From Oscillospiraceae bacterium (GTDB lineage: Bacteria; Bacillota; Clostridia; Oscillospirales; Oscillospiraceae): DNA of 64,000 nucleotides. Location: NCBI GenBank assembly GCA_015067885.1, contig SVLO01000004.1, positions 62,001 through 126,000 of the forward strand, in the 5' to 3' direction. A program made the position numbers and the translations under genes. The notes beneath the pieces were generated by a model. It saw only the letters and a list, made by a program, of their open reading frames with translations, was not told the DNA's origin and did no database searches. Shown here in pieces: positions 1 to 64,000 of this stretch; the first letter of the stretch is position 1, and every line of letters starts with the position of its first letter.

Positions 1-37
1 CTACCTGTGTGGAGTTCAGTTCCAGTTCTTCAGACAT
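1..37 (-). CDS. gyrB: DNA gyrase subunit B, N-terminal fragment (runs off the window)
   Basis: Only the first 12 codons are inside the window (MSEELELNSTQV), running off the left edge. The ATG at 35-37 is preceded on the minus strand by a strong GGAGG ribosome binding site. The assignment rests mainly on position: in Firmicutes the order dnaA-dnaN-S4-recF-remB-gyrB is highly conserved, and the short acidic start fits the usual GyrB lead-in before the ATPase domain. GyrB is the ATP-hydrolysing subunit of DNA gyrase, which introduces negative supercoils. The visible sequence alone is too short to prove the product. Confidence 0.7.
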   Translation of the reverse strand, partial: MSEELELNSTQV

Positions 38-83
38 AGTTTACCTCCGCTGTTTCGCTATGCGATGTACTTAAAATAAACAC

Positions 84-353
84 TTAATCTAACTCAAATG
101 TACCGCGCTCCGCCCGGCCCTGCAGGGCGGCGGAGGACAATTGGGTGACGTAGACCTGCCAGTTTTCACTGCCATTGTCGGTGACCACGAAGGACCGGGG
201 CAGGTCGTCACACAGCCAAATGACCCGGCCCTCCTCCTGGGCAAGCTCCAAAAACTCCCGGGTTTTGAAGGCCCAACTGGCATTGTCCATATCAAATATC
301 CCCACCACGTCCCGGTAGGGGACCACGGTGGATTGACCGAGATGCAAATACAT
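84..353 (-). CDS. remB: RemB-like extracellular matrix regulatory protein (DUF370)
   Basis: An 89-residue protein beginning MYLHLGQSTVVPYRDVVGIFD, the typical start of the RemB/YaaB (DUF370) family found between recF and gyrB. In Bacillus its relative RemA is a DNA-binding activator of matrix genes; the role of RemB here is inferred from family only. The ATG at 351-353 was chosen because AAAAGGAG lies just upstream; the frame is open 12 codons further but without a ribosome site. It follows recF after a 205-bp gap that carries a dispersed repeat. Confidence 0.82.
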   Translation of the reverse strand: MYLHLGQSTVVPYRDVVGIFDMDNASWAFKTREFLELAQEEGRVIWLCDDLPRSFVVTDNGSENWQVYVTQLSSAALQGRAERGTFELD

Positions 354-558
354 AAAAAACTCCTTTTGGCTTCCCCTCGGAGGCTGCACAGCCGTTAGCG
401 ACTATGTCGCTTTACGGATGTGGCGTACCCCTTGCGGGCAGAAGCTGTCAGCCATAGGCTGACTGATGAGGGGGCGACTTCCTGAGCGTCTTACCTACCC
501 TGCCCCCTCATCCGTCATTTGCTTGGCAAATGCCACCTTCCCCCCAAGGGGAAGGCTA
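354..558. repeat. Dispersed repeat (family B) between recF and remB
   Basis: This gap in the dnaA-gyrB operon is filled by a chain of short inverted segments. They include a stretch reading CTTCCCCTCGGAGGCTGCAC, a CTGTCAGCC/GGCTGAC hairpin, a GATGAGGGGGC motif and a CATTTGC/GCAAATG hairpin. Related sequence recurs at 10530-10790 and 28470-28605. No coding potential with a ribosome site was seen. It resembles a REP/MITE-type dispersed element; its family and mobility are inferred. Confidence 0.65.
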
Positions 559-1662
559 TTAAACCAGCTTGCCGTCCCTGATGTGGAAGGCCTTTCCGCC
601 CTCCAACCCCTCCAGCTTTTCCTCCTCGCAGCAGGTGATGAACACCTGTCCGCCCTGAATGCGGTTGAGGACGAAGGCCTGGCGCCTGGGGTCCAGCTCA
701 CTTAATACGTCGTCCAGCAGCAGCACCGGCCACTCACCGGTCTCCTCCTGCACGATCTCACGCTGGGCCAGCTTCAAAGACAGGGCGGCAGTGCGGGTCT
801 GACCCTGGGAGCCGTAGGTTTTGGCCGACAGGTCGTTGAGCGTGACCTGCACATCATCCTTGTGGGGGCCGGTCAGGCACTGGCGGCTGTCCAGCTCCGC
901 CTGACGGTGGCTCTCCTGATGGTCCAGCAGCTGGGGCAGGATGACTTTCGGCTGAGCCATGGGGTCGGCAACGGTGGACACTGTTTCGTACTGCAGGCCC
1001 AACTGTTCCCGTCCGCCGGAGAAGTCGGCGTGGATGGCGGGGGCGTGTTCCATGAGCCGGCGGATATAGTGGGCGCGATAGTGGATCAGCATGGCCCCGG
1101 TCTGCGCCATACGCAGATTAAAGTCGTCCAGGGTGGCCAGCAGGGACGGATTTTCCGGCCAGTCCCGCAAAATGCGGGTCTTATGCTCGTACAGGCGGTT
1201 GTACTCCGCCAGGGCCTGGGCATAGGCGGGCCGCAGCTGGCAGATGGCGGTGTCCAAAAAACGGCGGCGGGCGGCGCCACCCTCCCGGATGAGGTACAGA
1301 TCCTCCGGGCAGAACAGCACGCTGGTCACGATACCCGCCAGTTCCCCGGCGGTTTTCAGCCGGACGCCGTTGGAATAGAGCTGCCGGGCCTTTCCCCGGG
1401 ACAGCCGTGCCTCCAGGGTAAAGGTGCGCTGCCGGGCGGACACGTCGGCCTTGATGAAGGCGTCGTCCACCCCCAGCATGATCATTTCCTTATCGAACCG
1501 GGCGCGATGGGACCGGGCGGTGGACAGATAGGCCAGGGCCTCCAGCAAATTGGTCTTTCCCTGGGCGTTTTCGCCGTAAATCAGGTTCACTCTGGGGTCA
1601 AATTCCGCCTGCAGATGGGGATAGTTGCGGAAAAAATCCAGCTCCAGTTTCTGAACGATCAT
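559..1662 (-). CDS. recF: DNA replication and repair protein RecF
   Basis: A 367-residue SMC-like ATPase of normal RecF length. The Walker A motif GENAQGKTN is at residues 30-38, the ABC signature region ([14 protein letters not shown]) near 280-295, and Walker B with the [11 protein letters not shown] signature near 314-325. RecF acts with RecO and RecR to load RecA on gapped DNA at stalled forks. The start overlaps the stop of the upstream S4-domain gene by 4 bp, implying translational coupling in the dnaA-dnaN-S4-recF operon. Confidence 0.97.
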
Positions 1663-1874
1663 TCCACGACCAACTCCAGCTCGTTATCGATGGCGCAGCG
1701 GTCACCGGGACGCATTTTCTTTCCCCGCATGGTACAGGTCTCGCCGTTGACTGTGACCCGGCCCTCCTGAATGATGAGCTTGGCGTCGCCGCCGGTCTCC
1801 ACAGCGCCGGCAAACTTCAGCAAGTCCTGTAACTTGATAAATTCAGTGTGAATTTGAATGTTATGAGAGTCCAT
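1659..1874 (-). CDS. yaaA: S4-domain RNA-binding protein, YaaA type
   Basis: A 71-residue single S4-domain protein (the core reads [19 protein letters not shown] and [19 protein letters not shown]). This small family sits between dnaN and recF in most Firmicutes. It is thought to bind RNA, possibly ribosomal, but its exact task is unsettled. Its stop overlaps recF's start. The region upstream, towards dnaN, holds a GATATGAG repeat. Confidence 0.9.
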
Positions 1875-1884
1875 AAAAAGCCTC

Positions 1885-1960
1885 CGGCTAAGATATGAGA
1901 TATGAGTTATAAGATATGAGACAGATAAGAATGAGAGAATCTGGAGTTATCTCATATCCA
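1885..1960. repeat. GATATGAG-type hairpin repeat (family C) between dnaN and yaaA
   Basis: Three near-tandem AGATATGAG units (1891-1920) are followed by an inverted copy, ATCTCATATCC (around 1950), so the segment can fold into a long AT-rich hairpin. The same motif with the same inverted arrangement recurs at 41945-42050 and 46479-46546, with a short trace near 10648. It lies inside the replication operon, in the 98-bp dnaN-yaaA gap. Confidence 0.6.
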
Positions 1961-1972
1961 GCTGAAAGCCGA

Positions 1973-3082
1973 TCAATTGGCTTTCAAGCGCACGGGCAGA
2001 ACCATGTACACGAAATTCTGCTCCCCCTCAGCGGGCAGGATGATACAGGGGGCCACGCCGGAGGACATCTCCAGCCGGACCCGGTCAGCGGGGGCGGCCT
2101 TCAGGGCGTCCATCAGGTATTTGTTATTAAAGCCGATCTCCAGGCCCTTGCCATCACCGTCGATGGAACACTGGTCAAAGGCGTCGCCAATGCCGGTCTT
2201 GGTGGTGATGGACAGCAGACCGTCCTCAAATACGCAGCGCAGGGGGCTTTTCAGCTTGTCACTGATAATCAGGGAAACACGGTCGATGGAGGCCAGCAGA
2301 GAGCGCTTGTCGCCCTCCACCTTGATGGCGCTGTTGGCGGGAATGGCGTTGCGGTAGGCCAGGAACTCACCCTCCAGCCGACGGCTGACCAAAATGGTGT
2401 CGCCGGTATCCACCTGAATGTGGCGGGCGCCCTGAATAACGGTGACGGGGGCATCGCCACCGGAGCAGATTTTTTCCACCTCGCTCAGGGCGGAGCCGGG
2501 TACCACGAAGGAGAAAGTCTGTCCGCCCTTCTTGGCGGAAAGCTGCTCCCGCCGCAGGGCCAGGCGATAGCCGTCCACGGACACCACGGTAAGCTGGTTG
2601 TCCTCCACCTCGAATAGGGAGCCGGTATGGACCGGACGGCTCTCATTATCGCTGACGGCGAACAGAGTCTGAGAGATCATGGCCCGCAGGGTTTCCTGGG
2701 GCAGGGTCAGGGTGTTCACGTCGTCCACGGTGGGCAGCTCGGGAAACTCCTCGGGATCAGTGGCCAAAATGTTGAACTCGCTCATACCGCAGCGGACCTT
2801 GACCATGTAGTTATCGGAAGAGAAATACACCACATCGTCGGGCAGCTTGCGCACGATCTCGCCAAACAGCCGGGCGGACAGCACCAGGCTGCCCGGCTCG
2901 GTCACATCGGCGGGGACCACGGTACGAATCCCGGTTTCAAGATTGTAGCCGGTCAGGCGCACTGAACCGGTGGCCTCCACCAGCAGACCCTCCAGAGCGG
3001 GAATGGAGCTTTTGGGTGAAACGGTACGGGAAGCGGTGGCAACCGCATTCAGCAAAAGGGCTTTTTCACAGGAAAATTTCAT
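1973..3082 (-). CDS. dnaN: DNA polymerase III sliding clamp (beta subunit)
   Basis: A 369-residue beta clamp of usual length, with the three topologically repeated domains of the family. The N-terminus MKFSCEKALLLNAVATASRTV and C-terminus FVYMVLPVRLKAN match the conserved ends; the C-terminal VLPVR segment contributes to the clamp-binding pocket. The dimer encircles DNA and tethers the polymerase. The ATG at 3080-3082 is preceded by GGAGGTT. It lies downstream of dnaA across the candidate origin. Confidence 0.97.
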   Translation of the reverse strand: MKFSCEKALLLNAVATASRTVSPKSSIPALEGLLVEATGSVRLTGYNLETGIRTVVPADVTEPGSLVLSARLFGEIVRKLPDDVVYFSSDNYMVKVRCGMSEFNILATDPEEFPELPTVDDVNTLTLPQETLRAMISQTLFAVSDNESRPVHTGSLFEVEDNQLTVVSVDGYRLALRREQLSAKKGGQTFSFVVPGSALSEVEKICSGGDAPVTVIQGARHIQVDTGDTILVSRRLEGEFLAYRNAIPANSAIKVEGDKRSLLASIDRVSLIISDKLKSPLRCVFEDGLLSITTKTGIGDAFDQCSIDGDGKGLEIGFNNKYLMDALKAAPADRVRLEMSSGVAPCIILPAEGEQNFVYMVLPVRLKAN

Positions 3083-3316
3083 GAGGGAAAACCTCCTTCG
3101 TTTTTCTCTTTCAAAGAGAGAAAAGAATTATATTTCTTTCGTGGTGGTGGTAGTAGGCGATTTTTTTGTGGACAAACCCGGCAATCCGCTGGGACAGAAT
3201 GGACAGGGCGTCCACAGGGTATGTGTACGGGCGGGCCGGCTTTCCACAGGCCGCCGGACGGACCAAAATTATCCACAGGGGGTTTTGCACATTTCCACGT
3301 TTTTTGTGGAAAATGG
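3083..3316. other. oriC: Candidate chromosomal replication origin (dnaA-dnaN gap)
   Basis: This 234-bp gap holds a perfect DnaA box TTATCCACA at 3269-3277 (+). Single-mismatch boxes are TTTTGCACA at 3283-3291 (+), TTTTCCACA at 3305-3313 (-) and TTGTCCACA at 3167-3175 (-), with further CCACA cores near 3209 and 3245. An AT-rich stretch at 3100-3145 with an inverted TTTCTCT/AGAGAGAAA pair could be the unwinding element. The gene layout around dnaA is consistent with an origin here or in the dnaA-rpmH gap. Confidence 0.8.
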
Positions 3317-4633
3317 TTATTCGTAGCGTGCGTTAATATTGGCGGTGATATCCTTGACGATCTCGGCCAGCTCCGGCTGGGTTTTGATTTGTTTTTCGAT
3401 GCGCTCAATGGCGTGGAGTACGGTACTGTGATCCCGGTTGTCAAATTCACGGCCGATCTCCTTCAGAGCCAGGCTGGTCATGGAGCGGATCAGGTACATA
3501 GAGATGTGCCGGGCCATGGTGATATCCTTGGTGCGGCCCTGACCGCGCAGTTGCTCGGGTTCGATGTTGTAGAATTTGCAGACCTCTTCAATGATGACGT
3601 CGGCGGTGGGCAGGATGTCGGCCCGATCCTTGAACATATCTTTGATGGCCTTAACAATGGTGTCCTTGTCTACGTTGTCGCCCATGAGCTGCTGATAGGC
3701 CAGGATTTTATTTATGATACCTTCCAGCTGGCGGACGTTGGCGGTGATATTTTCCGCGATGAGCTGCAGCAGGAAGTCGGGCAGGTCGATGCCCCGGCGG
3801 ATACACTTGTTTTTGATGATGGCCATGCGGGTTTCATAGTCCGGCGGCTGGATGTCGGCCAGCAGACCCCACTCAAAGCGGGTTTTCAATCGGTCCTCCA
3901 GCCGGAGCATTTCCTTGGGCGGCCGGTCCGAGGTAAGCACGATCTGTCGCTTGGACTCGTAGAGTGTGTTGAAGGTATGGAAGAATTCCTCCTGGGTCGC
4001 TTCACGGCCGGCGATGAATTGCACGTCGTCCATCAAAAATACGTCGGCGGCGCGATACTTGTTGCGAAACTCCTGATTTCGACCCTCGCGCACGGCACGA
4101 ATCAGCTCGTTGGTGAAGTCATCGCCCTTGATGTACACGATGCGGTAATCCGGATGGTTTTGCTGGATGGTGTGGGCGATGGAATAAAGCAGGTGGGTTT
4201 TACCCAGACCGGACTCGCCGTAGATAAACAGGGGGTTATAGCTTTCGGCGGGGTTGTCGGCTACCGCCTGGGCGGCGGCATGGGCAAACTTGTTGGAGGA
4301 GCCAACCACGAATTTGTCAAAGGTGTAGTCGTCGGTGCCGGGGACGGAGCTGACCGTCTTGGGGCGATTGAGGGTTTCCGCCTCCTCCCGGGAGAGGATC
4401 TGTACATCGAACTCGACGGAGAACAGCTCTTTCAGTGCCTTTTGGATGTTGGGAATATAGAATTTTTTGATCATCCCCCGGTTGAAGTCCGTGGGGGAAC
4501 ACAAAACAAAACGATCTGCCTCGATTGCCACGGCGGTGGCATCGGAAAACCAGGTCTCGATGGTGACGGGGGTCATATCTGCCTGCATCAGGAGCAAAAT
4601 TTTTGCCCATACATCTGCGGCGGAATTTACCAT
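3317..4633 (-). CDS. dnaA: Chromosomal replication initiator protein DnaA
   Basis: A 438-residue AAA+ initiator. Domain I is at about residues 1-85, Walker A GESGLGKTH at 139-147 and Walker B (VFLMDDVQF) with Asp202-Asp203. The C-terminal DNA-binding helix-turn-helix carries the DnaA signature (DHSTVLHAIE, from about 401). DnaA-ATP opens oriC and recruits the helicase. The start at 4631-4633 (MVNSAADVW) was chosen over longer reading because TAGGAGG lies 10 bases upstream; the frame stays open to 4744. Divergent from rpmH across a 403-bp gap. Confidence 0.97.
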   Translation of the reverse strand: MVNSAADVWAKILLLMQADMTPVTIETWFSDATAVAIEADRFVLCSPTDFNRGMIKKFYIPNIQKALKELFSVEFDVQILSREEAETLNRPKTVSSVPGTDDYTFDKFVVGSSNKFAHAAAQAVADNPAESYNPLFIYGESGLGKTHLLYSIAHTIQQNHPDYRIVYIKGDDFTNELIRAVREGRNQEFRNKYRAADVFLMDDVQFIAGREATQEEFFHTFNTLYESKRQIVLTSDRPPKEMLRLEDRLKTRFEWGLLADIQPPDYETRMAIIKNKCIRRGIDLPDFLLQLIAENITANVRQLEGIINKILAYQQLMGDNVDKDTIVKAIKDMFKDRADILPTADVIIEEVCKFYNIEPEQLRGQGRTKDITMARHISMYLIRSMTSLALKEIGREFDNRDHSTVLHAIERIEKQIKTQPELAEIVKDITANINARYE

Positions 4634-5036
4634 AAAAATGCAACCTCCTACGTTGATTATTTTTTGCCGCCGGACAGATGGGAAAAGCCCCGCGGAAAAA
4701 GGGAAAACGCCCTGCAGGCGCAAGGAAAAAACAGGACGAGCCACTCTAACTCATTATAGCAAAAATCCGCCCCGAGAGCAAGAAAATAATGCACAATTTT
4801 ATTTATAAATGTGTAAAAACTGTGGTGCGGCCCGGTGTGAAGCCACAACATATTGTGGCATAGGGAAAAGACGGCATTTTCCTAAAAAAATTGGTTGACA
4901 GAACACGTTTTTATATACTATAATGAGTGGCACGCTGTGTTTCGGCATAGCTTTTTTGACGACCGCAGCCGACTTGTTTCGGCTGTTGTGGTGGGTCGCT
5001 CCGGCGGCCTGAGTATTCTATCAGGAGGTGTCCCGT
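4634..5036. promoter_or_regulatory. Divergent dnaA/rpmH intergenic region with rpmH promoter
   Basis: A strong sigma-A promoter faces rpmH: TTGACA at 4895-4900, an 18-bp spacer and TATAAT at 4919-4924. A one-mismatch DnaA box (TAATGCACA) lies at 4787-4795 in an AT-rich patch, so DnaA autoregulation or a second origin element is possible. The dnaA promoter itself was not pinned down. No open frame with a ribosome site was seen. Confidence 0.75.
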
Positions 5037-5171
5037 ATGCTTCGTACCTATCAGCCCAAAAAGCGTCAGCGTTCTAAGGAGCATGGCTTCCGTAAGCGCA
5101 TGGCTACCCGCAACGGCCGCAAGGTTCTGGCCCGCCGTCGCGCCAAGGGTCGCGTGCGTCTGACCCACTGA
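5037..5171 (+). CDS. rpmH: 50S ribosomal protein L34
   Basis: A 44-residue, strongly basic protein starting [20 protein letters not shown] and ending [12 protein letters not shown], which is L34 over its full length. It is a component of the large ribosomal subunit. The ATG at 5037 follows TCAGGAGGTGTCCCGT, a good ribosome site. It begins the plus-strand rpmH-rnpA-yidD-yidC-jag cluster and has its own strong promoter upstream. Confidence 0.98.
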
Positions 5172-5205
5172 GGTGGCGCCAACAAGCGATGACATCGTTT
5201 AATTA

Positions 5206-5239
5206 GTAGGGGCGTGGGATAGAAATCCCCCGCCCCTGC
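5206..5239. repeat. GTAGGGGCG palindromic repeat between rpmH and rnpA
   Basis: GTAGGGGCG at 5206 pairs with CCGCCCCTGCG near 5229-5239, with an inner GGGAT/ATCCC pair, making a compact hairpin. It is a short member of the GTAGGGGCG family also found at 14128, 28442, 30213 and 34037. It could act as an mRNA processing or attenuation hairpin between two very differently expressed genes. Confidence 0.6.
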
Positions 5240-5274
5240 GTGAGCATCTCAGCCTTTTTGGAGGGTGAAGACGG

Positions 5275-5619
5275 ATGAAACACACGGTTTCCCTGAAACT
5301 GAATCATGAGTTCCGCCGTCTTTACAACAAGGGTCGCACGGCTGCCAGCCCATACATGGCGGTCTACTGCCGCAAGACTCGTCTGCCTTACAGCCGGCTT
5401 GGTCTGACCACCGGCGTCAAGCTGGGCAAGGCGGTCAGGCGCAACCGGGTCCGCCGCCGTCTGCGGGAAATCTACCGCACCAACGAGTGGCGTCTTGCCC
5501 CCGGCTGGGACGTGGTCGTGGTGGCCCGGGTCAAGGCGGTTTACGCCGAGTACGGCCAGCTGGAGCGCAGCTTTTTGGCCCTGGCCCAAAAGCTGGAGCT
5601 GTTGGAGCAGAACAAATGA
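5275..5619 (+). CDS. rnpA: Ribonuclease P protein component
   Basis: A 114-residue basic protein with the RnpA signature around [28 protein letters not shown] (residues about 42-69), including the conserved RNR motif that contacts the P RNA. It is the protein cofactor of the ribozyme that matures tRNA 5' ends. The start follows GGAGGG. Its stop overlaps yidD's start by 4 bp. Confidence 0.97.
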
Positions 5620-5834
5620 AAGCGCTGCTGCTTTGGCTGATCCGGCTTTACCGGTCTTACATCTCTCCAAATCGGCCCCCGTGCTGCCGCTTTATCCCCA
5701 CCTGCTCCCAGTACGCGCTGGAGGCGGTGGAGAAGTACGGCGCCTGGAAGGGCGGCTGGCTTGCCCTGAAACGATTGTGTCGCTGTCACCCCTTGCACCG
5801 ACAGAAGTCCATCGAGTACGACCCCGTGCCGTAG
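5616..5834 (+). CDS. yidD: Membrane protein insertion efficiency factor YidD
   Basis: A 72-residue protein with the family hallmarks: amphipathic N-terminal helix [18 protein letters not shown] and the cysteine-bearing core [20 protein letters not shown], then HPLH near the C-terminus. YidD helps membrane protein insertion by YidC, encoded next. The ATG was chosen because it gives the conserved start and an ATGA overlap with rnpA. Confidence 0.95.
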
Positions 5835-5890
5835 CGTTGGCCCGTCCGCCTGGACGGAAATGACAGTTTAATATTATACTGGAGGAAAAT

Positions 5891-7180
5891 ATGGGTTTTA
5901 TCGACATTATCATTACTCCGTTTTCCTGGTTGCTGACCGTCTTTTACAATTTTACCAGTGATTACGGTCTGGCCATCATCTTGTTTGCCCTTGTGGTGAA
6001 GGTCGTCCTGTTCCCCACCAGCATGAAGAGCAAAAAGAGCATGATTCAGATGAACATGCTGTCCGGTCAGCTGGACCAGCTGAAAAAGCAGTACGGCAAG
6101 GATCAGGCCCGCTACAACCAGGAGATGCAGAAACTGTACGAGAGGGAGAAGGTCAACCCCATGGGCGGCTGCCTGTGGTCCTTCCTGCCCCTGTTGATTT
6201 TGCTGCCTCTGTATTCCATCATCCGTATGCCCCTGAAGTACATGATGGGTATGGACGATGCACAGATGGTGAGGCTGGCCGATGCCCTCAATTGGGGCGA
6301 GATTGCGGCCAAGAATGGCTGGATCAAGGAGGCTGCCGCGTTTGACCCGGCCGGTGGCTATAACCAGCTGTATCTGGCTTCCCTTATCAAGGAAGAGAGT
6401 GTGGAGGCCCTGTCCGCCACCGTGGGTGAGGGTGCCAACCTCTTTGCCATCAACTTTAATTTCCTGGGTATTGACCTGGCCGCCATCCCCGAATGGAAGC
6501 TTTGGACCCTGGAGAGCTTCAGCTGGGCGGCCGTCATCGGCCCCGTTGTGCTGGTCATCTTCTCCACCCTGCTCAGCGTGGTTATGGGTATGGTGTCCAA
6601 CAAGACCAACCAGCTCAGCCGCAACCAGCAGAACAACTCTACCAATAAGACTATGATGCTGCTGATGCCCCTCATGTCTTTGTGGATCGGCTTTGCCATG
6701 CCTGCCGCCATGTGTATTTACTGGATCGCCAACAGCGTGTTCTCCATGCTGCAGGAAATTTTGGCGGCCAAACTGTTGAAAAAGGACTATGAGAAGGCCC
6801 GCGTGGCGGCTGAGGAGCGTGCCAAGCGCCTGAAGGAAGAGGAAAAAGAGCGCAAGGAGCAGGCCCGCCTGGAGCGGGAGCGCCGTGCGGAGGAGGCCAA
6901 GCAGGCCCGCAAGAAGGGTATCAAGTCCGAAACCGAGAGCGACGGCGTCAACAAGGACGACAGCCGCGAGGGGCTGCGCGCCCACGCCCGCGGCCGGGCC
7001 TACATTCCCGACCGCTTTGGCGGTGTGACCGAGTATACCGACCCCGATACGCTGGTTGACCCCCAGGACAAGAAGGCGAAAAAGCAGAACAAGACCGTGT
7101 CCGACAAGGTTGACTTGACCGACGTGAAGGATAAGAACGAGCCTGCCGACCAAAAGCAGGATACAGAGGAGCGTGAATAA
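5891..7180 (+). CDS. yidC: Membrane protein insertase YidC/Oxa1 family
   Basis: A 429-residue polytopic protein. Hydrophobic segments are near residues 11-41, 96-112, 212-236 and 255-288, separated by the charged cytoplasmic hairpin (about 44-90) typical of YidC. The hydrophilic-groove positive residue of YidC, usually Arg, seems to be Lys37 here. No lipoprotein Cys is present. The long basic, coiled-coil tail (about 290-429) is rich in Lys/Arg/Glu and may touch ribosomes. The ribosome site is GGAGG at 5881-5885. It is followed directly by jag, as in many Firmicutes. Confidence 0.95.
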   Translation: MGFIDIIITPFSWLLTVFYNFTSDYGLAIILFALVVKVVLFPTSMKSKKSMIQMNMLSGQLDQLKKQYGKDQARYNQEMQKLYEREKVNPMGGCLWSFLPLLILLPLYSIIRMPLKYMMGMDDAQMVRLADALNWGEIAAKNGWIKEAAAFDPAGGYNQLYLASLIKEESVEALSATVGEGANLFAINFNFLGIDLAAIPEWKLWTLESFSWAAVIGPVVLVIFSTLLSVVMGMVSNKTNQLSRNQQNNSTNKTMMLLMPLMSLWIGFAMPAAMCIYWIANSVFSMLQEILAAKLLKKDYEKARVAAEERAKRLKEEEKERKEQARLERERRAEEAKQARKKGIKSETESDGVNKDDSREGLRAHARGRAYIPDRFGGVTEYTDPDTLVDPQDKKAKKQNKTVSDKVDLTDVKDKNEPADQKQDTEERE

Positions 7181-7181
7181 G

Positions 7182-7943
7182 ATGCGCAAATGGATTGAAA
7201 CTACCGGCCGCTCCGAAGAGGATGCCATTGCCGCCGCTCTGATCCAGCTGGGCCTGGATCGGGATGACGTTTCTGTGGAAGTGATCGAGCGCGCCAAGTC
7301 CGGATTTTTGGGCTTTGGCAGCAACCCTGCCAAGGTCCGCGTCAGCTACGGTCCCGACGACCAGCCCGATGAGGAGCAGCCCGCCCCCGCCCCGGAGAAG
7401 GCGCCCGTCGCCCCCGCTAAGGACGGCCTGCTGCCCGAGGATGAGATCATCATCGCTCAGGAGCCGGCTGCTCAGGCTGATGACGCCAAGGCACAGCGTA
7501 TCCGTGAGTTTATCACCGGTCTGATGGCACAGATGCAGGTGGATGCCACCCCCGTGATCACCCGGGGCGAGAATGGCTACCAGGTGGTGCTGCAGGGTAC
7601 CGGTCTGGGCGCCATCATCGGTCGCCGTGGTGAAACCCTGGACGCCATTCAGCAGCTGACCAACTATACCGTCAACCGCGGCCAGTCCAACCGCACCCGC
7701 ATCCATGTGGATGCCGAGGGTTACCGCGCCAAGCGCGAGGCCGCGCTGGAGGCCCTGGCCCGCAAGGTGGCCGGCAAGGTGGTCAAGTACCGCAAGAACG
7801 TCACGCTGGAGGCCATGAACGCTTACGAGCGTCATGTGATCCACAGCGCGCTGCAGGACTACCCCGACGTGACCACCTACTCCACCGGTACCGAGCCTAA
7901 CCGCCGCACCGTGGTGGCCTACGCCCCCGGCGAACACCGCTAA
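7182..7943 (+). CDS. jag: RNA-binding protein Jag/KhpB (Jag_N, KH and R3H domains)
   Basis: A 253-residue protein with three parts: a Jag_N domain (about 1-50, containing AKSGFLGFGS), a Pro/Ala-rich linker, then a KH domain with GAIIGRRGETLDAIQQL and an R3H domain with NAYERHVIHSAL (Arg-x3-His). KhpB partners KhpA as a small-RNA/mRNA binding pair and affects cell division. The ATG at 7182 was chosen with GAGGAG 10 bases upstream; a GTG at 7173 overlaps that site. mnmE and mnmG, which often follow, are absent here. Confidence 0.94.
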   Translation: MRKWIETTGRSEEDAIAAALIQLGLDRDDVSVEVIERAKSGFLGFGSNPAKVRVSYGPDDQPDEEQPAPAPEKAPVAPAKDGLLPEDEIIIAQEPAAQADDAKAQRIREFITGLMAQMQVDATPVITRGENGYQVVLQGTGLGAIIGRRGETLDAIQQLTNYTVNRGQSNRTRIHVDAEGYRAKREAALEALARKVAGKVVKYRKNVTLEAMNAYERHVIHSALQDYPDVTTYSTGTEPNRRTVVAYAPGEHR

Positions 7944-7952
7944 ATCCGTCAT

Positions 7953-7990
7953 AAAAGTACCGCAAGCAGCCTGCTTGTGGTACTTTTTTT
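7953..7990 (+). terminator. Rho-independent terminator after jag
   Basis: AAAAGTACC and GGTACTTTT flank a stem that also pairs GCAAGCA with TGCTTG, followed by a run of seven T. It closes the rpmH-jag operon. Confidence 0.9.
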
Positions 7991-8093
7991 GTTTCACCGC
8001 AGAACAAGAAAAAAATATCTTTCCTATTTGGTTTTTTTGGAGTATAATAACTATGTATTAGTATAAATACGTCCCTGGAAAAGGAGTGTTTTT

Positions 8094-8417
8094 ATGAAAC
8101 TGGTCATCGCCATCGTAAACAGTGACGACGTTTCCGCCGTCACCCGCAACCTGTCCAAGAACGGGTTCTCCAGTACCAGCCTGGCCACCACCGGCGGCTT
8201 TCTGATGCGCAAGAACATCACCCTGCTCATCGGTGTGGATGAGGAGAAGGTCCCCGCTGTCATCGACATCATCAAGGAACATTCTCACAGCCGCAAGCAG
8301 ATGATCCCCGCTACCACCGGCATGGGTCAGGGTTTTATGGTCGGTATGCCTGTGGAGGTCAATGTGGGCGGCGCCACCATCTTTGTGGTGGATGTAGAGC
8401 AGTTCATGCGTATCTGA
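8094..8417 (+). CDS. darA: Cyclic-di-AMP receptor, PII-like DarA/PstA (DUF970)
   Basis: A 107-residue PII-like protein. The start MKLVIAIVNSDDV, the TTGGFLMRKNITLLIGVD segment and the GQGFMVGMPVEVNVGGATIFVVDVEQF C-terminal block match the DarA/YaaQ family, whose trimer binds c-di-AMP between subunits. The downstream partner is unknown in any species. A TATAAT-like box precedes it near 8042. It abuts holB (1-bp gap), as in other Firmicutes. Confidence 0.93.
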   Translation: MKLVIAIVNSDDVSAVTRNLSKNGFSSTSLATTGGFLMRKNITLLIGVDEEKVPAVIDIIKEHSHSRKQMIPATTGMGQGFMVGMPVEVNVGGATIFVVDVEQFMRI

Positions 8418-8418
8418 T

Positions 8419-9228
8419 ATGCCACTGTCTTCCCTTGAGGGCAACCTGCAGCTCAAACAGCAGCTTCTGCCCCGGCTGACCGGCCGTCGGCTGAGTCATG
8501 CTACCATTGTGTCCGGACCGGAGGGCAGCGGGACCCACAGCCTTGCCAAAATTTTGGCCCGGGGATTGGTATGCTCCGGTACGGGCAGCGCTCCTTGCGG
8601 TACCTGCGCCGACTGCCGCAAAGCGGCGGCGGACATCCACCCGGACATCATTACCATCCGGCCGGAGCCGGATAAAAAGGCCGTTAGTGTGGACCAAATC
8701 CGCCAAATGCGTGCCGATGCCCATATCCGCCCCAATGAGGCACCCCGAAAGGTTTACATTTTAGAGGGTGCCGACCGTATGCAGGGCGAGGGGCAAAATG
8801 CCATGCTCAAACTGCTGGAGGAGGGGCCTGCCTACGCGGCCTTCATTCTGCTGGCTCGAAACAGCGGCGCGCTGTTGACCACGGTGCGGTCCCGCTGTGA
8901 CCATTTGCGCCTTTCTACCGACGAGCAGGTGGTGGACCGGTTGCTGGCAGAACAGGCGGACCGGCTGGCGGAATGTTGGCTGTCCGGGGATGAGCAGGCC
9001 ATGATGGACCTGTGTGTTCCCCTGGAGAAGAGCGACCGCCAGCAGGTGGTCACGCTGTTGGAGCTGCTGCGCGGGCAATTCTGCGATCGGTTGGCTGATC
9101 ATCCGGACCGCAGAAATGTGCTGCGGGGCGTGCAGTTGTTGGACTGGCTGCTGCAGGCAACACAGCGCAATGTGGGTACGGGCCACCTTTTGGGGTGGCT
9201 GTGTGCCGAAGTAAAGGGGCAAAAATAA
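8419..9228 (+). CDS. holB: DNA polymerase III delta' subunit
   Basis: A 269-residue AAA+ clamp-loader subunit. The P-loop is degenerate (GPEGSGTHS, residues 33-41, no catalytic Lys), as expected for delta'. A four-cysteine zinc module (Cys52, 60, 63, 66) follows. The SRC motif appears as VRSRCDHLRL near residue 156. With DnaX and delta it opens the DnaN clamp. It sits between darA and ricT, the standard Firmicutes order (yaaQ-holB-yaaT). Confidence 0.92.
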   Translation: MPLSSLEGNLQLKQQLLPRLTGRRLSHATIVSGPEGSGTHSLAKILARGLVCSGTGSAPCGTCADCRKAAADIHPDIITIRPEPDKKAVSVDQIRQMRADAHIRPNEAPRKVYILEGADRMQGEGQNAMLKLLEEGPAYAAFILLARNSGALLTTVRSRCDHLRLSTDEQVVDRLLAEQADRLAECWLSGDEQAMMDLCVPLEKSDRQQVVTLLELLRGQFCDRLADHPDRRNVLRGVQLLDWLLQATQRNVGTGHLLGWLCAEVKGQK

Positions 9229-9255
9229 CCTAATATCCCGGAGGCAATCGTAATT

Positions 9256-10449
9256 ATGACTGAAATTATCGCTGCCCGCTTCAAAAGCGGGGGAAAAACA
9301 TATTATTTCTCTCCCAACGGACTTACCTTTCAGCCCGGGCAGGGCGTGGTGGTGGAAACCAGCCGCGGCGTGGAGCTGGGTGAGTGTGTGGAGGGCAACC
9401 GCATGGTGGATGAAACCGAGCTGCTGGCCCCCCTGCGCCCGGTAATTCGTGCCGCCACGGCGGAGGACTACAAGACCGCCGAGCGCAACCGCGAAAAAGA
9501 GGAAAAGGCCTTTGCCGTCTGTCAGGAGAAAATTGCCCAGCACGGCCTGGACATGAAGCTGGTGGAGGCAGAGTGCAGCTTTGAGGGGAATAAAATTTTG
9601 TTCCTCTTCACCTCGGAGGGCCGCGTGGACTTCCGCGCCCTGGTCAAGGACCTGGCCGGCGCCCTCCATGCCCGCATTGAGCTGCGGCAGATCGGCGTCC
9701 GGGACGAGGCCAAGACCCTGGGCGGTCTGGGTATCTGTGGCCGGCCCTTCTGCTGCTCGCAGTTTTTGGACGAGTTCCAGCCTGTGTCCATCAAGATGGC
9801 CAAGACCCAGAACCTGTCCCTGAACCCCACCAAAATTTCCGGCACCTGCGGCCGACTGATGTGCTGTTTGAAGTACGAGCAGGACGCGTATGAGGACCTG
9901 GTCAAGCACGCACCCAAGGCGGAGTCCTTTGTGGAAACTCCCGACGGCGTGGGTACCGTATGCGGCGTCAACCTGCTGCGGCAGAAGGTGAATGTCCGGT
10001 TGGAGGACGACCCCGAAACCCCCCGCTGCTACCACAACTGCGAGATCTGCGTGGTCCGCAGCGGCAAGGGTAAGCGGCCCGAGGGCTATGTGGCCCCCCC
10101 GCCGGAGGAGCTGGCCAAGCGCCGTCGTCCCACCGACCCGGAGGAGCTTCCCGCCCCGCCCACCGATCCCATGGGTGCTGCCCTTGCCCGGGTACTGGAC
10201 AAGGGTACGGAGGAGCCGGTTACCCCTCAGCCGAATCAGGAGCGCAGCCGCAATCGCCGTCGCCGCCACGGTGGCGAGCGCAGCGAGAATGGCGAGAAGA
10301 AGCCCACTCCGGCACCGGCGCCTGCACCTGCGAACGAGAGGGAAAAGGCCCCCGAGCAGGAGGGCGGCGAGAAAAAGCGCAGCCGCCACCGTCACCGCCG
10401 TCACCGTCGCCCCGGCAACAAGGGCGAGGGACAGGCACCTCAGCAGTAA
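9256..10449 (+). CDS. ricT: PSP1-domain protein RicT (YaaT)
   Basis: A 397-residue protein. The PSP1 core occupies about residues 1-275 and shows the family cysteine sets GGLGICGRPFCCSQF and SGTCGRLMCCLKYE, which bind Fe-S clusters in the RicA-RicF-RicT complex of Bacillus, where it promotes RNase Y-dependent mRNA maturation. The last 120 residues are a low-complexity Pro/Glu/Arg tail (runs like RRRRHGG and RHRHRRHRR) that is longer than usual and probably disordered. The ATG follows GGAGG. Confidence 0.93.
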   Translation: MTEIIAARFKSGGKTYYFSPNGLTFQPGQGVVVETSRGVELGECVEGNRMVDETELLAPLRPVIRAATAEDYKTAERNREKEEKAFAVCQEKIAQHGLDMKLVEAECSFEGNKILFLFTSEGRVDFRALVKDLAGALHARIELRQIGVRDEAKTLGGLGICGRPFCCSQFLDEFQPVSIKMAKTQNLSLNPTKISGTCGRLMCCLKYEQDAYEDLVKHAPKAESFVETPDGVGTVCGVNLLRQKVNVRLEDDPETPRCYHNCEICVVRSGKGKRPEGYVAPPPEELAKRRRPTDPEELPAPPTDPMGAALARVLDKGTEEPVTPQPNQERSRNRRRRHGGERSENGEKKPTPAPAPAPANEREKAPEQEGGEKKRSRHRHRRHRRPGNKGEGQAPQQ

Positions 10450-10456
10450 AGCAACG

Positions 10457-10492
10457 AACCCCCGAGGCAGACCACCTGCCCCGGGGGTTTTC
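10457..10492 (+). terminator. Rho-independent terminator after ricT
   Basis: AACCCCCGAGGCAG pairs with CTGCCCCGGGGGTT around a short loop and ends in TTTTCTGTT. Confidence 0.85.
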
Positions 10493-10499
10493 TGTTAGT

Positions 10500-10800
10500 T
10501 GAGGGTATTTTGCCCCGCCCCACACGATATGCCTTCCCCTTGGGGGCTGCATAGCCGTTGGCGGCCTTGCCGCCTTACGGATATGGCGTGCCCCTTGCGG
10601 GTGAAAGGCGGCTGAGCGAAGCGAGGTCGGATGAGGGGGCAGGGCGATATGAGATATGGCTCCCCTTGTCAGGGGAGCTGTCAGCCGCAAGGCTGACTGA
10701 GGGGTAGCCCCTTTTGCGTTCTCTCCCTCCGACCTCGCTGCGCTCGGCCACCTCCCTCATCAGAGGGAGGCAAAGGGGTGCGGCCGTGCGTAGGGGCGAA
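10500..10800. repeat. Dispersed repeat block (family B, with traces of A and C)
   Basis: No gene was found between the ricT and aspS terminators. The segment repeats the CCTTCCCCTTGGGGGCTGCA / GCGTGCCCCTTGCGGG / GATGAGGGGGCAGG pattern of 364-555. It also holds GATATGAGATATG (near 10648), a GCTGTCAGCC/GGCTGAC pair, a CCCTCCGACCTCGC block inverted relative to 10617-10635, and a final GTAGGGGCG near 10790. It looks like nested palindromic elements. Confidence 0.65.
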
Positions 10801-10828
10801 ACCGCTATTCAAATCAATCAAAGTAAAA

Positions 10829-10863
10829 GCACACCCTGCTCGAATAAATCGAACAGGGTGTGC
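10829..10863 (-). terminator. Rho-independent terminator after aspS
   Basis: On the minus strand GCACACCCTGTTCGA pairs with TTCGAGCAGGGTGTGC with one mismatch and is followed by TTTTACTTT. It closes the hisS-aspS operon. Confidence 0.85.
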
Positions 10864-10870
10864 GTTTGTT

Positions 10871-12667
10871 TTATTCCTCGGTAGCTTCTTCCACACGGGT
10901 GCAGGCGATGGACAGGTCGTCCAACTGCTTTGCATCGACGACGTCCGGGCAGGACATCATCAGATCGCTGGCGTTCTGCACCTTGGGGAAGGCGATAACG
11001 TCGCGGATGGAGGACGCGCCCGCCATCAGCATACACAGACGGTCCAGACCGTAGGCCAGGCCGCCGTGGGGAGGCGCGCCGTACTTGAAGGCGTTGACCA
11101 GGTGGCCAAAGCGCTCCTGAATGTCCTCGGCGGAGATGCCCAGGGCCTGGAAGGCCTTCTCCTGCAGGTCGGGGGTGTTGATACGGATGGAACCGCCGCC
11201 CAGCTCGCAGCCGTTGAGGACGATATCGTAGGCACGGGCGCGACAATTGGCCTTGTCGGTCAAAATCTTGTCCTCGTCCTCCACCATGGGGGCGGTGAAG
11301 GGGTGGTGCATGGCCTGATAGCGGCCCTCTTCCTCGCTGTACTCGAACATGGGGAACTCGGTGACCCACAGGAACTTGAAGTCCATGGGGTCAATGAGTT
11401 CCATCTGCTTGGCAACCTCGCAGCGCAGGGCGCCCAGGGCGGCCCAGACCACCTCGTTCTTGGCGTCACCAACAATCAGCACCAGGTCGCCGGTCTCGGC
11501 GCCGGCCCGCTGCAGGATGGCGGCGTTCTCCTCCTCGGTGAGGAACTTGGCGTAGGAGCTGGTGGTACCCTCCTCGGTCAGGCGGGTCCAGGCCAGGCCC
11601 TTGGCCCGGTAGGTCTTGACGAAGTCGCCTAGCTTGTCGATCTTCTTGCGGGGGAAGGCGGCGGCGCCGCCCTTGACGTTGATCAGGCGCACGGAGCCGC
11701 CCTCGGCCACGGGGCCGGAGAACACGCCAAAGCCGCAGTCCTTGACGATGTCGCTGATGTCGGTCAGCTCAAAGCCGAAGCGGATGTCGGGCTTGTCGGA
11801 TCCGAAACGGTCCATGGCCTCCTGCCAGGGCATACGCAGGAAGGGGGTCTGCACGTCCACGTCCAGCACTTCCTTGAACACCCGCTTCAGGAAACCTTCC
11901 TGAATGGACATGATGTCGTCTTCGTTGATGAAGGACATCTCCAGGTCGATTTGGGTGAACTCGGGCTGGCGGTCGGCGCGCAGGTCCTCGTCACGGAAGC
12001 AGCGGGCGATCTGGAAGTAGCGGTCAAAGCCGGACAGCATCAGAAGCTGCTTGTATTGCTGGGGGGACTGGGGCAGGGCGTAGAACTTGCCGGGGTGGAC
12101 ACGGGAGGGGACCAGGTAGTCCCGGGCGCCCTCGGGGGTGGACTTGGTCAGAATGGGGGTCTCGATCTCCAGGAAGCCCTGCTCGTCGAAGTAGTCCCGG
12201 GCAATTTTGCAGATTTTGTGACGGGTGGCGATGGCGTGCTGCATATCGGGGCGGCGCAGGTCCAGATAGCGGTAGGTCAGGCGCAGCACGTCGTTGGCGT
12301 TGGAGTTGGCCACGATCTCGAAGGGGGGAGTTTCCGCCTTGGCCAGCAGGCGCAGCTCGGTGACATAGATCTCCACGTCGCCGGTGGGGATCTTGTCGGT
12401 CTTGGCCTCACGCTCCCGGACGGTGCCGGTGGCGGCGATGACATACTCACCCCGCAGGGTGGAGGCCTTGTCGAAGATGTCCTTGGCGGTGCTGTCATCG
12501 AAGGACAGCTGCACCAGACCCGTGCGGTCACGCAGGTCCACGAAGATCAGGCCGCCCAAATCGCGCTGACGCTGGACCCAGCCGCACACGCTGGCGGTAT
12601 GGCCCACGTGGGCCATGCGGAACTCGCCGCAGTAGTTGGTGCGCTTGAAATTCTGAATGTTATCCAT
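10871..12667 (-). CDS. aspS: Aspartate--tRNA ligase
   Basis: A 598-residue bacterial-type class II synthetase. The N-terminal OB fold (about 1-110) binds the anticodon. The catalytic core shows motif 2 (FRDEDLRADRQPEFTQIDLE) and motif 3 (YGLDRLCMLMAG), and a GAD-type insertion lies between them. The ATG at 12665-12667 (MDNIQNF) is preceded by CTGGAG; a TTG three codons upstream overlaps that site. It lies 53 bp downstream of hisS and probably shares its T-box leader. Confidence 0.96.
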   Translation of the reverse strand: MDNIQNFKRTNYCGEFRMAHVGHTASVCGWVQRQRDLGGLIFVDLRDRTGLVQLSFDDSTAKDIFDKASTLRGEYVIAATGTVREREAKTDKIPTGDVEIYVTELRLLAKAETPPFEIVANSNANDVLRLTYRYLDLRRPDMQHAIATRHKICKIARDYFDEQGFLEIETPILTKSTPEGARDYLVPSRVHPGKFYALPQSPQQYKQLLMLSGFDRYFQIARCFRDEDLRADRQPEFTQIDLEMSFINEDDIMSIQEGFLKRVFKEVLDVDVQTPFLRMPWQEAMDRFGSDKPDIRFGFELTDISDIVKDCGFGVFSGPVAEGGSVRLINVKGGAAAFPRKKIDKLGDFVKTYRAKGLAWTRLTEEGTTSSYAKFLTEEENAAILQRAGAETGDLVLIVGDAKNEVVWAALGALRCEVAKQMELIDPMDFKFLWVTEFPMFEYSEEEGRYQAMHHPFTAPMVEDEDKILTDKANCRARAYDIVLNGCELGGGSIRINTPDLQEKAFQALGISAEDIQERFGHLVNAFKYGAPPHGGLAYGLDRLCMLMAGASSIRDVIAFPKVQNASDLMMSCPDVVDAKQLDDLSIACTRVEEATEE

Positions 12668-12720
12668 GAAAATCAACTCCAGTTCGTATAATTGGGTGAT
12701 GATATTACAAAAAGGAATGG

Positions 12721-14088
12721 TTATTCGCCCTTATCGAGGATGGGCAGGCCCTGGTTCAGGGCGGCAAGGCCGGCGGTGATGTGGGCGATGGCTTCCTCCG
12801 CGGGCAGCTTGACCTGTTCGCCGGTCTTCAAATCCTTGACGGCGGCAACGCCGGCATTAATCTCGTCCTCACCCAAAAAGACGGCGTAGGGGATGGCCAG
12901 CTTGTCGGCGTAGGACAGCTTTTGCTTGAACTTTTTCTGTTCGGCGTGGATCTGGGTGCGGATGCCGGCAGCGCGCAGCTGGGTGGCCAGGGCGATGGCG
13001 GGGGACAGATCCTCGGTCATGGGCAGGATCAGCACGTCGGCGGGGGCGGTGTTCAGCGCGTCGTTCAGGTAGCCCTGATCCTCCAGCACGAAGAACAGCC
13101 GGGTCAGGCCGATGGAGATGCCCACGCCGGGCAACTGCTTGTCGGTGTAGTACTCGGCCAGGTTATCGTACCGGCCGCCGGAGCAGATGGAGCCGATCTC
13201 CGGGTGGTCCAGCATGGTGGTCTCGTACACGGTGCCGGTATAGTAGTCAAGGCCCCGGGCGATGGTCAGGTCCACGGCGAAGTGGCTCTCGGGCACGCCG
13301 AAGGCGGCCAAATACTTGGTGACGGTGTTCAGCTCGTCCAGACCGAGATCGAACAGCTCGTGGCGGCCGCGGTAGCCCTCAAGGGCGGTCAAAACCTCGG
13401 CATTGGAGCCGGTGATGGCGATGAATTTCAAAATCTCATCCGCCTGAGCATCGGTCAGGCCAATCTCTTCGTCCACCAGCAGGGCGCGGACCTTGTCGGC
13501 GCCGATCTTGTCCAGCTTGTCCACGGTGCGCATGATGTCGCCGGACTGTTCGGTCAGGCCCAGCATGGCGTAGAAGCCGTTGAGGATTTTACGGTTGTTT
13601 ACCCGAATTTGGAACCGCTTCAAACCCATGGCGGTGAAGGCCTTGTAGATGATGGAGGGAATCTCCGCTTCGTTGCTGATGTCCAGCTTGCCGTCCCCGA
13701 TGATGTCGATGTCGGCCTGATAGAACTCACGGAAGCGGCCGCGCTGGGCCCGCTCGCCCCGGTAGACCTTGCCGATCTGGAAGCGGCGGAAGGGGAAGGT
13801 GAGCTGGCCGTAGTTCTGGGCCACGTACTTGGCCAGGGGGACGGTCAGGTCAAAGCGCAGGGACAGGTCGGTGTCCCCCTTGGAAAAGCGGTAGATCTGC
13901 TTCTCCGTTTCGCCGCCGCCCTTGGCCAGCAGCACCTCGGATGCCTCGATGAGAGGAGTGTCCAGGCCGGTGAAGCCGTACAGGGCGTAGGTTTTTTTCA
14001 GGGTGTCCGCCATGCGGTCGAACTGGGCCTGTCGGGCGGGCAGCAGCTCCATAAAGCCGGACAGGGTGCGGGGTTGTACGATAGGCAT
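12721..14088 (-). CDS. hisS: Histidine--tRNA ligase
   Basis: A 455-residue class II synthetase, slightly longer than the usual 420-430. Motif 2 reads RGERAQRGRFREFYQAD, the HisA motifs read RGLDYYTGTVYE and SGGRYDNLAEYY, and the C-terminal anticodon-binding domain follows. The start at 14086-14088 (MPIVQPRTLSGFMELLPARQ) has AAAGGA upstream; the same frame is open a further 61 codons through the T-box leader but is not likely to be translated. First gene of a hisS-aspS operon. Confidence 0.96.
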   Translation of the reverse strand: MPIVQPRTLSGFMELLPARQAQFDRMADTLKKTYALYGFTGLDTPLIEASEVLLAKGGGETEKQIYRFSKGDTDLSLRFDLTVPLAKYVAQNYGQLTFPFRRFQIGKVYRGERAQRGRFREFYQADIDIIGDGKLDISNEAEIPSIIYKAFTAMGLKRFQIRVNNRKILNGFYAMLGLTEQSGDIMRTVDKLDKIGADKVRALLVDEEIGLTDAQADEILKFIAITGSNAEVLTALEGYRGRHELFDLGLDELNTVTKYLAAFGVPESHFAVDLTIARGLDYYTGTVYETTMLDHPEIGSICSGGRYDNLAEYYTDKQLPGVGISIGLTRLFFVLEDQGYLNDALNTAPADVLILPMTEDLSPAIALATQLRAAGIRTQIHAEQKKFKQKLSYADKLAIPYAVFLGEDEINAGVAAVKDLKTGEQVKLPAEEAIAHITAGLAALNQGLPILDKGE

Positions 14089-14127
14089 AATATCAGTTCC
14101 TTTCGAGGATGTTAAGGCAACGTTTTT

Positions 14128-14175
14128 GTAGGGGCGCGCTGTACGCGCCCGCGGGCGGCCACAGACCGCCCCTAC
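14128..14175. repeat. GTAGGGGCG palindromic repeat in the hisS leader
   Basis: The sequence begins GTAGGGGCGCGC, has an inner GCGCGC...GCGCCCGCGGGCGGCC core and ends CCGCCCCTAC, so both ends are inverted copies. A nearly identical 48-bp copy lies at 34037-34084. It sits between the T-box terminator and the hisS ribosome site, so it is carried in the 5' untranslated region. Confidence 0.75.
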
Positions 14176-14198
14176 CCAAAGATGGTCGGGAATAAAAA

Positions 14199-14460
14199 CA
14201 CGCTCCCGTCCCGTGGTTTGGGACGAGAGCGTGGGAAAACGCTTCGTGGTGCCACCCAAATTCAGGCGCAAAGCGCCCCTTTTGCCTTCTGTTGCGGGAA
14301 GGGGACCGCCCCCGTCTCCGGGGCCGCTGGTAGCGCTGTCTTCACCGACTCCTCACGCAAGCCTCTCGCAGCCAGGGAGGCTCTCTCTGTAGCAGGGTGT
14401 TTCGGGTACTCATGCGCCGTCAGGGCGGTTTGGGTCGATTTTAGCCTAAAAAGGCGGAAA
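14199..14460 (-). promoter_or_regulatory. T-box leader controlling hisS-aspS, apparent Asp (GAC) specifier
   Basis: On the minus strand the leader carries the conserved T-box sequence TGGGTGGCACCACG (plus coordinates 14245-14258). It is followed by a terminator hairpin CACGCTCTCGTCCC / GGGACGGGAGCGTG (14199-14233) and TTTTTATT. Stem I includes AGAGAGAGCC and GGTGAA-GAC-A. By position relative to known T-boxes, GAC (14338-14340) is the specifier, an Asp codon matching the second gene of the operon. T-boxes read through when the cognate tRNA is uncharged. A CAC triplet at 14397-14399 is less well placed. Confidence 0.9.
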
Positions 14461-14481
14461 AGTCAAGTGAAACCGGGATGT

Positions 14482-14898
14482 TTATACCGCAAAGGGTGCG
14501 GTTTTGGGGTTGACGATGTCGCGCCAATCCAGGTCGCCGCGGGACAGGCCGTGGATAAGCACCTCGGCGGTGGCCACGTTGGAGGCGAAGGGGACGTTGT
14601 GCTGGTCGCACAGACGGCAGATGTGGCGGACTTCCTCCTCCAGATCGTTGTTGGCAGGGTCGTCAAAGAACAGGACCATGTCGATCTCGTTATAGGCGAT
14701 ACGTGCGCCCACCTGCTGAATACCGCCGTGTTCGTGGGAAAGGAACAGGTTGATGGGCAGACCGGTGGCTTCACTGACCTGACGGCCGGTGCTGTTGGTG
14801 GCGCACAGAGTATGGCGGGCCAACACGCCGCAGTAGGCAATACAGAACTGGATCATCAGCTCTTTCTTATTGTCGTGGCTCATCAATGCGATATTCAT
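14482..14898 (-). CDS. mgsA: Methylglyoxal synthase
   Basis: A 138-residue protein with the MgsA fold signatures: MNIALMSHDNKKELM start, ATNSTGRQVSEATGL phosphate-binding loop, HEHGGIQQVGARI, and VLFFDDP, which contains catalytic aspartates. It converts dihydroxyacetone phosphate to methylglyoxal plus phosphate, bypassing lower glycolysis when phosphate is short. It lies 30 bp downstream of a minD-like gene, a pairing seen in clostridial mre/min/rod clusters, although the rest of that cluster is not here. Confidence 0.95.
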   Translation of the reverse strand: MNIALMSHDNKKELMIQFCIAYCGVLARHTLCATNSTGRQVSEATGLPINLFLSHEHGGIQQVGARIAYNEIDMVLFFDDPANNDLEEEVRHICRLCDQHNVPFASNVATAEVLIHGLSRGDLDWRDIVNPKTAPFAV

Positions 14899-14928
14899 AC
14901 GAAATCATCCCTTTCCTTTCTCTTTCTG

Positions 14929-15669
14929 TCAGCGGATCCTCATAATGGGGGCGCGATGGCCCTCAATTCGTTTGGCGATGTTCAGACAGGCGTTGGCCGC
15001 GCCCCGGCGGCCGGTCAAAATCAACGGTTTGCCCCGATTGGCGGCCAAAACCACCTTGGGGTCCTCCGGCACCACGCCCAGCAGGGGCAGGCCGGCGGTA
15101 TCCATGGCGTCGTCAATGGTGGTGCGCAGGCGGCGCAGCAGCTTGGGCTGTACCCGGTTGACCACCAAATGCACCTGCTTGATATGATTCAGCTCGCCCA
15201 CGGCACGCTGGGCGTCCCGCAGGGAGGAGGCGTCGTTGGTGGCCACCACGATGGCCCGGTCGGCAGCACAGGCGGCCAGCCGGAACCCGGCGTCCAGTCC
15301 GGCGGGGGCGTCCAGCAGAATGTAGTCAAACTGCTGCCGCGCCTCGTCCAGCAGGGCGGCAATGCCCCGCTCATCCACACTGTCGGGCAGACGGATGGGG
15401 GCGGTGAGCAGGTGCAGGCCGGGCAGGTCCGGGTGGGACACGGCGGCCCGGTCCAGGGTGCAGCGGCCCTCCACCACGTCGGAGAAGTCCATCAGCACCC
15501 GATCACTCATGCCAAGGCTGATGTCCAGATTGCGCAGACCGATATCCATATCAATGCACAGCACCTTGCGCTCCAGGCGGGCAAGGCACGCGGCAATTCC
15601 GCCGGTGAGAGAGGTTTTTCCGGTGCCTCCCTTACCGGAGGCGACAACGATGGCGGTACCAGTAGCCAT
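14929..15669 (-). CDS. minD: MinD-like ParA-family ATPase
   Basis: A 246-residue deviant Walker A ATPase: SGKGGTGKTSL near residues 10-20, then CIDMDIGLRNLDISLG (Walker A'), characteristic of MinD. Family members direct septum placement by membrane cycling with MinC. The canonical KGGVGKTT Val is Thr here, and minC and minE are absent nearby, so it may be a MinD working with distant partners. The ATG at 15667-15669 (MATGTAIVV) has GGAGG upstream. Probably cotranscribed with mgsA. Confidence 0.8.
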   Translation of the reverse strand: MATGTAIVVASGKGGTGKTSLTGGIAACLARLERKVLCIDMDIGLRNLDISLGMSDRVLMDFSDVVEGRCTLDRAAVSHPDLPGLHLLTAPIRLPDSVDERGIAALLDEARQQFDYILLDAPAGLDAGFRLAACAADRAIVVATNDASSLRDAQRAVGELNHIKQVHLVVNRVQPKLLRRLRTTIDDAMDTAGLPLLGVVPEDPKVVLAANRGKPLILTGRRGAANACLNIAKRIEGHRAPIMRIR

Positions 15670-15745
15670 AACGGCCTCCAATCACATCAATAGTTTATCA
15701 CAAAACCGAGATGGGTCAATAGTTTGGGGGAATTTTTTACGCAGG

Positions 15746-16459
15746 TCACAGCGGGTCTTTTTGAATTTTTACCCACTTGCGGGGATAGCCCTTCAGGGTA
15801 GGGGCCACCTTGCGAATGACCACCAGCCGGTGGGTCACGTCGGTGCCGGGGATGGTGTAGTCGTGACAGCCCTCCACCCGACCACCCAGCAGCTTGATGC
15901 AGTGGGCGGCGCCGGACAGCTCGTCGTCGCAATCCGTGCTTTTCATGGCCAAAAACGCGCCGCCCACCTTGACGTAGGGCAGGCACAGCTCGCACAACAG
16001 CCGCAGGTCCGCCACGGCCCGGGCGGTGGCAAAGTCAAAACCGTCCCGGAAGCCTTTGACAAGGGCCTGTTCCTCGGCCCGGGCGTGGATGGCGGAAACA
16101 CCCGCCAGCCCAAGCTGTCCGGCCACTTCGTTGAGCCAGTTGACCCGCTTGCCGAGGCTGTCCAGCAAAGTGACCTGCAGGGAGGGGACCAGGGACTTCA
16201 AAACCAAGCCGGGGAACCCGGCGCCGGTACCTACGTCCACAAGGGTCTTGCCCTCCAGATCCACAAGGCCTACCAGCGCGGCGCAGTCCAGCATGTGCAG
16301 CCGGGCCACCCCCGCCTGGTCCCGGATGGCGGTCAGGTTCATGACCTGGTTCTTTTCCAACAGGAGCTTGCCGTAGTTGGTGAGGATGTCGGCGGCGTCG
16401 GGGGGGACGCGTCCGGTCAGACCCAGCGAATCAAGACCGGCGGAAATCATATCCTTCAA
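15746..16459 (-). CDS. rsmG: 16S rRNA (guanine527-N7)-methyltransferase RsmG
   Basis: A 237-residue Rossmann methyltransferase of the GidB family. The SAM-binding motif is LVDVGTGAGFPGL (about residues 68-80), and LLDSLGKRVNWLNEV and FDFATARAVADL are family blocks. It methylates G527 of 16S rRNA. In many bacteria it lies beside parAB/noc; here serS and mscL separate it from them. It follows a small membrane protein gene by 20 bp. Confidence 0.95.
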   Translation of the reverse strand: MKDMISAGLDSLGLTGRVPPDAADILTNYGKLLLEKNQVMNLTAIRDQAGVARLHMLDCAALVGLVDLEGKTLVDVGTGAGFPGLVLKSLVPSLQVTLLDSLGKRVNWLNEVAGQLGLAGVSAIHARAEEQALVKGFRDGFDFATARAVADLRLLCELCLPYVKVGGAFLAMKSTDCDDELSGAAHCIKLLGGRVEGCHDYTIPGTDVTHRLVVIRKVAPTLKGYPRKWVKIQKDPL

Positions 16460-16479
16460 GGGGTCGCCCTCCTAACGCT

Positions 16480-16833
16480 TCAGGCAAAGTTGGCCAGCAG
16501 GCCGGCAATGCCCGGAAACAGGAACCAAACGGCCGCCAACCAACAAACCACGGCAATCGCCCAGGCGATCCCCTTGCGGGGCGCGCCGGTGGAGCGGTGG
16601 TTTAACAGTACCATAACGCCAAGGCCCACCAAACCGGGGATGGTCAGCAGGGGAGCAAGGCCGGTCAGGGCGTTGCCGTCGGCAAAGTACATATAGGTGG
16701 TCAGAGCGGTTACAATGACCATGTACACAACACCGACCCACGCCAAAACGCGCTTGGCCGGGGGCGCGGGGGTGTATTCCCGGCGCTCGGGCTGCTGGGA
16801 CTCCGATTCGGGCTTGTTGTTGACGTCGGACAT
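16480..16833 (-). CDS. Small membrane protein of unknown function
   Basis: A 117-residue protein that I do not recognise. A polar N-terminus (about 1-25, rich in Glu/Gln/Pro) is followed by three likely membrane segments near residues 28-50, 58-76 and 88-112, the middle pair joined by a basic NHRSTGAPRKG loop. It overlaps the mscL stop by one base (TGATG) and precedes rsmG by 20 bp, so it is probably cotranscribed with both. No catalytic motif is visible. Confidence 0.75.
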   Translation of the reverse strand: MSDVNNKPESESQQPERREYTPAPPAKRVLAWVGVVYMVIVTALTTYMYFADGNALTGLAPLLTIPGLVGLGVMVLLNHRSTGAPRKGIAWAIAVVCWLAAVWFLFPGIAGLLANFA

Positions 16834-17279
16834 CAGTTCTTCTCCTTGAGCAGGTCGCGGATCTCGGTCAGCAGCTTCTCTTCGGCAGAAGGCTCAGGCT
16901 CGGGGGCGGGTTCGGGAGCAGGCTCTTCCTTCTTGCGGTGCATGGAGTTGATGGCCTTGACCATGCAGAACACAGCGAAGGCGATGATGATGAAGTCGAT
17001 GATGATGGCGATGGTGTTGCCGTAGGTGATGGCGACCTCGGCCACATCCACCACGGTTTCGCCGGCCTCGTTGATACTGGTTTCGGCCGCCTTCAGCACC
17101 CACTTCCAGTTGGCAAAGTTGATGCCGCCGGTGAGCATGGAAATGGCGGGCATGATGATGTCGTTGACGATGGAGGTGGTGATCTTACCGAACGCGCCGC
17201 CGATGACAACACCGACAGCCAGGTCGATCACGTTGCCGCGCATGGCAAAGGCCTTGAACTCTTCAAAAAACTTTTTCAT
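16833..17279 (-). CDS. mscL: Large-conductance mechanosensitive channel MscL
   Basis: A 148-residue channel subunit with the hallmark start MKKFFEEFKAFAMRGNVIDLAVGVVIGGAFGKI (amphipathic helix plus pore helix TM1) and the second membrane helix near residues 70-95 (TIAIIIDFIIIAFAVFCMV). The C-terminal bundle ends in EEKLLTEIRDLL, typical of the family; a Pro/Glu-rich linker precedes it. The homopentamer opens on membrane tension to release solutes. Confidence 0.97.
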   Translation of the reverse strand: MKKFFEEFKAFAMRGNVIDLAVGVVIGGAFGKITTSIVNDIIMPAISMLTGGINFANWKWVLKAAETSINEAGETVVDVAEVAITYGNTIAIIIDFIIIAFAVFCMVKAINSMHRKKEEPAPEPAPEPEPSAEEKLLTEIRDLLKEKN

Positions 17280-17365
17280 CTTGGGTTGCTCCTCTCAATT
17301 CTCTTTATTTTTTAGGGAAAACGAAAACGAAGGGTAATATTCGGCTGGAATAATACCGGGCGGAA

Positions 17366-18667
17366 TTACTTTTTCGGGGTCAGCTTGTCCATGCCGCCCA
17401 CATAGGGACGCAGGGCGGCGGGGATCTTCACGCTGCCGTCGGCCTGCAGGTTGTTCTCCAGGAAGGCGATGAGCATACGGGGGGGCGCCACCACGGTGTT
17501 GTTCAGGGTGTGGGGCAGGTAGGTGCCGTTCTCGCCCTTGACACGCATCTTCAGGCGGCGGGCCTGGGCGTCGCCCAGGTTGGAGCAGGAGCAGACCTCA
17601 AAATACTTCTGCTGGCGGGGGGACCAGGCCTCGATGTCGCAGGACTTGACCTTCAGATCGGCCAGGTCGCCGGAGCAGCACTCCAACTGGCGCACGGGGA
17701 TGTCCATGGAGCGGAACAGCTCCACGCTGTAGCGCCACATCTTCTCGTACCAGGCCATGGAGTCCTCGGGCTTGCAGACCACCACCATCTCCTGCTTCTC
17801 GAACTGGTGGATGCGGTAGACGCCGCGCTCCTCGATGCCGTGGGCGCCCTTCTCCTTGCGGAAGCAGGGGGAGTAAGAGGTCAGGGTCTGGGGCAGATTG
17901 GCCTCGGGAATGATCTGGTCGATGAACTTGCCGATCATGGAGTGTTCGGAGGTGCCGATGAGGTACAGATCCTCGCCCTCGATCTTATACATCATGGCGT
18001 CCATCTCGGTCTGGGACATGACGCCCTCCACCACGTTGCCGTGGATCATGAAGGGGGGGATACAGTAGATAAAGCCCTTTTCGATCATAAAGTCCCGGGC
18101 ATAGGCCAAAATACCGGAGTGCAGCCGGGCAATGTCGCCCATGAGGTAGTAGAAGCCGTTGCCGGACACGCGGCCCGCGCTGTCCATGTCGATACCGTTG
18201 AAGCGCTCCATGATCTCGGTGTGGTAGGGGACCTCGAAATCGGGAGTGACAGGCTCGCCGAAGCGCTCCACTTCCACGTTGAACTCGTCGCTTTCGCCAA
18301 TAGGCACGGAAGCATCGATGATATTGGGGATGGTCAGCAGGATGCGGCGAATTTTCTCGGCCAGCTCAACCTCCTGAGCCTCAAGGGCTGCCAGCTCGTC
18401 GGCGTTGGCCTTGACCTGGGCCTTGACCGCCTCGGCCTCGGCCAGCTTGGAGGGGTCCTTCTTGGCCTGACCCATGAGCATACCCACCTGCTTGGACAGG
18501 CTGTTGCGGGCGGAGCGCAGCTCGTTGGCGCGGGTCATGGCGGCACGGTTTTGCTCATCCAGAGTCAAAACCTCGTCCACCAGGGGCAGCTTGGCGTCTT
18601 GGAACTTCTTTTTGATGTTTTCTTTGACAACGTCGGGGTTTTCCCGAACAAACTTAATGTCCAGCAT
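17366..18667 (-). CDS. serS: Serine--tRNA ligase
   Basis: A 433-residue class II synthetase. The N-terminal coiled-coil arm (about residues 30-100) that contacts the tRNA long variable arm is followed by the core, with motif 2 FRKEKGAHGIEERGVYRIHQ and motif 3 LNNTVVAPPRMLIAFLENN. The ATG at 18665-18667 (MLDIKFVREN) has GGGAGA upstream; a TTG two codons earlier is possible. No T-box leader was recognised in the 51-bp gap upstream. Confidence 0.96.
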   Translation of the reverse strand: MLDIKFVRENPDVVKENIKKKFQDAKLPLVDEVLTLDEQNRAAMTRANELRSARNSLSKQVGMLMGQAKKDPSKLAEAEAVKAQVKANADELAALEAQEVELAEKIRRILLTIPNIIDASVPIGESDEFNVEVERFGEPVTPDFEVPYHTEIMERFNGIDMDSAGRVSGNGFYYLMGDIARLHSGILAYARDFMIEKGFIYCIPPFMIHGNVVEGVMSQTEMDAMMYKIEGEDLYLIGTSEHSMIGKFIDQIIPEANLPQTLTSYSPCFRKEKGAHGIEERGVYRIHQFEKQEMVVVCKPEDSMAWYEKMWRYSVELFRSMDIPVRQLECCSGDLADLKVKSCDIEAWSPRQQKYFEVCSCSNLGDAQARRLKMRVKGENGTYLPHTLNNTVVAPPRMLIAFLENNLQADGSVKIPAALRPYVGGMDKLTPKK

Positions 18668-18718
18668 TGGCAAAATCTCCCTTTATTTACAAATTATAGT
18701 AGACAGGAAACACGAAAT

Positions 18719-19219
18719 TCAGAAAAGCACGTCGTACATGGCCTCGTACTGCTCCAGGGGGGAGCGGTAACCTCGGTCGGCAATGGGTTGCGCGGGAAGA
18801 AACTCCTTCAAGCCGTCGGCCTCGAACTGGCGAATCATCTGCCGGGCGGAGGAATAACGATTTTGGAAAAATTCCCGCTCGATGCGCCACAGCCAATCCA
18901 GGGCAAGGACGGTTTTGGAGTGGGTTTCCGCTTGTGCTTCAAGGGTTTCGTTGGCCTCCTGCAGGTCGGCCACCTGTTGGCGCAGGGTTTGGTTTTGCTC
19001 CTGAATGGAGCGCGTAATTTGCAGGGCGGAGGCGTTTTCCTGCAGACCCTCGATCACCTGCTGGTCGTTACGGCGCTGCTGCATGAAGTAGGACAGGAGC
19101 AGCAGCAGAAAGGCAACAGCAAACAGAACTAAAATGTAGGCGAACAGGGTAGAACGATTGGGTTTGCGGGATTTGGACGGCTGCTTCACCGCTTCGGGGG
19201 TGCTGTGGTCCTCACTCAT
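18719..19219 (-). CDS. Single-pass membrane coiled-coil protein downstream of parB
   Basis: A 166-residue protein that I do not recognise. A basic N-terminus (about 1-24) leads to one membrane helix (about 25-45, LFAYILVLFAVAFLLLLLSYF). A Gln/Glu-rich coiled coil (about 50-100) and a C-terminal aromatic domain follow, placing most of the protein outside the cell. Its start overlaps parB's stop by 4 bp (ATGA), so it is coupled to the partition operon. A role near the envelope, perhaps linking chromosome and wall events, is guesswork from context. Confidence 0.75.
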   Translation of the reverse strand: MSEDHSTPEAVKQPSKSRKPNRSTLFAYILVLFAVAFLLLLLSYFMQQRRNDQQVIEGLQENASALQITRSIQEQNQTLRQQVADLQEANETLEAQAETHSKTVLALDWLWRIEREFFQNRYSSARQMIRQFEADGLKEFLPAQPIADRGYRSPLEQYEAMYDVLF

Positions 19220-20130
19220 GAGCGGGAGCCTCCCTTCACCTGTTCCAGCACGTCCAGCAGGGCGTTCAGGTCGTCGGTGTCGTAGTATTCAAGTTCAATG
19301 CGGCCCTTCTTGCCCTTGTCCACCACCCGGACCTTGCGGCCAAAGCGGGATGTCAGGTTTTTCTCTACCTCGGCCAAATAGATGGCAATGTCGGAGGTGG
19401 GCTTGGCGGGCGCTTCCTCTTGGGCCGCAGCCTTTTGCAGGGATTTGATCAGCGCCTCGGTCTGGCGCACGGACAGACCCTGTGTGGCGGTCATTTGGGC
19501 CGCCTTGATTTGCAGCTCCTCCGAGGGGGCGGCCAAAATGGCCCGGGCATGACCGGCGGAGATAGAACCCTCCTCCAACAGGATCAACACCGCCTCGGGC
19601 AGTGCCAGCAGACGCAGGGTGTTGGCAATGGCGGGGCGGGACTTGCCCATGCTTTGGGCGACTTCTTCCTGAGTAAGGCCGTGTTCCTGTATCAGAACTT
19701 GATACCCCTTGGCCTCCTCCACAGGATTCAGATCCTCGCGCTGGAGGTTTTCGATCAGGCCCAGCTCCATGACCTTGCGGTCGTCCGCCTCAATGATGAT
19801 AGCGGGGACCGAGTCCAGCCCGGCGGCCCGGGCGGCCCGCCAGCGGCGTTCACCGGCAATGATCTGATAATAGCCGGAGGACAGCTTCCGAACGGTCAGG
19901 GGCTGGATAATACCGTGGGCGCGAATAGACTCGGTTAAGTCTGCAAGCGCTTCCGGCTCAAAGCGTTTGCGGGGTTGGTTCAGCCCCGGCTCTACCTGGG
20001 AAATGGGCAAGGAAACCGCGCCGGTGGACGCGGCGCTGACTTCCTCGGAGCGGCCAAAAATCGCGTCCTGCCCCATGCCGGACAGGCCGTCAAGGCCGCG
20101 TCCAAGGGCGTTGGGAGGTCGTTTTGCCAT
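19216..20130 (-). CDS. parB: Chromosome partitioning protein ParB (Spo0J)
   Basis: A 304-residue ParB. The start MAKRPPNALGRGLDGL is typical. The CTP-binding domain shows GERRWRAARAAG and ENLQREDLNPVEEAKGYQ, and the helix-turn-helix region (about 155-200) reads LTQEEVAQSMGKSRPAIANTLRLLALP. A C-terminal dimerisation region ends the protein. It loads at parS as a CTP-dependent clamp and works with ParA. It follows parA by 54 bp; a perfect parS lies in that gap. Confidence 0.97.
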   Translation of the reverse strand: MAKRPPNALGRGLDGLSGMGQDAIFGRSEEVSAASTGAVSLPISQVEPGLNQPRKRFEPEALADLTESIRAHGIIQPLTVRKLSSGYYQIIAGERRWRAARAAGLDSVPAIIIEADDRKVMELGLIENLQREDLNPVEEAKGYQVLIQEHGLTQEEVAQSMGKSRPAIANTLRLLALPEAVLILLEEGSISAGHARAILAAPSEELQIKAAQMTATQGLSVRQTEALIKSLQKAAAQEEAPAKPTSDIAIYLAEVEKNLTSRFGRKVRVVDKGKKGRIELEYYDTDDLNALLDVLEQVKGGSRS

Positions 20131-20158
20131 GCAAAAGCACCTTCTTTATAATTTAGAA

Positions 20159-20174
20159 TGTTTCACGTGAAACA
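20159..20174. other. parS: parS site 1 (parA-parB gap)
   Basis: TGTTTCACGTGAAACA, a perfect 16-bp palindrome identical to the consensus bacterial parS. It lies between parA and parB. Confidence 0.96.
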
Positions 20175-20184
20175 AAAACAGAGT

Positions 20185-20940
20185 TTACCTTGTTTTCGCG
20201 GCGAACTCCTCTGCCAAAGCGGTATAAGCCTCGGCTCCGCGGGAGATGGGGTCATAGGCCATGATGGGGCGCCCGTGGCTGGGTGCCTCGGAAAGGCGGA
20301 CGTTGCGGGGGATAACGGTGGCATACACCTTGCCGGGGAAGTGACGCTTGACCTCCTCCGCCACCTGAATGGACAGATTGGTACGGCCGTCGTACATAGT
20401 CAGCAGCACGCCCTCCAGCTCCAGGTCGGGATTTAGGCGTTGTTTCATGCGCCGAATGGTGCTGATCAGGTCGCTGAGACCTTCCAGCGCATAGTATTCG
20501 CACTGCACAGGGACCAGCACGGAGTGGGCGGCGCACAGGGCGTTCAGCGTAAGCAATTCCAGGGAGGGCGGGCAATCGATGAAGATGTAATCATACCCGG
20601 GAGAAAGCTTGTCCAAAGCATCTTTCAGGCGGTATTCACGGCGGTCCAAAGAGATCAACTCTACGCCGGCGCCAGCCAAATCTTTGTTGGCGGGCAGCAC
20701 ATCGCCGTATGGCGTGGTAACCACGGCGTTCCGGGGTTCCACCGAGCGGATAATCAAGTCGTATACGTTGGGCGCGTGTCCCTTGTCCACGCCAAGGCCG
20801 GAGGTGGCGTTGGCCTGTGGATCGAAATCACACAGCAAAACCCGGTGACCCTTGGCCGCCAAAGCTGCAGACAGATTTACGCTGCTGGTGGTTTTGCCCA
20901 CGCCACCTTTTTGGTTGACCACAGCGACAATTTTTGCCAT
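20185..20940 (-). CDS. parA: Chromosome partitioning ATPase ParA (Soj)
   Basis: A 251-residue ParA-type ATPase: the deviant Walker A motif KGGVGKTTSSVN is at residues 11-22, Walker A' at CDFDPQANATSGL and Walker B at YIFIDCPPS. It binds DNA nonspecifically as an ATP dimer and, with ParB, drives origin segregation; in Bacillus it also tunes DnaA activity. The start (MAKIVAVVNQ) is preceded by an A/T-rich promoter region. First gene of parA-parB-membrane protein. Confidence 0.97.
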   Translation of the reverse strand: MAKIVAVVNQKGGVGKTTSSVNLSAALAAKGHRVLLCDFDPQANATSGLGVDKGHAPNVYDLIIRSVEPRNAVVTTPYGDVLPANKDLAGAGVELISLDRREYRLKDALDKLSPGYDYIFIDCPPSLELLTLNALCAAHSVLVPVQCEYYALEGLSDLISTIRRMKQRLNPDLELEGVLLTMYDGRTNLSIQVAEEVKRHFPGKVYATVIPRNVRLSEAPSHGRPIMAYDPISRGAEAYTALAEEFAAKTR

Positions 20941-21026
20941 AGGTCATTTCACCCCACAATAAAGATATAGTTATTATATCAATGGAGGGGTGTTTTTTCA
21001 ACTGTTTTCAAAGAAAAAGCGCAAAT

Positions 21027-21042
21027 TGTTTCACGTGAAACG
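21027..21042. other. parS: parS site 2 (parA-noc gap)
   Basis: TGTTTCACGTGAAACG, one mismatch from the palindromic parS consensus, upstream of parA. It is only 42 bp from site 3. Confidence 0.92.
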
Positions 21043-21058
21043 TTTTTGCCAATAAAAA

Positions 21059-21094
21059 GCCTTCTCAATGTTTCACGTGAAACAAAGAGAAGGC
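21059..21094 (-). terminator. parS: noc terminator with parS site 3 embedded in its stem
   Basis: On the minus strand GCCTTCTC pairs with GAGAAGGC, and between them lies TGTTTCACGTGAAACA (21069-21084), a perfect parS that extends the same hairpin. TTTTTATT follows. The element therefore reads both as a rho-independent terminator for the upstream minus-strand noc-like gene and as a ParB loading site. Confidence 0.88.
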
Positions 21095-21102
21095 CAGGGA
21101 GG

Positions 21103-21891
21103 CTATTTTGGTATACGGATGGTCAGGCAGATGGCGTCGTCGGTTTCATGACGATGGCAGTGGGCATCCACCCCGGCGGATTGCATCATGGATAGGCCGC
21201 GGGTAATGCTGTTCAGAAACAGCCGCACATCTTTTATGACGAAGGCCCGCTTGGCCCGTGGTTTGGTGGCGAGCAAACTGCCTACATATTGTTCGGTTCG
21301 CGCGACAGTAAGGTGACCCTTTATTACCTGCTCGGTGGCGGAGGTTAACCGGTGGTCGTGTTCCAAACGCAGGAGCGCTCGCGCGTGACGTTCTGTCAAA
21401 CCGTTGTCCCGCAAGGCTTGCAGGATATTCAAGGGGAGTCGCAGCAGGCGCAATTTGTTGGCGACGGCGGATTGGGACTTGCCGATGCGTCGGGCCACTT
21501 CGTCCTGTGACAGGCAGTAGGTGCGCATGAGCTTGTCCAAAGCAAGGATTTCTTCCAGGAAGTCCAGATCCTGGCGCTGGAGGTTTTCCACCAGCGCCAG
21601 CAGAGATGAGCTTTGGCTGTCCACCGCAAGGGGCAGACAGGGGACTCGCTCCAAGCCGGCCAAAGCCGCTGCCCGCAGTCGCCGCTCGCCGGCCACCAAC
21701 TCCCACCCGCAATCCGTTTGTCGGACAGACAGGGGCTGCAGAATACCAAGGGCCCGGATAGAGTCGGCCAGCTCCTCCAATGCCTGCGGGTCAAAGGTGC
21801 GGCGGGGCTGATCCGGGTTGGGATGGATTTCCGCCAAAGGCAGAGAAAGAATTCGGGAACCCTCTCGCTCCCGCCGTGAGAAGAGAGTCAT
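21103..21891 (-). CDS. noc: Noc-like ParB/Spo0J-family nucleoid occlusion protein
   Basis: A 262-residue second ParB-family protein. It has the CTP-binding GERRLRAAALAG block, ENLQRQDLDFLEEILALDKLM, a helix-turn-helix (LSQDEVARRIGKSQSAVANKLRLLRLP) and NGLTERHARALLRL. The C-terminal block FVIKDVRLFLNSITRGLSMMQSAG...IRIPK resembles Noc more than ParB. Noc binds its own sites and blocks division over the nucleoid. The ATG at 21889-21891 was chosen by homology; its ribosome site (AAAAGGGG) is weakly spaced. A ParB paralogue is the alternative. Confidence 0.85.
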   Translation of the reverse strand: MTLFSRREREGSRILSLPLAEIHPNPDQPRRTFDPQALEELADSIRALGILQPLSVRQTDCGWELVAGERRLRAAALAGLERVPCLPLAVDSQSSSLLALVENLQRQDLDFLEEILALDKLMRTYCLSQDEVARRIGKSQSAVANKLRLLRLPLNILQALRDNGLTERHARALLRLEHDHRLTSATEQVIKGHLTVARTEQYVGSLLATKPRAKRAFVIKDVRLFLNSITRGLSMMQSAGVDAHCHRHETDDAICLTIRIPK

Positions 21892-22048
21892 CACAGGTAA
21901 ACCCCTTTTCGATGTTGTGACCATAAAATACCATATTTTGGAAATCGCTTTCCGGCGTATTCGGTCGAGAAATTCAAAAAAGTTCAAAAAGTCTTGGCAT
22001 TTCAAAGAAAAACACCGCACCCTGGGGTGCGGTGCCGAAAGCAGAGGG

Positions 22049-22552
22049 TTAAAATCGTTCTGCCAATAACTGGGTCATCAATTGGCGCAGAGGGCAGAAC
22101 AGAGCCAAGGCAAGGGCGAAGTTCGCCCCACAGTGGATCAGGTCAAAGGGGATACCGGACAGCCACCAGCTCAGGGCGAAGCCGGGGCCGCCGGACAACA
22201 GGCAAACGGGGGTGAACAGCCCGCCGAACAGCAGACCGAAGCCACCGGACAGCAGCGCCCAGCCGAGCGGGGATCTCATGTTTCGCAGCAGCCATGCAGT
22301 CGCGGCCAAAATGAGCCAGACATATAGATAACCCACAGACCAAATACCGATACCGTAGACCAAAAGTTCCAAAATAACATAAATATAGATGGGAAACAGA
22401 CACTTTTTGCCCAAAGTAACGGCATAGACCATAACGAGCAGAGAAACCGGCTCGATATTGGGCAGGGCCATCATAGCTACCTTAGCGGCAAAGGTCAGAC
22501 CGCCCAGCACGCCGAACAAAGCCACCTGGGTGGCAACGCGCCGCTTATCCAA
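22049..22552 (-). CDS. ECF transporter S-component-like membrane protein, B12-regulated
   Basis: A 167-residue, very hydrophobic protein with about five or six membrane segments. The start KRRVATQVALFGVLGGLTFAAK and size fit ECF-type S components, which bind a vitamin and pair with a shared EcfA-A'-T module; that module is not in this window. The TTG at 22550-22552 overlaps the stop region of the upstream DUF4430 gene by 8 bp; no better start or ribosome site was found, so the N-terminus is uncertain. The shared cobalamin riboswitch suggests a corrinoid ligand. Confidence 0.75.
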   Translation of the reverse strand: MDKRRVATQVALFGVLGGLTFAAKVAMMALPNIEPVSLLVMVYAVTLGKKCLFPIYIYVILELLVYGIGIWSVGYLYVWLILAATAWLLRNMRSPLGWALLSGGFGLLFGGLFTPVCLLSGGPGFALSWWLSGIPFDLIHCGANFALALALFCPLRQLMTQLLAERF

Positions 22553-22940
22553 GGGTGTAGACCAGGGAGAATTGATCCCCGTCCTCCAGCGTGGTGGTGT
22601 CGATGCCCTGCGTTGCGTACAATTCGCCCTCATAAAGAGCCCAATACGCACCATTTGTGGCATAATCCGCAACTTCTCCGTCCACTTCCTTGATGTAAAG
22701 GCCGTAGGCGCCCTGCTCGCCTTTTACAAGGCCCTCCTTCAGCAGCAGGGGGCCGAGGTACTGTTCGTGGGTTTCGTAGCGGAAGGCTTTTTCGCTCTTG
22801 TCGGCGTGGACGACCACCACTTCGATGGCCTTTTTGCCCTGGGTCGGCGTGGGCCGGGTAACCCGGTACAGGCCGAACAGCAGGGCGGCAGCGATCAGCA
22901 GAGCTGCGAGGGCGAGTGTTAGTTTGGTGCTTCTTTTCAT
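22545..22940 (-). CDS. Membrane-anchored DUF4430 protein under a cobalamin riboswitch
   Basis: A 131-residue protein with a basic start, one hydrophobic segment (about 7-25) and an extracellular domain (about 36-131) of DUF4430 type. That family is related to the C-terminal domain of transcobalamin and intrinsic factor. Visible blocks are EVVVVHADKSEKAFRYETHE, ADYATNGAYWALYEGE and the C-terminal LEDGDQFSLVYTLG, the family ending. There is no lipobox Cys, so it is held by a signal anchor or released by cleavage. GGAGG precedes the ATG. Overlaps the S-component-like gene. A surface corrinoid-capture role is inferred. Confidence 0.85.
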   Translation of the reverse strand: MKRSTKLTLALAALLIAAALLFGLYRVTRPTPTQGKKAIEVVVVHADKSEKAFRYETHEQYLGPLLLKEGLVKGEQGAYGLYIKEVDGEVADYATNGAYWALYEGELYATQGIDTTTLEDGDQFSLVYTLG

Positions 22941-22959
22941 AATTTCCTCCTTCGCGTGC

Positions 22960-22986
22960 AAAAAAACGGCGCCCCAAAGGGCGCCG
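22960..22986 (-). terminator. Expression-platform terminator of the cobalamin riboswitch
   Basis: On the minus strand CGGCGCCC AAAG-type loop GGGCGCCG is followed by TTTTTTT, just 20 bp before the DUF4430 start codon. It is the probable switching terminator. Confidence 0.88.
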
Positions 22987-23054
22987 CAGCCGTTTTTCCG
23001 CACGCAAAATAATCCCAAACCCTGTTGCTCGCAGGGGTGGGGACAGACACTGCT

Positions 23055-23256
23055 CCGTAGGTCTTCTGACTTGCGACTTGGACAAATGTCCGCCGTCCCG
23101 CCTTCCCGGAGAGGCCTCCAGTGACCGGCTTTCGCCATGGGACGGCTACAGTCGCTTACAGCGGCGGTACCGTTGGGGATTTGCACCCCATTGTCTTGTT
23201 CAGCCTGTGCGGTGCATTGCCCCGGACAGGCCACGAAGCAGGTATTTGGTTGTCAG
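23055..23256 (-). promoter_or_regulatory. Cobalamin riboswitch
   Basis: Read on the minus strand this segment shows the conserved cobalamin aptamer blocks: GGGGTGCAAATCCCC, CCGCTGTAAGCG (plus 23153-23164), GCCGGTCACTGG, CCGGGAAGG and GTCAGAAGACCT (plus 23059-23070). It heads the DUF4430/S-component operon and precedes an intrinsic terminator, consistent with shut-off when cobalamin is bound. Confidence 0.96.
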
Positions 23257-23291
23257 GTCCAGTATAGCACAGACGGCGGAGAAATGCAAAG

Positions 23292-23324
23292 AAAACCGGG
23301 TTTTCCGTCGGAAAACCCGGTTTT
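23292..23324 (-). terminator. Hairpin terminator after thiolase gene
   Basis: AAAACCGGGTTTTCC pairs perfectly with GGAAAACCCGGTTTT around GTC. It separates the thiolase gene from the downstream riboswitch operon; TTTCTTTGC follows on the minus strand. Confidence 0.85.
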
Positions 23325-23334
23325 GCAGATGATA

Positions 23335-24594
23335 TCAGCACTTCTCAAACAGGGTGGCAACGCCCATGCCGCCGCCGATGCACAGGGTGGCAAGGCCGCG
23401 CTTGGCCTGGGGCCGGCGGGCCAGCTCGTGCAGCAGGGTGACGATGATGCGGGCGCCGGAGGCGCCCACGGGATGGCCGATGGAGATGGCGCCGCCGTTG
23501 ACGTTGACCTTGTCCATGTCAAAGCCCAGCTCCCGGGCCACTGCAATGGACTGGGCGGCAAAGGCTTCGTTGGCCTCCACCAGGTCGATGTCGGCCATGG
23601 TCAGGCCGGCCTTGTCCATGGCCTGGCGGCAGGCGGGGACGGGACCCACGCCCATGATCTTGGGGTCCACGCCGCCCTGGCCCCAGCCGACCAGCTTGGC
23701 CATGGGCTTCAGGCCGTACTTGGCTACCGCCTCGCCGGAGGCCAGCACGATGGCGGCAGCGCCGTCATTGATACCGGAGGCGTTGGCGGCGGTGACCCGC
23801 TGGGTGTGGGCGCGGGCGTCCTCGGTGTGGACGCCGGTTACCTCAAAGGTGTGGACGATGGAGTCCTCGATCCCCTCGGGGCCAACGGGGAAGGCGCCCC
23901 GCAGCTTGGCGATACCCTCGGCGGTGACGCCGGCCTTGGGGTACTCGTCTACTTTGAATTCCACCAGTTCTTTTTTCTGCTTGACCATGACGGGGGTGAT
24001 CTCGGCGTCAAACTTACCGGCGGCGTGGGCGGCCTCGGACTTCTGCTGGGAGGCGGCGGCGAACTCGTCCTGCTCCTGCCGGGTGATGCCCCACACGTCG
24101 CAGATGTTCTCGGCGGTGGTACCCATGTGGTAGTCGTTGTACACGTCCCACAGGCCGTCCCGGATCATGGTGTCCACCACCTTTTTGTCGCCCATGCGGG
24201 CGCCCCAGCGCTCGTCGGGCAGGGCATAGGGGGCGGCGGACATATTCTCGGTGCCGCCGGCCACCACCACGTCGGCATCGCCGCAGAGGATGGCCCGGGC
24301 GCCCTCGATAACGGACTTCATACCGGAGCCGCACACCATGCCCACGGTGTAGGCGGGGACGGAGAAGGGCAGACCGGCCTTGACCCCAACCTGTCGGGCC
24401 ACGTTCTGACCCTGGGCGGCGGTGAGGATACAGCCGAACATCAGCTCGTCTACCTGCTCCGGCTTCAGGCTGGCGCGGGTCAGCGCGTCCTTGACCACGG
24501 CGGCGCCCAGATCGGCGGCGGGGATGTCCTTCAGGCTGCCGCCAAAGGCGCCAACGGCGGTGCGGCAGCAACTGACAACGTAAATTTCCTTCAT
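23335..24594 (-). CDS. thlA: Acetyl-CoA C-acetyltransferase (thiolase), with an internal insertion
   Basis: A 419-residue thiolase. The active-site Cys88 lies in VGMVCGSGMKSV, the catalytic His in IGHPVGASGARI, and the second Cys in TLCIGGGMG at the C-terminus. It condenses two acetyl-CoA to acetoacetyl-CoA, the first step towards butyrate. It is about 25 residues longer than typical ThlA because of extra sequence (PVGPEGIEDSIVHTFEVTGV and on) just before the conserved TAANASGINDGAA block. The ATG at 24592-24594 has GGAGTG upstream; a GTG at 24601-24603 overlaps that site. Confidence 0.94.
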   Translation of the reverse strand: MKEIYVVSCCRTAVGAFGGSLKDIPAADLGAAVVKDALTRASLKPEQVDELMFGCILTAAQGQNVARQVGVKAGLPFSVPAYTVGMVCGSGMKSVIEGARAILCGDADVVVAGGTENMSAAPYALPDERWGARMGDKKVVDTMIRDGLWDVYNDYHMGTTAENICDVWGITRQEQDEFAAASQQKSEAAHAAGKFDAEITPVMVKQKKELVEFKVDEYPKAGVTAEGIAKLRGAFPVGPEGIEDSIVHTFEVTGVHTEDARAHTQRVTAANASGINDGAAAIVLASGEAVAKYGLKPMAKLVGWGQGGVDPKIMGVGPVPACRQAMDKAGLTMADIDLVEANEAFAAQSIAVARELGFDMDKVNVNGGAISIGHPVGASGARIIVTLLHELARRPQAKRGLATLCIGGGMGVATLFEKC

Positions 24595-24612
24595 GTAAAG
24601 CACTCCTTTATA

Positions 24613-25206
24613 TTATCCGTTATAGCGGTTCATGGCCCGGTCAAGTCCCTGGGCCAAAATACACTCCACCGCGTCGGCGGCCCGGGAAACGGAAGCGTCC
24701 ATGTCCTTTTTGTCCTGGCCGGTGAAGTGGCCCAGCACCCAGTCGGCCAAATCATAATCAGGGTGAGGCTTTTCCCCCACGCCCAGCCGCAGCCGGGGGA
24801 ACTGGTCGGAACCCAACTGCTGAATAATGCTCTTCAGGCCGTTATGACCCCCGGCGGAGCCGCCCTTGCGGATACGCAGCTTGCCCACGGCCAGGGCGGT
24901 GTCGTCGGAGACCACCAAAATTCGCTCGGCGGGAATCTTGTAGAAATCCGCCGCCTGACGCACCGCCTCGCCGGACAGGTTCATGTAGGTCACCGGCTTC
25001 ATCACCAGCACCTTCTGTCCACCCAACTCGGTGGTGTTGGTCAGGGCCTTGTACTTCAGCTTTTGGATGGGGATATTTTTGCGGTCGGCGATCTCGTCGG
25101 CCACCATGTAACCGGCGTTGTGCCGGGTGTTCTCGTACTTGTCGCCGGGATTGCCCAGACAGACCAGCAGCCAGTCCACGCCGCCGGTGTTACGCTTGAA
25201 AAACAT
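24613..25206 (-). CDS. pth: Peptidyl-tRNA hydrolase
   Basis: A 197-residue hydrolase. The family signature CLGNPGDKYENTRHNAGY contains catalytic His (about residue 31) and substrate-binding Asn; VMKPVTYMNLSGEAV and GGHNGLKSI are further conserved blocks. It recycles tRNA from prematurely released peptidyl-tRNA. It lies 60 bp downstream of prs, separated by a terminator-like hairpin. Confidence 0.96.
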   Translation of the reverse strand: MFFKRNTGGVDWLLVCLGNPGDKYENTRHNAGYMVADEIADRKNIPIQKLKYKALTNTTELGGQKVLVMKPVTYMNLSGEAVRQAADFYKIPAERILVVSDDTALAVGKLRIRKGGSAGGHNGLKSIIQQLGSDQFPRLRLGVGEKPHPDYDLADWVLGHFTGQDKKDMDASVSRAADAVECILAQGLDRAMNRYNG

Positions 25207-25223
25207 AACCTACCTCGCAGAAG

Positions 25224-25254
25224 ATAAGGGGCGGGACCGGGTCCCGCCCCTTAT
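25224..25254. terminator. Hairpin between prs and pth
   Basis: ATAAGGGGCGGGAC and GTCCCGCCCCTTAT form a perfect 14-bp stem around CGG. The T-run on the minus-strand side is poor, so it may attenuate or stabilise rather than fully stop transcription from prs into pth. Confidence 0.7.
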
Positions 25255-25266
25255 GAGTTGTATGTA

Positions 25267-26250
25267 TCAGGTGAACAGAGTGGAAACGGAAGTTTCCATG
25301 AAGATGTGGCTGATAGCCTCGGCAAACATGTGGGCCACGGAGATATACTTGATCTTGGAGCAGTTCACGTCGGGCTTGGCGGGGACGGTGTTCAGGAAGA
25401 TGACCTCGTCCAGCACGCTGTTGTTGATGTTGTCGATGGCCTTGCCGGACAGCACGCCGTGGGTGGCGCAGGCGGTGACGTCCTTGGCGCCGCCGATTTT
25501 GACCAGGGCGTCCGCCGCGTGGCACAGGGAGCCGCCGGTGTCCACCATGTCGTCCAGCAGGATGACGTGCTTGTCACGCACGTCACCGATGATGTTCATA
25601 ACCTCGGAGGAGTTGGCCTTCTGACGGCGCTTGTCCACGATGGCCATGGGCATCTCCAGCTTCTGGGCGAAGGCCCGGGCGCGGGTCACGCTGCCCACGT
25701 CGGGGGAGACGACCATGGTGTCGGCGTGGACGGCGGCAAACTTCTTGAAGAAGTGGTCCACGAAGATGGGGGAACCCAGCAGATTGTCCACGGGGATGTC
25801 GAAGAAACCCTGGATCTGGTTGGCGTGCAGGTCCATAGTCAGCACCCGGTCGGCGCCGGCGCGGGTGATCAGGTTGGCCACCAGCTTGGCAGAGATGGGA
25901 TCGCGGGGCTTGGTCTTGCGGTCCTGACGGGCGTAGCCAAAATAGGGGATGACGGCGGTGATGCGGCCGGCGCTGGCACGCTTCAGGGCGTCGATCATAA
26001 TAAGCAGCTCCATCAGCGCGTCGTTAACGGTATGTACCACGCCGTTCTTGACAAAGGAGCAGGTGGACTGCACCACAAACACGTCGCTGCCGCGGACGGT
26101 CTCGTAAATGGATGCAAAATTCTCGCCATCGGAGAAGTTACCAACCTCAGAATTGCCAAGGGGGATACCCAGTTCCTTGCAGATTTCCTTTGCCAGCTCG
26201 GGGTTGGAGTTGCCGGTGAAAATCTTGATGTCCTTGCCGTGTGCGATCAT
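25267..26250 (-). CDS. prs: Ribose-phosphate pyrophosphokinase
   Basis: A 327-residue PRPP synthetase. It has the FSDGENFASIYETVRGSDVFVVQS N-terminal blocks, ATP/Mg site TMDLHANQIQGFFDIPVDNL and the PRPP loop VILLDDMVDTGGSLCHAA. It makes PRPP from ribose-5-phosphate and ATP for nucleotide, His and Trp synthesis. It follows the truncated glmU by 62 bp; glmU-prs-pth is a common Firmicutes order. Confidence 0.96.
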   Translation of the reverse strand: MIAHGKDIKIFTGNSNPELAKEICKELGIPLGNSEVGNFSDGENFASIYETVRGSDVFVVQSTCSFVKNGVVHTVNDALMELLIMIDALKRASAGRITAVIPYFGYARQDRKTKPRDPISAKLVANLITRAGADRVLTMDLHANQIQGFFDIPVDNLLGSPIFVDHFFKKFAAVHADTMVVSPDVGSVTRARAFAQKLEMPMAIVDKRRQKANSSEVMNIIGDVRDKHVILLDDMVDTGGSLCHAADALVKIGGAKDVTACATHGVLSGKAIDNINNSVLDEVIFLNTVPAKPDVNCSKIKYISVAHMFAEAISHIFMETSVSTLFT

Positions 26251-26312
26251 AGCTCAACTTCCTTCCACTTTTTCTCTGTTCTCTCGGTGCGGCGGGGCCG
26301 CCCGCTATTTAT

Positions 26313-26987
26313 TTATTTTTTGACTTTCTTTTTCCGGTGTTCCGCCGCCCAGCCGGGCTTGACCGTCTGGCGGGAACGGGCGATGACCAGGCTGTCCGCC
26401 GGGGCATCCTCGGTCACGGTGGAGCCAGCGGCGGTGTAAACGCCGTCTGCCAGGGTGACGGGGGCCACCAAATTGGTGTTGCAGCCCACAAACACGTCGC
26501 TGCCGATGGTGGTGCGGTGCTTGGCGTTGCCGTCGTAGTTGCAGGTGACCACGCCGCAGCCGAAGTTGACCCGCTCGCCCACGTCGGCATCACCCACGTA
26601 GGTCAGGTGGGCCATCTTGGTGCCGGCGCCCAGGTTGCAGTTCTTCAACTGGACGAAAGCACCGATCTTGCTGCCCTCGCCCACGTCACAGTGGGGACGG
26701 ATGTGGGTGTAGGGGCCGATCTCACAGCCTTTACGGATCAGGCTGTCCTCCACCTGGGCGGTGTTGATGGTCACGTTGTCCTCCACCCGGGAATCGGTCA
26801 GCATGACGTTGGGGCCGATGGTGCAATTTTCGCCCACCGTCGTGCTGCCCCGCAGGATGGTACCGGGCAGCAGCACGGTCCCCTTGCCCACGGTGACCTG
26901 GGGTTCCACCCAAACGGCGGAAGGGTCCATCATGACCACACCGGCGGCCAAAAGTTCGTTGCGCTTGGTGATGAGAGATTCGTCCAT
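26313..26987 (-). CDS. glmU: Stand-alone GlmU C-terminal acetyltransferase domain
   Basis: A 224-residue left-handed beta-helix protein matching only the C-terminal half of GlmU. Hexapeptide repeats run from about residue 28 to 200, with TYVGDADVGERVNFGCGVVTCNYDG and VFVGCNTNLVAPVTLADG, blocks of the glucosamine-1-phosphate N-acetyltransferase site. The N-terminal uridylyltransferase domain (usually about 230 residues, with a GxGTRM motif) is missing and the upstream DNA is noncoding. The short MDESLITKRNELLAAGVVMMDP lead resembles the GlmU interdomain helix. Position before prs supports identity. Confidence 0.88.
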   Translation of the reverse strand: MDESLITKRNELLAAGVVMMDPSAVWVEPQVTVGKGTVLLPGTILRGSTTVGENCTIGPNVMLTDSRVEDNVTINTAQVEDSLIRKGCEIGPYTHIRPHCDVGEGSKIGAFVQLKNCNLGAGTKMAHLTYVGDADVGERVNFGCGVVTCNYDGNAKHRTTIGSDVFVGCNTNLVAPVTLADGVYTAAGSTVTEDAPADSLVIARSRQTVKPGWAAEHRKKKVKK

Positions 26988-27094
26988 ACTGCGCCCTCCT
27001 CATGCAAATCAGTACCCCAACGCAGGGTGCGTACATAACCAAATGTATTATACCATACATTGGGCAGAATGTTCAGCCTTTTCTGAAAATATTT

Positions 27095-28351
27095 TTAACG
27101 AATTTGCCCCCCGCCCCGGACGATGTATTTGTAACAACATAACTCCTCCAGTCCCATGGGACCCCGGGCGTGGAGTTTTTGGGTGGAAATGCCCATTTCA
27201 CAGCCCAGGCCGAACTCGCCGCCGTCGGTAAAGCGGGTGGAGGCGTTGTGATACACGGCGGCGGCATCCACCCCGGACAGGAAGGTCCGGGCGGCAGCAG
27301 CGTCGGCGGTGACGATACACTCGGAATGGCCGGTGGAGTGGGTGGCAATGTGGGCCATAGCCCCCTCCACGCCGTCCACCACGCTGACCGCAAGGATGTA
27401 GTCCAAAAATTCCGTGTCGAAGTCGGCCTCGTCGGCGGGTGTGCCGTCGATAATAGCGGCAGCGGCGGTGTCCAGCCGCAGTTCCACGGGGACCTGACCC
27501 GCCCCAAGGCGCTCGTTTACCAGCCGCTCACGCAGCCGGGGCAGAAGGGTGGGGGCAATGTCCCTATGCACAAGGCAGACCTCTGCGGCGTTGCACACGC
27601 TGGGGCGGCTGCACTTGGCGTTGGTAAGGATGTCCAGAGCCATGTCCAAATCGGCGGCCTTGTCCACGTAGATATGGCAGATGCCGGTGCCGGTTTCGAT
27701 GACGTTGACGGTGGCGTTGTCCACGCAGGCGCGGATCAGACCCGCACCTCCCCGGGGAATGAGCAGGTCTACAAGGCCGTTGGCGCGCATCAGCTCGTTG
27801 GCGCTGGCCCGGGTGGTGTCCTCCACCAGCATCAGGGCGTCGGTGGGCAGACCCGCCTGCTCCAACCCCCGCTTCAAGGCGGTGACGATGGCCTGGGCGG
27901 AGCGGTGCGCCTCCTTACCGCAGCGCAGCACGCAGGCGGAGCCGGCCTTCAGGGCTAGAGCCGCCGCGTCGGAGGTGACGTTGGGCCGGCTTTCGTAAAT
28001 GATGGCGATGACGCCCATGGGTACGGCGGTGCGCTCAATGACCAGGCCGTTGGGCCGCTCCACCCGGCGCAGCACCTGACCCACCGGGTCGGGCAGGCCG
28101 GCCACCTGCCGGATGCCATCGGCCATACCGGCAATGCGGTCACGGTTCAGGGCCAGCCGGTCCAGCATCACGTCGGACACGGTCCCCTTTGCCGCCTGCA
28201 AATCCAAGACGTTTGCGGCTAAAATGTCGTCCTCGGCGGCCAGCAGGCAGTCTGCCATAGCCCGCAGCGCGGCGTTTTTCCTTTCGGTATCGGCCAGGGC
28301 CATGGCGGGCTTGGCCCCCCTGGCGCGAAGCAGAATTTCCTGTGTGGTCAT
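27095..28351 (-). CDS. proA: Glutamate-5-semialdehyde dehydrogenase (gamma-glutamyl phosphate reductase)
   Basis: A 418-residue aldehyde-dehydrogenase-fold enzyme. Its catalytic Cys is in [19 protein letters not shown], and [13 protein letters not shown] and [31 protein letters not shown] are ProA blocks. It reduces gamma-glutamyl phosphate to the semialdehyde in proline synthesis. proB and proC lie upstream on the same strand, separated by a 256-bp repeat. Confidence 0.96.
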
Positions 28352-28607
28352 AGTAACACCCTCGTTTCGAAGTGTGATAAAGCTGGAGAAGGAGTCGTTC
28401 CGCCGCCCCGCCGACTATTGCGAAAAACCTGCAGGCCTGTCGTAGGGGCGGCCTTTGGCCGCCCGATAAAGCCCTCCCCTCAAGGGGGGGTGGCATTTGC
28501 GCAGCAAATGACGGGTGAGGTGGCGTTTATGCAGTGCAGCCTTGGGTTGCCCCCTCATCAGTCGCCTGCGGCGACAGCTCCCCCGAAGGGAAGCCTGTTT
28601 TTAATCA
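28352..28607. repeat. Repeat cluster inside the pro operon (families A and B)
   Basis: The proB-proA gap starts with a GTAGGGGCGGCC/GGCCGCCCG element (28442-28466). It continues with a CCCTCCCCTCAAGGGGGG stretch, a CATTTGCGCAGCAAATG palindrome, and CCCCTCATCAGTCGCCTGCGGCGACAGCTCCCC, which parallels parts of 364-555 and 10530-10765. No open frame with a ribosome site was seen. Confidence 0.65.
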
Positions 28608-29372
28608 TTATTTTCCCACAAACCGAGTACCCACGGCCTTGCCCTCCACGATGTCGTAGAGGACGGTGGGATTTGCCCCATTGGCGACGACCATGTCGCA
28701 GCCGGATGCGGTGACCATCTTTGCGGCGCGGATTTTGGTGGTCATGCCGCCGGTGGCAAGTCCGGAACCCACGCCTCCGGCCAGGGCCTCGATCTCCGGG
28801 GTGATGGCGCCCACCACCGGAATGAGGGCGGCGCCGGGATTTTGGTGAGGGTCGGCGGTGTACAGACCGTCGATGTCGCTCAGCAGCACCAACAGGTCGG
28901 CGTTGACCGTGCAGGCCACGATGGCGCCCAGGGTGTCGTTGTCACCCACCTTGATCTCGGCGGTGGCCACGGTGTCGTTCTCGTTGATGATGGGCAGGGC
29001 GCCCAGCTCCAGCAGGCGGTTGATGGTGTTTTCAAAATTCTGCCGCCGCTCTTCGTGGTCCACATCCTCGCCGGTAAGCAAGATCTGCGCCACCGTGTGG
29101 TTGTACTGGGTGAACAGCCGGTCGTAGGTGTACATCAGCTCGCACTGACCCACGGCGGCGGCCGCCTGCTTGGTGGGGATGTCGGCGGGCTTGCCGGGCA
29201 GATGCAGCTTGCCCACCCCCATGCCGATGGCGCCGGAGGATACCAAAATCACCTCATGCCCGGCGTTGCGCAGGTCGCTCAGTACGGTGACCAGCTCCTC
29301 CACGTGGCGGATATTCAGATGGCCCGTGGGATGGGCCAGGGTGGACGTGCCGACTTTAACTACAATTCTCAT
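28608..29372 (-). CDS. proB: Glutamate 5-kinase, short form without PUA domain
   Basis: A 254-residue amino-acid kinase. Conserved blocks are VVKVGTSTLAHPTG, LVSSGAIGMGVGKL, INENDTVATAEIKVGDNDTLGAIVA and SDIDGLYTADP. It phosphorylates glutamate as the first step of proline synthesis. The C-terminal PUA domain of the E. coli-type enzyme (about 370 residues) is absent, as in some other Firmicutes. It lies 10 bp downstream of proC. Confidence 0.96.
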   Translation of the reverse strand: MRIVVKVGTSTLAHPTGHLNIRHVEELVTVLSDLRNAGHEVILVSSGAIGMGVGKLHLPGKPADIPTKQAAAAVGQCELMYTYDRLFTQYNHTVAQILLTGEDVDHEERRQNFENTINRLLELGALPIINENDTVATAEIKVGDNDTLGAIVACTVNADLLVLLSDIDGLYTADPHQNPGAALIPVVGAITPEIEALAGGVGSGLATGGMTTKIRAAKMVTASGCDMVVANGANPTVLYDIVEGKAVGTRFVGK

Positions 29373-29382
29373 GTGAAACCCC

Positions 29383-30180
29383 TCACTTCAGTTCCAAAGT
29401 CCGTTTGTAGGATGCCTTCACCGCAGACTGTACCGTGGCGGCAAAGTCGGCGTTTTCCAGGGCGTGAACGCCCTCGATGGTTGCCCCGCCGGGGGAGCAG
29501 ACCGCCTGTTTGAGCTGCTCCGGGGTCAAATCGCTTTGGGCGGCCAGTTTGGCGGCGCCCTCCAGCATTTTGGCGGCGTACAGCAGGGCCTTGTCCCGGG
29601 ACAGACCGCAGCCCTCACCCCCCTGAGCCAGGGCATCCAAGAACATATAGGCAAAGGCGGGGCCGCAGCCGGACACGGCGCAGGCGGCGTCAATGAGGTC
29701 CTCGTCAATCAAATCTACCAATCCCGCGCCGGACAGCAGCTCGGCCAGTTCGGCCAGCTCCACCTCGGTCAGACCCTCGTGGCACAACTGGATGACCCCG
29801 GCGCCGATGGCGGCGGGGGTGTTGGGCATGATCCGGGCCACGGGGCAGTCCACCCCGGCCATCTCCCGGACGCGCCCGGTGGTCAGGCCGGCGGCCATGG
29901 TCAGCAGTACGAAGCGGTCCCGCCGGGCTGCCAGCACAGGCCGCAGGTCGGCCAGCACGTCGGCCATCAATTGGGGCTTGACCCCCAGCACCACAAGGCT
30001 GCACCCGGCGGCGGTGGCGTTGTCGCACACCTGACCCACAAGGCTTTGGGCCAGGGTTTCCGCCTTCTCGGGGGAGCGGTTGGCGAAAAACAGCTCCGCC
30101 GTGGGGCAGGCCAGCCGGAAGGCCCGGGCCATCGCCCCGCCCATATTGCCGCAGCCGATAAATCCGATGGTTGTGAACAT
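29383..30180 (-). CDS. proC: Pyrroline-5-carboxylate reductase
   Basis: A 265-residue Rossmann reductase. The NAD(P)-binding loop IGFIGCGNMGGAMARAF is at the N-terminus, and RIMPNTPAAIGAG, ACAVSGCGPAFAYMFLDAL and the C-terminal SPGGATIEGVHALE are the ProC signatures. It performs the last step of proline synthesis. The ATG at 30178-30180 follows CAGGAGG; the frame stays open upstream without a ribosome site. First gene of proC-proB-proA. Confidence 0.96.
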   Translation of the reverse strand: MFTTIGFIGCGNMGGAMARAFRLACPTAELFFANRSPEKAETLAQSLVGQVCDNATAAGCSLVVLGVKPQLMADVLADLRPVLAARRDRFVLLTMAAGLTTGRVREMAGVDCPVARIMPNTPAAIGAGVIQLCHEGLTEVELAELAELLSGAGLVDLIDEDLIDAACAVSGCGPAFAYMFLDALAQGGEGCGLSRDKALLYAAKMLEGAAKLAAQSDLTPEQLKQAVCSPGGATIEGVHALENADFAATVQSAVKASYKRTLELK

Positions 30181-30212
30181 AAAAACGCCTCCTGCAAACA
30201 GCATTGCGTCGT

Positions 30213-30263
30213 GTAGGGGCCGGCGTCCCCGACGGCCCGGGGCGTCCGGAGGCCGCCCCCTAC
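30213..30263. repeat. GTAGGGGC palindromic repeat upstream of proC
   Basis: GTAGGGGCCGGCG pairs with the terminal GCCGCCCCCTAC in an imperfect 51-bp palindrome. It is an A-family member and sits in the proC leader. Confidence 0.65.
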
Positions 30264-30335
30264 AAAGTGTTATTCCGATTATAACACACACGAGCCAACA
30301 TTTCACCCATTCGGAAAATTTTTACCAAATCTTTG

Positions 30336-30364
30336 TTGACAACCAAAATAACCTGTGGTATGTT
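30336..30364 (+). promoter_or_regulatory. Promoter of the GntR-ABC operon
   Basis: TTGACA at 30336-30341, a 17-bp spacer and TATGTT at 30359-30364 form a good sigma-A promoter. It reads into the GntR gene and runs directly into the palindromic operator. Confidence 0.82.
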
Positions 30365-30365
30365 A

Positions 30366-30390
30366 ACTGTACTAATACACGCAGTACAGT
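30366..30390. promoter_or_regulatory. YtrA-type operator
   Basis: ACTGTACT and AGTACAGT are perfect 8-bp inverted arms separated by 9 bp, placed immediately after the -10 box. The GTACTAATAC...GTAC form resembles known YtrA-family GntR operators and predicts autorepression. Confidence 0.82.
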
Positions 30391-30410
30391 GGCGAGAAAG
30401 GAGGGGCGCT

Positions 30411-30779
30411 ATGCTCCATTTGGACTATCGGGACGCCCGACCCATCTATGAGCAGGTCCGGGACGGCCTGCGCAAGCTGATGGTCACCGGGGTCATGCAG
30501 GAGGGGGAGAAGCTGCCCTCGGTGCGGGCCCTGGCGGCCAGCCTGGCCATCAACCCAAACACCATTCAAAAGGCCTACGAGGCCCTGGAGGCGGAGGGGT
30601 ACGTCTACTCCGTGGCAGGCAAGGGCAGCTTTGTGGCCCCCCAGACCGGGGTGGACGTCCACCACAAACAGCAGCTTTTGGAGCAGTGGCGGGCCGCCAC
30701 CCGGGAGCTGTTGTACCTGGGCGTGGACTCGGAAGAGCTGTGCCGGTTTATCGGTGAACAAGGAGGGAATGAGAAATGA
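30411..30779 (+). CDS. GntR-family transcriptional regulator, YtrA subfamily
   Basis: A 122-residue regulator. The winged helix (about residues 8-75) shows PIYEQVRDGLRKLMVTG, LPSVRALAASLAINPNTIQKAYEALEAEGYVYS and GKGSFVA. The effector domain is very short (about 45 residues), which defines the YtrA subfamily linked to ABC transporter operons and cell-envelope stress. The ATG at 30411 follows GGAGGGG. It overlaps the ATPase gene by 4 bp and a matching palindrome lies at its promoter. Confidence 0.93.
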   Translation: MLHLDYRDARPIYEQVRDGLRKLMVTGVMQEGEKLPSVRALAASLAINPNTIQKAYEALEAEGYVYSVAGKGSFVAPQTGVDVHHKQQLLEQWRAATRELLYLGVDSEELCRFIGEQGGNEK

Positions 30780-31675
30780 TCAAAATTGAGAACGTGGTCA
30801 AGACCTTCGACGGTTTTCGCGCCCTGGACGGCCTGACCATGCAGGTGAGCAAAGGCTCCATATACGGCCTGGTCGGACCAAACGGCGCGGGTAAAAGTAC
30901 CATCCTGCGCCACATCACCGGCGTATATCGCCCGGACGAGGGCGCCATTTTGGTGGATGGACAGCCGGTGTACGAAAACCCGGCCGTCAAACGGCGTATC
31001 TTCTCCATCCCCGACGAGCTGGCCTACTTCGCCTCCGCCTCCACCCGGGACATGATGAAGTTCTACCGGGGCATTTATCCCAACTTTGACATGGAGCGGT
31101 ACCAGGCCCTGAAGGAGGCATTCCCCGCCGTCAACGAAAAGCACCCCATCCGTCGCCTGTCCAAGGGTATGCAGAAGCAGTCGGCCTTTTGGCTGGCCCT
31201 GTGCTGCCGACCCGACCTGCTGGTGCTGGACGAGCCGGTGGACGGCCTTGACCCGGTCATGCGCCGGCAGGTGTGGACCCTTTTGATGAGTGACGTGGCC
31301 CAGCACGGCACCACGGTGCTGGTGTCCTCCCACAATCTGCGTGAGTTGGAGGACGTGTGCGACCACGTGGGTATCCTGTCCCATGGCAAGGTGCTGCTGC
31401 AGCGGTCTTTGTCCGACCTGCAGGACAATGTGGTCAAGCTGCAGGTGGTCTTTAACGGCGAGGCCCCCGAACTGACCGCCGATTTGAATGTGCTGCACGC
31501 CGCCCACACCGGGCGCATCCATACCCTCATCGTCCGCGGTCGGCCGGAGGAGGTCAAATCCCGCTTTGCCGCCCTGCAGCCCCTTTTGCTGGAGGCGCTG
31601 CCTCTGTCCCTGGAGGAAATTTTCATTTATGAATTGGGAGGTGAGGACTATGAAGTCCGGGACATCGTGCTTTAA
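30776..31675 (+). CDS. ABC transporter ATP-binding protein
   Basis: A 299-residue ATPase. Walker A is GPNGAGKST (about residues 36-44) and Walker B VLDEPVDGLDP. The signature position reads RRLSKGMQKQ, a common variant (LSKGM) in YtrB-like exporters. H-loop VLVSSHNLREL is present. A C-terminal extension of about 80 residues follows. It should pair with the permease encoded downstream. The substrate is unknown; relatives respond to cell-wall antibiotics. Confidence 0.93.
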   Translation: MIKIENVVKTFDGFRALDGLTMQVSKGSIYGLVGPNGAGKSTILRHITGVYRPDEGAILVDGQPVYENPAVKRRIFSIPDELAYFASASTRDMMKFYRGIYPNFDMERYQALKEAFPAVNEKHPIRRLSKGMQKQSAFWLALCCRPDLLVLDEPVDGLDPVMRRQVWTLLMSDVAQHGTTVLVSSHNLRELEDVCDHVGILSHGKVLLQRSLSDLQDNVVKLQVVFNGEAPELTADLNVLHAAHTGRIHTLIVRGRPEEVKSRFAALQPLLLEALPLSLEEIFIYELGGEDYEVRDIVL

Positions 31676-33701
31676 TTGGACCCTGTTTAAGAAAAACCTG
31701 ACCCGCTTTTGGCCCATTTGGGTGTCCTACACCCTGATTTGGATCTACGCCCTGCCCATAAACTGCATTATGGTTGTGTCCCAAAACCGGGCATGGCTGG
31801 GGACGACACTCCAGGCGCAGGTGCGGGCCTTTGCCTTGGAAGTCCCCAATATGCTGGAGGGCTTTGGCCCCCTTTTCGCCTTTCTCTTCGGCGTGCTGGC
31901 GGTGATGGGCGTGTTCTCCTACCTCTATAAAAGCCGCATGGCGGGCATGATGCACGCCATGCCCATCCGGCGGGAGGGTCTGTTCCTCACCAGCTATCTG
32001 TCCGGCCTTGTCATGCTGATCGGCCCCAACCTTCTCGTATGGCTGCTGACTTTGGGGGCCGAGCTGCTGTGCGGCGGCACGGTGAACTTTGCCACCATCA
32101 GTATTTGGCTGGGAGGGCAGAGCGCCATGTGCCTGTTCTTCTACTCCTTCGCTGTGTTCTGCGCCATGTTTACCGGACATCTGCTGGCCCTGCCCGCCTT
32201 TTACGGAATTCTGAACTTTTTGATCATCGGGCTGACCAACCTGGTGGATATGCTCTGCAACCAGTACCTGTACGGCTACTACGGCCTGACTGCCGGGGCG
32301 GAGCGGGCTGCCTACTGGCTTACCCCGCTGGTCAACCTGATGGAAGGTCTCCGCTGGCAGAACACCGACCTGTGGGGCTGGTGGCTGGTTGGCTGGCCGC
32401 TGCTGGTGATCTACGCCGTGGCCGGCCTCGTGCTGGCGGGTCTTGCCCTGCTGGTCTACCGCCGCCGCCATATTGAAAGCGCCGGCGACGTGGTGGCGGT
32501 ACCCATCGTGCGCCCCATCTTCAAGTACGGCGTGGGCGTCTGCGCCGGACTGTGCATCGGCTTTTGGCTGTACGCCATCTTTGGCTACGATATGCTGGGC
32601 GGCCTGACGGGCAGCATCCTGCTGTGGTCCGCTGTGGGCTACTTCGCGGCGGAAATGCTGCTGAAAAAGTCCTTCCGGGTGTGGAAGGCGTGGAAGGGCG
32701 GCGTGGTGCTGCTGGTGGCCATGGGCCTGTTCATCGTCGGCCTGCAGACCGATCTGATCGGCTTCTCCGACCGGGTACCGGCGGTGGGCCGGGTGGAAAA
32801 GGTCTACATCGACGGCTACGGCAGCTACCCCTACGACGCGGGCCGCAACTTCGTCTTTGAAACCGACGACCGGGCCATCATCGAAAAGACCGTGGCCCTG
32901 CACCAGGGGTTTGTAGACTGGCATAAAAATCCTGCTGTGAGCCGGGAGGGACAGTCGGACTACATCCGTCTGCGGGTGACCTACATCCTGGACAACGGCA
33001 CGGTGATGCGCCGGGAGTACGGCGACCACGTGTGGCCGGGCAGCGAGTTTGAGCAGGTGGCCCGGGACTTCTACTGCGATCCGGAGATGGCCAGGCAGAC
33101 CTATAACCTGGACCTCATCGACCCGGAGAAGCTGGGCAACGTGGAGATCAGCAGCCTGTGGAACCCCGACGCCAAGAAAAACGAGTACTACAACTTCGCG
33201 GAGATGATTCCCTCGGAGGAGCGCTACGCCGCCGTGCGCAAGGTGTACGACGCGGTGCTGCTGGACTTTGCCGAAGGCAACCTGGGCAAGCGCTACCTCT
33301 TTGATTTGGAGGAGGAGCGGCAGCTCAATACCTGCACCACCGACCTGTATCTCTACTGGCAGGACGAGGAAACCAAGGGTCACTACGCCCAAAATCCGGC
33401 CTATGTGATAAGCCCGTCTGTCACCGATGGGTTCAATCAGTCTACGTCCGTGGTCTATCACTACACCAAGAGCGTGTCCGTCACCCTGACTCCCCAGGCC
33501 GAGCATACCATCGCCGCCCTGACCGAGCTGGGCGTGCTGGATGAGGATACCACCCTGCGGCTGTATCGGGAGATCGTGGATGAGGAGGAGCGGGCCAAAT
33601 ACGGCGAGCTGACCGGAGTCAACCTCGACCCCAACTCCGCCGGATTCGGCATCATCGGCGGCGCTGACGGCCCCACCGCCATCGTGGTGGGGGAACCATA
33701 A
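31650..33701 (+). CDS. ABC transporter permease with extracytoplasmic domain and GIIGGADGPTAI tail
   Basis: A 683-residue membrane protein. About ten hydrophobic segments cover residues 15-420, including paired helices near 60-130, 150-200 and 280-370. A soluble region (about 425-683), presumably outside the membrane, holds no catalytic motif I recognise and resembles DUF6449-type tails. The C-terminus reads FGIIGGADGPTAIVVGEP; the same GIIGGADGPTAI core is a hallmark of sodium-pump decarboxylase beta subunits, out of place here. The ATG at 31650 follows GGGAGGTGAGG and overlaps the ATPase by 26 bp. Confidence 0.88.
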   Translation: MKSGTSCFNWTLFKKNLTRFWPIWVSYTLIWIYALPINCIMVVSQNRAWLGTTLQAQVRAFALEVPNMLEGFGPLFAFLFGVLAVMGVFSYLYKSRMAGMMHAMPIRREGLFLTSYLSGLVMLIGPNLLVWLLTLGAELLCGGTVNFATISIWLGGQSAMCLFFYSFAVFCAMFTGHLLALPAFYGILNFLIIGLTNLVDMLCNQYLYGYYGLTAGAERAAYWLTPLVNLMEGLRWQNTDLWGWWLVGWPLLVIYAVAGLVLAGLALLVYRRRHIESAGDVVAVPIVRPIFKYGVGVCAGLCIGFWLYAIFGYDMLGGLTGSILLWSAVGYFAAEMLLKKSFRVWKAWKGGVVLLVAMGLFIVGLQTDLIGFSDRVPAVGRVEKVYIDGYGSYPYDAGRNFVFETDDRAIIEKTVALHQGFVDWHKNPAVSREGQSDYIRLRVTYILDNGTVMRREYGDHVWPGSEFEQVARDFYCDPEMARQTYNLDLIDPEKLGNVEISSLWNPDAKKNEYYNFAEMIPSEERYAAVRKVYDAVLLDFAEGNLGKRYLFDLEEERQLNTCTTDLYLYWQDEETKGHYAQNPAYVISPSVTDGFNQSTSVVYHYTKSVSVTLTPQAEHTIAALTELGVLDEDTTLRLYREIVDEEERAKYGELTGVNLDPNSAGFGIIGGADGPTAIVVGEP

Positions 33702-33713
33702 TAATATTTATCT

Positions 33714-33741
33714 ACCCCCGGGCTTCGGCCCGGGGGTGCTT
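33714..33741 (+). terminator. Terminator of the GntR-ABC operon
   Basis: ACCCCCGGGC and GCCCGGGGGT form a perfect stem around TTCG, followed by GCTTTT. Confidence 0.85.
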
Positions 33742-34434
33742 TTCGCCCTGCGGGGCGACCTCCTTTGCCCGCGGCGGCAAAGGAGGCAAAACGCCGCCGG
33801 GGTTTGCCAGCAAATGTGACTTGGCGCAAGCGCCTGTGTCACATACTGTCTGCACCCCGGACCCCAAAGAAACCGGCTCGTAAGCGGTAGGTATTCCTTG
33901 CGTCCGGCGCACCTGTGACGACACCACGTTGCGGCTTTGGGCTGCCGCCCTGCCAAGCATCGACCAAGTTGCACTTCTATCGTACAAAGGCGCCTGCTGC
34001 GGTAGGTGTTTCGTTCCTGTGCACCACGCCGATGGTGTAGGGGCGCGCTGTGCGCGCCCGCGGGCGGCCAAAGGCCGCCTCTACAACAAACCTGGAGGTT
34101 TGCACAATCGTCGGCTGAGTGCGGCAGCCTAATCGGCGCTGGACGGGTCAGAGGTGTCCGCCGACCGTGTGGGTGTGACCCCACGGATATTGCCCAAAGG
34201 AAGTTTTAAGAAACCATGGGTTTCTTAATGCCTTTTTCGTGTCTTTTGTGGCGCTACAAAAGACACCCGCCCGGGGGCGGAACAACCCCGACCTCGCCCC
34301 GCAGGGCGAAAATTGTTCCCCACGTCACCCTTGAAAACGACAGCCAAATGCGTTATACTGACAGAGTCAAAACAACCAACACACCCCCTCTTTTTCAAAA
34401 GAGGGGGTTGAAGTCGTGTCCGGGAGGGAACAAA
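33742..34434. other. Long noncoding stretch upstream of mfd, rich in hairpins
   Basis: About 690 bp without a supported gene. It contains a CCTCCTTTGCC/GGCAAAGGAGG hairpin (near 33760-33790), a 48-bp A-family repeat (34037-34084), AAGAAACC/GGTTTCTT at 34208, GTCTTTTGTGGCGCTACAAAAGAC at 34239-34262 and a CCCCCTCTTTT/AAAAGAGGGGG hairpin at 34384-34408. A promoter for mfd was not pinned down. A structured RNA cannot be excluded by eye but none was recognised. Confidence 0.6.
34037..34084. repeat. GTAGGGGCG palindromic repeat upstream of mfd
   Basis: It begins GTAGGGGCGCGCTGTGCG and ends GGCCGCCTCTAC; it differs at only a few positions from the copy in the hisS leader (14128-14175). It is the clearest evidence that this element is a dispersed family. 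Confidence 0.78.
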
Positions 34435-37400
34435 ATGGAGCTGCTGCTGTCCGCGCTGGAGCAACTGCCCGAATTTGAACAACTGCTGTCCGCCATGGAG
34501 GCGGGGCGCTGCCCGGCGGCGGTGTCCGGCCTGGCGGCGGTCCATCGCGCCCACTTTGCCGCGGCCATCCATCGCAAAACCGACCGCCCCGTGGTGCTGG
34601 TCTGTGCCGACGAGGGGGAGGGGGAACGGCTGGCCCGGGACCTTTCTGCCCTGTCCGGTCAGCCGGTGCCGGTGCTGTGCGCCCGCAGCTTCACCTTCCA
34701 CAACGCCGCCACCGTGTCCCGCCAGTGGGAGCATGGGCGGCTGAGCCTGCTGCGGCGCATGATCTGTAACGAAGTCCCTCTGCTGGTGGCCACGGTGGAG
34801 GGCCTGATGCAGCGCACCCTGGCCCCCCGGGCCATGGACCTGGTGTGCCGCACCCTTGAGGTGGGGAAGAGCTACGACCTGAACGAGGTGGCCGAGGCGC
34901 TGACCGCCGCCGGTTACACCCGCTGTGAGCAGGTGGAGGGCGTGGGCCAGTTCGCCGTCCGCGGCGGTATTTTGGACGTATTCTCCCCGGAGATGGAGCA
35001 GCCCGTCCGCGCCGAGTTTTTCGGTGACGAGCTGGACGCCATGGGCAGCTTTGACCCCGTCAGCCAGCGCCGAACGGAGAATATTGATAAAGTGCAGCTG
35101 CTGCCCTCGGCGGAGCTGCTGCCCCAGCTTGCCCCCGGCGGCCTGGCCGGTCTGCTGGGGCAGATGGACGAACTCATCAAAAAGGCGGAGAAAAAGCAAA
35201 ACCAACCCCTGGTCACCACCCTGCGGGCGGACCGGGAGGTCATCTCCAACTGCCGCAGCCTGCCCGCTTTGGACCGCTATCTGACCCTCATCTGCCCGGA
35301 GGGGGCCACGGCGGCAGACTACCTGCCCATGGACGCCTGCATCCTGCTCTCCGAGAGCAGCCGGGTGGCCGAGCGGGCCAAGACCTACCAGTGGCAGTTG
35401 GAGGAGGACGTGAAGACCCTGCTGGAGCGGGGGGAGCTGGCCGGGGAGTGCGGCCAGGTCATCCTGCCCTTTGATAAGCTGTGCGCCCGGCTGGAGGACT
35501 GGCCGGTGGCCTATTTGGACTCCTTCACCCTGTCCACCTACCCCGCACCGCCCAAAACCCTGCTGTCCCTGATGGCAAAGCAACTGCCCGGCTTCGGCGC
35601 CAGCCTGGAAACGGCGGTGGCGGACCTGGCCCAGTACCGCAGCCTGGACTTTGCCACCGTGGTGCTGACGGCAAGTCAGCCCCGGGCGGAGAATTTGCAG
35701 ACCCTCCTGCGGGAGCAGGGCATCTCCTGCGCCGTGGAGTATGATTTGAAGAACCTGCCCGCCCCCGGCGGCATCACCGTGACGGTGGGCGGCCTGTCCG
35801 GCGGCATGGAGTACCCCGGACTGAAGCTGGCGGTGCTGACCGAGGGCAAGAGCGGCGGCAACCCCCGCCGCAGCGTAAAAAAAGCCACCAACCGCCGCAA
35901 GCTGGAGAGCTTCACCGACCTGTCCGTGGGGGATCTGGTAGTCCACGAGCACCACGGCGTGGGCCGGTTCCAGGGCATGGTGAAGATCCCCACCGACGGC
36001 GTGGAGAAGGACTACGTGAAGATCGCCTACGCCGGTACCGACGTGCTGTACGTCCCGGCCATCCAACTGGACCTGGTCAGCAAGTACATCGGCGGCGGCG
36101 AGGACCAGGAGAGCAAGCGCCTGTCCAAGTTGGGGGGCGTGGAGTGGGAAAAGGCCAAGACCCGCACCCGCCGCGCGGTGGCGGACCTTGCCAAGGGCCT
36201 TATCCAGCTCTACGCCCAGCGGCGGCGTCAGCCGGGCTACGCCTTCGCCCCGGACTCCCCCTGGCAGAAGGAATTTGAGGACCGCTTCGAGTACGTGGAG
36301 ACCGACGACCAGCTACGCTGCGTGCAGGAGATCAAGCGTGACATGGAAAATCCCACCCCCATGGACCGCCTGCTGTGCGGCGACGTGGGCTACGGCAAGA
36401 CCGAGGTGGCCATGCGGGCCATCATGAAGTGCGTGCTGGACGGCAAACAGGCGGCCATCCTGGCCCCCACCACCGTGCTGGCCCGGCAGCATCACCTGAC
36501 CGCCCTGCGCCGCTTTGCCGGCTACCCGGTGGAGATCGACGTGGTCAGCCGCTTCCGCACCCCCACCCAGGTGAAAAACACCCTCCAGCGCCTGGCCGAG
36601 GGCAAGATCGACATTCTCATCGGCACCCACCGGCTCTTTAACCGGGACGTGCAGTTCAAGAATTTGGGCCTTCTCGTTGTGGACGAGGAGCAGCGCTTCG
36701 GCGTAGCCCACAAGGAGAAGCTGAAAGAGCGCTTTGCCCAGGTGGACGTGCTGACTCTGTCGGCCACCCCCATTCCCCGCACCCTGAACATGGCCCTGAG
36801 CGGTATCCGGGATATGTCCGTGCTGGAGGAGCCGCCCCAAAACCGCCAGCCGGTGCAGACCTACGTGCTGGAGCACGACTGGTCCGTGCTGAACGACGCC
36901 ATGCGCCGGGAGCTGGAGCGGGGCGGGCAGGTATTTTACCTCCATAACCGGGTGGAGACCATCGACCGCACCGCCAGCCGCATCCGGCAAATGCTGGGTG
37001 AGGAGGTGGAGGTAGCGGTGGCCCACGGACAGATGAGCCAGGAGGCCATCGACGAGGTCATGAGCCGTATGACCGACGGCGAGATCAACGTGCTGGTCTG
37101 CACCACCATCATCGAAACGGGCATCGACCTGCCCAACGCCAACACCCTCATTATCGAGGACGCGGACAAAATGGGCCTGGCCCAACTGCACCAGCTCCGG
37201 GGCCGTGTGGGCCGCTCCGCCCGCCGGGCCTTTGCCTACATGACCTACCGCCGGGGCAAGGTGCTGACCGAGATCGCCGCCAAGCGGCTGGGGGCCGTGC
37301 GGGAGTTTGCCGAGTTCGGCTCCGGCTTCAAGATCGCCATGCGGGACCTGGAGATCCGGGGCGCGGGCAACGTGCTGGGTCCGGAGCAGTCGGGCTTTTT

Positions 37401-37938
37401 GATGAGTGTGGGCTATGATTTGTACCTGAAGCTGCTGGAGGAGGCGGTGCTGACCGAGCAGGGGCAGCAGGCCGCCGTGCGGCCCGAGTGTTCCGCCGAC
37501 CTGGCCGTGGCGGCCAGCATCCCGGACCGCTACGTCAGCGTGGGCGAGCAGCGCATGGACCTGTACCGCCGCATCGCCCGTATCCGCAGTGAGGCGGACG
37601 CCGACGACCTGGTGGACGAACTCATCGACCGCTTTGGCGAGCCGCCCCGGACGGTGAACAACCTCATCAGCGTGGCCCTCATGCGTGCTGCCGCCGCCGA
37701 CTGCGGTATCACGGAAATCAATCAAAAGCAGGGCTGCCTGCTCTTCACCCTGCCTCAATTCAACCTGGAGCGGGTGTCCAACCTGTGTGCCGACCCCCGG
37801 TACAAGGGGCGGCTGCTCTTTGCCGCCGGGGAAAAGCCCTATCTGTCCCTGCGTCTGCGCAAGGGAGAGGACGTGCTGAACGCCGCCCGCAGATTGGTGG
37901 ACGATTACGCTGCCGACCAAAATGAAAATAATGTGTAA
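34435..37938 (+). CDS. mfd: Transcription-repair coupling factor Mfd
   Basis: A 1167-residue protein of standard Mfd length. The UvrB-homology module is N-terminal (RGGILDVFSPEMEQPVRAEFF). The RNA polymerase interaction domain, with LVVHEHHGVGRFQG, is central. The RecG-like helicase has Walker A GDVGYGKTEVAMRA and Walker B VVDEEQRFGV, with ATPIPRTLNMAL and QLRGRVGRS motifs. The C-terminal UvrA-binding regulatory domain closes it. It removes stalled polymerase and recruits UvrA. The ATG at 34435 follows GGGAGGG; an upstream in-frame extension lacks support. Confidence 0.97.
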   Translation: MELLLSALEQLPEFEQLLSAMEAGRCPAAVSGLAAVHRAHFAAAIHRKTDRPVVLVCADEGEGERLARDLSALSGQPVPVLCARSFTFHNAATVSRQWEHGRLSLLRRMICNEVPLLVATVEGLMQRTLAPRAMDLVCRTLEVGKSYDLNEVAEALTAAGYTRCEQVEGVGQFAVRGGILDVFSPEMEQPVRAEFFGDELDAMGSFDPVSQRRTENIDKVQLLPSAELLPQLAPGGLAGLLGQMDELIKKAEKKQNQPLVTTLRADREVISNCRSLPALDRYLTLICPEGATAADYLPMDACILLSESSRVAERAKTYQWQLEEDVKTLLERGELAGECGQVILPFDKLCARLEDWPVAYLDSFTLSTYPAPPKTLLSLMAKQLPGFGASLETAVADLAQYRSLDFATVVLTASQPRAENLQTLLREQGISCAVEYDLKNLPAPGGITVTVGGLSGGMEYPGLKLAVLTEGKSGGNPRRSVKKATNRRKLESFTDLSVGDLVVHEHHGVGRFQGMVKIPTDGVEKDYVKIAYAGTDVLYVPAIQLDLVSKYIGGGEDQESKRLSKLGGVEWEKAKTRTRRAVADLAKGLIQLYAQRRRQPGYAFAPDSPWQKEFEDRFEYVETDDQLRCVQEIKRDMENPTPMDRLLCGDVGYGKTEVAMRAIMKCVLDGKQAAILAPTTVLARQHHLTALRRFAGYPVEIDVVSRFRTPTQVKNTLQRLAEGKIDILIGTHRLFNRDVQFKNLGLLVVDEEQRFGVAHKEKLKERFAQVDVLTLSATPIPRTLNMALSGIRDMSVLEEPPQNRQPVQTYVLEHDWSVLNDAMRRELERGGQVFYLHNRVETIDRTASRIRQMLGEEVEVAVAHGQMSQEAIDEVMSRMTDGEINVLVCTTIIETGIDLPNANTLIIEDADKMGLAQLHQLRGRVGRSARRAFAYMTYRRGKVLTEIAAKRLGAVREFAEFGSGFKIAMRDLEIRGAGNVLGPEQSGFLMSVGYDLYLKLLEEAVLTEQGQQAAVRPECSADLAVAASIPDRYVSVGEQRMDLYRRIARIRSEADADDLVDELIDRFGEPPRTVNNLISVALMRAAAADCGITEINQKQGCLLFTLPQFNLERVSNLCADPRYKGRLLFAAGEKPYLSLRLRKGEDVLNAARRLVDDYAADQNENNV

Positions 37939-38027
37939 ATACGGAAGAAAGAACTGTTCTTTTCACAAAAAATAAGATATACTGATTCGGAAAGCTGCCC
38001 GCAAAGCGGGAGGAAAGGAAGAGGAAT

Positions 38028-39218
38028 ATGAAACTGACAAAGCGTTTGCTTGGGCTGCTGCTGTGCGGCCTGTTGCTGCTGTGCGGGCTGACCGCCTGCG
38101 GAGAGATAGAGGCAAAGCTGCCGGAGTATGACCCCGATACGCTGGATACCACCACCATCACCGACCTGACCGAGTTTTTGATGGGCGTTCCCGGCGATAC
38201 GGCGGTTGCCACCCTGGATGGTGTGGACATCACCGCGGACGAGCTGGTCTATTGGCTGGTGGCCTACTGTGACAGTATCAAGCAGAGTGCCTACCAAAGC
38301 ACCGGTTCCCTGACCATCCCCTGGGACGCGGATATGGGAGATGGCGTTATGCTGGAAACCCACATCCGGGAGGGCGCGTTGGAGCTGGCCGTCACCCAAT
38401 GTATGGTGAGTCAGATGGCGGAAAAGGACTCCATTGCCATGACCACGGAGCAGCAGGATCAGGTGCAGCAGGTTTTGGACAGCATTGCGGCGGAGGGACA
38501 ACAGATCGGCGCCACCCTGGACCAGTATTTGGAGCTGTCCATTGCCCTGGACGAAGAGCTGTTCCGCTGGAACTGGGAGTGCGACTTTGCCTACGATACG
38601 CTGACGCAGAGTCGGTTTGGCGGGGAGAATGCCCCCACGGCTGAGGACATTTTGTCCTGGCTGGAGGAGGAGCAGGGCTGCTACCGCGTCAAGCACATCC
38701 TGATCAACACCCAGGGCATCACCGACGCGGAAAAGATCAAGGAAAAGCGGACCCTGGCCGAGGACCTGCTGAGCCAGTTGCTGGCGGCGGAGGACCCCAT
38801 CGCCCTGTTTGATGAGCTGATGCACCGGTACAGCGAGGACCCGGGCCTTGCCACCAGCCCCGATGGCTATGTGGCCTATCCCGGACAGATGGTGTCGGAG
38901 TTTGAAACAACCGCGCAGGCGTTGGAGGTGGGGACTTTCAGCGACGTGGTGACCAGCGATTATGGCTATCACATCATTCTGCGCCTGCCGCTGGATGTGG
39001 ATACGGCCCAGTATGAAGAGGACTACGTCAACGCGGCCATGGGGCAGCTGGTGGCCGGCCTGGTGGAGCAGGCGGAACTCAAGACCACAAAAATTTATGA
39101 TGAGGTGGATGTGAAGGACCTGTACGAGCGCATGACTGCCTATCGTACCCGTTTCGGTCAGCCCCCTGTGGAGGAGGAACCTGCGCCTGCCGAGGGTGAC
39201 AGCTCCGTCGCGGAATAA
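38028..39218 (+). CDS. PrsA/SurA-like peptidyl-prolyl isomerase lipoprotein
   Basis: A 396-residue lipoprotein: signal peptide with lipobox LTAC, Cys24. A SurA_N-like helical region (about 45-215) contains VATLDGVDITADEL. A parvulin (PpiC) domain spans about 220-325, with YRVKHILINT, FDELMHRYSEDPG and DYGYHIILRLPL. It would help fold exported proteins outside the membrane. The C-terminal tail is acidic and Pro-rich. The start has GGAAAGGAAGAGG upstream. Placement just downstream of mfd is common in Clostridia. Confidence 0.92.
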   Translation: MKLTKRLLGLLLCGLLLLCGLTACGEIEAKLPEYDPDTLDTTTITDLTEFLMGVPGDTAVATLDGVDITADELVYWLVAYCDSIKQSAYQSTGSLTIPWDADMGDGVMLETHIREGALELAVTQCMVSQMAEKDSIAMTTEQQDQVQQVLDSIAAEGQQIGATLDQYLELSIALDEELFRWNWECDFAYDTLTQSRFGGENAPTAEDILSWLEEEQGCYRVKHILINTQGITDAEKIKEKRTLAEDLLSQLLAAEDPIALFDELMHRYSEDPGLATSPDGYVAYPGQMVSEFETTAQALEVGTFSDVVTSDYGYHIILRLPLDVDTAQYEEDYVNAAMGQLVAGLVEQAELKTTKIYDEVDVKDLYERMTAYRTRFGQPPVEEEPAPAEGDSSVAE

Positions 39219-39223
39219 GAACG

Positions 39224-39259
39224 AAAAGCACCCGTTTCTTCGGAAACGGGTGCTTTTTT
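39224..39259 (+). terminator. Terminator after the foldase gene
   Basis: AAAAGCACCCGTTTC and GAAACGGGTGCTTTT pair perfectly around TTCG, followed by TT. Confidence 0.92.
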
Positions 39260-39335
39260 GCGCCTTTTGTCGCATGATTATGGGCAAACCCGGAGGGACA
39301 GGCCCATATAATGAGGGCAGAAAGGAAGTGGCGCT

Positions 39336-41939
39336 GTGGGAGATTGGCATACAAAATCGGCAACGGAGGTGCTGGCGCAATTGCGCAGCACTCCGGACGG
39401 CCTGTCCGGCAGGCAGGCGGAGCAGCGGTTGAAGCAGTACGGCCGCAACGAAATAGCCAAGCCAAAGGGGGAGGGGGTCGTTCTGCGGCTTTTGCGACAG
39501 CTGAAGGACCCCATGATCGTTGTACTGCTGGCCGCGGCGGGGGTCTCGCTGCTGGCCAGCGGCGGACGGGACTGGCCCGACGCGGTGATCATTTTGCTGA
39601 TCGTGGCGGTCAACGGAGTGATCTCGGTCTGTCAGGAGGACAATGCCCGACGAGCGCTGGCGGCTCTGGAGCAGATGGCGCCGCCGCAGACTGTTGCGGT
39701 GCGGGATGGGCGGGCCTGTCGAATGGATGCCGCGCTGTTGGTGCCGGGAGATGTGGTTTTGCTGCAGGCGGGGGACCGGATACCCGCCGATGGCAGGCTT
39801 TTGGAATGTGTCGGGTTGCGGACCGATGAGTCGGCCCTGACCGGCGAATCGGTCCCGGTGGAAAAGACGCTGTCCCGCCGGCTGGAGCAGGCCACGCCAG
39901 TGGGGGAGTGGAGCAACATGGTTTTGGCCTCCACCACCGTAACGGCTGGCCGGGGCCGGGCGGTGATCGTGGATACCGGTATGGACACGCAGATGGGGAA
40001 AATCGCGGGTCTGTTGCTGGTCGATCAACAGCAGACAACCCCGCTGCAGCGAAAGATGGAGGAGATCTCCAAGGTCCTGTCCCTGCTGTGCCTTGGGGTC
40101 TGCGCGGTGATGTTCGGCGTGGGCCTGTTGCAGGGCAAGGCCCCGGCGGATATGTTCCTGACCGCCGTTTCCCTTGCCGTGGCGGCCATCCCGGAGGGGC
40201 TGCCCGCCGTGGTCAGCATTGTGCTGGCCCTTGGGGTGGGCCGTATGGCGAAGACGGGAGTTATAGTGAAAAAGCTGCCGGCGGTGGAAACCCTGGGCTG
40301 TGCCGGAGTGATTTGTTCCGACAAAACAGGGACCCTGACCCAAAACCGCATGACGGTGACGCGCGTTTGGACGGCGGGGGAGGACAACACCCTCGCCCTG
40401 ACCATCGGGGCGCTGTGCAGCGACGCCCGGCTGCAGGCGGAACCACCCAAAACGGTCCGGGGGGACCCGACTGAGGCGGCACTGGTGCTGGCGGCGGCAG
40501 AGGCGGGATTGCTGCAGGGAGAGCTGGAGCGACAGTTGCCCCGGGTGGGGGAGGTACCCTTTGACTCCGGGCGCAAACGAATGACCACCGTGCATAAAAA
40601 GCCGGCAGGAGGCTGGCGCATTTTGGTAAAGGGTGCGCCGGATGTGCTGCTGGCCCGATGCGATCGGGTGTGGAAGGGCGGCCCGATCATGCTGGACGAC
40701 ACCCTGCGCAAGGCCATTGCCGCGGCCAATGAAGGCATGGCCCAAGGGGCGCTGCGGGTGCTGGCGGTGGCCTTTCGCGACGTGGACAGTCTGCCGCCCA
40801 TGACGGCGCAGGCGCTGGAGCGGGAGCTGACCTTCGTGGGGCTGTTCGGCATGACCGACCCGCCCCGACCCGAAGTGGCCAAGGCTGTGGCCCAATGTGT
40901 CCGGGCAGGGGTGCGGCCGGTGATGATCACCGGCGACCACAGGGCCACGGCGGTGGCGGTGGCCAGGCAGTTGGGAATGCTGCGCCCCGGGGATACGGCC
41001 CTGACCGGGCGGGAATTGGACGCTATGTCCCAACGGCAGCTGGAGGAGCGCATTGAAACCGTGTCCGTATTTGCCCGGGTGACACCGGAACATAAGATGC
41101 GCATTGTCCGGGCCTGGAAAAAACGGGGCCAGGTGGTGGCCATGACCGGGGACGGAGTGAATGACGCCCCGGCGCTGAAGGCCGCGGACATCGGCTGTGC
41201 CATGGGAATGGCGGGTACCGATGTGGCCAAGGGGGCGGCAGACATGGTGCTGACCGACGACAACTTTGCCTCCATTGTCCGGGCGGTGGAGGAGGGGCGA
41301 GGCGTCTATGCCAATATTCGCAGAGCGATCCACTATCTGCTGTCCTGTAATGTGGGGGAGATTTTGACCGTCTTTGCAGCCACGGTGCTGGGTTTTGCGC
41401 AGATGCCACTGATGCCGGTGCAGCTTTTGTGGCTGAATTTGGTTACCGATTCTCTGCCAGCCCTGGCCCTTGGTGTGGAACCTCTGGAGCGCAGCGCCAT
41501 GACCCGTCCGCCCAGAGGGGCGGGGGACAGTCTGTTTGACCGGCCCTTTGTTCTGCGGCTGCTTTGGCAGGGGCTTATGGTAGGGGGACTTGCCCTGCTG
41601 GCGTACTTTTTGGGCCTTGCGGTGATGCCGACTCCGGCGGGAGGGGCCGCCACCGCCAACACCATGGCTTTTGCAACCCTGACCCTGTGCCAACTGTTCC
41701 ATGCCTACAATGTCCGCAGCGAGGAACGGTCGATCTTGTCCATTGGGGTGCTGACCAACCCGACCATGAACCGGGCCTTTGCCGTGGGTTTTGCCATGCA
41801 GATGGCGGTGCTGCTGCTGCCGCCACTGCAGCGGGTATTCTCGGTGGTGAGCCTCGGGCCGGTGCAGTGGCTGGCGGTGCTGTTGCTGGCGATGGCGCCG
41901 GTGGCGGTGTGCGAGGCGGCCAAGGCACTGACGAGATAA
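39336..41939 (+). CDS. Calcium-translocating P-type ATPase (PMR1/SERCA-like)
   Basis: An 867-residue P2-type ATPase. The A-domain has TGES at 169-172, the M4 ion motif AAIPEGLP is at 283-290, the phosphorylated Asp329 lies in SDKTGTLT, and KGAPD and TGDGVNDAPALK follow. The M6 block NLVTDSLPALALG suggests Ca2+ export. The start is GTG at 39336 with AAAGGAAG upstream; a TATAAT box lies at 39307-39312. Transcribed alone. The calcium assignment comes from motifs; Mn2+ transport remains possible. Confidence 0.93.
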   Translation: MGDWHTKSATEVLAQLRSTPDGLSGRQAEQRLKQYGRNEIAKPKGEGVVLRLLRQLKDPMIVVLLAAAGVSLLASGGRDWPDAVIILLIVAVNGVISVCQEDNARRALAALEQMAPPQTVAVRDGRACRMDAALLVPGDVVLLQAGDRIPADGRLLECVGLRTDESALTGESVPVEKTLSRRLEQATPVGEWSNMVLASTTVTAGRGRAVIVDTGMDTQMGKIAGLLLVDQQQTTPLQRKMEEISKVLSLLCLGVCAVMFGVGLLQGKAPADMFLTAVSLAVAAIPEGLPAVVSIVLALGVGRMAKTGVIVKKLPAVETLGCAGVICSDKTGTLTQNRMTVTRVWTAGEDNTLALTIGALCSDARLQAEPPKTVRGDPTEAALVLAAAEAGLLQGELERQLPRVGEVPFDSGRKRMTTVHKKPAGGWRILVKGAPDVLLARCDRVWKGGPIMLDDTLRKAIAAANEGMAQGALRVLAVAFRDVDSLPPMTAQALERELTFVGLFGMTDPPRPEVAKAVAQCVRAGVRPVMITGDHRATAVAVARQLGMLRPGDTALTGRELDAMSQRQLEERIETVSVFARVTPEHKMRIVRAWKKRGQVVAMTGDGVNDAPALKAADIGCAMGMAGTDVAKGAADMVLTDDNFASIVRAVEEGRGVYANIRRAIHYLLSCNVGEILTVFAATVLGFAQMPLMPVQLLWLNLVTDSLPALALGVEPLERSAMTRPPRGAGDSLFDRPFVLRLLWQGLMVGGLALLAYFLGLAVMPTPAGGAATANTMAFATLTLCQLFHAYNVRSEERSILSIGVLTNPTMNRAFAVGFAMQMAVLLLPPLQRVFSVVSLGPVQWLAVLLLAMAPVAVCEAAKALTR

Positions 41940-41944
41940 AAGAA

Positions 41945-42050
41945 AGGAGATAAGAGATAAGAGATATGAGATGCGGTGTCCGGCAGAGCCGGACGATTGA
42001 AATCGCCCGCTTGCGGACACATTAACTCCTATCTCATATCTTCATATCGC
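41945..42050. repeat. GATATGAG-type hairpin repeat (family C) after the P-ATPase gene
   Basis: GAGATAAGAGATAAGAGATATGAGATG-like sequence on the left faces CTCCTATCTCATATCTTC near 42027-42045, so the ends pair. The loop carries further GTCCGGCAGAGCCGGAC and GTCCGGC/GCGGACAC pairs. It parallels 1885-1960 and 46479-46546. Confidence 0.62.
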
Positions 42051-42125
42051 GGCCTTGTAAGGCCGCATAAAACGGGAGCATCCCGTCGCCGGGGTGGCGG
42101 AACAGCCCGACGCTGGGAAAAATAT

Positions 42126-42154
42126 AACACCCCATACATCATGTATGGGGTGTT
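42126..42154 (-). terminator. Terminator of the XRE regulator gene
   Basis: AACACCCCATACAT and ATGTATGGGGTGTT pair perfectly around one base; TATATTTTTC follows on the minus strand. It overlaps the first bases of the stop codon region. Confidence 0.85.
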
Positions 42155-42410
42155 ACAGATTGTCGGGAGAAAACAGCGCTTCAAGGGGAACGCCCAAAAT
42201 GTCGGAAATAGCAAGCAATTCCCGGTCGGATACCTTGCGGTGCTGCCCCTCAATGGCGGACAGCGCGGATTGGTTGATGTCGATGCCGCGCACCTGCAAG
42301 TGTGCCAGCAAATCGGTCTGCTTCAAGTTCTTGCGCTTGCGCAGCAGAACAATATTTTGCCCAATTAAGTTTTCTGTGCCGATGGACTTTCGCGTTGGCA
42401 AGGAAATCAC
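42153..42410 (-). CDS. Small XRE-family helix-turn-helix regulator
   Basis: An 85-residue Cro/CI-type HTH protein. The domain (about residues 14-80) reads IGQNIVLLRKRKNLKQTDLLAHLQVRG, INQSALSAIEGQHRKVSDRELLAISDILGVPLEALF. It has no second domain. The start is uncertain: a GTG at 42408-42410 lacks a clear ribosome site and a TTG three codons later is equally possible. It is divergent from a 47-residue protein gene across a promoter region with a 9-bp inverted repeat, likely its operator. Confidence 0.87.
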   Translation of the reverse strand: MISLPTRKSIGTENLIGQNIVLLRKRKNLKQTDLLAHLQVRGIDINQSALSAIEGQHRKVSDRELLAISDILGVPLEALFSPDNL

Positions 42411-42417
42411 CGCCCGC

Positions 42418-42480
42418 TTTTATCTGTTTATCAAATTATATTTGCGGTTTCTCTTGAAATTATTCGATAATCAGATAAAA
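42418..42480. promoter_or_regulatory. Divergent promoter region with inverted-repeat operator
   Basis: TTTTATCTG (42418-42426) and CAGATAAAA (42472-42480) are perfect 9-bp inverted copies 45 bp apart in an AT-rich gap. TTGAAA at 42454-42459 and TAAAAT at 42476-42481 form a plausible promoter towards the 47-residue gene, with the right arm overlapping the -10 box. Repression by the adjacent XRE protein is inferred. Confidence 0.65.
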
Positions 42481-42501
42481 TAAAAAGAAGGGGTGAATTG
42501 G

Positions 42502-42645
42502 TTGGAACAGGAGATGTATAAAAAATTATACTTTCGTGCGTTCAACAAGTTGGTGCAGATGACCGGGCAAGCGCAAAAGATGCAGCAGGAGTTGGAAGAG
42601 CTGTATTTGCAGTTGAGTGACGAAGACGACGAGTGGCAGGAATAG
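42502..42645 (+). CDS. Small acidic-tailed helical protein of unknown function
   Basis: A 47-residue protein that I do not recognise. It reads MYKKLYFRAFNKLVQMTGQA, then a Gln/Glu-rich helix, and ends in the acidic stretch SDEDDEWQE. A TTG at 42502 fits the AAGGGG ribosome site 8 bases upstream; the ATG at 42514 lies too close to its own AGGAG. It is divergent from the XRE gene, which may repress it. Small size and coiled-coil look suggest a protein-binding partner. Weaker evidence than for longer genes. Confidence 0.65.
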   Translation: MEQEMYKKLYFRAFNKLVQMTGQAQKMQQELEELYLQLSDEDDEWQE

Positions 42646-42696
42646 TGAGAACAAAACGGGAGCGTCCCGATGGGACGCTCCCGTTGCTCGTTTTGA

Positions 42697-43695
42697 TTAC
42701 CGCTCCTCGCGGAAATAGTTCAGACCCAAGGCCGCGGGCAGGCCGGAGTTTTTGCGCTTGCTGATAGAGGAGAAAAACAGCACCAGCGCCGTGATGATAA
42801 AAGGCAAAGCCTGATACAGCTGAGTAGGGACCTTGGCCAGCCAGCCCAACGCCTCCGGGAAGGCGATGGCCAAACTGGAGCCGGACACCCGCAGAGTGTT
42901 GAAAAAGCCGAACACAAAGGTACCCAGGATGGCCAAGGCGGGACTCCAGTTGGCGAAGATGACCAGCGCCACGGCGATCCAGCCGTAACCGTTGATCCAG
43001 CAGGCGCTGTTGAACGAGCCGGACATATTCAGGCCCATGTAGTAGCCGCCGATGCCCATGATGCCGCAGCCCAGCATAATGTGCAGGTACTTGTACCGTT
43101 TGATGTTGATGCCCACGCTGTCGGCAGAGCCGGGATTTTCGCCCACGGCACGCAGCCGCAGACCGGGGGTGGTATGCTTGAGGTAGCACCACATACACAC
43201 GGCGATGGCGATACCCAAATAGACCAAAATATTGTGGCTGAACAGGCCCTTGCCAATGATGGGGATGTCGGACAGGAGGGGGATGTGCAGGTCGGCAAAG
43301 CCGTTTTTGATGTTGGAATAGTTGCTCATGGTGGGCCAGCCCACGGATTTGATCGCGTTGCCCACAAAGAAGTATACGCCCAAACCGAAGGTGGTCAGGG
43401 TCAGGCCGGTGATGTTCTGGTTGGCCTGCAGGCTGACGGTAAGTGCGGCGAACAGAAGGCCCATCAGCGCGCCCATGGCAAAAGCGGTGAGGATACCCAC
43501 CAGCAGGCTGTTGGTATAGCAGCCGATGACATAGCCGAAGATAGCGCCCACGGCCATGATGCCCTCCACACCCAGGTTCAGGCTGCCGGACTTTTCCACC
43601 ACGATCTCGCCTACGGTGCCGTAGAGCAGGGGGATGTTGTACAGGACGATGTTATAAATAAAGGTAGAGATAACGTCCAGTTTATTCAGTTCCAT
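42697..43695 (-). CDS. Nucleoside ABC transporter permease (BmpC/NupQ type)
   Basis: A 332-residue BPD_transp_2-family permease with about eight to ten membrane helices. The conserved block EKSGSLNLGVEGIMAVGAI near the N-terminus and VGENPGSADSVGINIKRYKY in the middle are typical of nucleoside-type importers. The ATG at 43693-43695 overlaps the stop of the partner permease; a GTG one codon upstream is possible. Last gene of the ATPase-permease-permease set. Confidence 0.92.
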   Translation of the reverse strand: MELNKLDVISTFIYNIVLYNIPLLYGTVGEIVVEKSGSLNLGVEGIMAVGAIFGYVIGCYTNSLLVGILTAFAMGALMGLLFAALTVSLQANQNITGLTLTTFGLGVYFFVGNAIKSVGWPTMSNYSNIKNGFADLHIPLLSDIPIIGKGLFSHNILVYLGIAIAVCMWCYLKHTTPGLRLRAVGENPGSADSVGINIKRYKYLHIMLGCGIMGIGGYYMGLNMSGSFNSACWINGYGWIAVALVIFANWSPALAILGTFVFGFFNTLRVSGSSLAIAFPEALGWLAKVPTQLYQALPFIITALVLFFSSISKRKNSGLPAALGLNYFREER

Positions 43696-44855
43696 CACTG
43701 GTTGCCCCCTTTCTTGGTCCGCACAATGCGGAAGCGGATAAAGAAGTCCGCAGTGAGGACAAGGAACAAAATCACGCCCTGCAGCATATTGGCAAAGCTG
43801 GAGTCCACGTTGGAGAACATGGTGTTGGCCTGAACAGAGCCGTAGTGCAGCATGGAGATCAGGGCGGACACCACAAAGATGGCGGCGGTATTCAACTGGG
43901 CCAGCCAGGCCACGATGATACCGGTCCAGCCCACGTCGCCGGTGATGGTGGTGGACAGGACCCCGGTGGTACCCATCTTAAATGCGGCGGCAAGACCGAT
44001 CAGGCAGGCGGACAGGAACACGGTGCGCAGCACGATGCGGTTGACCTTCATGCCGGCGTAGTGAGCGGTGCCGGCGCTGTCGCCCACCACGTTGATCTCG
44101 TAACCGCGCTTGGTGTAGCGCAGGTAGACAAACACCAAAACGCCAATAATAAGGGTCAGGATCACGCAGATATTCAGGCCGAATTTGCCGAGCATAATGC
44201 GGGGGAAGGCGGCGGTGTCGGAAAAGCTCTGGAACACGGGGCGGGCGGACTCCTCCTGCAGGAAGAAGTTCCAGTCTGCCTTTTTGTCCCCCAGGAAGGT
44301 CAGGGTATACAAAGCCACATAGTTGAGCATCAGGGTCAGCAGGGTTTCATTGGTTCCGAACTTGACTTTCAGTGCGGCCACCAGCGCGCCGTACAGACCG
44401 GCGGCCAGCATGGCGGCCAGGCACATTAAAACCAGGGTAATAAGCTCGGAAAGAATGGGGCCGAAGGAAACGGAAAAGGAAAATTCGGAGTTGTTCAGCG
44501 CAACGACGATGGGCGGCTTGAGTTTCAGTGCCACGGTGGAGGCGGCAATGGCGCCCACGATGAACTGACCCTCGCCGCCGATGTTCCAAAAGCGCATTTT
44601 GAAGGCCAGGGACAGGGCCACCGAGGTCAGAGCCAGGGGAACAAAAACGTTGAGGTAGTTTTCAAAGGTCTTGTAGGCGATTTTGTTGCCCACCATGCCC
44701 ATGGTGAACATACGGCTGTAGTAGGTCAGGGGATTGACGCCCATGGCCAGCAGCAGGATGCCGCACACCACGAGGGCGGCGGCCACGGCGGCCAGATAGA
44801 ACAGGGCCTTTTTCCACAGGGGGCAGGCGTCCCGTTTTACGATGTGAATACCCAT
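43695..44855 (-). CDS. Nucleoside ABC transporter permease (NupP type)
   Basis: A 386-residue BPD_transp_2-family permease. The block FWNIGGEGQFIVGAIAASTVALKL, TLMLNYVALYTLTFLGD and VGDSAGTAHYAGMKVNRIVLRT mark the family, with about ten membrane segments. It forms a heterodimer channel with the next permease. The start lies 1 bp after the ATPase stop. Confidence 0.92.
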   Translation of the reverse strand: MGIHIVKRDACPLWKKALFYLAAVAAALVVCGILLLAMGVNPLTYYSRMFTMGMVGNKIAYKTFENYLNVFVPLALTSVALSLAFKMRFWNIGGEGQFIVGAIAASTVALKLKPPIVVALNNSEFSFSVSFGPILSELITLVLMCLAAMLAAGLYGALVAALKVKFGTNETLLTLMLNYVALYTLTFLGDKKADWNFFLQEESARPVFQSFSDTAAFPRIMLGKFGLNICVILTLIIGVLVFVYLRYTKRGYEINVVGDSAGTAHYAGMKVNRIVLRTVFLSACLIGLAAAFKMGTTGVLSTTITGDVGWTGIIVAWLAQLNTAAIFVVSALISMLHYGSVQANTMFSNVDSSFANMLQGVILFLVLTADFFIRFRIVRTKKGGNQ

Positions 44856-44856
44856 G

Positions 44857-46458
44857 TCAGTTGCTCCCCTCCTCGTGCGTGGAGTTCAGGTGTTCCTCGG
44901 TAATGTTGGTGTCCCGGGCGATGCCGGCGGGCTTGTCCTCGTACTTGCCGGTCAGGTCCAAAGCGCCGGTCATCATCAGACCCAGCTCTTCCTTGCTTGT
45001 CTTGTGAGCGTGGACCACGCCCATGACCCTGCCGTGGCACAGCACCATGATCTTGTCGCACAGGGCCAGCATCACGTCCAGGTCCTCGCCCACGAACAGG
45101 ATACCGACGCCGCTCTTTTTCTGCTGGTTAAGGATGTCGTAGATGGCGTAGGAGGAGTTGATGTCCAAACCGCGCACGGGATAGGCGGTGACGATGACGT
45201 TGGGGCCGGCCTTGATTTCCCGGCCCAGCAGAACCTTCTGCACGTTGCCGCCGGACAGACGGCGCACCGGGGTCTCGGTGGAGGGGGTGACCACCTCCAG
45301 CTCGTCAATGACCCGCTGGGCATCCTCCCGACCGGACTTGCGGTCCACGAAGGGGCCGGGGGTGCTGGCGTAGTTTTTCAAAATCATGTTGTCCGTAATG
45401 GACAGGGAGGGGGCAAGGCCCATGCCAAGGCGATCCTCCGGGATGAAGGACATGGAGATGCCCTTTTCCAAAATGGCCTTGGGGGGCAGACCCACGATGT
45501 TGTCGCCCTTGTGGATCATCAGGCCGGACTGGATGGGGCGCAGGCCGGCGATAGCCTCGCACAGCTCCTTCTGCCCGCAGCCGGCGATACCGGCAACGCC
45601 CAAAATCTCGCCGCCCCGGATGTAGAAGCTTACCTTGTCGATGGCCACGGCGCCCTCGTCGTTTTTGATGGTCAGGTCCCGGATCTCCAGCAGGGGGCGG
45701 GTGGTTTCCACCACGGGGCGGTCGATGTTCAGGTCGATCTTGCGGCCCACCATCCAATCGGTCAGCGCCTGCTCGTTGGTTTCGGCGGTGTTGACGGTGG
45801 TGATATACTCGCCCTTGCGCAGAATGGCCACCCGGTCGGAGATCTCCATCACCTCGTTGAGCTTGTGGGTGATGATAATGATGGAGTGGCCCTCCTCCTT
45901 CATGCGCCGCAGCACGGCGAACAGCTTTTCGATCTCCTGCACGGTAAGCACGGCGGTAGGCTCGTCCAAAATGATGATCTTGGCGCCGTAGTACAGCACC
46001 TTGATGATCTCCAGGGTCTGCTTTTCACTGACGGCCATGTTGCACACCTTTTTCCGGGGGTCCAGATCGAAGCCGAACTTGTGGGCCATGTCCTCGATTT
46101 CGGCAAAGCGGTTGCCGCGGAGGGCGAACCCGGACTTCTCCCGACCCATCCAAATGTTATCGGCGGCAGAGAACACGTCCACCAGCTTGAAATGCTGATG
46201 GACCATGCCGATACCCAGCTTTTTGGAGTCCTCCGGCGAGGTGATGGACACAGGCTGACCGTTGATCAAAATCTCGCCCGCGTCCGGGGCGTAGATGCCC
46301 GAGAGCATATTCATCAACGTGGTCTTGCCCGAGCCGTTCTCGCCCAGCAGAGCAAGAATTTCCCCCTGGCGCAGGTTCAGGTTGATGTTGTTGTTTGCCA
46401 CCACACTGCCAAAGGTTTTGGTGATGCCCCGCATCTCAATGGCGTACTGTTCCGGCAT
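44857..46458 (-). CDS. Nucleoside ABC transporter ATPase with two ABC domains (NupO type)
   Basis: A 533-residue RbsA-like double ATPase. Domain 1 has Walker A GENGSGKTT (about 39-47) and Walker B IIILDEPTAVL. Domain 2 has a degenerate P-loop (GIAGCGQKEL, no GKT) as is normal in this family, then LSGGNVQKVLLGREI and an ADPVRGLD-like region, TAYPVRGLDINSSY. It powers import of nucleosides captured by the BMP lipoprotein encoded 356 bp upstream. Confidence 0.93.
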   Translation of the reverse strand: MPEQYAIEMRGITKTFGSVVANNNINLNLRQGEILALLGENGSGKTTLMNMLSGIYAPDAGEILINGQPVSITSPEDSKKLGIGMVHQHFKLVDVFSAADNIWMGREKSGFALRGNRFAEIEDMAHKFGFDLDPRKKVCNMAVSEKQTLEIIKVLYYGAKIIILDEPTAVLTVQEIEKLFAVLRRMKEEGHSIIIITHKLNEVMEISDRVAILRKGEYITTVNTAETNEQALTDWMVGRKIDLNIDRPVVETTRPLLEIRDLTIKNDEGAVAIDKVSFYIRGGEILGVAGIAGCGQKELCEAIAGLRPIQSGLMIHKGDNIVGLPPKAILEKGISMSFIPEDRLGMGLAPSLSITDNMILKNYASTPGPFVDRKSGREDAQRVIDELEVVTPSTETPVRRLSGGNVQKVLLGREIKAGPNVIVTAYPVRGLDINSSYAIYDILNQQKKSGVGILFVGEDLDVMLALCDKIMVLCHGRVMGVVHAHKTSKEELGLMMTGALDLTGKYEDKPAGIARDTNITEEHLNSTHEEGSN

Positions 46459-46814
46459 AAGATCACATCCTTTTCCAGATATGAGATATGAGATAAAAGA
46501 TAAAAGATATACGCCCGCGGCATATCCCTTATCTTTTATCTCTTATCGAAAAAGACCGGGCCGGCCGGAAATCCGGCCGGGTCAGGCCGCCGTTACATTC
46601 CCGCCGGCAAGCGGCGTGAATGTCGGTGCCGAACACCCGCGGGGCGGGCTTTTCGGGGCGGCCGATCCAATGCGAGGCGGGCGCTGCCCCCTCGCGCTCC
46701 CCCTGGTATGCGTGGTGCATCCGGTCTGATGGGGAGTTCTGTAAAAAAGACCGGGCCGGCCGGAAATCCGGCCGGCCCGGTAGTGCTTATCGGGTCATAT
46801 ACGGTGAGGGAGAA
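46459..46814. repeat. Intergenic repeats between BMP lipoprotein and ATPase genes
   Basis: A C-family hairpin (46479-46546, GATATGAGATATGAG and its inverted CTTATCTTTTATCTC) is followed by GACCGGGCCGGCCGGAAATC at 46553-46572. The same sequence recurs at 46749-46768, where its longer hairpin ends the BMP gene. The 170 bp between the two copies holds no supported gene. Confidence 0.65.
46751..46780 (-). terminator. Terminator after the BMP lipoprotein gene
   Basis: CCGGGCCGGCCGGA and TCCGGCCGGCCCGG pair perfectly around AA, followed on the minus strand by TCTTTTTTAC. It probably lets the abundant binding protein be made in excess over the ATPase and permeases. Confidence 0.85.
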
Positions 46815-48032
46815 TTACACTTCCTCGACGCCGGCCACCAGGTAGTTCATGGTGCCGGTGATCACGCCGTCCTCCACAGAGGGGCCGCCGGCAGCAACGA
46901 TGACGTTGCCGGCGTTGTCCACCAGGTCGGCGTCGGCCTGGGTGATGGTGCCGTCAGCGGCGACGGTCAGCTTCACGCCGGAGAACACGTCCCACTCGCC
47001 GTCCACCATCAGCTTCTTGGCGGCCTCGATGGCCTTGTCGGTGTTGGCGGCGCAGTTGGCGGTCAGGGGAGAAGCGTCAACGAAGCCCTCCTTCAGGCCG
47101 CCGTAGTAGGCGGGGCCCCCCATCTTGGTGACGAACTGGGAAGCGTCGCCCTCGCAGTCGATGGCAGCCTGCATAGCAGTGGCATAGTAGACGTTCCAGT
47201 TCCAGATGGCGGCGGTCAGGTGAGCCTGAGGAGCGTCGGCAGTCATGTCGGAGTTGTAGCCGCAGCCGAACACGCCGGCGTTCTGAGCGGCGATCTGGGG
47301 CTGAGCGGAGTCGCAGTGCTGGGAGATGACACCGCAGCCGAAGGTGTTGATCAGCTCCTCGGCGTAGGCCTTCTCGTTGACCTCATCGGCCCAGGCACCC
47401 AGGTTCTTGACGTAGACCTTGGCGTTGGGGTTAGCGGCCTGCACGCCCAGGGCGAAGCCGTTGATACCGGAGGCGGTCTCAGCGTAGGCGGTGGTGTAAG
47501 CGGCCACGTAACCCACGTTGTTGTTGCCGATCTCCAGGCTCTTCAGACCGGCGGCGATACCGGCCAGGTAGCGGGCCTGATAGGCGCGGCCGAAGTAGTT
47601 GTTGAAGTTGGTCTCATTGCTCTTGTAGCCGGTGCCGTGAGAGAAGATGACCTCGGGGTAAGCGGCGGCAGCCTTCTCCATGGCGTCGATGTAGCCAAAG
47701 GAGATACCGAAGATGATGTCCACATCCTGGGCGACCAGGGTGTCAACAGCGGCCAGGACCTGCTGCTCGTCCTCGGGAACCTCGTCCACGATAAACAGCT
47801 GGGTGGCGGGATCCAGGCCCAGGTCCTCCATGCCGCCCACGATGCCGCTGTGATGGGCAAAGGTGTAGCCGGCGGTGTCGTTCTTGCTGTTGATGTAGAT
47901 GGCGCCCACCTTCAGGTCAGCGGCGACCACGGACTCGCCGGAACCGGAAGAGGCGGGGGCGTCAGAGCCGCCGCAGGCGGCCAGGGACAGGGTCATAGCC
48001 AGGGCCATGACCAGCGCGAGAAACTTCTTCAT
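46815..48032 (-). CDS. BMP-family purine nucleoside-binding lipoprotein
   Basis: A 405-residue lipoprotein. The signal peptide MKKFLALVMALAMTLSLAAC has its lipobox Cys at residue 20, then a Ser/Gly-rich linker. The Bmp fold (about 40-370) shows KVGAIYINSKNDTAGYTFAH, FGISFGYIDAMEKAA, FSHGTGYKSNETNFNNYFGR and a YVAAYTTAYAETASGINGF segment. PnrA/NupN relatives bind purine nucleosides. The start has GGGAGG upstream. The downstream ATPase/permease genes and the upstream xpt support a purine-salvage role. Confidence 0.93.
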   Translation of the reverse strand: MKKFLALVMALAMTLSLAACGGSDAPASSGSGESVVAADLKVGAIYINSKNDTAGYTFAHHSGIVGGMEDLGLDPATQLFIVDEVPEDEQQVLAAVDTLVAQDVDIIFGISFGYIDAMEKAAAAYPEVIFSHGTGYKSNETNFNNYFGRAYQARYLAGIAAGLKSLEIGNNNVGYVAAYTTAYAETASGINGFALGVQAANPNAKVYVKNLGAWADEVNEKAYAEELINTFGCGVISQHCDSAQPQIAAQNAGVFGCGYNSDMTADAPQAHLTAAIWNWNVYYATAMQAAIDCEGDASQFVTKMGGPAYYGGLKEGFVDASPLTANCAANTDKAIEAAKKLMVDGEWDVFSGVKLTVAADGTITQADADLVDNAGNVIVAAGGPSVEDGVITGTMNYLVAGVEEV

Positions 48033-48136
48033 GTTGGTTTTCCTCCCTAATATGTAGGTTTGTTTTATTAAAAATGGCAGGCCATTTTTAATTGAGTTAA
48101 GGTTGGCGCGCCGGGTCGTCGCGCCCCACGGGGAAA

Positions 48137-48712
48137 TCAGTCGGCGAAGGTGATGCCGTCGGTCTCGCTCATGGAGGCCACCCGGGCCAAAGACTCCACC
48201 CGCATACCGCCGGCGCGCAGGTTGTCGCCCCCGGGCTGGAAGGCCTTTTCAATGGCGATACCGGCGCCCACCAGCTCCGCCCCGGACTGGGCCACGATGG
48301 AGGCAAGGCCGCGCAGCGCCTCGCCGTTGGCGAGAAAGTCGTCGATGAGCAGCACCCTGTCACCGGGGTGAAGATACTCTTTGGAAACGATGACATTGTA
48401 GACCTTGCCGTGGGTGAAGGACTCCACCCTGGCGCAGAACACGTCGGTGGAGATGTTGCTGGACCGGGACTTCTTGGCGAAGACCACGGGGCAATCGAAG
48501 TGCCGGGCGGCAAGGCAGGCGATGCCGATGCCGGAGGCCTCGATGGTTAAAATCTTGTTGACTTCGCAATCGGAAAAGCGGCGGGCAAACTCCGCGCCCA
48601 TGGCGTCGAAGAGGGCCACGTCCATCTGATGATTGAGAAAGCTGTCCACCTTCAGCACCTCGGTGCCGCGGATCTTGCCGTCCTTTCGGATGCGGTCCTT
48701 CAACAGCTGCAT
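48137..48712 (-). CDS. xpt: Xanthine phosphoribosyltransferase
   Basis: A 191-residue PRTase of Xpt type. MQLLKDRIRKDGKIRGTEVLKVDSFLNHQMD is the typical start and VLLIDDFLANGEAL is the PRPP loop. It converts xanthine and PRPP to XMP. It lies upstream of the nucleoside importer on the same strand. No purine riboswitch was recognised in its short leader (48713-48803). Confidence 0.95.
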   Translation of the reverse strand: MQLLKDRIRKDGKIRGTEVLKVDSFLNHQMDVALFDAMGAEFARRFSDCEVNKILTIEASGIGIACLAARHFDCPVVFAKKSRSSNISTDVFCARVESFTHGKVYNVIVSKEYLHPGDRVLLIDDFLANGEALRGLASIVAQSGAELVGAGIAIEKAFQPGGDNLRAGGMRVESLARVASMSETDGITFAD

Positions 48713-48803
48713 ATACTCGCCCCCGGTCCATCAAAAATACACATCCATTTTACCCCAAAATCTGCCGAACTGCAACGGATTTAGAAAACTTTTGTAAGAA
48801 ATG

Positions 48804-49013
48804 TCAAGACAAGGGCTTCTTTTTCAGCGGGGTACGCGTGCCGTTGGGGTGCTGGATGACGGTGTGGTCCAACTGCGCCCTGAGATTGCCGGTGACGGAC
48901 TCGATATACTCCCGGCGCAGCGCGTCCCGCTCGGCGGCCTCCTCCGCCGTCAGGCCCTCGGCCTTGGCTTTCCGGGCCAGGGCGTTGATGCGGTCGATCT
49001 TTTCCTGGGTCAT
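48804..49013 (-). CDS. DUF896/YnzC-family small protein
   Basis: A 69-residue protein with the family pattern MTQEKIDRINALARKAKAEG, TAEEAAERDALRREYIESVTGNLRAQLD and a basic tail. YnzC-like proteins are SOS-linked in Bacillus (yneB-yneA-ynzC) but their function is unknown. The ATG at 49011-49013 has AAGGAG upstream; a TTG three codons earlier overlaps that site. It is 59 bp downstream of the YlmH-like gene. Confidence 0.9.
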   Translation of the reverse strand: MTQEKIDRINALARKAKAEGLTAEEAAERDALRREYIESVTGNLRAQLDHTVIQHPNGTRTPLKKKPLS

Positions 49014-49072
49014 AGAAAACAACTCCTTGCGATATGGGCGTAGGGTCCGATGCCCTCATCGGGCCGTCCAAA

Positions 49073-49870
49073 TCAAATATAACGCTCTATGGTCAGGGTA
49101 ATGCGCCCCTTGCGGGACAGGCCGCCCACCTCGGTCAGCACGCACTTGCCAAGGCCCCGGCAGGTCAGCACGTCCCCCTGAGCCACGGCTTTGTCGGGCT
49201 TCAGACACTCCCGGTGGTTGACCATGACCCGGCCGGCGGAGATGAGGTCCGCCGCCTTGCCCCGGCTGGTGGAGAAGCCGCAGGCCACCACCGCGTCCAG
49301 CCGCAGGGTGGACACCGTGTCCCGGATGGTGCGCACCTGGGGCGGGGCTACGGAAATATCGCTCAAAGCCGCCTTTTGCAGCTTCAGCCGCCAGCGCCCG
49401 GCGCTGTCCCACTGGGACAGCAGAATGTCCACGGCGTCGGACATTACGATGATGTGGCAGCCGGTGTCGTCGATCAAAATGTCGCCCAGTTTTTCCCGGG
49501 TGATGCCAAGGCCCATAATGGAACCCAAAATATCTCGGTGGCTGAGGTCGGCGTCCTTTGGGAACGCGGCCCGCAGGGCGGACACGGGGCCGTCGGGGTC
49601 GGCCAGCCAATCCTCACGCTCCTGCCAGTCGGGCAGAAAGACGCAAATTTGCCGTTCCGCCCCCTCAAACCCGCCGGAAAAGAAGTGTCGGGGGTGTCCG
49701 GCGGCGTTCAGCAGGTCGGTGACCGCCGCCTGCTCGGCGGGGGAGAGGAATTGGGTGTGGGCGGGTACGGAGCGGTTTTGGGCCAGCTCCAGCTTGTCCA
49801 GCGCCCGGGCCAGCAGCACCCGCTGGTCGGCATCCCGGGCACATTTATTTAATAGTTCGGTTTTGGTCAC
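49073..49870 (-). CDS. S4-domain RNA-binding protein, YlmH type
   Basis: A 265-residue protein. The N-terminal region (about 1-170) contains RQICVFLPDW and HRDILGSIMGLGITREKLGDI, the YlmH signature, and the C-terminal S4 domain (about 185-255) contains LRLDAVVACGFSTSRGKAADLISAGRVMVNH. YlmH is usually encoded in the sepF-ylmG-ylmH-divIVA cluster, and in Bacillus it helps rescue stalled ribosomes. Here it stands alone, away from divisome genes. Confidence 0.9.
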   Translation of the reverse strand: MTKTELLNKCARDADQRVLLARALDKLELAQNRSVPAHTQFLSPAEQAAVTDLLNAAGHPRHFFSGGFEGAERQICVFLPDWQEREDWLADPDGPVSALRAAFPKDADLSHRDILGSIMGLGITREKLGDILIDDTGCHIIVMSDAVDILLSQWDSAGRWRLKLQKAALSDISVAPPQVRTIRDTVSTLRLDAVVACGFSTSRGKAADLISAGRVMVNHRECLKPDKAVAQGDVLTCRGLGKCVLTEVGGLSRKGRITLTIERYI

Positions 49871-49924
49871 GGAATGCTCCTTAATGAATGCCGCCCGCTC
49901 ACCGAGGGGAGCGGGCAGGCGGAA

Positions 49925-51415
49925 TCAACGATGATAGAGCTTGTTGGTCTGATACTGTGGCTCGCACGTCAGCAGCAGACCCAGTTTTTTATAGGTGTTG
50001 CTGTCAGCGCTGGACAGAATGACCGAGCAGTGGGCCTGACAATTCTGCAGCTGACCCAAACAATCCAGCGCCTTTTGGGCCAGGGGGTCAGTGTTGGCGG
50101 AGGTGGCAAGGGCGATAAGTACCTCGTCACTGTGCAGGCGGGGGTTGGCCGAACCCAGGTGGCGCACCTTAAGGTTCTGAATGGGTTCGATGGCCGATTG
50201 AGCGATGAGGTGTACGTCATGGTCAATACCGGCCAGCTTTTTCAGGCAGTTGAGCAGGGCGGCAGCGGAGCAGCCCATAAGCTCGGAGGTGTTGCCCACC
50301 ACCATTTCGCCGCCGGGCAACTGGATACACATGGCCGGCTCGCCGGATTCGGTGGCGGCGGCCAGGGCGGGGGCCACGCAGGCCCGGTCGCCGGTCTTCA
50401 GATCCATTTGGCTCATCAGCGTCTGCAGCTTTTCCAGCTCCACCGAGCAGTCCTGGCCCTTGCGGCTGCAGCACACGGCCTGGTAGTAGCGACGGATGAT
50501 CTCCTGACAGGAGGCGTCCCGGCAGGCGTCATCGTCCACGATGCAGTTGCCTGCCATGTTTACGCCCATGTCCGTAGGGGACTTGTAGGGGCAGGAACCC
50601 ATGATCTCCCGGAAGGTGGCGGACAGGACGGGGAAGATCTCCACGTCCCGGTTGTAGTTGACGGTGGTCTGACCGTAGGCCTCCAAATGGAAGGGGTCGA
50701 TCATGTTCACGTCGTTCAGGTCGGCGGTGGCCGCCTCATAAGCCAGGTTGACCGGGTGCTTCAAAGGCAGGTTCCAAATGGGGAAAGTCTCGAACTTGGC
50801 GTAACCGGCGTCGATACCCCGCTTGTGGTCGTGGTAGAGCTGGGACAGGCAGGTGGCCATCTTGCCGCTGCCGGGACCGGGAGCGGTGACGATGACCAGG
50901 GGGCGGGTGGTCTGAATATAGTCGTTCTGACCGAACCCCTCGTCGCAGACGATGCGGGCGATGTCGTTGGGATAGCCGGCGATGGGGTAGTGGCGATAGG
51001 TCTTGACCCCCAAAGTGTTCAGCCGGGACTCAAAGGCCACGGCGGCCGCCTGGCCGGCCCAGCGGGTCAGCACCACGCTGCCCACGTACAGGCCGATCTC
51101 CCGGAACGCGTCGATCAGACGCAGAATTTCCAGGTCGTAGGTGATGCCAAGGTCGCCCCGGACCTTGTTTTTCTCGATGTCGGCGGCGTTGATGGCGATG
51201 ACGATCTCCGCCTGGTCAGCCAGTTGGACCAGCATTTTGACCTTGCTGTCCGGCTGGAACCCGGGCAGCACCCGGGAGGCATGGAAGTCGTCAAACAGCT
51301 TGCCGCCGAACTCCAGATACAGCTTGCCGCCGAACTGGTCGATGCGCTGGCGGATATGCTCCGACTGCAGCTGCAGATATCTGTCATTGTCGAACCCGCG
51401 CTTATACACGTACAT
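49925..51415 (-). CDS. DUF1846 family protein
   Basis: A 496-residue protein of standard length for the DUF1846 family. It has characteristic blocks: KRGFDNDRYLQLQSEHIRQR start, GKLYLEFGGKLFDDFHASRVLPG, TAPGPGSGKMATCLSQLYHD (a P-loop-like GPGSGKM) and GSCPYKSPTDMGVNMAGNCI. Its biochemical role is unsettled; the GSGK loop suggests nucleotide or phosphate binding. It is common in Clostridia and lactic bacteria. It precedes the YlmH-like gene by 54 bp. Confidence 0.92.
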   Translation of the reverse strand: MYVYKRGFDNDRYLQLQSEHIRQRIDQFGGKLYLEFGGKLFDDFHASRVLPGFQPDSKVKMLVQLADQAEIVIAINAADIEKNKVRGDLGITYDLEILRLIDAFREIGLYVGSVVLTRWAGQAAAVAFESRLNTLGVKTYRHYPIAGYPNDIARIVCDEGFGQNDYIQTTRPLVIVTAPGPGSGKMATCLSQLYHDHKRGIDAGYAKFETFPIWNLPLKHPVNLAYEAATADLNDVNMIDPFHLEAYGQTTVNYNRDVEIFPVLSATFREIMGSCPYKSPTDMGVNMAGNCIVDDDACRDASCQEIIRRYYQAVCCSRKGQDCSVELEKLQTLMSQMDLKTGDRACVAPALAAATESGEPAMCIQLPGGEMVVGNTSELMGCSAAALLNCLKKLAGIDHDVHLIAQSAIEPIQNLKVRHLGSANPRLHSDEVLIALATSANTDPLAQKALDCLGQLQNCQAHCSVILSSADSNTYKKLGLLLTCEPQYQTNKLYHR

Positions 51416-51520
51416 CGTTCCCTTCTTTGGCAGAAAAACACCTTTACTATTCTACAATTTGTGCGCGTTACAGTCAAGGCATAACCGGCAGAAAAACCGA
51501 AAAAGCACACAATTATTCCG

Positions 51521-52567
51521 CTATTCCACGTCCAGATGGGCGAAGGCGGAATCGGGCAGCAGATCGGACAGCTCCACCAGGGCGGGGGCAAACCCGCCGG
51601 CGTAATCGGTCCGGGGGGCGCGCACGGACAGGGGCGCGTTGGAGGGACACAGGGGCAGCGCCACAGTGACATGGATTCCGTTGCGCCGTTCCATCATCAG
51701 GGTACCCTGGTGCAGCGTAACGATACGCTGGGCCAGGGCAAGGCCAAGACCGGCTCCCTCCCCGGGCTGGGGGATATGGTGGTTGGGCGCGTCCCCGGTC
51801 AACAGCAGCACAAGGGACCGACCGTCGTCCTGCCCGCCGTCGCCGGACAGAGTCAGTACGGCGCGGTTGCTCCGCTTGGCCAGAGAAAGGGTCAGTCTGC
51901 TGCCGGGCGTGGCCGCCCGGGCGGCGTTTGCGATCAGCTCCAGCAGCAGTTTTTCCAGCAGGGCGCTGTCGCCGCTGACCAGCAGGGAGGACAGGGGACT
52001 TTCAAAGGCGAGGTGCAGATCCACGTCTGTCAGCAACCCCTCGGCAGCGGCGCACACCTCCCGACACAGGCCGGCAAGGTCCAGGGTGAGGGGGTGAAAG
52101 GCGGTGGTGTCGCACCCTAAACTGCGCAGCAGGTCCAGCTGTTCCGTCAGGCGCAGCATCTGACACAGGGTGCGGTTCATGCCGCCCAGACGGTCGGCGG
52201 CGGGACCCTCGTTCAGGTCCCGACCGATCAGTTGGGCAGTCAGCAGAAGCTGGGCCAGCTGCTGGCGCAGGCAGCGCAGCACGCCGTCAAGCTGTGTGTG
52301 GGAGATCTCGCCGGATTGGGTCGCGCGTAGCAGATAAAAAACGCCGTCCTCCAAGGGGGAGGCGGTCATAAGCCAGCCGGAACCGCCCACCACGATCAGG
52401 GCGGTGGTGGCCGGCTGACACACAAGGCAGTCGGGCAGGGGACGATCCTGGGCCAGATCATCAAACAGTTGTGCTGCCGCGGCGTTAAAGGCCACAACGC
52501 GCCCGTCCCGGGCGATCAGGGCCGGCTGCGGAATCGCCTGCAGCAGGGGGGAATCGAAATAAGACAA
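51521..52567 (-). CDS. Degenerate histidine-kinase-like protein (PAS-like plus HATPase)
   Basis: A 348-residue soluble protein. A PAS-like region (about 1-85) is followed by a helical dimerisation-type region (LRQQLAQLLLTAQLIGRDL) in which the phosphoacceptor His is not apparent. A HATPase_c domain (about 190-300) has an N box (LLELIANAARA) and G2 box (GEGAGLGLALAQRI), while the G1 box is weak. No membrane segment or response regulator is nearby. The TTG at 52565-52567 has AAAAGGTGG upstream; a GTG at 52577-52579 is the alternative. Likely an ATP-binding signalling protein without its own phosphotransfer. Confidence 0.78.
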   Translation of the reverse strand: MSYFDSPLLQAIPQPALIARDGRVVAFNAAAAQLFDDLAQDRPLPDCLVCQPATTALIVVGGSGWLMTASPLEDGVFYLLRATQSGEISHTQLDGVLRCLRQQLAQLLLTAQLIGRDLNEGPAADRLGGMNRTLCQMLRLTEQLDLLRSLGCDTTAFHPLTLDLAGLCREVCAAAEGLLTDVDLHLAFESPLSSLLVSGDSALLEKLLLELIANAARAATPGSRLTLSLAKRSNRAVLTLSGDGGQDDGRSLVLLLTGDAPNHHIPQPGEGAGLGLALAQRIVTLHQGTLMMERRNGIHVTVALPLCPSNAPLSVRAPRTDYAGGFAPALVELSDLLPDSAFAHLDVE

Positions 52568-52733
52568 GGGAAAACCCACCTTTTCAATGCGTGATAATTT
52601 AGTTTATGCAAAAATGGCGGAGGTGCCGCCTGCTTGAGTATAGCAAAAACTGGTGCGACAGACAAGAAAAAGGGCGATTTTTGCCGAAATTTATATAAAA
52701 TGAGGGAATGATGCGAAAACAGAAAAAAAGGTC

Positions 52734-52761
52734 TTGCGTTTGTGGGATTTTGGGGTATAAT
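52734..52761 (+). promoter_or_regulatory. Promoter of gapA
   Basis: TTGCGT at 52734-52739, a 16-bp spacer and a perfect TATAAT at 52756-52761, 46 bp before the gapA start codon. GGAGG (52795-52799) is its ribosome site. Confidence 0.8.
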
Positions 52762-52792
52762 ATTTGTGCAAATCCGCAAAAAATTTATATAA

Positions 52793-53818
<1,026 letters not shown>

Positions 53819-53837
53819 TTCAATACTTTGGTTATAA

Positions 53838-53870
53838 AAGGGGCGCCGCAGCAATGCGGCGCCCCTTTTT
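53838..53870 (+). terminator. Terminator of gapA
   Basis: AAGGGGCGCCGCA pairs with TGCGGCGCCCCTT around GCAA, followed by TTT. Confidence 0.92.
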
Positions 53871-53935
53871 GCGTGAAACGTTGCGGCGTTTGGCGTCTAA
53901 TAATAAAATAAGAAAGGAAATAATGGCGCGATGGG

Positions 53936-53965
53936 TTGACAAAGTAAAATTGTGGGTGCTATAAT
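53936..53965 (+). promoter_or_regulatory. Strong promoter of the orphan membrane protein gene
   Basis: TTGACA at 53936-53941, an 18-bp spacer and TATAAT at 53960-53965; both boxes are perfect. An AT-rich tract with TAATAATAAAATAAG lies just upstream. Confidence 0.88.
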
Positions 53966-54037
53966 AACTGTGGATTTTGTCGGATAACCGCAAAAGAACT
54001 CGAACCATGCAACTGCATGCAGAAAAGAGGAGAAACA

Positions 54038-54643
54038 ATGACTTCTGAAAAGACGATGGAGAACTTCACGACTCAGGTATCTAAGCTGGCTGAGCAGAAG
54101 CACAAGATGGAGTGGTACTACTTCCTGATTTATTGCGGCATGTTTGTGTTTGCGCTGCTGCACGTGCTGCAGGGTGCGGTCTGCCTTGCCGTTTCCACCT
54201 CGACGATTTATGACCCCCAGGCAAAGATCACGCTCGTCTATATTATCCAGGCGATGATGGCTCCGGCCAATGACGTCGCGGTGGGTGACTTTTTCACCAC
54301 GGCTTTCAATTTTGTCGCCATGATCGTCAAGCAGTGGGGCGAGCCGAATGTCCGCCTTGCCGTGGTCTACCTGCTGGTTTCCGTGGTGATGGGCTTGCTG
54401 TACATCTTCAACTGGAGCCTGCTGAGAAAGCGCAAGCGCATTGGGCCCACCATGTTCCTCTTCCTGCTGACCTTCTCCACCGGCCTGCTGCCCTACTTCT
54501 TCCAGATGGTTCGTCTGGACACCATCGGTACCATCACCTACAAGTACATGCTGGACTTTGTTGTGATGGGCGTGCTGATCGTGCTGAACAAGAAGTACTT
54601 CGACAAGCGCCGCGACGTGTTCACCGAGGACGGCCTGTTTTAA
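54038..54643 (+). CDS. Orphan four-helix membrane protein of unknown function
   Basis: A 201-residue protein that I do not recognise. A charged N-terminus (about 1-27) is followed by four likely membrane segments near residues 30-52, 75-105 (less certain), 112-134 and 142-190, and a charged C-terminus ending VFTEDGLF. The ATG at 54038 was chosen with AGAGGAG upstream. It has a near-consensus promoter and its own terminator, so it is probably well expressed and monocistronic. No catalytic motif is seen. Confidence 0.8.
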   Translation: MTSEKTMENFTTQVSKLAEQKHKMEWYYFLIYCGMFVFALLHVLQGAVCLAVSTSTIYDPQAKITLVYIIQAMMAPANDVAVGDFFTTAFNFVAMIVKQWGEPNVRLAVVYLLVSVVMGLLYIFNWSLLRKRKRIGPTMFLFLLTFSTGLLPYFFQMVRLDTIGTITYKYMLDFVVMGVLIVLNKKYFDKRRDVFTEDGLF

Positions 54644-54651
54644 GTGAATGT

Positions 54652-54685
54652 AAAAAGACACCGCAGAAATGCGGTGTCTTTTTTT
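54652..54685 (+). terminator. Terminator of the orphan membrane protein gene
   Basis: AAAAAGACACCGCA pairs with TGCGGTGTCTTTTT around GAAA, followed by TT. Confidence 0.92.
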
Positions 54686-54748
54686 GCGCCCTTGACGGCC
54701 GATAAGGCAGACCGCTATAATGTAACACAGTGAGGGAGTTGAGCCAAC

Positions 54749-55780
54749 ATGAAGAAAACAGTATGCGCGATCCTGGCCCTTGTTCTTTCCGTCCTGTGTG
54801 TTGCCTGCGGTCCGGCCCCTGCGCCGGTTGCGGAGGGGGCGGGGCTTGCCGTCCACTTTATCGACGTGGGGCAGGCGGACGCGGCGCTGGTCATTTGCGA
54901 TGACGCGACCATGCTCATTGACGGCGGAAACCGGGAGGACAGCAGCCTGATATATTCCTATTTGAAAAACGAGGGCATTACGCACCTTGACTACGTGGTT
55001 GCTACCCATGCTCACGAGGACCACGTGGGTGGTCTGCCCGGGGCGCTGAGTTACGCCACGGTCGGCACCGCCCTGTGCAGCGTGACGGAACACGACAGCG
55101 GCGTGTTCAAGACCTTTGTAAATCAGCTTGCCAAGCAGGGCAAGACGATTGCCGTACCCGAGACGGGGGAAACTTTCGCCCTGGGCGGTGCGCAAGTGCA
55201 GGTCCTCGGCCCGGTGCGGGAGAGCGATGACCCCAACAATATGTCCATTGTCCTGCGCATCGTGTACGGCGAAACATCTTTCCTGTTCACCGGCGACGCC
55301 GAGCGGGAGGAGGAGCAGGACATTTTGGCTGCCGGGTTTGACCTTGAAAGTACCGTGCTGAAGGTGGGACACCACGGCAGTGAGAACTCCACCACATATC
55401 CTTTCCTGCGTGAGATCATGCCGGAATACGCGGTGATTTCGGTGGGGGCGGATAACTCCTACGGCCACCCCACCCACGAGGCGTTGAGTCGCCTGCGGGA
55501 TGCGGGGGCGACGGTGCTGCGCACGGACGAGAGTGGTACGATCGTCTGCACCAGCGACGGAAAAACGGTGTCCTTCTCCGCCGAGCGGGAAACGCACAAC
55601 GAATCGGAACAGACGGGCGGGGAGATGGAGTACGTGCTGAATACCAGCTCGAAAAAGTTCCATGCCCCCTCCTGCAGCAGCGTGCAGGACATTGGGGGGA
55701 ACAACCGGGCGACCTTCTCCGGAACAAGGAGCGAACTGCTTGCCCAAGGTTACTCCCCCTGCGGAAACTGCAAGCCATAA
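54749..55780 (+). CDS. Secreted ComEC/Rec2-like metallo-beta-lactamase-fold lipoprotein
   Basis: A 343-residue lipoprotein. The signal peptide ends in lipobox CVAC, Cys20. The MBL domain (about 33-270) has FIDVGQADAALV, DGGNREDS, the metal motif ATHAHEDHVGG, LFTGDAEREEE and VLKVGHHGSENSTT, as in the nuclease-like domain of ComEC. The C-terminal 50 residues form a small cysteine module (YVLNTSSKKFHAPSCSSV...GYSPCGNCKP), a common add-on that probably binds metal. Extracellular nuclease or phosphodiesterase activity is inferred. A TATAAT box lies near 54716. Confidence 0.9.
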   Translation: MKKTVCAILALVLSVLCVACGPAPAPVAEGAGLAVHFIDVGQADAALVICDDATMLIDGGNREDSSLIYSYLKNEGITHLDYVVATHAHEDHVGGLPGALSYATVGTALCSVTEHDSGVFKTFVNQLAKQGKTIAVPETGETFALGGAQVQVLGPVRESDDPNNMSIVLRIVYGETSFLFTGDAEREEEQDILAAGFDLESTVLKVGHHGSENSTTYPFLREIMPEYAVISVGADNSYGHPTHEALSRLRDAGATVLRTDESGTIVCTSDGKTVSFSAERETHNESEQTGGEMEYVLNTSSKKFHAPSCSSVQDIGGNNRATFSGTRSELLAQGYSPCGNCKP

Positions 55781-55782
55781 AT

Positions 55783-55820
55783 AAAGCGGGCCGCCGAGAT
55801 CGTTCTCGGCGGCCCGCTTT
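55783..55820. terminator. Bidirectional terminator between the MBL lipoprotein gene and spoIIP
   Basis: AAAGCGGGCCGCCGAGA pairs with TCTCGGCGGCCCGCTTT around a 4-base loop, between two convergent genes. T-runs are short on both sides. Confidence 0.82.
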
Positions 55821-55821
55821 G

Positions 55822-56934
55822 TTATTGCTTCAAAACCTCCGCCGTGCTTTGGGCAAATAACCGCGCGCCGGTCAGGGCCTCGGCCAGGGTGTTGCCGTGG
55901 GTGCCTACCTCCACCAGCACCGACCCCGCCCGCAGGTCCTGATTGAACCGGGACGAGCGCAGGACCATGGGCCGGGCCAGGGCGCTGTAATCATCCAAAA
56001 GCTGTTGCTGCAGCTCCATGGCGAAGGTCAGGTTTTCCTGCCACAGGGGATGGAAATCCCCCTTTCCGTTGGTGCCGACCACCAGCATGACCTGGGCCGC
56101 CTGCTGTCCATCCTCCTTGGAAACGGCCTTGTAAATGGTGCCGTCCTCGGCGGCCAAAGCGTCCCGGTGGACGTCCAGCACCACCTGAATGGTGGGGTAC
56201 TGGGCCAACCAGCGCTCTACCGCCGCCCGGGAGCGGTCGTAGGCTCCGTCATAGGAGGGGTAATCGTACAGGGTGGTGTCGTGCAGGACCTCGAAGCCGC
56301 TGCGCTGAAAAACCTGCGCCATTTCCTCTCCGACACGGACCACGTTGTGGTTGCAATCGGTGGTGCGATAGGGGTCGGAGGGGGTGTAGGTGTCGGACTT
56401 TGTGGGGGTATACGCCTCGCTGCCGTGAGTGTGAACGATCAGAATGTGGGGACCGTCCCCCAGCGCAAAGGGGCGCTCGCCTGCGGCGAGGGCCGCTGCA
56501 TCAGGGGCCTTCCCCGCCCGGTCGGCAATATAGATGTCCCCTGCGCGCAGGTAGACCTGGGATGCGGAGGGGACGAGGGTCCGCTCGGCCACCGGACTGT
56601 CGCTGTCCTCGGGAACGGGGGGCTCCTCCTCGGTGTCGGGCAGGGGCTCGGCCAGGGGTAGGGCGGCGCTTTGCTCGGTGTGGGTCAGCGGCATGGCCCG
56701 CAGCAGGGGCGATTGAGCCAGCACCAACCGCTGCGCTCCGGAGCTGCCGTCCCGGCGGGAAAGGCCGGGCAGTTGTCCCCGGAACAGGCTGACGGCCAGG
56801 TCCATGTCGCGGCTCAGGGTCTGCACCGCCTGGGCGGTGCTGCTCAGGGGGGCCGCCCGCAGGGCGACCCACAGTGCGGTCAGGGCCAGGGCCAGGGCGG
56901 TGGCCCGGCGCAGAATGGAAAGGGACTGTCCCAT
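55822..56934 (-). CDS. spoIIP: Stage II sporulation protein P
   Basis: A 370-residue protein. An N-terminal membrane anchor (about 8-28) is followed by a variable Pro/Glu-rich linker. The SpoIIP amidase/endopeptidase domain (about 160-370) shows ILIVHTHGSEAYTP, NVVRVGEEMAQVFQRSG, VLDVHRDALA and LVEVGTHGNTLAEAL, holding the metal-binding His and Glu. With SpoIID and SpoIIM it degrades peptidoglycan to drive engulfment. It indicates an endospore former. A gpr gene, often adjacent, is not here. Confidence 0.95.
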   Translation of the reverse strand: MGQSLSILRRATALALALTALWVALRAAPLSSTAQAVQTLSRDMDLAVSLFRGQLPGLSRRDGSSGAQRLVLAQSPLLRAMPLTHTEQSAALPLAEPLPDTEEEPPVPEDSDSPVAERTLVPSASQVYLRAGDIYIADRAGKAPDAAALAAGERPFALGDGPHILIVHTHGSEAYTPTKSDTYTPSDPYRTTDCNHNVVRVGEEMAQVFQRSGFEVLHDTTLYDYPSYDGAYDRSRAAVERWLAQYPTIQVVLDVHRDALAAEDGTIYKAVSKEDGQQAAQVMLVVGTNGKGDFHPLWQENLTFAMELQQQLLDDYSALARPMVLRSSRFNQDLRAGSVLVEVGTHGNTLAEALTGARLFAQSTAEVLKQ

Positions 56935-57094
56935 GCGGCACCTCCTGTCGTTTGCTTTGGTTTAGCCTATGCGCGGTGACGGCGGGGTATGACGGCATGT
57001 CCTGCCGACCGCAAAAAATTTACAAAAAGCCCTTTCTTTTATGTTGAAATAGCATATAATAGAGGAAGAGTTTTTTTGCAAAGGAGGCGGCGAA

Positions 57095-58258
57095 ATGGAT
57101 TACAACCAACTCACTTGGGCGCAACGGGGCCGACTGTGGCTGCGGCTGTGCATCCGGCTTGTGGGTACGGCGCTGGTGGTCTGGCTGCTGTCTATGTTTG
57201 GAGGGCCGCTGCTGACCCTGTTTATGCCGTTTATTTTGGCGCTGGCTGCGGCGGCGCTGCTGGATCCGGTGGTGCGCCTGCTGCAAAAACGTCTGAAATG
57301 GGCGCGAAAATGGGTGGCGCTGGTGGTTGTGGTCGTGCTGGTGGGCAGCCTGGGCGCCGTGCTGGCACTGCTGATACGGGCCGGAGTGAGAGAGGCGATT
57401 TCCCTGGCCGAGAACTGGGACACCCTGCTGGCCGCCTTTACCCAGGGCTTTGAAACCACCGAGCAATTGCTGCGGGAGCTGCTTGAAAAGCTACCCTTCC
57501 GGCTGCCTCTTCACGACCAGCCGCTGCTTGACCAACTGGGTCAGTGGCTTGGCCAGTGGTTGGAGGGCGCGGTACCCGACATTGGAAACCTGACCGGCTT
57601 TGCCGCCGCCCGGGCAAAGGATGTGGTTGCGTTCGTGCTGGCGCTGGTGGTGTTTTTGATGGCCACCTACTTCCTCTGCGCGGACTTTCCCTACCTGCGC
57701 ACCGCCCTGGCCCGGCGTATGGACGAGCATTCTTATGGTTGGCTTAATCAGGTCAGGCGGGTGTCCCTTGGGGCCTTCGGCGGGTATCTGCGGGCCCAAC
57801 TGCTGCTGTCCCTGGGCGTGTTCTGCATTTTGCTGTGCGGCTTCCTGATCACCGGGCAGAATTATGCGCTGCTGCTGGCCCTGTGCTTTGCGGTGATGGA
57901 TTTTATCCCGCTGATCGGCTCGGGGACGATCATGGTACCCTGGGCGATAATCGATCTGTTTTTGGGCAACTACGGCCAGGCCATTGAATTGATGGTGATT
58001 TGGGGCCTGATCGTGCTGTTCCGCCGTGTGGCCGAACCCAAGGTGGTGGGGGACCAAACGGGGCTGCCGCCCATTTTGTCCCTGATCAGCATCTACATCG
58101 GTATGCGGCTGTACGGTGTTGTGGGTATGGTTCTGTGTCCCATCCTGCTGCTGGTGCTGCTGAATTTGGTGGGGCTGGGCCTGTTTGACGGGGTCCGCCG
58201 GGATGTCAAGATGGCCTTCCGGGACATTTTGGCCCTGCTCCATGGGGAGCGAAAGTAA
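57095..58258 (+). CDS. AI-2E family transporter (YtvI-like permease)
   Basis: A 387-residue polytopic protein with eight or so membrane segments, including pairs near residues 17-50 and 68-90, then a soluble stretch with QPLLDQLGQWLGQWLEG. The C-terminal block ALCFAVMDFIPLIGSGTIMVPWAIIDLFLGNY and RRVAEPKVVGDQTGLPPILSLISIYIGMRLYGVVGM are the family signature. YtvI is the sporulation member in Bacillus; the true substrate of the wider family is disputed. The ATG follows AAAGGAGG. Confidence 0.9.
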   Translation: MDYNQLTWAQRGRLWLRLCIRLVGTALVVWLLSMFGGPLLTLFMPFILALAAAALLDPVVRLLQKRLKWARKWVALVVVVVLVGSLGAVLALLIRAGVREAISLAENWDTLLAAFTQGFETTEQLLRELLEKLPFRLPLHDQPLLDQLGQWLGQWLEGAVPDIGNLTGFAAARAKDVVAFVLALVVFLMATYFLCADFPYLRTALARRMDEHSYGWLNQVRRVSLGAFGGYLRAQLLLSLGVFCILLCGFLITGQNYALLLALCFAVMDFIPLIGSGTIMVPWAIIDLFLGNYGQAIELMVIWGLIVLFRRVAEPKVVGDQTGLPPILSLISIYIGMRLYGVVGMVLCPILLLVLLNLVGLGLFDGVRRDVKMAFRDILALLHGERK

Positions 58259-58301
58259 GAAAACGAATGTGTTGCCGCAATCCGCATAAGGAGTGAGAGA
58301 T

Positions 58302-59666
58302 ATGTACTATCCCGAATTTGAAAATAATACGTTCCCGGAACCGCCCAGACCGTCCAAACCGCCCAAGCAGCCTAAGCGGGGCGGCTGGCTGAAGGTGGTA
58401 GCCCTTTGCCTGTGCTGCACCCTGCTGGGCGCGGCGGCGGGCCTTGGGGGCGGTTGGCTGGCGGCCAGCGCCATGACTCCCGAGCCGCAGCAGGCGCAGA
58501 CACCCGTCCAGCAGCAGACTCCGCAACAAACGCCGCAGCAGACGCCGGATTTTGACGCAATTCCCCCTGCCGTTGAACTGCCTGAGGGGCAGTTGTCTGC
58601 CGGTCAGGTCTATGCCGCCAACGTCAATGCCTGTGTGGGCATCACCGTGTCCACCACAACCAATATTTACGGCTATAAGACCACATCTGCGGCCACGGGT
58701 TCCGGCTTTGTGCTTACCGAGGATGGCTACATCATCACCAACCACCACGTGGTGGAGGAGGCGGCGAAAAATGCCTCCGTCCCCATTACGGTTTCCTTCC
58801 AAAATGGCAGCAGCTACACCGCCACGCTGGTGGGAAGCGAGGCGGACAACGACGTGGCTCTGCTGAAAATTCAGGCCCAGGGACTGCAGGCTGTGGTGCT
58901 GGGCGATTCGGACACGCTGACTGTTGGTGAGCCGGTCTACGCCATCGGCAACCCCCTGGGCGAGCTGACCTATACCCTGACCGATGGGTTGGTGTCCGCC
59001 CTGGACCGGGTGATCACCACCGGCAGCGGTAACGATGCCACCAGCATGAATATGCTGCAGACCAACTGTGCCATCAACCCCGGCAACTCCGGCGGCCCCC
59101 TGTTTAACAGCCGGGGCGAGGTGATCGGCATCACCACGGCAAAGATGTCCTCCAGCGGGTCCGAGACTTCGGTGGAGGGCTTGGGTTTTGCCATTCCCAT
59201 CAATGATGTCAAGCACATCATTTCCGATTTGATGGAGCATGGCCGCGTTACCGGAAAGCCCTATTTGGGCGTGACGGTGTCCAGTGTGACGGAGGAGGAC
59301 GCCAAGCGGTATAATCTGCCGGTGGGCGCCTATGTGGAAAGCGTGGAAGCCGGTTCCTGCGCGGAAAAGGCCGGCCTGCAGGTGGGCGACATCATCGTTG
59401 CCATGGACGATACCGTCATTACCACGCATTCCGCCCTGGTGGCCACCAAGGCGACCTATCGGGCGGGCGACACCGCGGTGCTGAAAGTGGTACGCAACCA
59501 GCAGGAGCTGGAGCTGCAGGTGACCTTTGATGAGGTGCCGGCCTCCGGCACGCAGCAAACGCCCGCCACCGAAAACCCCAACAGCGGCAATCCCTACTAT
59601 GAGGAATTCCCCTGGGAGGCGTTTGGCGATGCCTTCGGCTTCCCCTTCGGCGGCTTCCTTTGGTAA
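58302..59666 (+). CDS. HtrA/DegP-like serine protease with one PDZ domain
   Basis: A 454-residue membrane-anchored protease. A Pro-rich cytoplasmic N-terminus (about 1-28) is followed by one membrane helix (about 30-58) and a Gln/Thr/Pro-rich linker. The trypsin-like domain has catalytic His149 (TNHHVVEEA), Asp184 (DNDVALLKI) and Ser263 (NPGNSGGPLFN). One PDZ domain spans about 310-410. It degrades or refolds damaged exported proteins. The ATG at 58302 has AAGGAG upstream; a GTG three codons earlier overlaps that site. Confidence 0.95.
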   Translation: MYYPEFENNTFPEPPRPSKPPKQPKRGGWLKVVALCLCCTLLGAAAGLGGGWLAASAMTPEPQQAQTPVQQQTPQQTPQQTPDFDAIPPAVELPEGQLSAGQVYAANVNACVGITVSTTTNIYGYKTTSAATGSGFVLTEDGYIITNHHVVEEAAKNASVPITVSFQNGSSYTATLVGSEADNDVALLKIQAQGLQAVVLGDSDTLTVGEPVYAIGNPLGELTYTLTDGLVSALDRVITTGSGNDATSMNMLQTNCAINPGNSGGPLFNSRGEVIGITTAKMSSSGSETSVEGLGFAIPINDVKHIISDLMEHGRVTGKPYLGVTVSSVTEEDAKRYNLPVGAYVESVEAGSCAEKAGLQVGDIIVAMDDTVITTHSALVATKATYRAGDTAVLKVVRNQQELELQVTFDEVPASGTQQTPATENPNSGNPYYEEFPWEAFGDAFGFPFGGFLW

Positions 59667-59670
59667 ATGA

Positions 59671-59705
59671 AAAAAGATGCGGCGCCGTAGGCGCCGCATC
59701 TTTTT
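59671..59705. terminator. Bidirectional terminator between the HtrA gene and mntP
   Basis: AAAAAGATGCGGCGCC pairs perfectly with GGCGCCGCATCTTTTT around GTA, between convergent genes. Confidence 0.93.
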
Positions 59706-59711
59706 GTTGTG

Positions 59712-60308
59712 TCAGAAGAAGAGATGCTCGATCAGGATCTTCAGACCGATCGCGATGAGGACCAGGCCACCCACCAACTCTGCCCGCTTTTGAAACAGGC
59801 AGCCGAGCCGTTTGCCCAGCACGCCGCCCACATAGGACAGGGCGAAGGCCACCACGCCGATGACGCAGCAGGCCAGCATGATGTCGATATACGGCCGGGT
59901 GGTGATGTCGAAGCGGCCCGCGGCACTGTCGATGGCGATGGACACGCCGCCGGCCATAGCGTCGATGGAGGTGGCGATGGCCAGCAGGCAGAGGCGCCGG
60001 GCGCTGAGGTCGGCCGAACCGGTCTCGCAGGTCTTGTCGAAGGATCCCCACACCATTTTGCCGCCGATAAAGGCCAGCAGGCCGAAGGCGATGAAGTGGT
60101 CGAAGGCCTCGATATACTGGCTCATGCCGGTGGCCAGCAGCCAGCCCAGCAGGGGCATGACAAACTGAAAGGCGCCAAACCAGGCTCCGATCTTCAGCGC
60201 GTCGCGCTTGCGGAAGGCGGGAGTGGCGATGGCGGTGGAGGTGGCCACGGCAAAGGCGTCCACAGCGAAGCTGAGAGCCATGAGAAAAACATAGAGCAAA
60301 AAGAACAC
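59712..60308 (-). CDS. mntP: Manganese efflux pump MntP
   Basis: A 198-residue, six-helix membrane protein with the two family repeats: MALSFAVDAFAVATSTAIA near the N-terminus and IATSIDAMAGGVSIAI in the middle. The two conserved Asp residues in DAF and DAM line the transport path. It exports Mn2+ under excess. No yybP-ykoY manganese riboswitch was recognised upstream, where the GH26-like gene ends 11 bp away. Confidence 0.93.
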   Translation of the reverse strand: MFFLLYVFLMALSFAVDAFAVATSTAIATPAFRKRDALKIGAWFGAFQFVMPLLGWLLATGMSQYIEAFDHFIAFGLLAFIGGKMVWGSFDKTCETGSADLSARRLCLLAIATSIDAMAGGVSIAIDSAAGRFDITTRPYIDIMLACCVIGVVAFALSYVGGVLGKRLGCLFQKRAELVGGLVLIAIGLKILIEHLFF

Positions 60309-60319
60309 CAGGCTTTCGT

Positions 60320-62116
60320 TTAATCTGCAAATTGCGCCTTCAGGCCGCGGCGGAAGGCGTCCAACGTTTCGGGGGTCTCGTCCAGCCAGTAGGTGCGGGC
60401 GGGGGTGCCGCCGCTGGAGTCGTCAAAGTCGGCAAAGCTGAACCACACCGCCATACGGATGTTGGGGTAGTCGTGGATGTGTTCAAACATATTGTCTATC
60501 CACGCCACCTTGTCCCCGCCGATGCCGCTGGAGGCAAACTCTGTGATGATCCACGGGAACTGGCCGAAGTGGGGGTAGTACTCGTCCCAGATCTGGTCGT
60601 AAATGACGTCGAACTCCCGCCATTCCTCCGCCCACTTGGTGTAGTAGGTGCCGTTGTTGTAGCCGGTGACACCGATGAGGTGGACGTACTCGTTGCCGGG
60701 GTAGTAGGCCAGGGAGTTGTTCCAATCGGAGGGAGGCGCCTGCCGGTCGTGGGGGTTGAAGATCCACAGGCAGTTGTCCACGCCCTCCTCCTCAAAAATG
60801 CGCCAAATGCGCTGCCACACGGCGGTGAAGATGCGGGGGTCGGACAGGTTGACCACGCCGCCGTAGCTGGTCCAGTCGGAGTTCATCTCGTTATTCAGCC
60901 GGAACAGGAAGGGGTGGCCGAAGGCCTTGGCATCCCGGGCCCATTGGCGAAGCTCCTCGTCCATGTTGCCCCTGTAGATCTCCAGCAGGGGAGATTTTGC
61001 GAACATATCCATGTTGTTGTTGTCGGTCAGCTGCAGGGTCAGCTCCACAAGCCGCCCGGCCTCGTAATTTTCCTGCATGACCTCGGTGGGGAAGTCGTGA
61101 GTGGGGAAGTGGCGGTAGTAGAGGACCAGGGGGAAGGTGTAGTCCAGATCCTGCTCCATCTGAGTCAGTTTATTGTCAAAACCGCTCTCGTAGAAGTCCT
61201 GCATGAAGATACCCCACTGCATGGGGGCGTCGAAATCGTACAGGGAATCGTAGAGCGCCTGGGTTTCCGGGGACAGCTCGCCGTCCTCCCGGACGACGGG
61301 GGCGTAGTCGGTGTTGTAAACGGCGGTGCCGAGAGGGTCGAAAATCCGGGCGTTCCGGGTCAGTTCCCACAGCTCGTCCAGTACGGCATCGCCTTGCCGG
61401 TAGCGGAACATAACCTGCAGATACTCCCGGCTGGAGGTGAAGTAGGTGATGTAGAGGTAGCCGTCGTAGACGTCGTCGGGGAAGTCGTGGACCTGGGCCA
61501 GCACGAATCGGGCGTTGATCGCCTCGTCCATAGCCGAGGTGACGGTAACGCCATTGTTCTGCTGCCAGGTTTCGCTCATCAAAAAGCGGTGTTCGTAGTG
61601 GTCCACGTAGTCGGCCACGGTGGTGTCGTTGAAAATGCCGGGCAGGAAAGTGGACAGCTCAAAGGTGACCACGTCCTTCATGCTCTGATAGTCGGCCTTT
61701 TCCCGGGAGATGGTCACGTCGAACCCGTCCCCCTGGCCGTAGACGTACAGGGGGCTGAGGGAGAAATCGAACTGCATCCCGGCGGGGAAGTCAAGCTGAT
61801 AGCCGTGGGTATAGTTCACCAAGCGGGTGATACGGTCGTCTTCATAGACCCGCTTGCAGTCGGTGTCGGGAGAGGGGGTACCGTCAGCCAATTGGCCGTT
61901 TTCATACAGAGATACCCGCAAGGTGTCCGGGTTCAGGCCGGCGGTCTCCCGGGCCTCGTCGGCGGTGGTCAGGCCCAGCACCTCGTACTTCAGCGCCCGC
62001 TTGATGGGCAGAATGTAGGGGTTTTGGGAGGAGGCGAACTCCCACACGCAGGCCACCAGGCCAAGGATCAGCAGCGTCAGCAGCAGTTTCAACCACAGGG
62101 GTTTTTGCTTTTTCAT
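60320..62116 (-). CDS. GH26-like glycoside hydrolase, membrane-attached
   Basis: A 598-residue protein. A basic start and hydrophobic segment (about 8-22) end in LVAC, a possible lipobox with Cys23. An unassigned region (about 45-300) precedes a TIM-barrel domain (about 300-598). FRLNNEMNSDW fits the GH26 acid/base Glu410 and WIITEFASSG the nucleophile Glu526. GH26 members cut beta-mannans or related glucans; the substrate is not predicted. The ATG at 62114-62116 has CGGAGG upstream; it lies 11 bp below a small lipoprotein gene. Confidence 0.86.
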   Translation of the reverse strand: MKKQKPLWLKLLLTLLILGLVACVWEFASSQNPYILPIKRALKYEVLGLTTADEARETAGLNPDTLRVSLYENGQLADGTPSPDTDCKRVYEDDRITRLVNYTHGYQLDFPAGMQFDFSLSPLYVYGQGDGFDVTISREKADYQSMKDVVTFELSTFLPGIFNDTTVADYVDHYEHRFLMSETWQQNNGVTVTSAMDEAINARFVLAQVHDFPDDVYDGYLYITYFTSSREYLQVMFRYRQGDAVLDELWELTRNARIFDPLGTAVYNTDYAPVVREDGELSPETQALYDSLYDFDAPMQWGIFMQDFYESGFDNKLTQMEQDLDYTFPLVLYYRHFPTHDFPTEVMQENYEAGRLVELTLQLTDNNNMDMFAKSPLLEIYRGNMDEELRQWARDAKAFGHPFLFRLNNEMNSDWTSYGGVVNLSDPRIFTAVWQRIWRIFEEEGVDNCLWIFNPHDRQAPPSDWNNSLAYYPGNEYVHLIGVTGYNNGTYYTKWAEEWREFDVIYDQIWDEYYPHFGQFPWIITEFASSGIGGDKVAWIDNMFEHIHDYPNIRMAVWFSFADFDDSSGGTPARTYWLDETPETLDAFRRGLKAQFAD

Positions 62117-62127
62117 AGTGGCCTCCG

Positions 62128-62736
62128 TTAATAATAGAAGTAGCCGGAAGAGGAGAAGAAGGCGGAGCCGGTCTCGGAACTCCACAGGGCGTAGCAATCC
62201 AAGGTTTCGGGGGGCGTGTCCTGCCACAGTCCGGGCCACCAGGACAGCATCTCGTCACTGAGAGTCGCCACGGGGGTGTCGGGGGAGTAGAGGATAAACT
62301 CTTCGGCAACGGTCTCTTCCTCATAAATGTACAGACCGATGGGTTCGGAGTAGATGTATCGAATTCCGTCCTCCAGCTTCATGCGGCCGGCCGCGGTTTC
62401 GCAGGTGAGGTCCACCAGGCGCAGGGGAGTGGCGTTGGGATCGGTGGTGGGCAGCGCCTCAAACCGGCCGGAGAAGTCGCACAGATAGACCGTGCCGTCG
62501 GGGTAGCCGTAGCCGGCGTCGCCCATGTCGCTGTCGGAGTGCTGGCCGGTGAAGGTCCCGTCGGGGTGCAGCAGCAGGATGGTGCGCCAGCCGCCGGCGC
62601 CGCTGGAAAATATCATTTCCATGGTGTAGTCACCGGGCAGCGTGGAAGGCTGCTCGCCCATTGGGGTCGGGATACAGGCGGTCGTCAGCAGGCACAACAC
62701 AGCGGCAACCAAAAGGATGGACAGTTTCTTTCTCAT
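62128..62736 (-). CDS. Small lipoprotein of unknown function upstream of the GH26-like gene
   Basis: A 202-residue lipoprotein that I do not recognise. The signal peptide ends in TTAC, Cys21, followed by a mostly beta-looking domain with GGWRTILLLHPDGTFTGQHSD, a lipocalin-like or calycin-like pattern, and a Tyr/Phe-rich end. The start at 62734-62736 (MRKKLSI) has AAGGAG upstream; the frame stays open further into the tadA region but without support. It is 11 bp from the GH26-like gene, so the two probably form an operon. Confidence 0.82.
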   Translation of the reverse strand: MRKKLSILLVAAVLCLLTTACIPTPMGEQPSTLPGDYTMEMIFSSGAGGWRTILLLHPDGTFTGQHSDSDMGDAGYGYPDGTVYLCDFSGRFEALPTTDPNATPLRLVDLTCETAAGRMKLEDGIRYIYSEPIGLYIYEEETVAEEFILYSPDTPVATLSDEMLSWWPGLWQDTPPETLDCYALWSSETGSAFFSSSGYFYY

Positions 62737-62860
62737 ATAGACCACTCCTTGAGCGATGATACAAATATTATACATAGTTGTCGGGTCGATTGCAACGAAA
62801 AAAGAACTTGAAGCCCGGCGGCCGATGGAGTAAACTGGAGAAAAGAAACGAGGTGGGAGC

Positions 62861-63304
62861 ATGAACCACGAGGAATATATGCGCCGGGCCATGGTCCTGG
62901 CGGAGCAGGCTGCGAAAGAGGGTGACGTACCCGTGGGCTGCGTCATCGTCAAGGACGGCGAAATTGTGGGCGAGGGCCGCAACCGGCGGGAGGAACACGG
63001 CGACGCCACCGCCCACGCGGAGCTGGAGGCCATCCGGGACGCCTGCGAAAAGCTGGGCTCCTGGCGGCTGCACGGCTGCACCATGTATGTGACATTGGAA
63101 CCCTGCCCCATGTGCGCCGGAGGTATCATCAACTCCCGCATGGAAACGGTACGTTACGGCGCGAAAGATGACAAGGCCGGGGCCTGCGGCTCGGTGCTGA
63201 ATTTGTTTGAGGAGCGGTTCAACCATAAGCCGCGGCTGTACGGCGGCCTGCTGGAGGGTGAGTGTGCCGAACAGCTGCAGGCGTTTTTTGAAACGTTGCG
63301 ATAA
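62861..63304 (+). CDS. tadA: tRNA-specific adenosine deaminase
   Basis: A 147-residue zinc deaminase. The metal and proton-shuttle motif AHAELEAI contains His52 and Glu54, and PCPMCAG has Cys82 and Cys85. It converts A34 of tRNA-Arg(ACG) to inosine. MDDxxMxxAL-like MNHEEYMRRAMVLAEQAA is the typical start. GAGGTGGGAG precedes the ATG. Followed by hairpins and a spore-germination gene. Confidence 0.96.
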   Translation: MNHEEYMRRAMVLAEQAAKEGDVPVGCVIVKDGEIVGEGRNRREEHGDATAHAELEAIRDACEKLGSWRLHGCTMYVTLEPCPMCAGGIINSRMETVRYGAKDDKAGACGSVLNLFEERFNHKPRLYGGLLEGECAEQLQAFFETLR

Positions 63305-63316
63305 AGATAAAAAACA

Positions 63317-63344
63317 CCGCCCGGGAGGAATTCCTCCCGGGCGG
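63317..63344 (-). terminator. Perfect palindrome after tadA, terminator-like on the minus strand
   Basis: CCGCCCGGGAGGAA and TTCCTCCCGGGCGG form a perfect 28-bp palindrome. On the minus strand it is followed by TGTTTTTTATC; on the plus strand there is no T-run. No minus-strand gene reads into it, so its role is unclear. Confidence 0.6.
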
Positions 63345-63390
63345 CCTCGACGCCCCGCAGGCCGCCCCGACAACATAATTGAAGCATCGG

Positions 63391-63421
63391 AATACCGGAG
63401 CGGTTGCTCCGGTATATTTTT
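63391..63421 (+). terminator. Terminator upstream of the germination gene
   Basis: ATACCGGAGC and GCTCCGGTAT form a perfect stem around GGTT, followed by ATTTTTTTG. It probably ends the tadA transcript. Confidence 0.88.
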
Positions 63422-63460
63422 TTGCCTGTTTGGCAGAATAAGGCCAAAGAGGTGGTAATC

Positions 63461-64000
63461 GTGGGACTGTTTCAAAAGCCGGAGGGAACGCCGCACCCTC
63501 TGCCCGAACCCCGCTGGGCGCAGCCGGTGACGGCGGACGGCCTGCAGGCGGTATACAGAGAGAACGGGGACTTTCGCCGCCGGACGGTGTGGGCGGGTGA
63601 GCGGGAGCTGACTCTGTGCTACATCGAGGGGCTTGTCCGGCTGGAGCGGGTGAGCGACTACATTTTGCGTCCTTTGGCCCAGGATGGGCGGCTGTGCGGG
63701 GTTGCGGAGGCGGAGCTGCCCGCCCTGCTGCAAAAGAGCGTGCTTTATAATGTAGTGACTCAGTCCTGTCAAAGCATGGACAAGCTGGTGGCCGACCTGA
63801 CCATGGGCTGGTGCGTCCTGTTTCTGCCGGGCGGTGATGTGCTGGAGCTGTTCGTGGGGGCGGAGGACCGCCGCTCGGTGGGTGAGCCGGACAATGAGCC
63901 GGCGGCCAAGGGGGCCAGGGACTCCTTTGTGGAGAATATCCGGGCCAACACCGCCATGGTGCGCCGCCGGGTGCGGGTGCCGGAGCTGCGTATGAGGGAA
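63461..64000 (+). CDS. GerA-family spore germination protein, N-terminal part (runs off the window)
   Basis: The first 180 codons of a GerA/GerKA-type germinant-receptor A subunit. Visible family features are CYIEGLVRLERVSDYILRPL, QSMDKLVADLTMGWCVLFL and the block EPAAKGARDSFVENIRANTAMVRRRVRVPELRMRE, which corresponds to GPREGFVEnlrtNtaLIRRR. The protein is a membrane subunit of the receptor that senses nutrients in the dormant spore; the membrane part lies beyond the window. Start GTG at 63461 with AGAGGTGG upstream. It fits spoIIP nearby. Confidence 0.88.
   Translation, partial: MGLFQKPEGTPHPLPEPRWAQPVTADGLQAVYRENGDFRRRTVWAGERELTLCYIEGLVRLERVSDYILRPLAQDGRLCGVAEAELPALLQKSVLYNVVTQSCQSMDKLVADLTMGWCVLFLPGGDVLELFVGAEDRRSVGEPDNEPAAKGARDSFVENIRANTAMVRRRVRVPELRMRE

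Follow-up and report, generated by a model that had tools for sequence, protein, structure and literature searches.

A DUF4430 gene and a CbrT-like ECF S-component gene paired under a cobalamin riboswitch in an Oscillospiraceae genome

Finding B12 transport systems in gut genomes has been called an open problem (PMC6593275). The closest described counterpart of the locus reported here is CbrT of L. delbrueckii, the S component of the ECF-CbrT complex solved as 6FNP, which transports cobalamin and cobinamide. Affinities of CbrT are given as 9.2 nM for cobalamin and 36 nM for cobinamide, and the purified ECF-CbrT complex transported Cbl, for which its affinity was about 9 nM (PMC5997447). The gene order in that organism is nrdJ-cbrS-cbrT-pduO; in the text of the paper cbrS occurs a single time, within this gene order, and the prediction of CbrT is credited to Rodionov 2009 (PMC5997447). 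Judging from its place in the order, cbrS would encode a DUF4430 protein. For L. rhamnosus, PMC9963975 lists K8Q211 as ‘Additional lipoprotein component of putative cobalamin ECF transporter’, a name that stems from a proteomics table and not from a functional test, and also has a DUF4430 protein, LGG_02295, beside rtpR.

A second set of relatives is found among the cobalamin carriers of animals. Crystals of the free beta domain of human TC contain it with CNCbl and with cobinamide bound (PMC5599065). A paper on rat TC states that the beta domain is where the ligand attaches first, and that some organisms have carriers that consist of a beta domain only (PMC11107200).

We analysed a 64 kb stretch of Oscillospiraceae DNA (the window) that carries two genes, P0001 and P0002, coding for a DUF4430 protein and a CbrT-like membrane protein. 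As in the L. delbrueckii cbrS-cbrT system (PMC5997447), a CbrT-family S component follows a partner gene, and an ECF motor and B12-linked neighbours belong to the picture; like K8Q211 (PMC9963975), P0001 would be an extracytoplasmic protein assigned to a cobalamin ECF transporter. Unlike the L. delbrueckii genes, the pair stands as a unit of two under a cobalamin riboswitch, with neither nrdJ nor pduO adjoining. The initial annotation had called such a pair functionally new or little described, which was overstated, as the cbrS-cbrT order (PMC5997447) and the Lactobacillus lipoprotein name (PMC9963975) are both in print. The pair is better seen as a well-supported member of a kind already known, functionally unexplored as far as the open-access literature searched shows; no work on what DUF4430 does together with an ECF transporter was found there.

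Our preferred reading, to which we give a probability of roughly 0.6, is that the two genes form a B12 import module of the cbrS-cbrT type, repressed by corrinoid, in which P0001 captures corrinoid and passes it to CbrT-type P0002. We infer the direction of the riboswitch response: at low cell corrinoid the unit would be transcribed, and at high corrinoid the riboswitch would let the terminator form and turn the unit off. P0001, which by its predicted topology would sit outside the membrane, would bind corrinoid in its beta-domain cleft and, presumably through physical interaction, deliver it to outward-facing P0002; this hand-over is the least supported step and about an even bet. P0002 would then bind cobalamin or cobinamide in the membrane, and a shared EcfA-EcfA-EcfT motor, whose genes lie on a different contig, would energise import. 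By analogy, P0001 most likely takes the place of the substrate-binding lipoprotein in a classical ABC importer. In BtuCDF this would be the place of BtuF, capture of corrinoid outside and its delivery; no relation between BtuF and P0001 was seen.

Layout of the unit and genome context

The unit lies on the minus strand and comprises the following features (window coordinates).

23261..23290, minus strand: sigma-70-like promoter match (consensus scan only; TTTGCA-18-TATACT, with TG before the second hexamer)
23039..23248, minus strand: cobalamin riboswitch aptamer, RF00174 (covariance model, 72 bits, E 8.6e-16)
22966..22987, minus strand: terminator-like hairpin in the interval between aptamer and first gene (consensus scan and fold; T tail)
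22545..22940, minus strand: P0001, DUF4430 protein, 131 aa (Pfam DUF4430, PDB 3u7z and family profile)
22049..22552, minus strand: P0002, CbrT-like ECF S component, 167 aa, TTG start (PDB 6fnp)
22011..22036, minus strand: second terminator-like stem, closing the unit after the P0002 gene (consensus scan and fold)

The initial annotation had read a cobalamin riboswitch and a terminator ahead of two overlapping genes of 131 and 167 aa, and each of these elements was recovered. The 72 bits of the riboswitch compare with a gathering threshold of 31.5, and the match is the sole one above gathering to any Rfam family in the 64 kb window, as well as the only cobalamin riboswitch found in the genome. 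A terminator-like stem with a T tail (22987-22966) stands before the genes, and the P0001 and P0002 genes share 8 nt. Consensus scans over 1.6 kb gave six terminator-like sites against a shuffle mean of 2.4, and two promoter-like sites against 0.6. The hairpin at 22966-22987 is likely the expression platform of the riboswitch. Judged from sequence, the promoter-like site, riboswitch, hairpin, two genes and end hairpin make up a complete small minus-strand transcription unit, flanked by genes that we read, from their frames, as thiolase-type and Noc/ParB-type.

The genome assembly measures 1.93 Mb in 43 contigs and is 87% complete, so that gene absences are provisional. In keeping with the suggestion of a shared ECF motor encoded elsewhere, a single CbiQ/EcfT-family gene was detected (E 2.7e-54) on contig C22, which is not the contig of the pair; it is preceded by two frames that we read by eye as ABC ATPases, one of them cut by the end of the locus. 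A search for btuFCD had also been proposed at the outset; the BtuC family (FecCD) gave no match in the 87%-complete genome, with 13 of 14 control genomes positive. Likewise, the 87%-complete genome gave no match to CbiC (7/14 controls positive) or, unlike L. delbrueckii with its pduO, to the PduO-type adenosyltransferase family Cob_adeno_trans (9/14 controls positive). One strong B12-binding-domain protein is encoded by an 829-aa frame that we read as MetH-like, and one further match fell below the cut-off. A corrinoid consumer for which neither a maker nor a classical importer was detected would need something like the P0001/P0002 pair.

The two proteins

P0001 matches Pfam DUF4430 (PF14478) with 25.5 bits, above the cut-off of 23.8, and has a single hydrophobic segment at residues 3-30 without a lipobox, in line with the signal-anchored 131-aa DUF4430 protein of the initial annotation; this form of anchoring is a further difference from the L. 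delbrueckii system. It is predicted to consist of an N-terminal membrane anchor (about residues 3-30) and an extracytoplasmic beta-domain homologue (about residues 35-131). A simple lipobox pattern was present in 14 of 42 paired relatives of P0001 (41 from the family survey described below, plus locus L002) and in none of the others, two of which were judged on incomplete sequence. Lipobox and hydrophobic-segment forms would both fit one extracytoplasmic, membrane-held role.

Searched against the PDB, the P0001 domain matched 3u7z (E 4.7e-18), its closest solved structure, which bears the name ‘putative metal binding protein’, and as a single sequence P0001 found no vertebrate carrier there. 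A family profile was built from 56 of 59 DUF4430 domain rows, omitting the DUF4358 fusions L112 and L122 and the most divergent row, L126. This profile matches human haptocorrin (Transcobalamin-1, 4kki; sequence E-value 9e-5, domain E-value 1.9e-4) over 53 profile positions aligned to residues 378-429 in the C-terminal domain; the next matches are unrelated proteins at E 0.06 and weaker. The family-invariant G88 and W100 of P0001 and the near-invariant G80 are all retained in haptocorrin. The proposed kinship of DUF4430 with the C-terminal domain of transcobalamin thus holds at the level of sequence. P0001 resembles the beta domain of transcobalamin, haptocorrin and intrinsic factor in this profile homology and in the invariant G and W that are kept; unlike the animal carriers it is bacterial, has no alpha domain (its 131 aa comprise an anchor and one domain), is predicted to be membrane-anchored, and is paired with a membrane transporter. 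An AlphaFold2 model of P0001, computed from three sequences only, had a mean pLDDT of 49, too low for structural comparison. P0001 is a probable CbrS-type protein.

P0002 had one match only in the PDB, chain A of 6fnp (E 1.6e-8). A profile of the P0002 family, built from 44 of 45 S rows with L111 omitted (cut by a contig end), matched the same chain with E 3.3e-25; its other matches up to E 10 were two dehydrogenases at E 1.3 and 1.7. The alignment has eight invariant columns, of which seven are identical in CbrT (G67, W71, G106, G110, D137, H140 and N144), while the eighth, W79 in the P0002 family, is Y in CbrT. The S component at locus L134, which comes from a different family within the phylum, also matches 6fnp chain A (E 1.5e-20). 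Where the initial annotation had seen a general resemblance to ECF S components and had proposed comparison with known ones, CbrT was the sole S component matched in the PDB, and the resemblance is specifically to it.

Pfam and NCBIfam gave no match to P0002 up to E 1, nor any to the other 43 rows of the alignment, and the S-component call for P0002 therefore comes from CbrT homology alone. The length and strong hydrophobicity of the protein fit the six-helix S-component fold. Its AlphaFold2 model, from two sequences only, had a mean pLDDT of 50, and a PDB fold search with the model returned no meaningful match. P0002 is very probably a CbrT-type S component.

Conservation of the pair and its links to B12

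A contig search yielded three relatives of P0001. L002, from a goat-caecum MAG, has the riboswitch (67.6 bits), the DUF4430 gene and a TTG-started S frame, its proteins being 73% and 87% identical to those of the window. L003 has a DUF4430 gene whose product is 36% identical to P0001, with neither an S neighbour nor a cobalamin riboswitch found at the locus, and L004 shows 33% identity to P0001 over part of its length.

We surveyed 150 genomes of the same family, 71 of which had a P0002 match at E 0.001, and recovered 44 free-standing CbrT-like genes (E <= 7.7e-12). DUF4430 lies directly upstream on the same strand in 42 of the 44, with -5 to +88 nt between match edges; for the other two, no DUF4430 was found in the surrounding stretch, even by full-sensitivity search. 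Counted by genome, 42 have both genes, two the S gene only, 14 DUF4430 only, and 92 neither (Fisher p 1.4e-22 for co-occurrence, with genomes counted without kinship correction). P0002 matches at E 3.8e-10 and weaker in this survey belonged to ORFs between 270 and 1,199 aa long and were excluded from the 44. Large frames with S-component-like matches were frequent, as in L127:1081-3894, an ABC-ABC-S frame of 938 aa with the S-component-like domain C-terminal, and L128:820-2139, a 440-aa frame with such a domain at the C-terminus behind an unassigned N-terminal part.

Across 398 genomes of the phylum we detected 13 DUF4430/S pairs in 9 families, the window's own counted. The 11 best S matches (E <= 3.3e-22, the window's included) all adjoin DUF4430, and two weaker pairs were found besides. 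At a threshold of 1e-6, 99 of the 398 genomes had an S match, with an adjacent DUF4430 match (1e-5) in 13. The remaining 86 had no adjacent DUF4430 at 1e-5, a level at which weaker relatives may be missed; we read these 86 matches as mostly other S-component families. On the sequence evidence gathered, DUF4430/CbrT-like pairs are common. Neither of two same-genus genomes (G039 and G128) matches either gene, so not all members of the genus carry the pair. Neighbour genes vary among the inspected loci, and the pair itself is therefore what is kept.

Divergence of P0001-type and P0002-type proteins is correlated (r 0.61 over 43 pairs, against a maximum of 0.19 in 1000 permutations), which is not strong evidence because it is indistinguishable from shared species history. 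Together with the 8-nt gene overlap, this correlation would fit a physical complex, shared descent explaining it equally well, in which P0002 is the B12 S component and P0001 an accessory that does not bind corrinoid, such as a lid, a wall anchor, or a protein that helps CbrT to fold or dock. The in vitro activity of CbrT together with the ECF module (PMC5997447) also suits this alternative. Indeed, as purified ECF-CbrT binds and transports its substrate and cbrS is named just once in the text of that paper (PMC5997447), the partner seems not strictly needed; CbrT alone binds with nanomolar affinity, so P0001 may matter only at very low concentrations, for passage through the wall, or for certain cobamides. 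Against a purely accessory role, the sole solved relative of known ligand that the DUF4430 profile reaches is a corrinoid carrier, and the beta domain of animal carriers is said to bind ligand first (PMC11107200). We regard such a role as rather unlikely and prefer capture of corrinoid by P0001.

Riboswitches tie many of the pairs to B12. A cobalamin-clan riboswitch above gathering lies upstream of 18 of the 42 family pairs (window's included), one of the 18 being AdoCbl-II. The other 24 pairs have none above threshold, a few of them lying at contig ends, and a search of 19 of these up to E 0.5 gave three weak cobalamin-clan hits. In the phylum survey, 5 of 12 pairs (the window's left out) have a riboswitch upstream. 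In one of the five, at L178, a 167-aa ORF lies between riboswitch and DUF4430.

Ten neighbour proteins from nine loci were inspected and showed no B12 link except for the genes at L134 and L136. The L134 pair is followed by genes for a biotin carrier and the beta subunit of a Na+-decarboxylase (OAD_beta), which would fit methylmalonyl-CoA metabolism. The gene directly after the L136 pair codes for a cobalamin adenosyltransferase (E 2.2e-61), which mirrors the position of pduO behind cbrT in L. delbrueckii (PMC5997447). This arrangement speaks against the pair serving a corrinoid-related ligand other than complete cobamides, such as cobinamide, a lower-ligand base or cobalt. So do the homology of P0002 to a binder of cobalamin and cobinamide, with no other S component matched, and a genome with a MetH-like consumer in which no CbiC was found. 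Such a ligand would agree with the riboswitch, which reports only corrinoid control of the unit, and with the uptake of cobinamide by CbrT (PMC5997447); we consider it decidedly unlikely and retain import of B12 as the function of the unit.

DUF4430 outside the CbrT pairing

DUF4430 is not confined to the pairing with CbrT, since the family survey holds 15 DUF4430 places without a CbrT-like neighbour, in two of which it is fused to DUF4358. In both fusions (L112:1546-2958 and L122:1408-2661) DUF4430 stands behind DUF4358, and L122 also has a copper amine oxidase N-terminal domain. At three of the 15 (L115, L116 and L124), DUF4430 lies directly under a cobalamin riboswitch without an adjoining CbrT-like gene. 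Another S-component-like frame lies 3 kb off on the opposite strand at L115.

A different arrangement was found in family f87. Four of its genomes have a DUF4430 match, all four stretches carry an AdoCbl-II riboswitch, and none of the four had a CbrT-like match in the survey. At these loci (L163-L166, in G336, G281, G361 and G434, respectively) DUF4430 is adjoined, in either order, by another kind of membrane protein, about 160 aa long. This protein belongs to no Pfam or NCBIfam family and matched no S component in the PDB, where the best match of a four-row profile was Frizzled-1 (E 0.023). Profile comparison with the CbrT-like family gave a probability of 82.7% over 146 columns, with an E-value of 9.5e-6 that refers to that single comparison. 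These results hint, weakly, that the f87 protein may be a very distant S component. If so, there is more than one form in which DUF4430 has been joined with a corrinoid S component, which supports a working partnership.

The places without a CbrT-like neighbour, three of them under riboswitches, would suit DUF4430 as a surface or metal-binding domain of general use that is carried along in the operon and acts alone, for instance by storing corrinoid or metal, and the name of 3u7z, ‘putative metal binding protein’, points the same way. This is countered by the 42 of 44 CbrT-like genes that adjoin DUF4430, and by the f87 membrane protein, perhaps a distant S component, that adjoins it under AdoCbl-II riboswitches in four genomes. 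We consider independent action highly improbable, the least probable of the readings weighed here, and favour a P0001 that works with P0002.

A broader proposal is more tentative, with a chance that we put a little short of even: the CbrT-type system would be an ECF transporter with a tethered beta-domain capture subunit, which also occurs beside the distant S-like protein of f87, and the beta domain would be an old bacterial carrier from which the two-domain carriers of animals came later. The DUF4430/CbrT pair is of good interest for vitamin transport; should the DUF4430 partner bind corrinoid and feed CbrT, the two genes would provide an easy marker for B12 transport in gut genomes, and bacteria would offer a way to test where the intrinsic-factor fold came from.

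Several loci showed further peculiarities. Each of two S-component matches, G474:C53:5674-6186 and G392:C7:3377-3871, contains one TGA. Two DUF4430 matches fall in a single 1238-aa frame at G520:C100:26641-27471, and at L165 DUF4430 stands on both sides of the f87 membrane protein. At L117:2154-3541, three cobalamin riboswitch matches lie within 1.4 kb on one strand, with DUF4430 nearby on the other.
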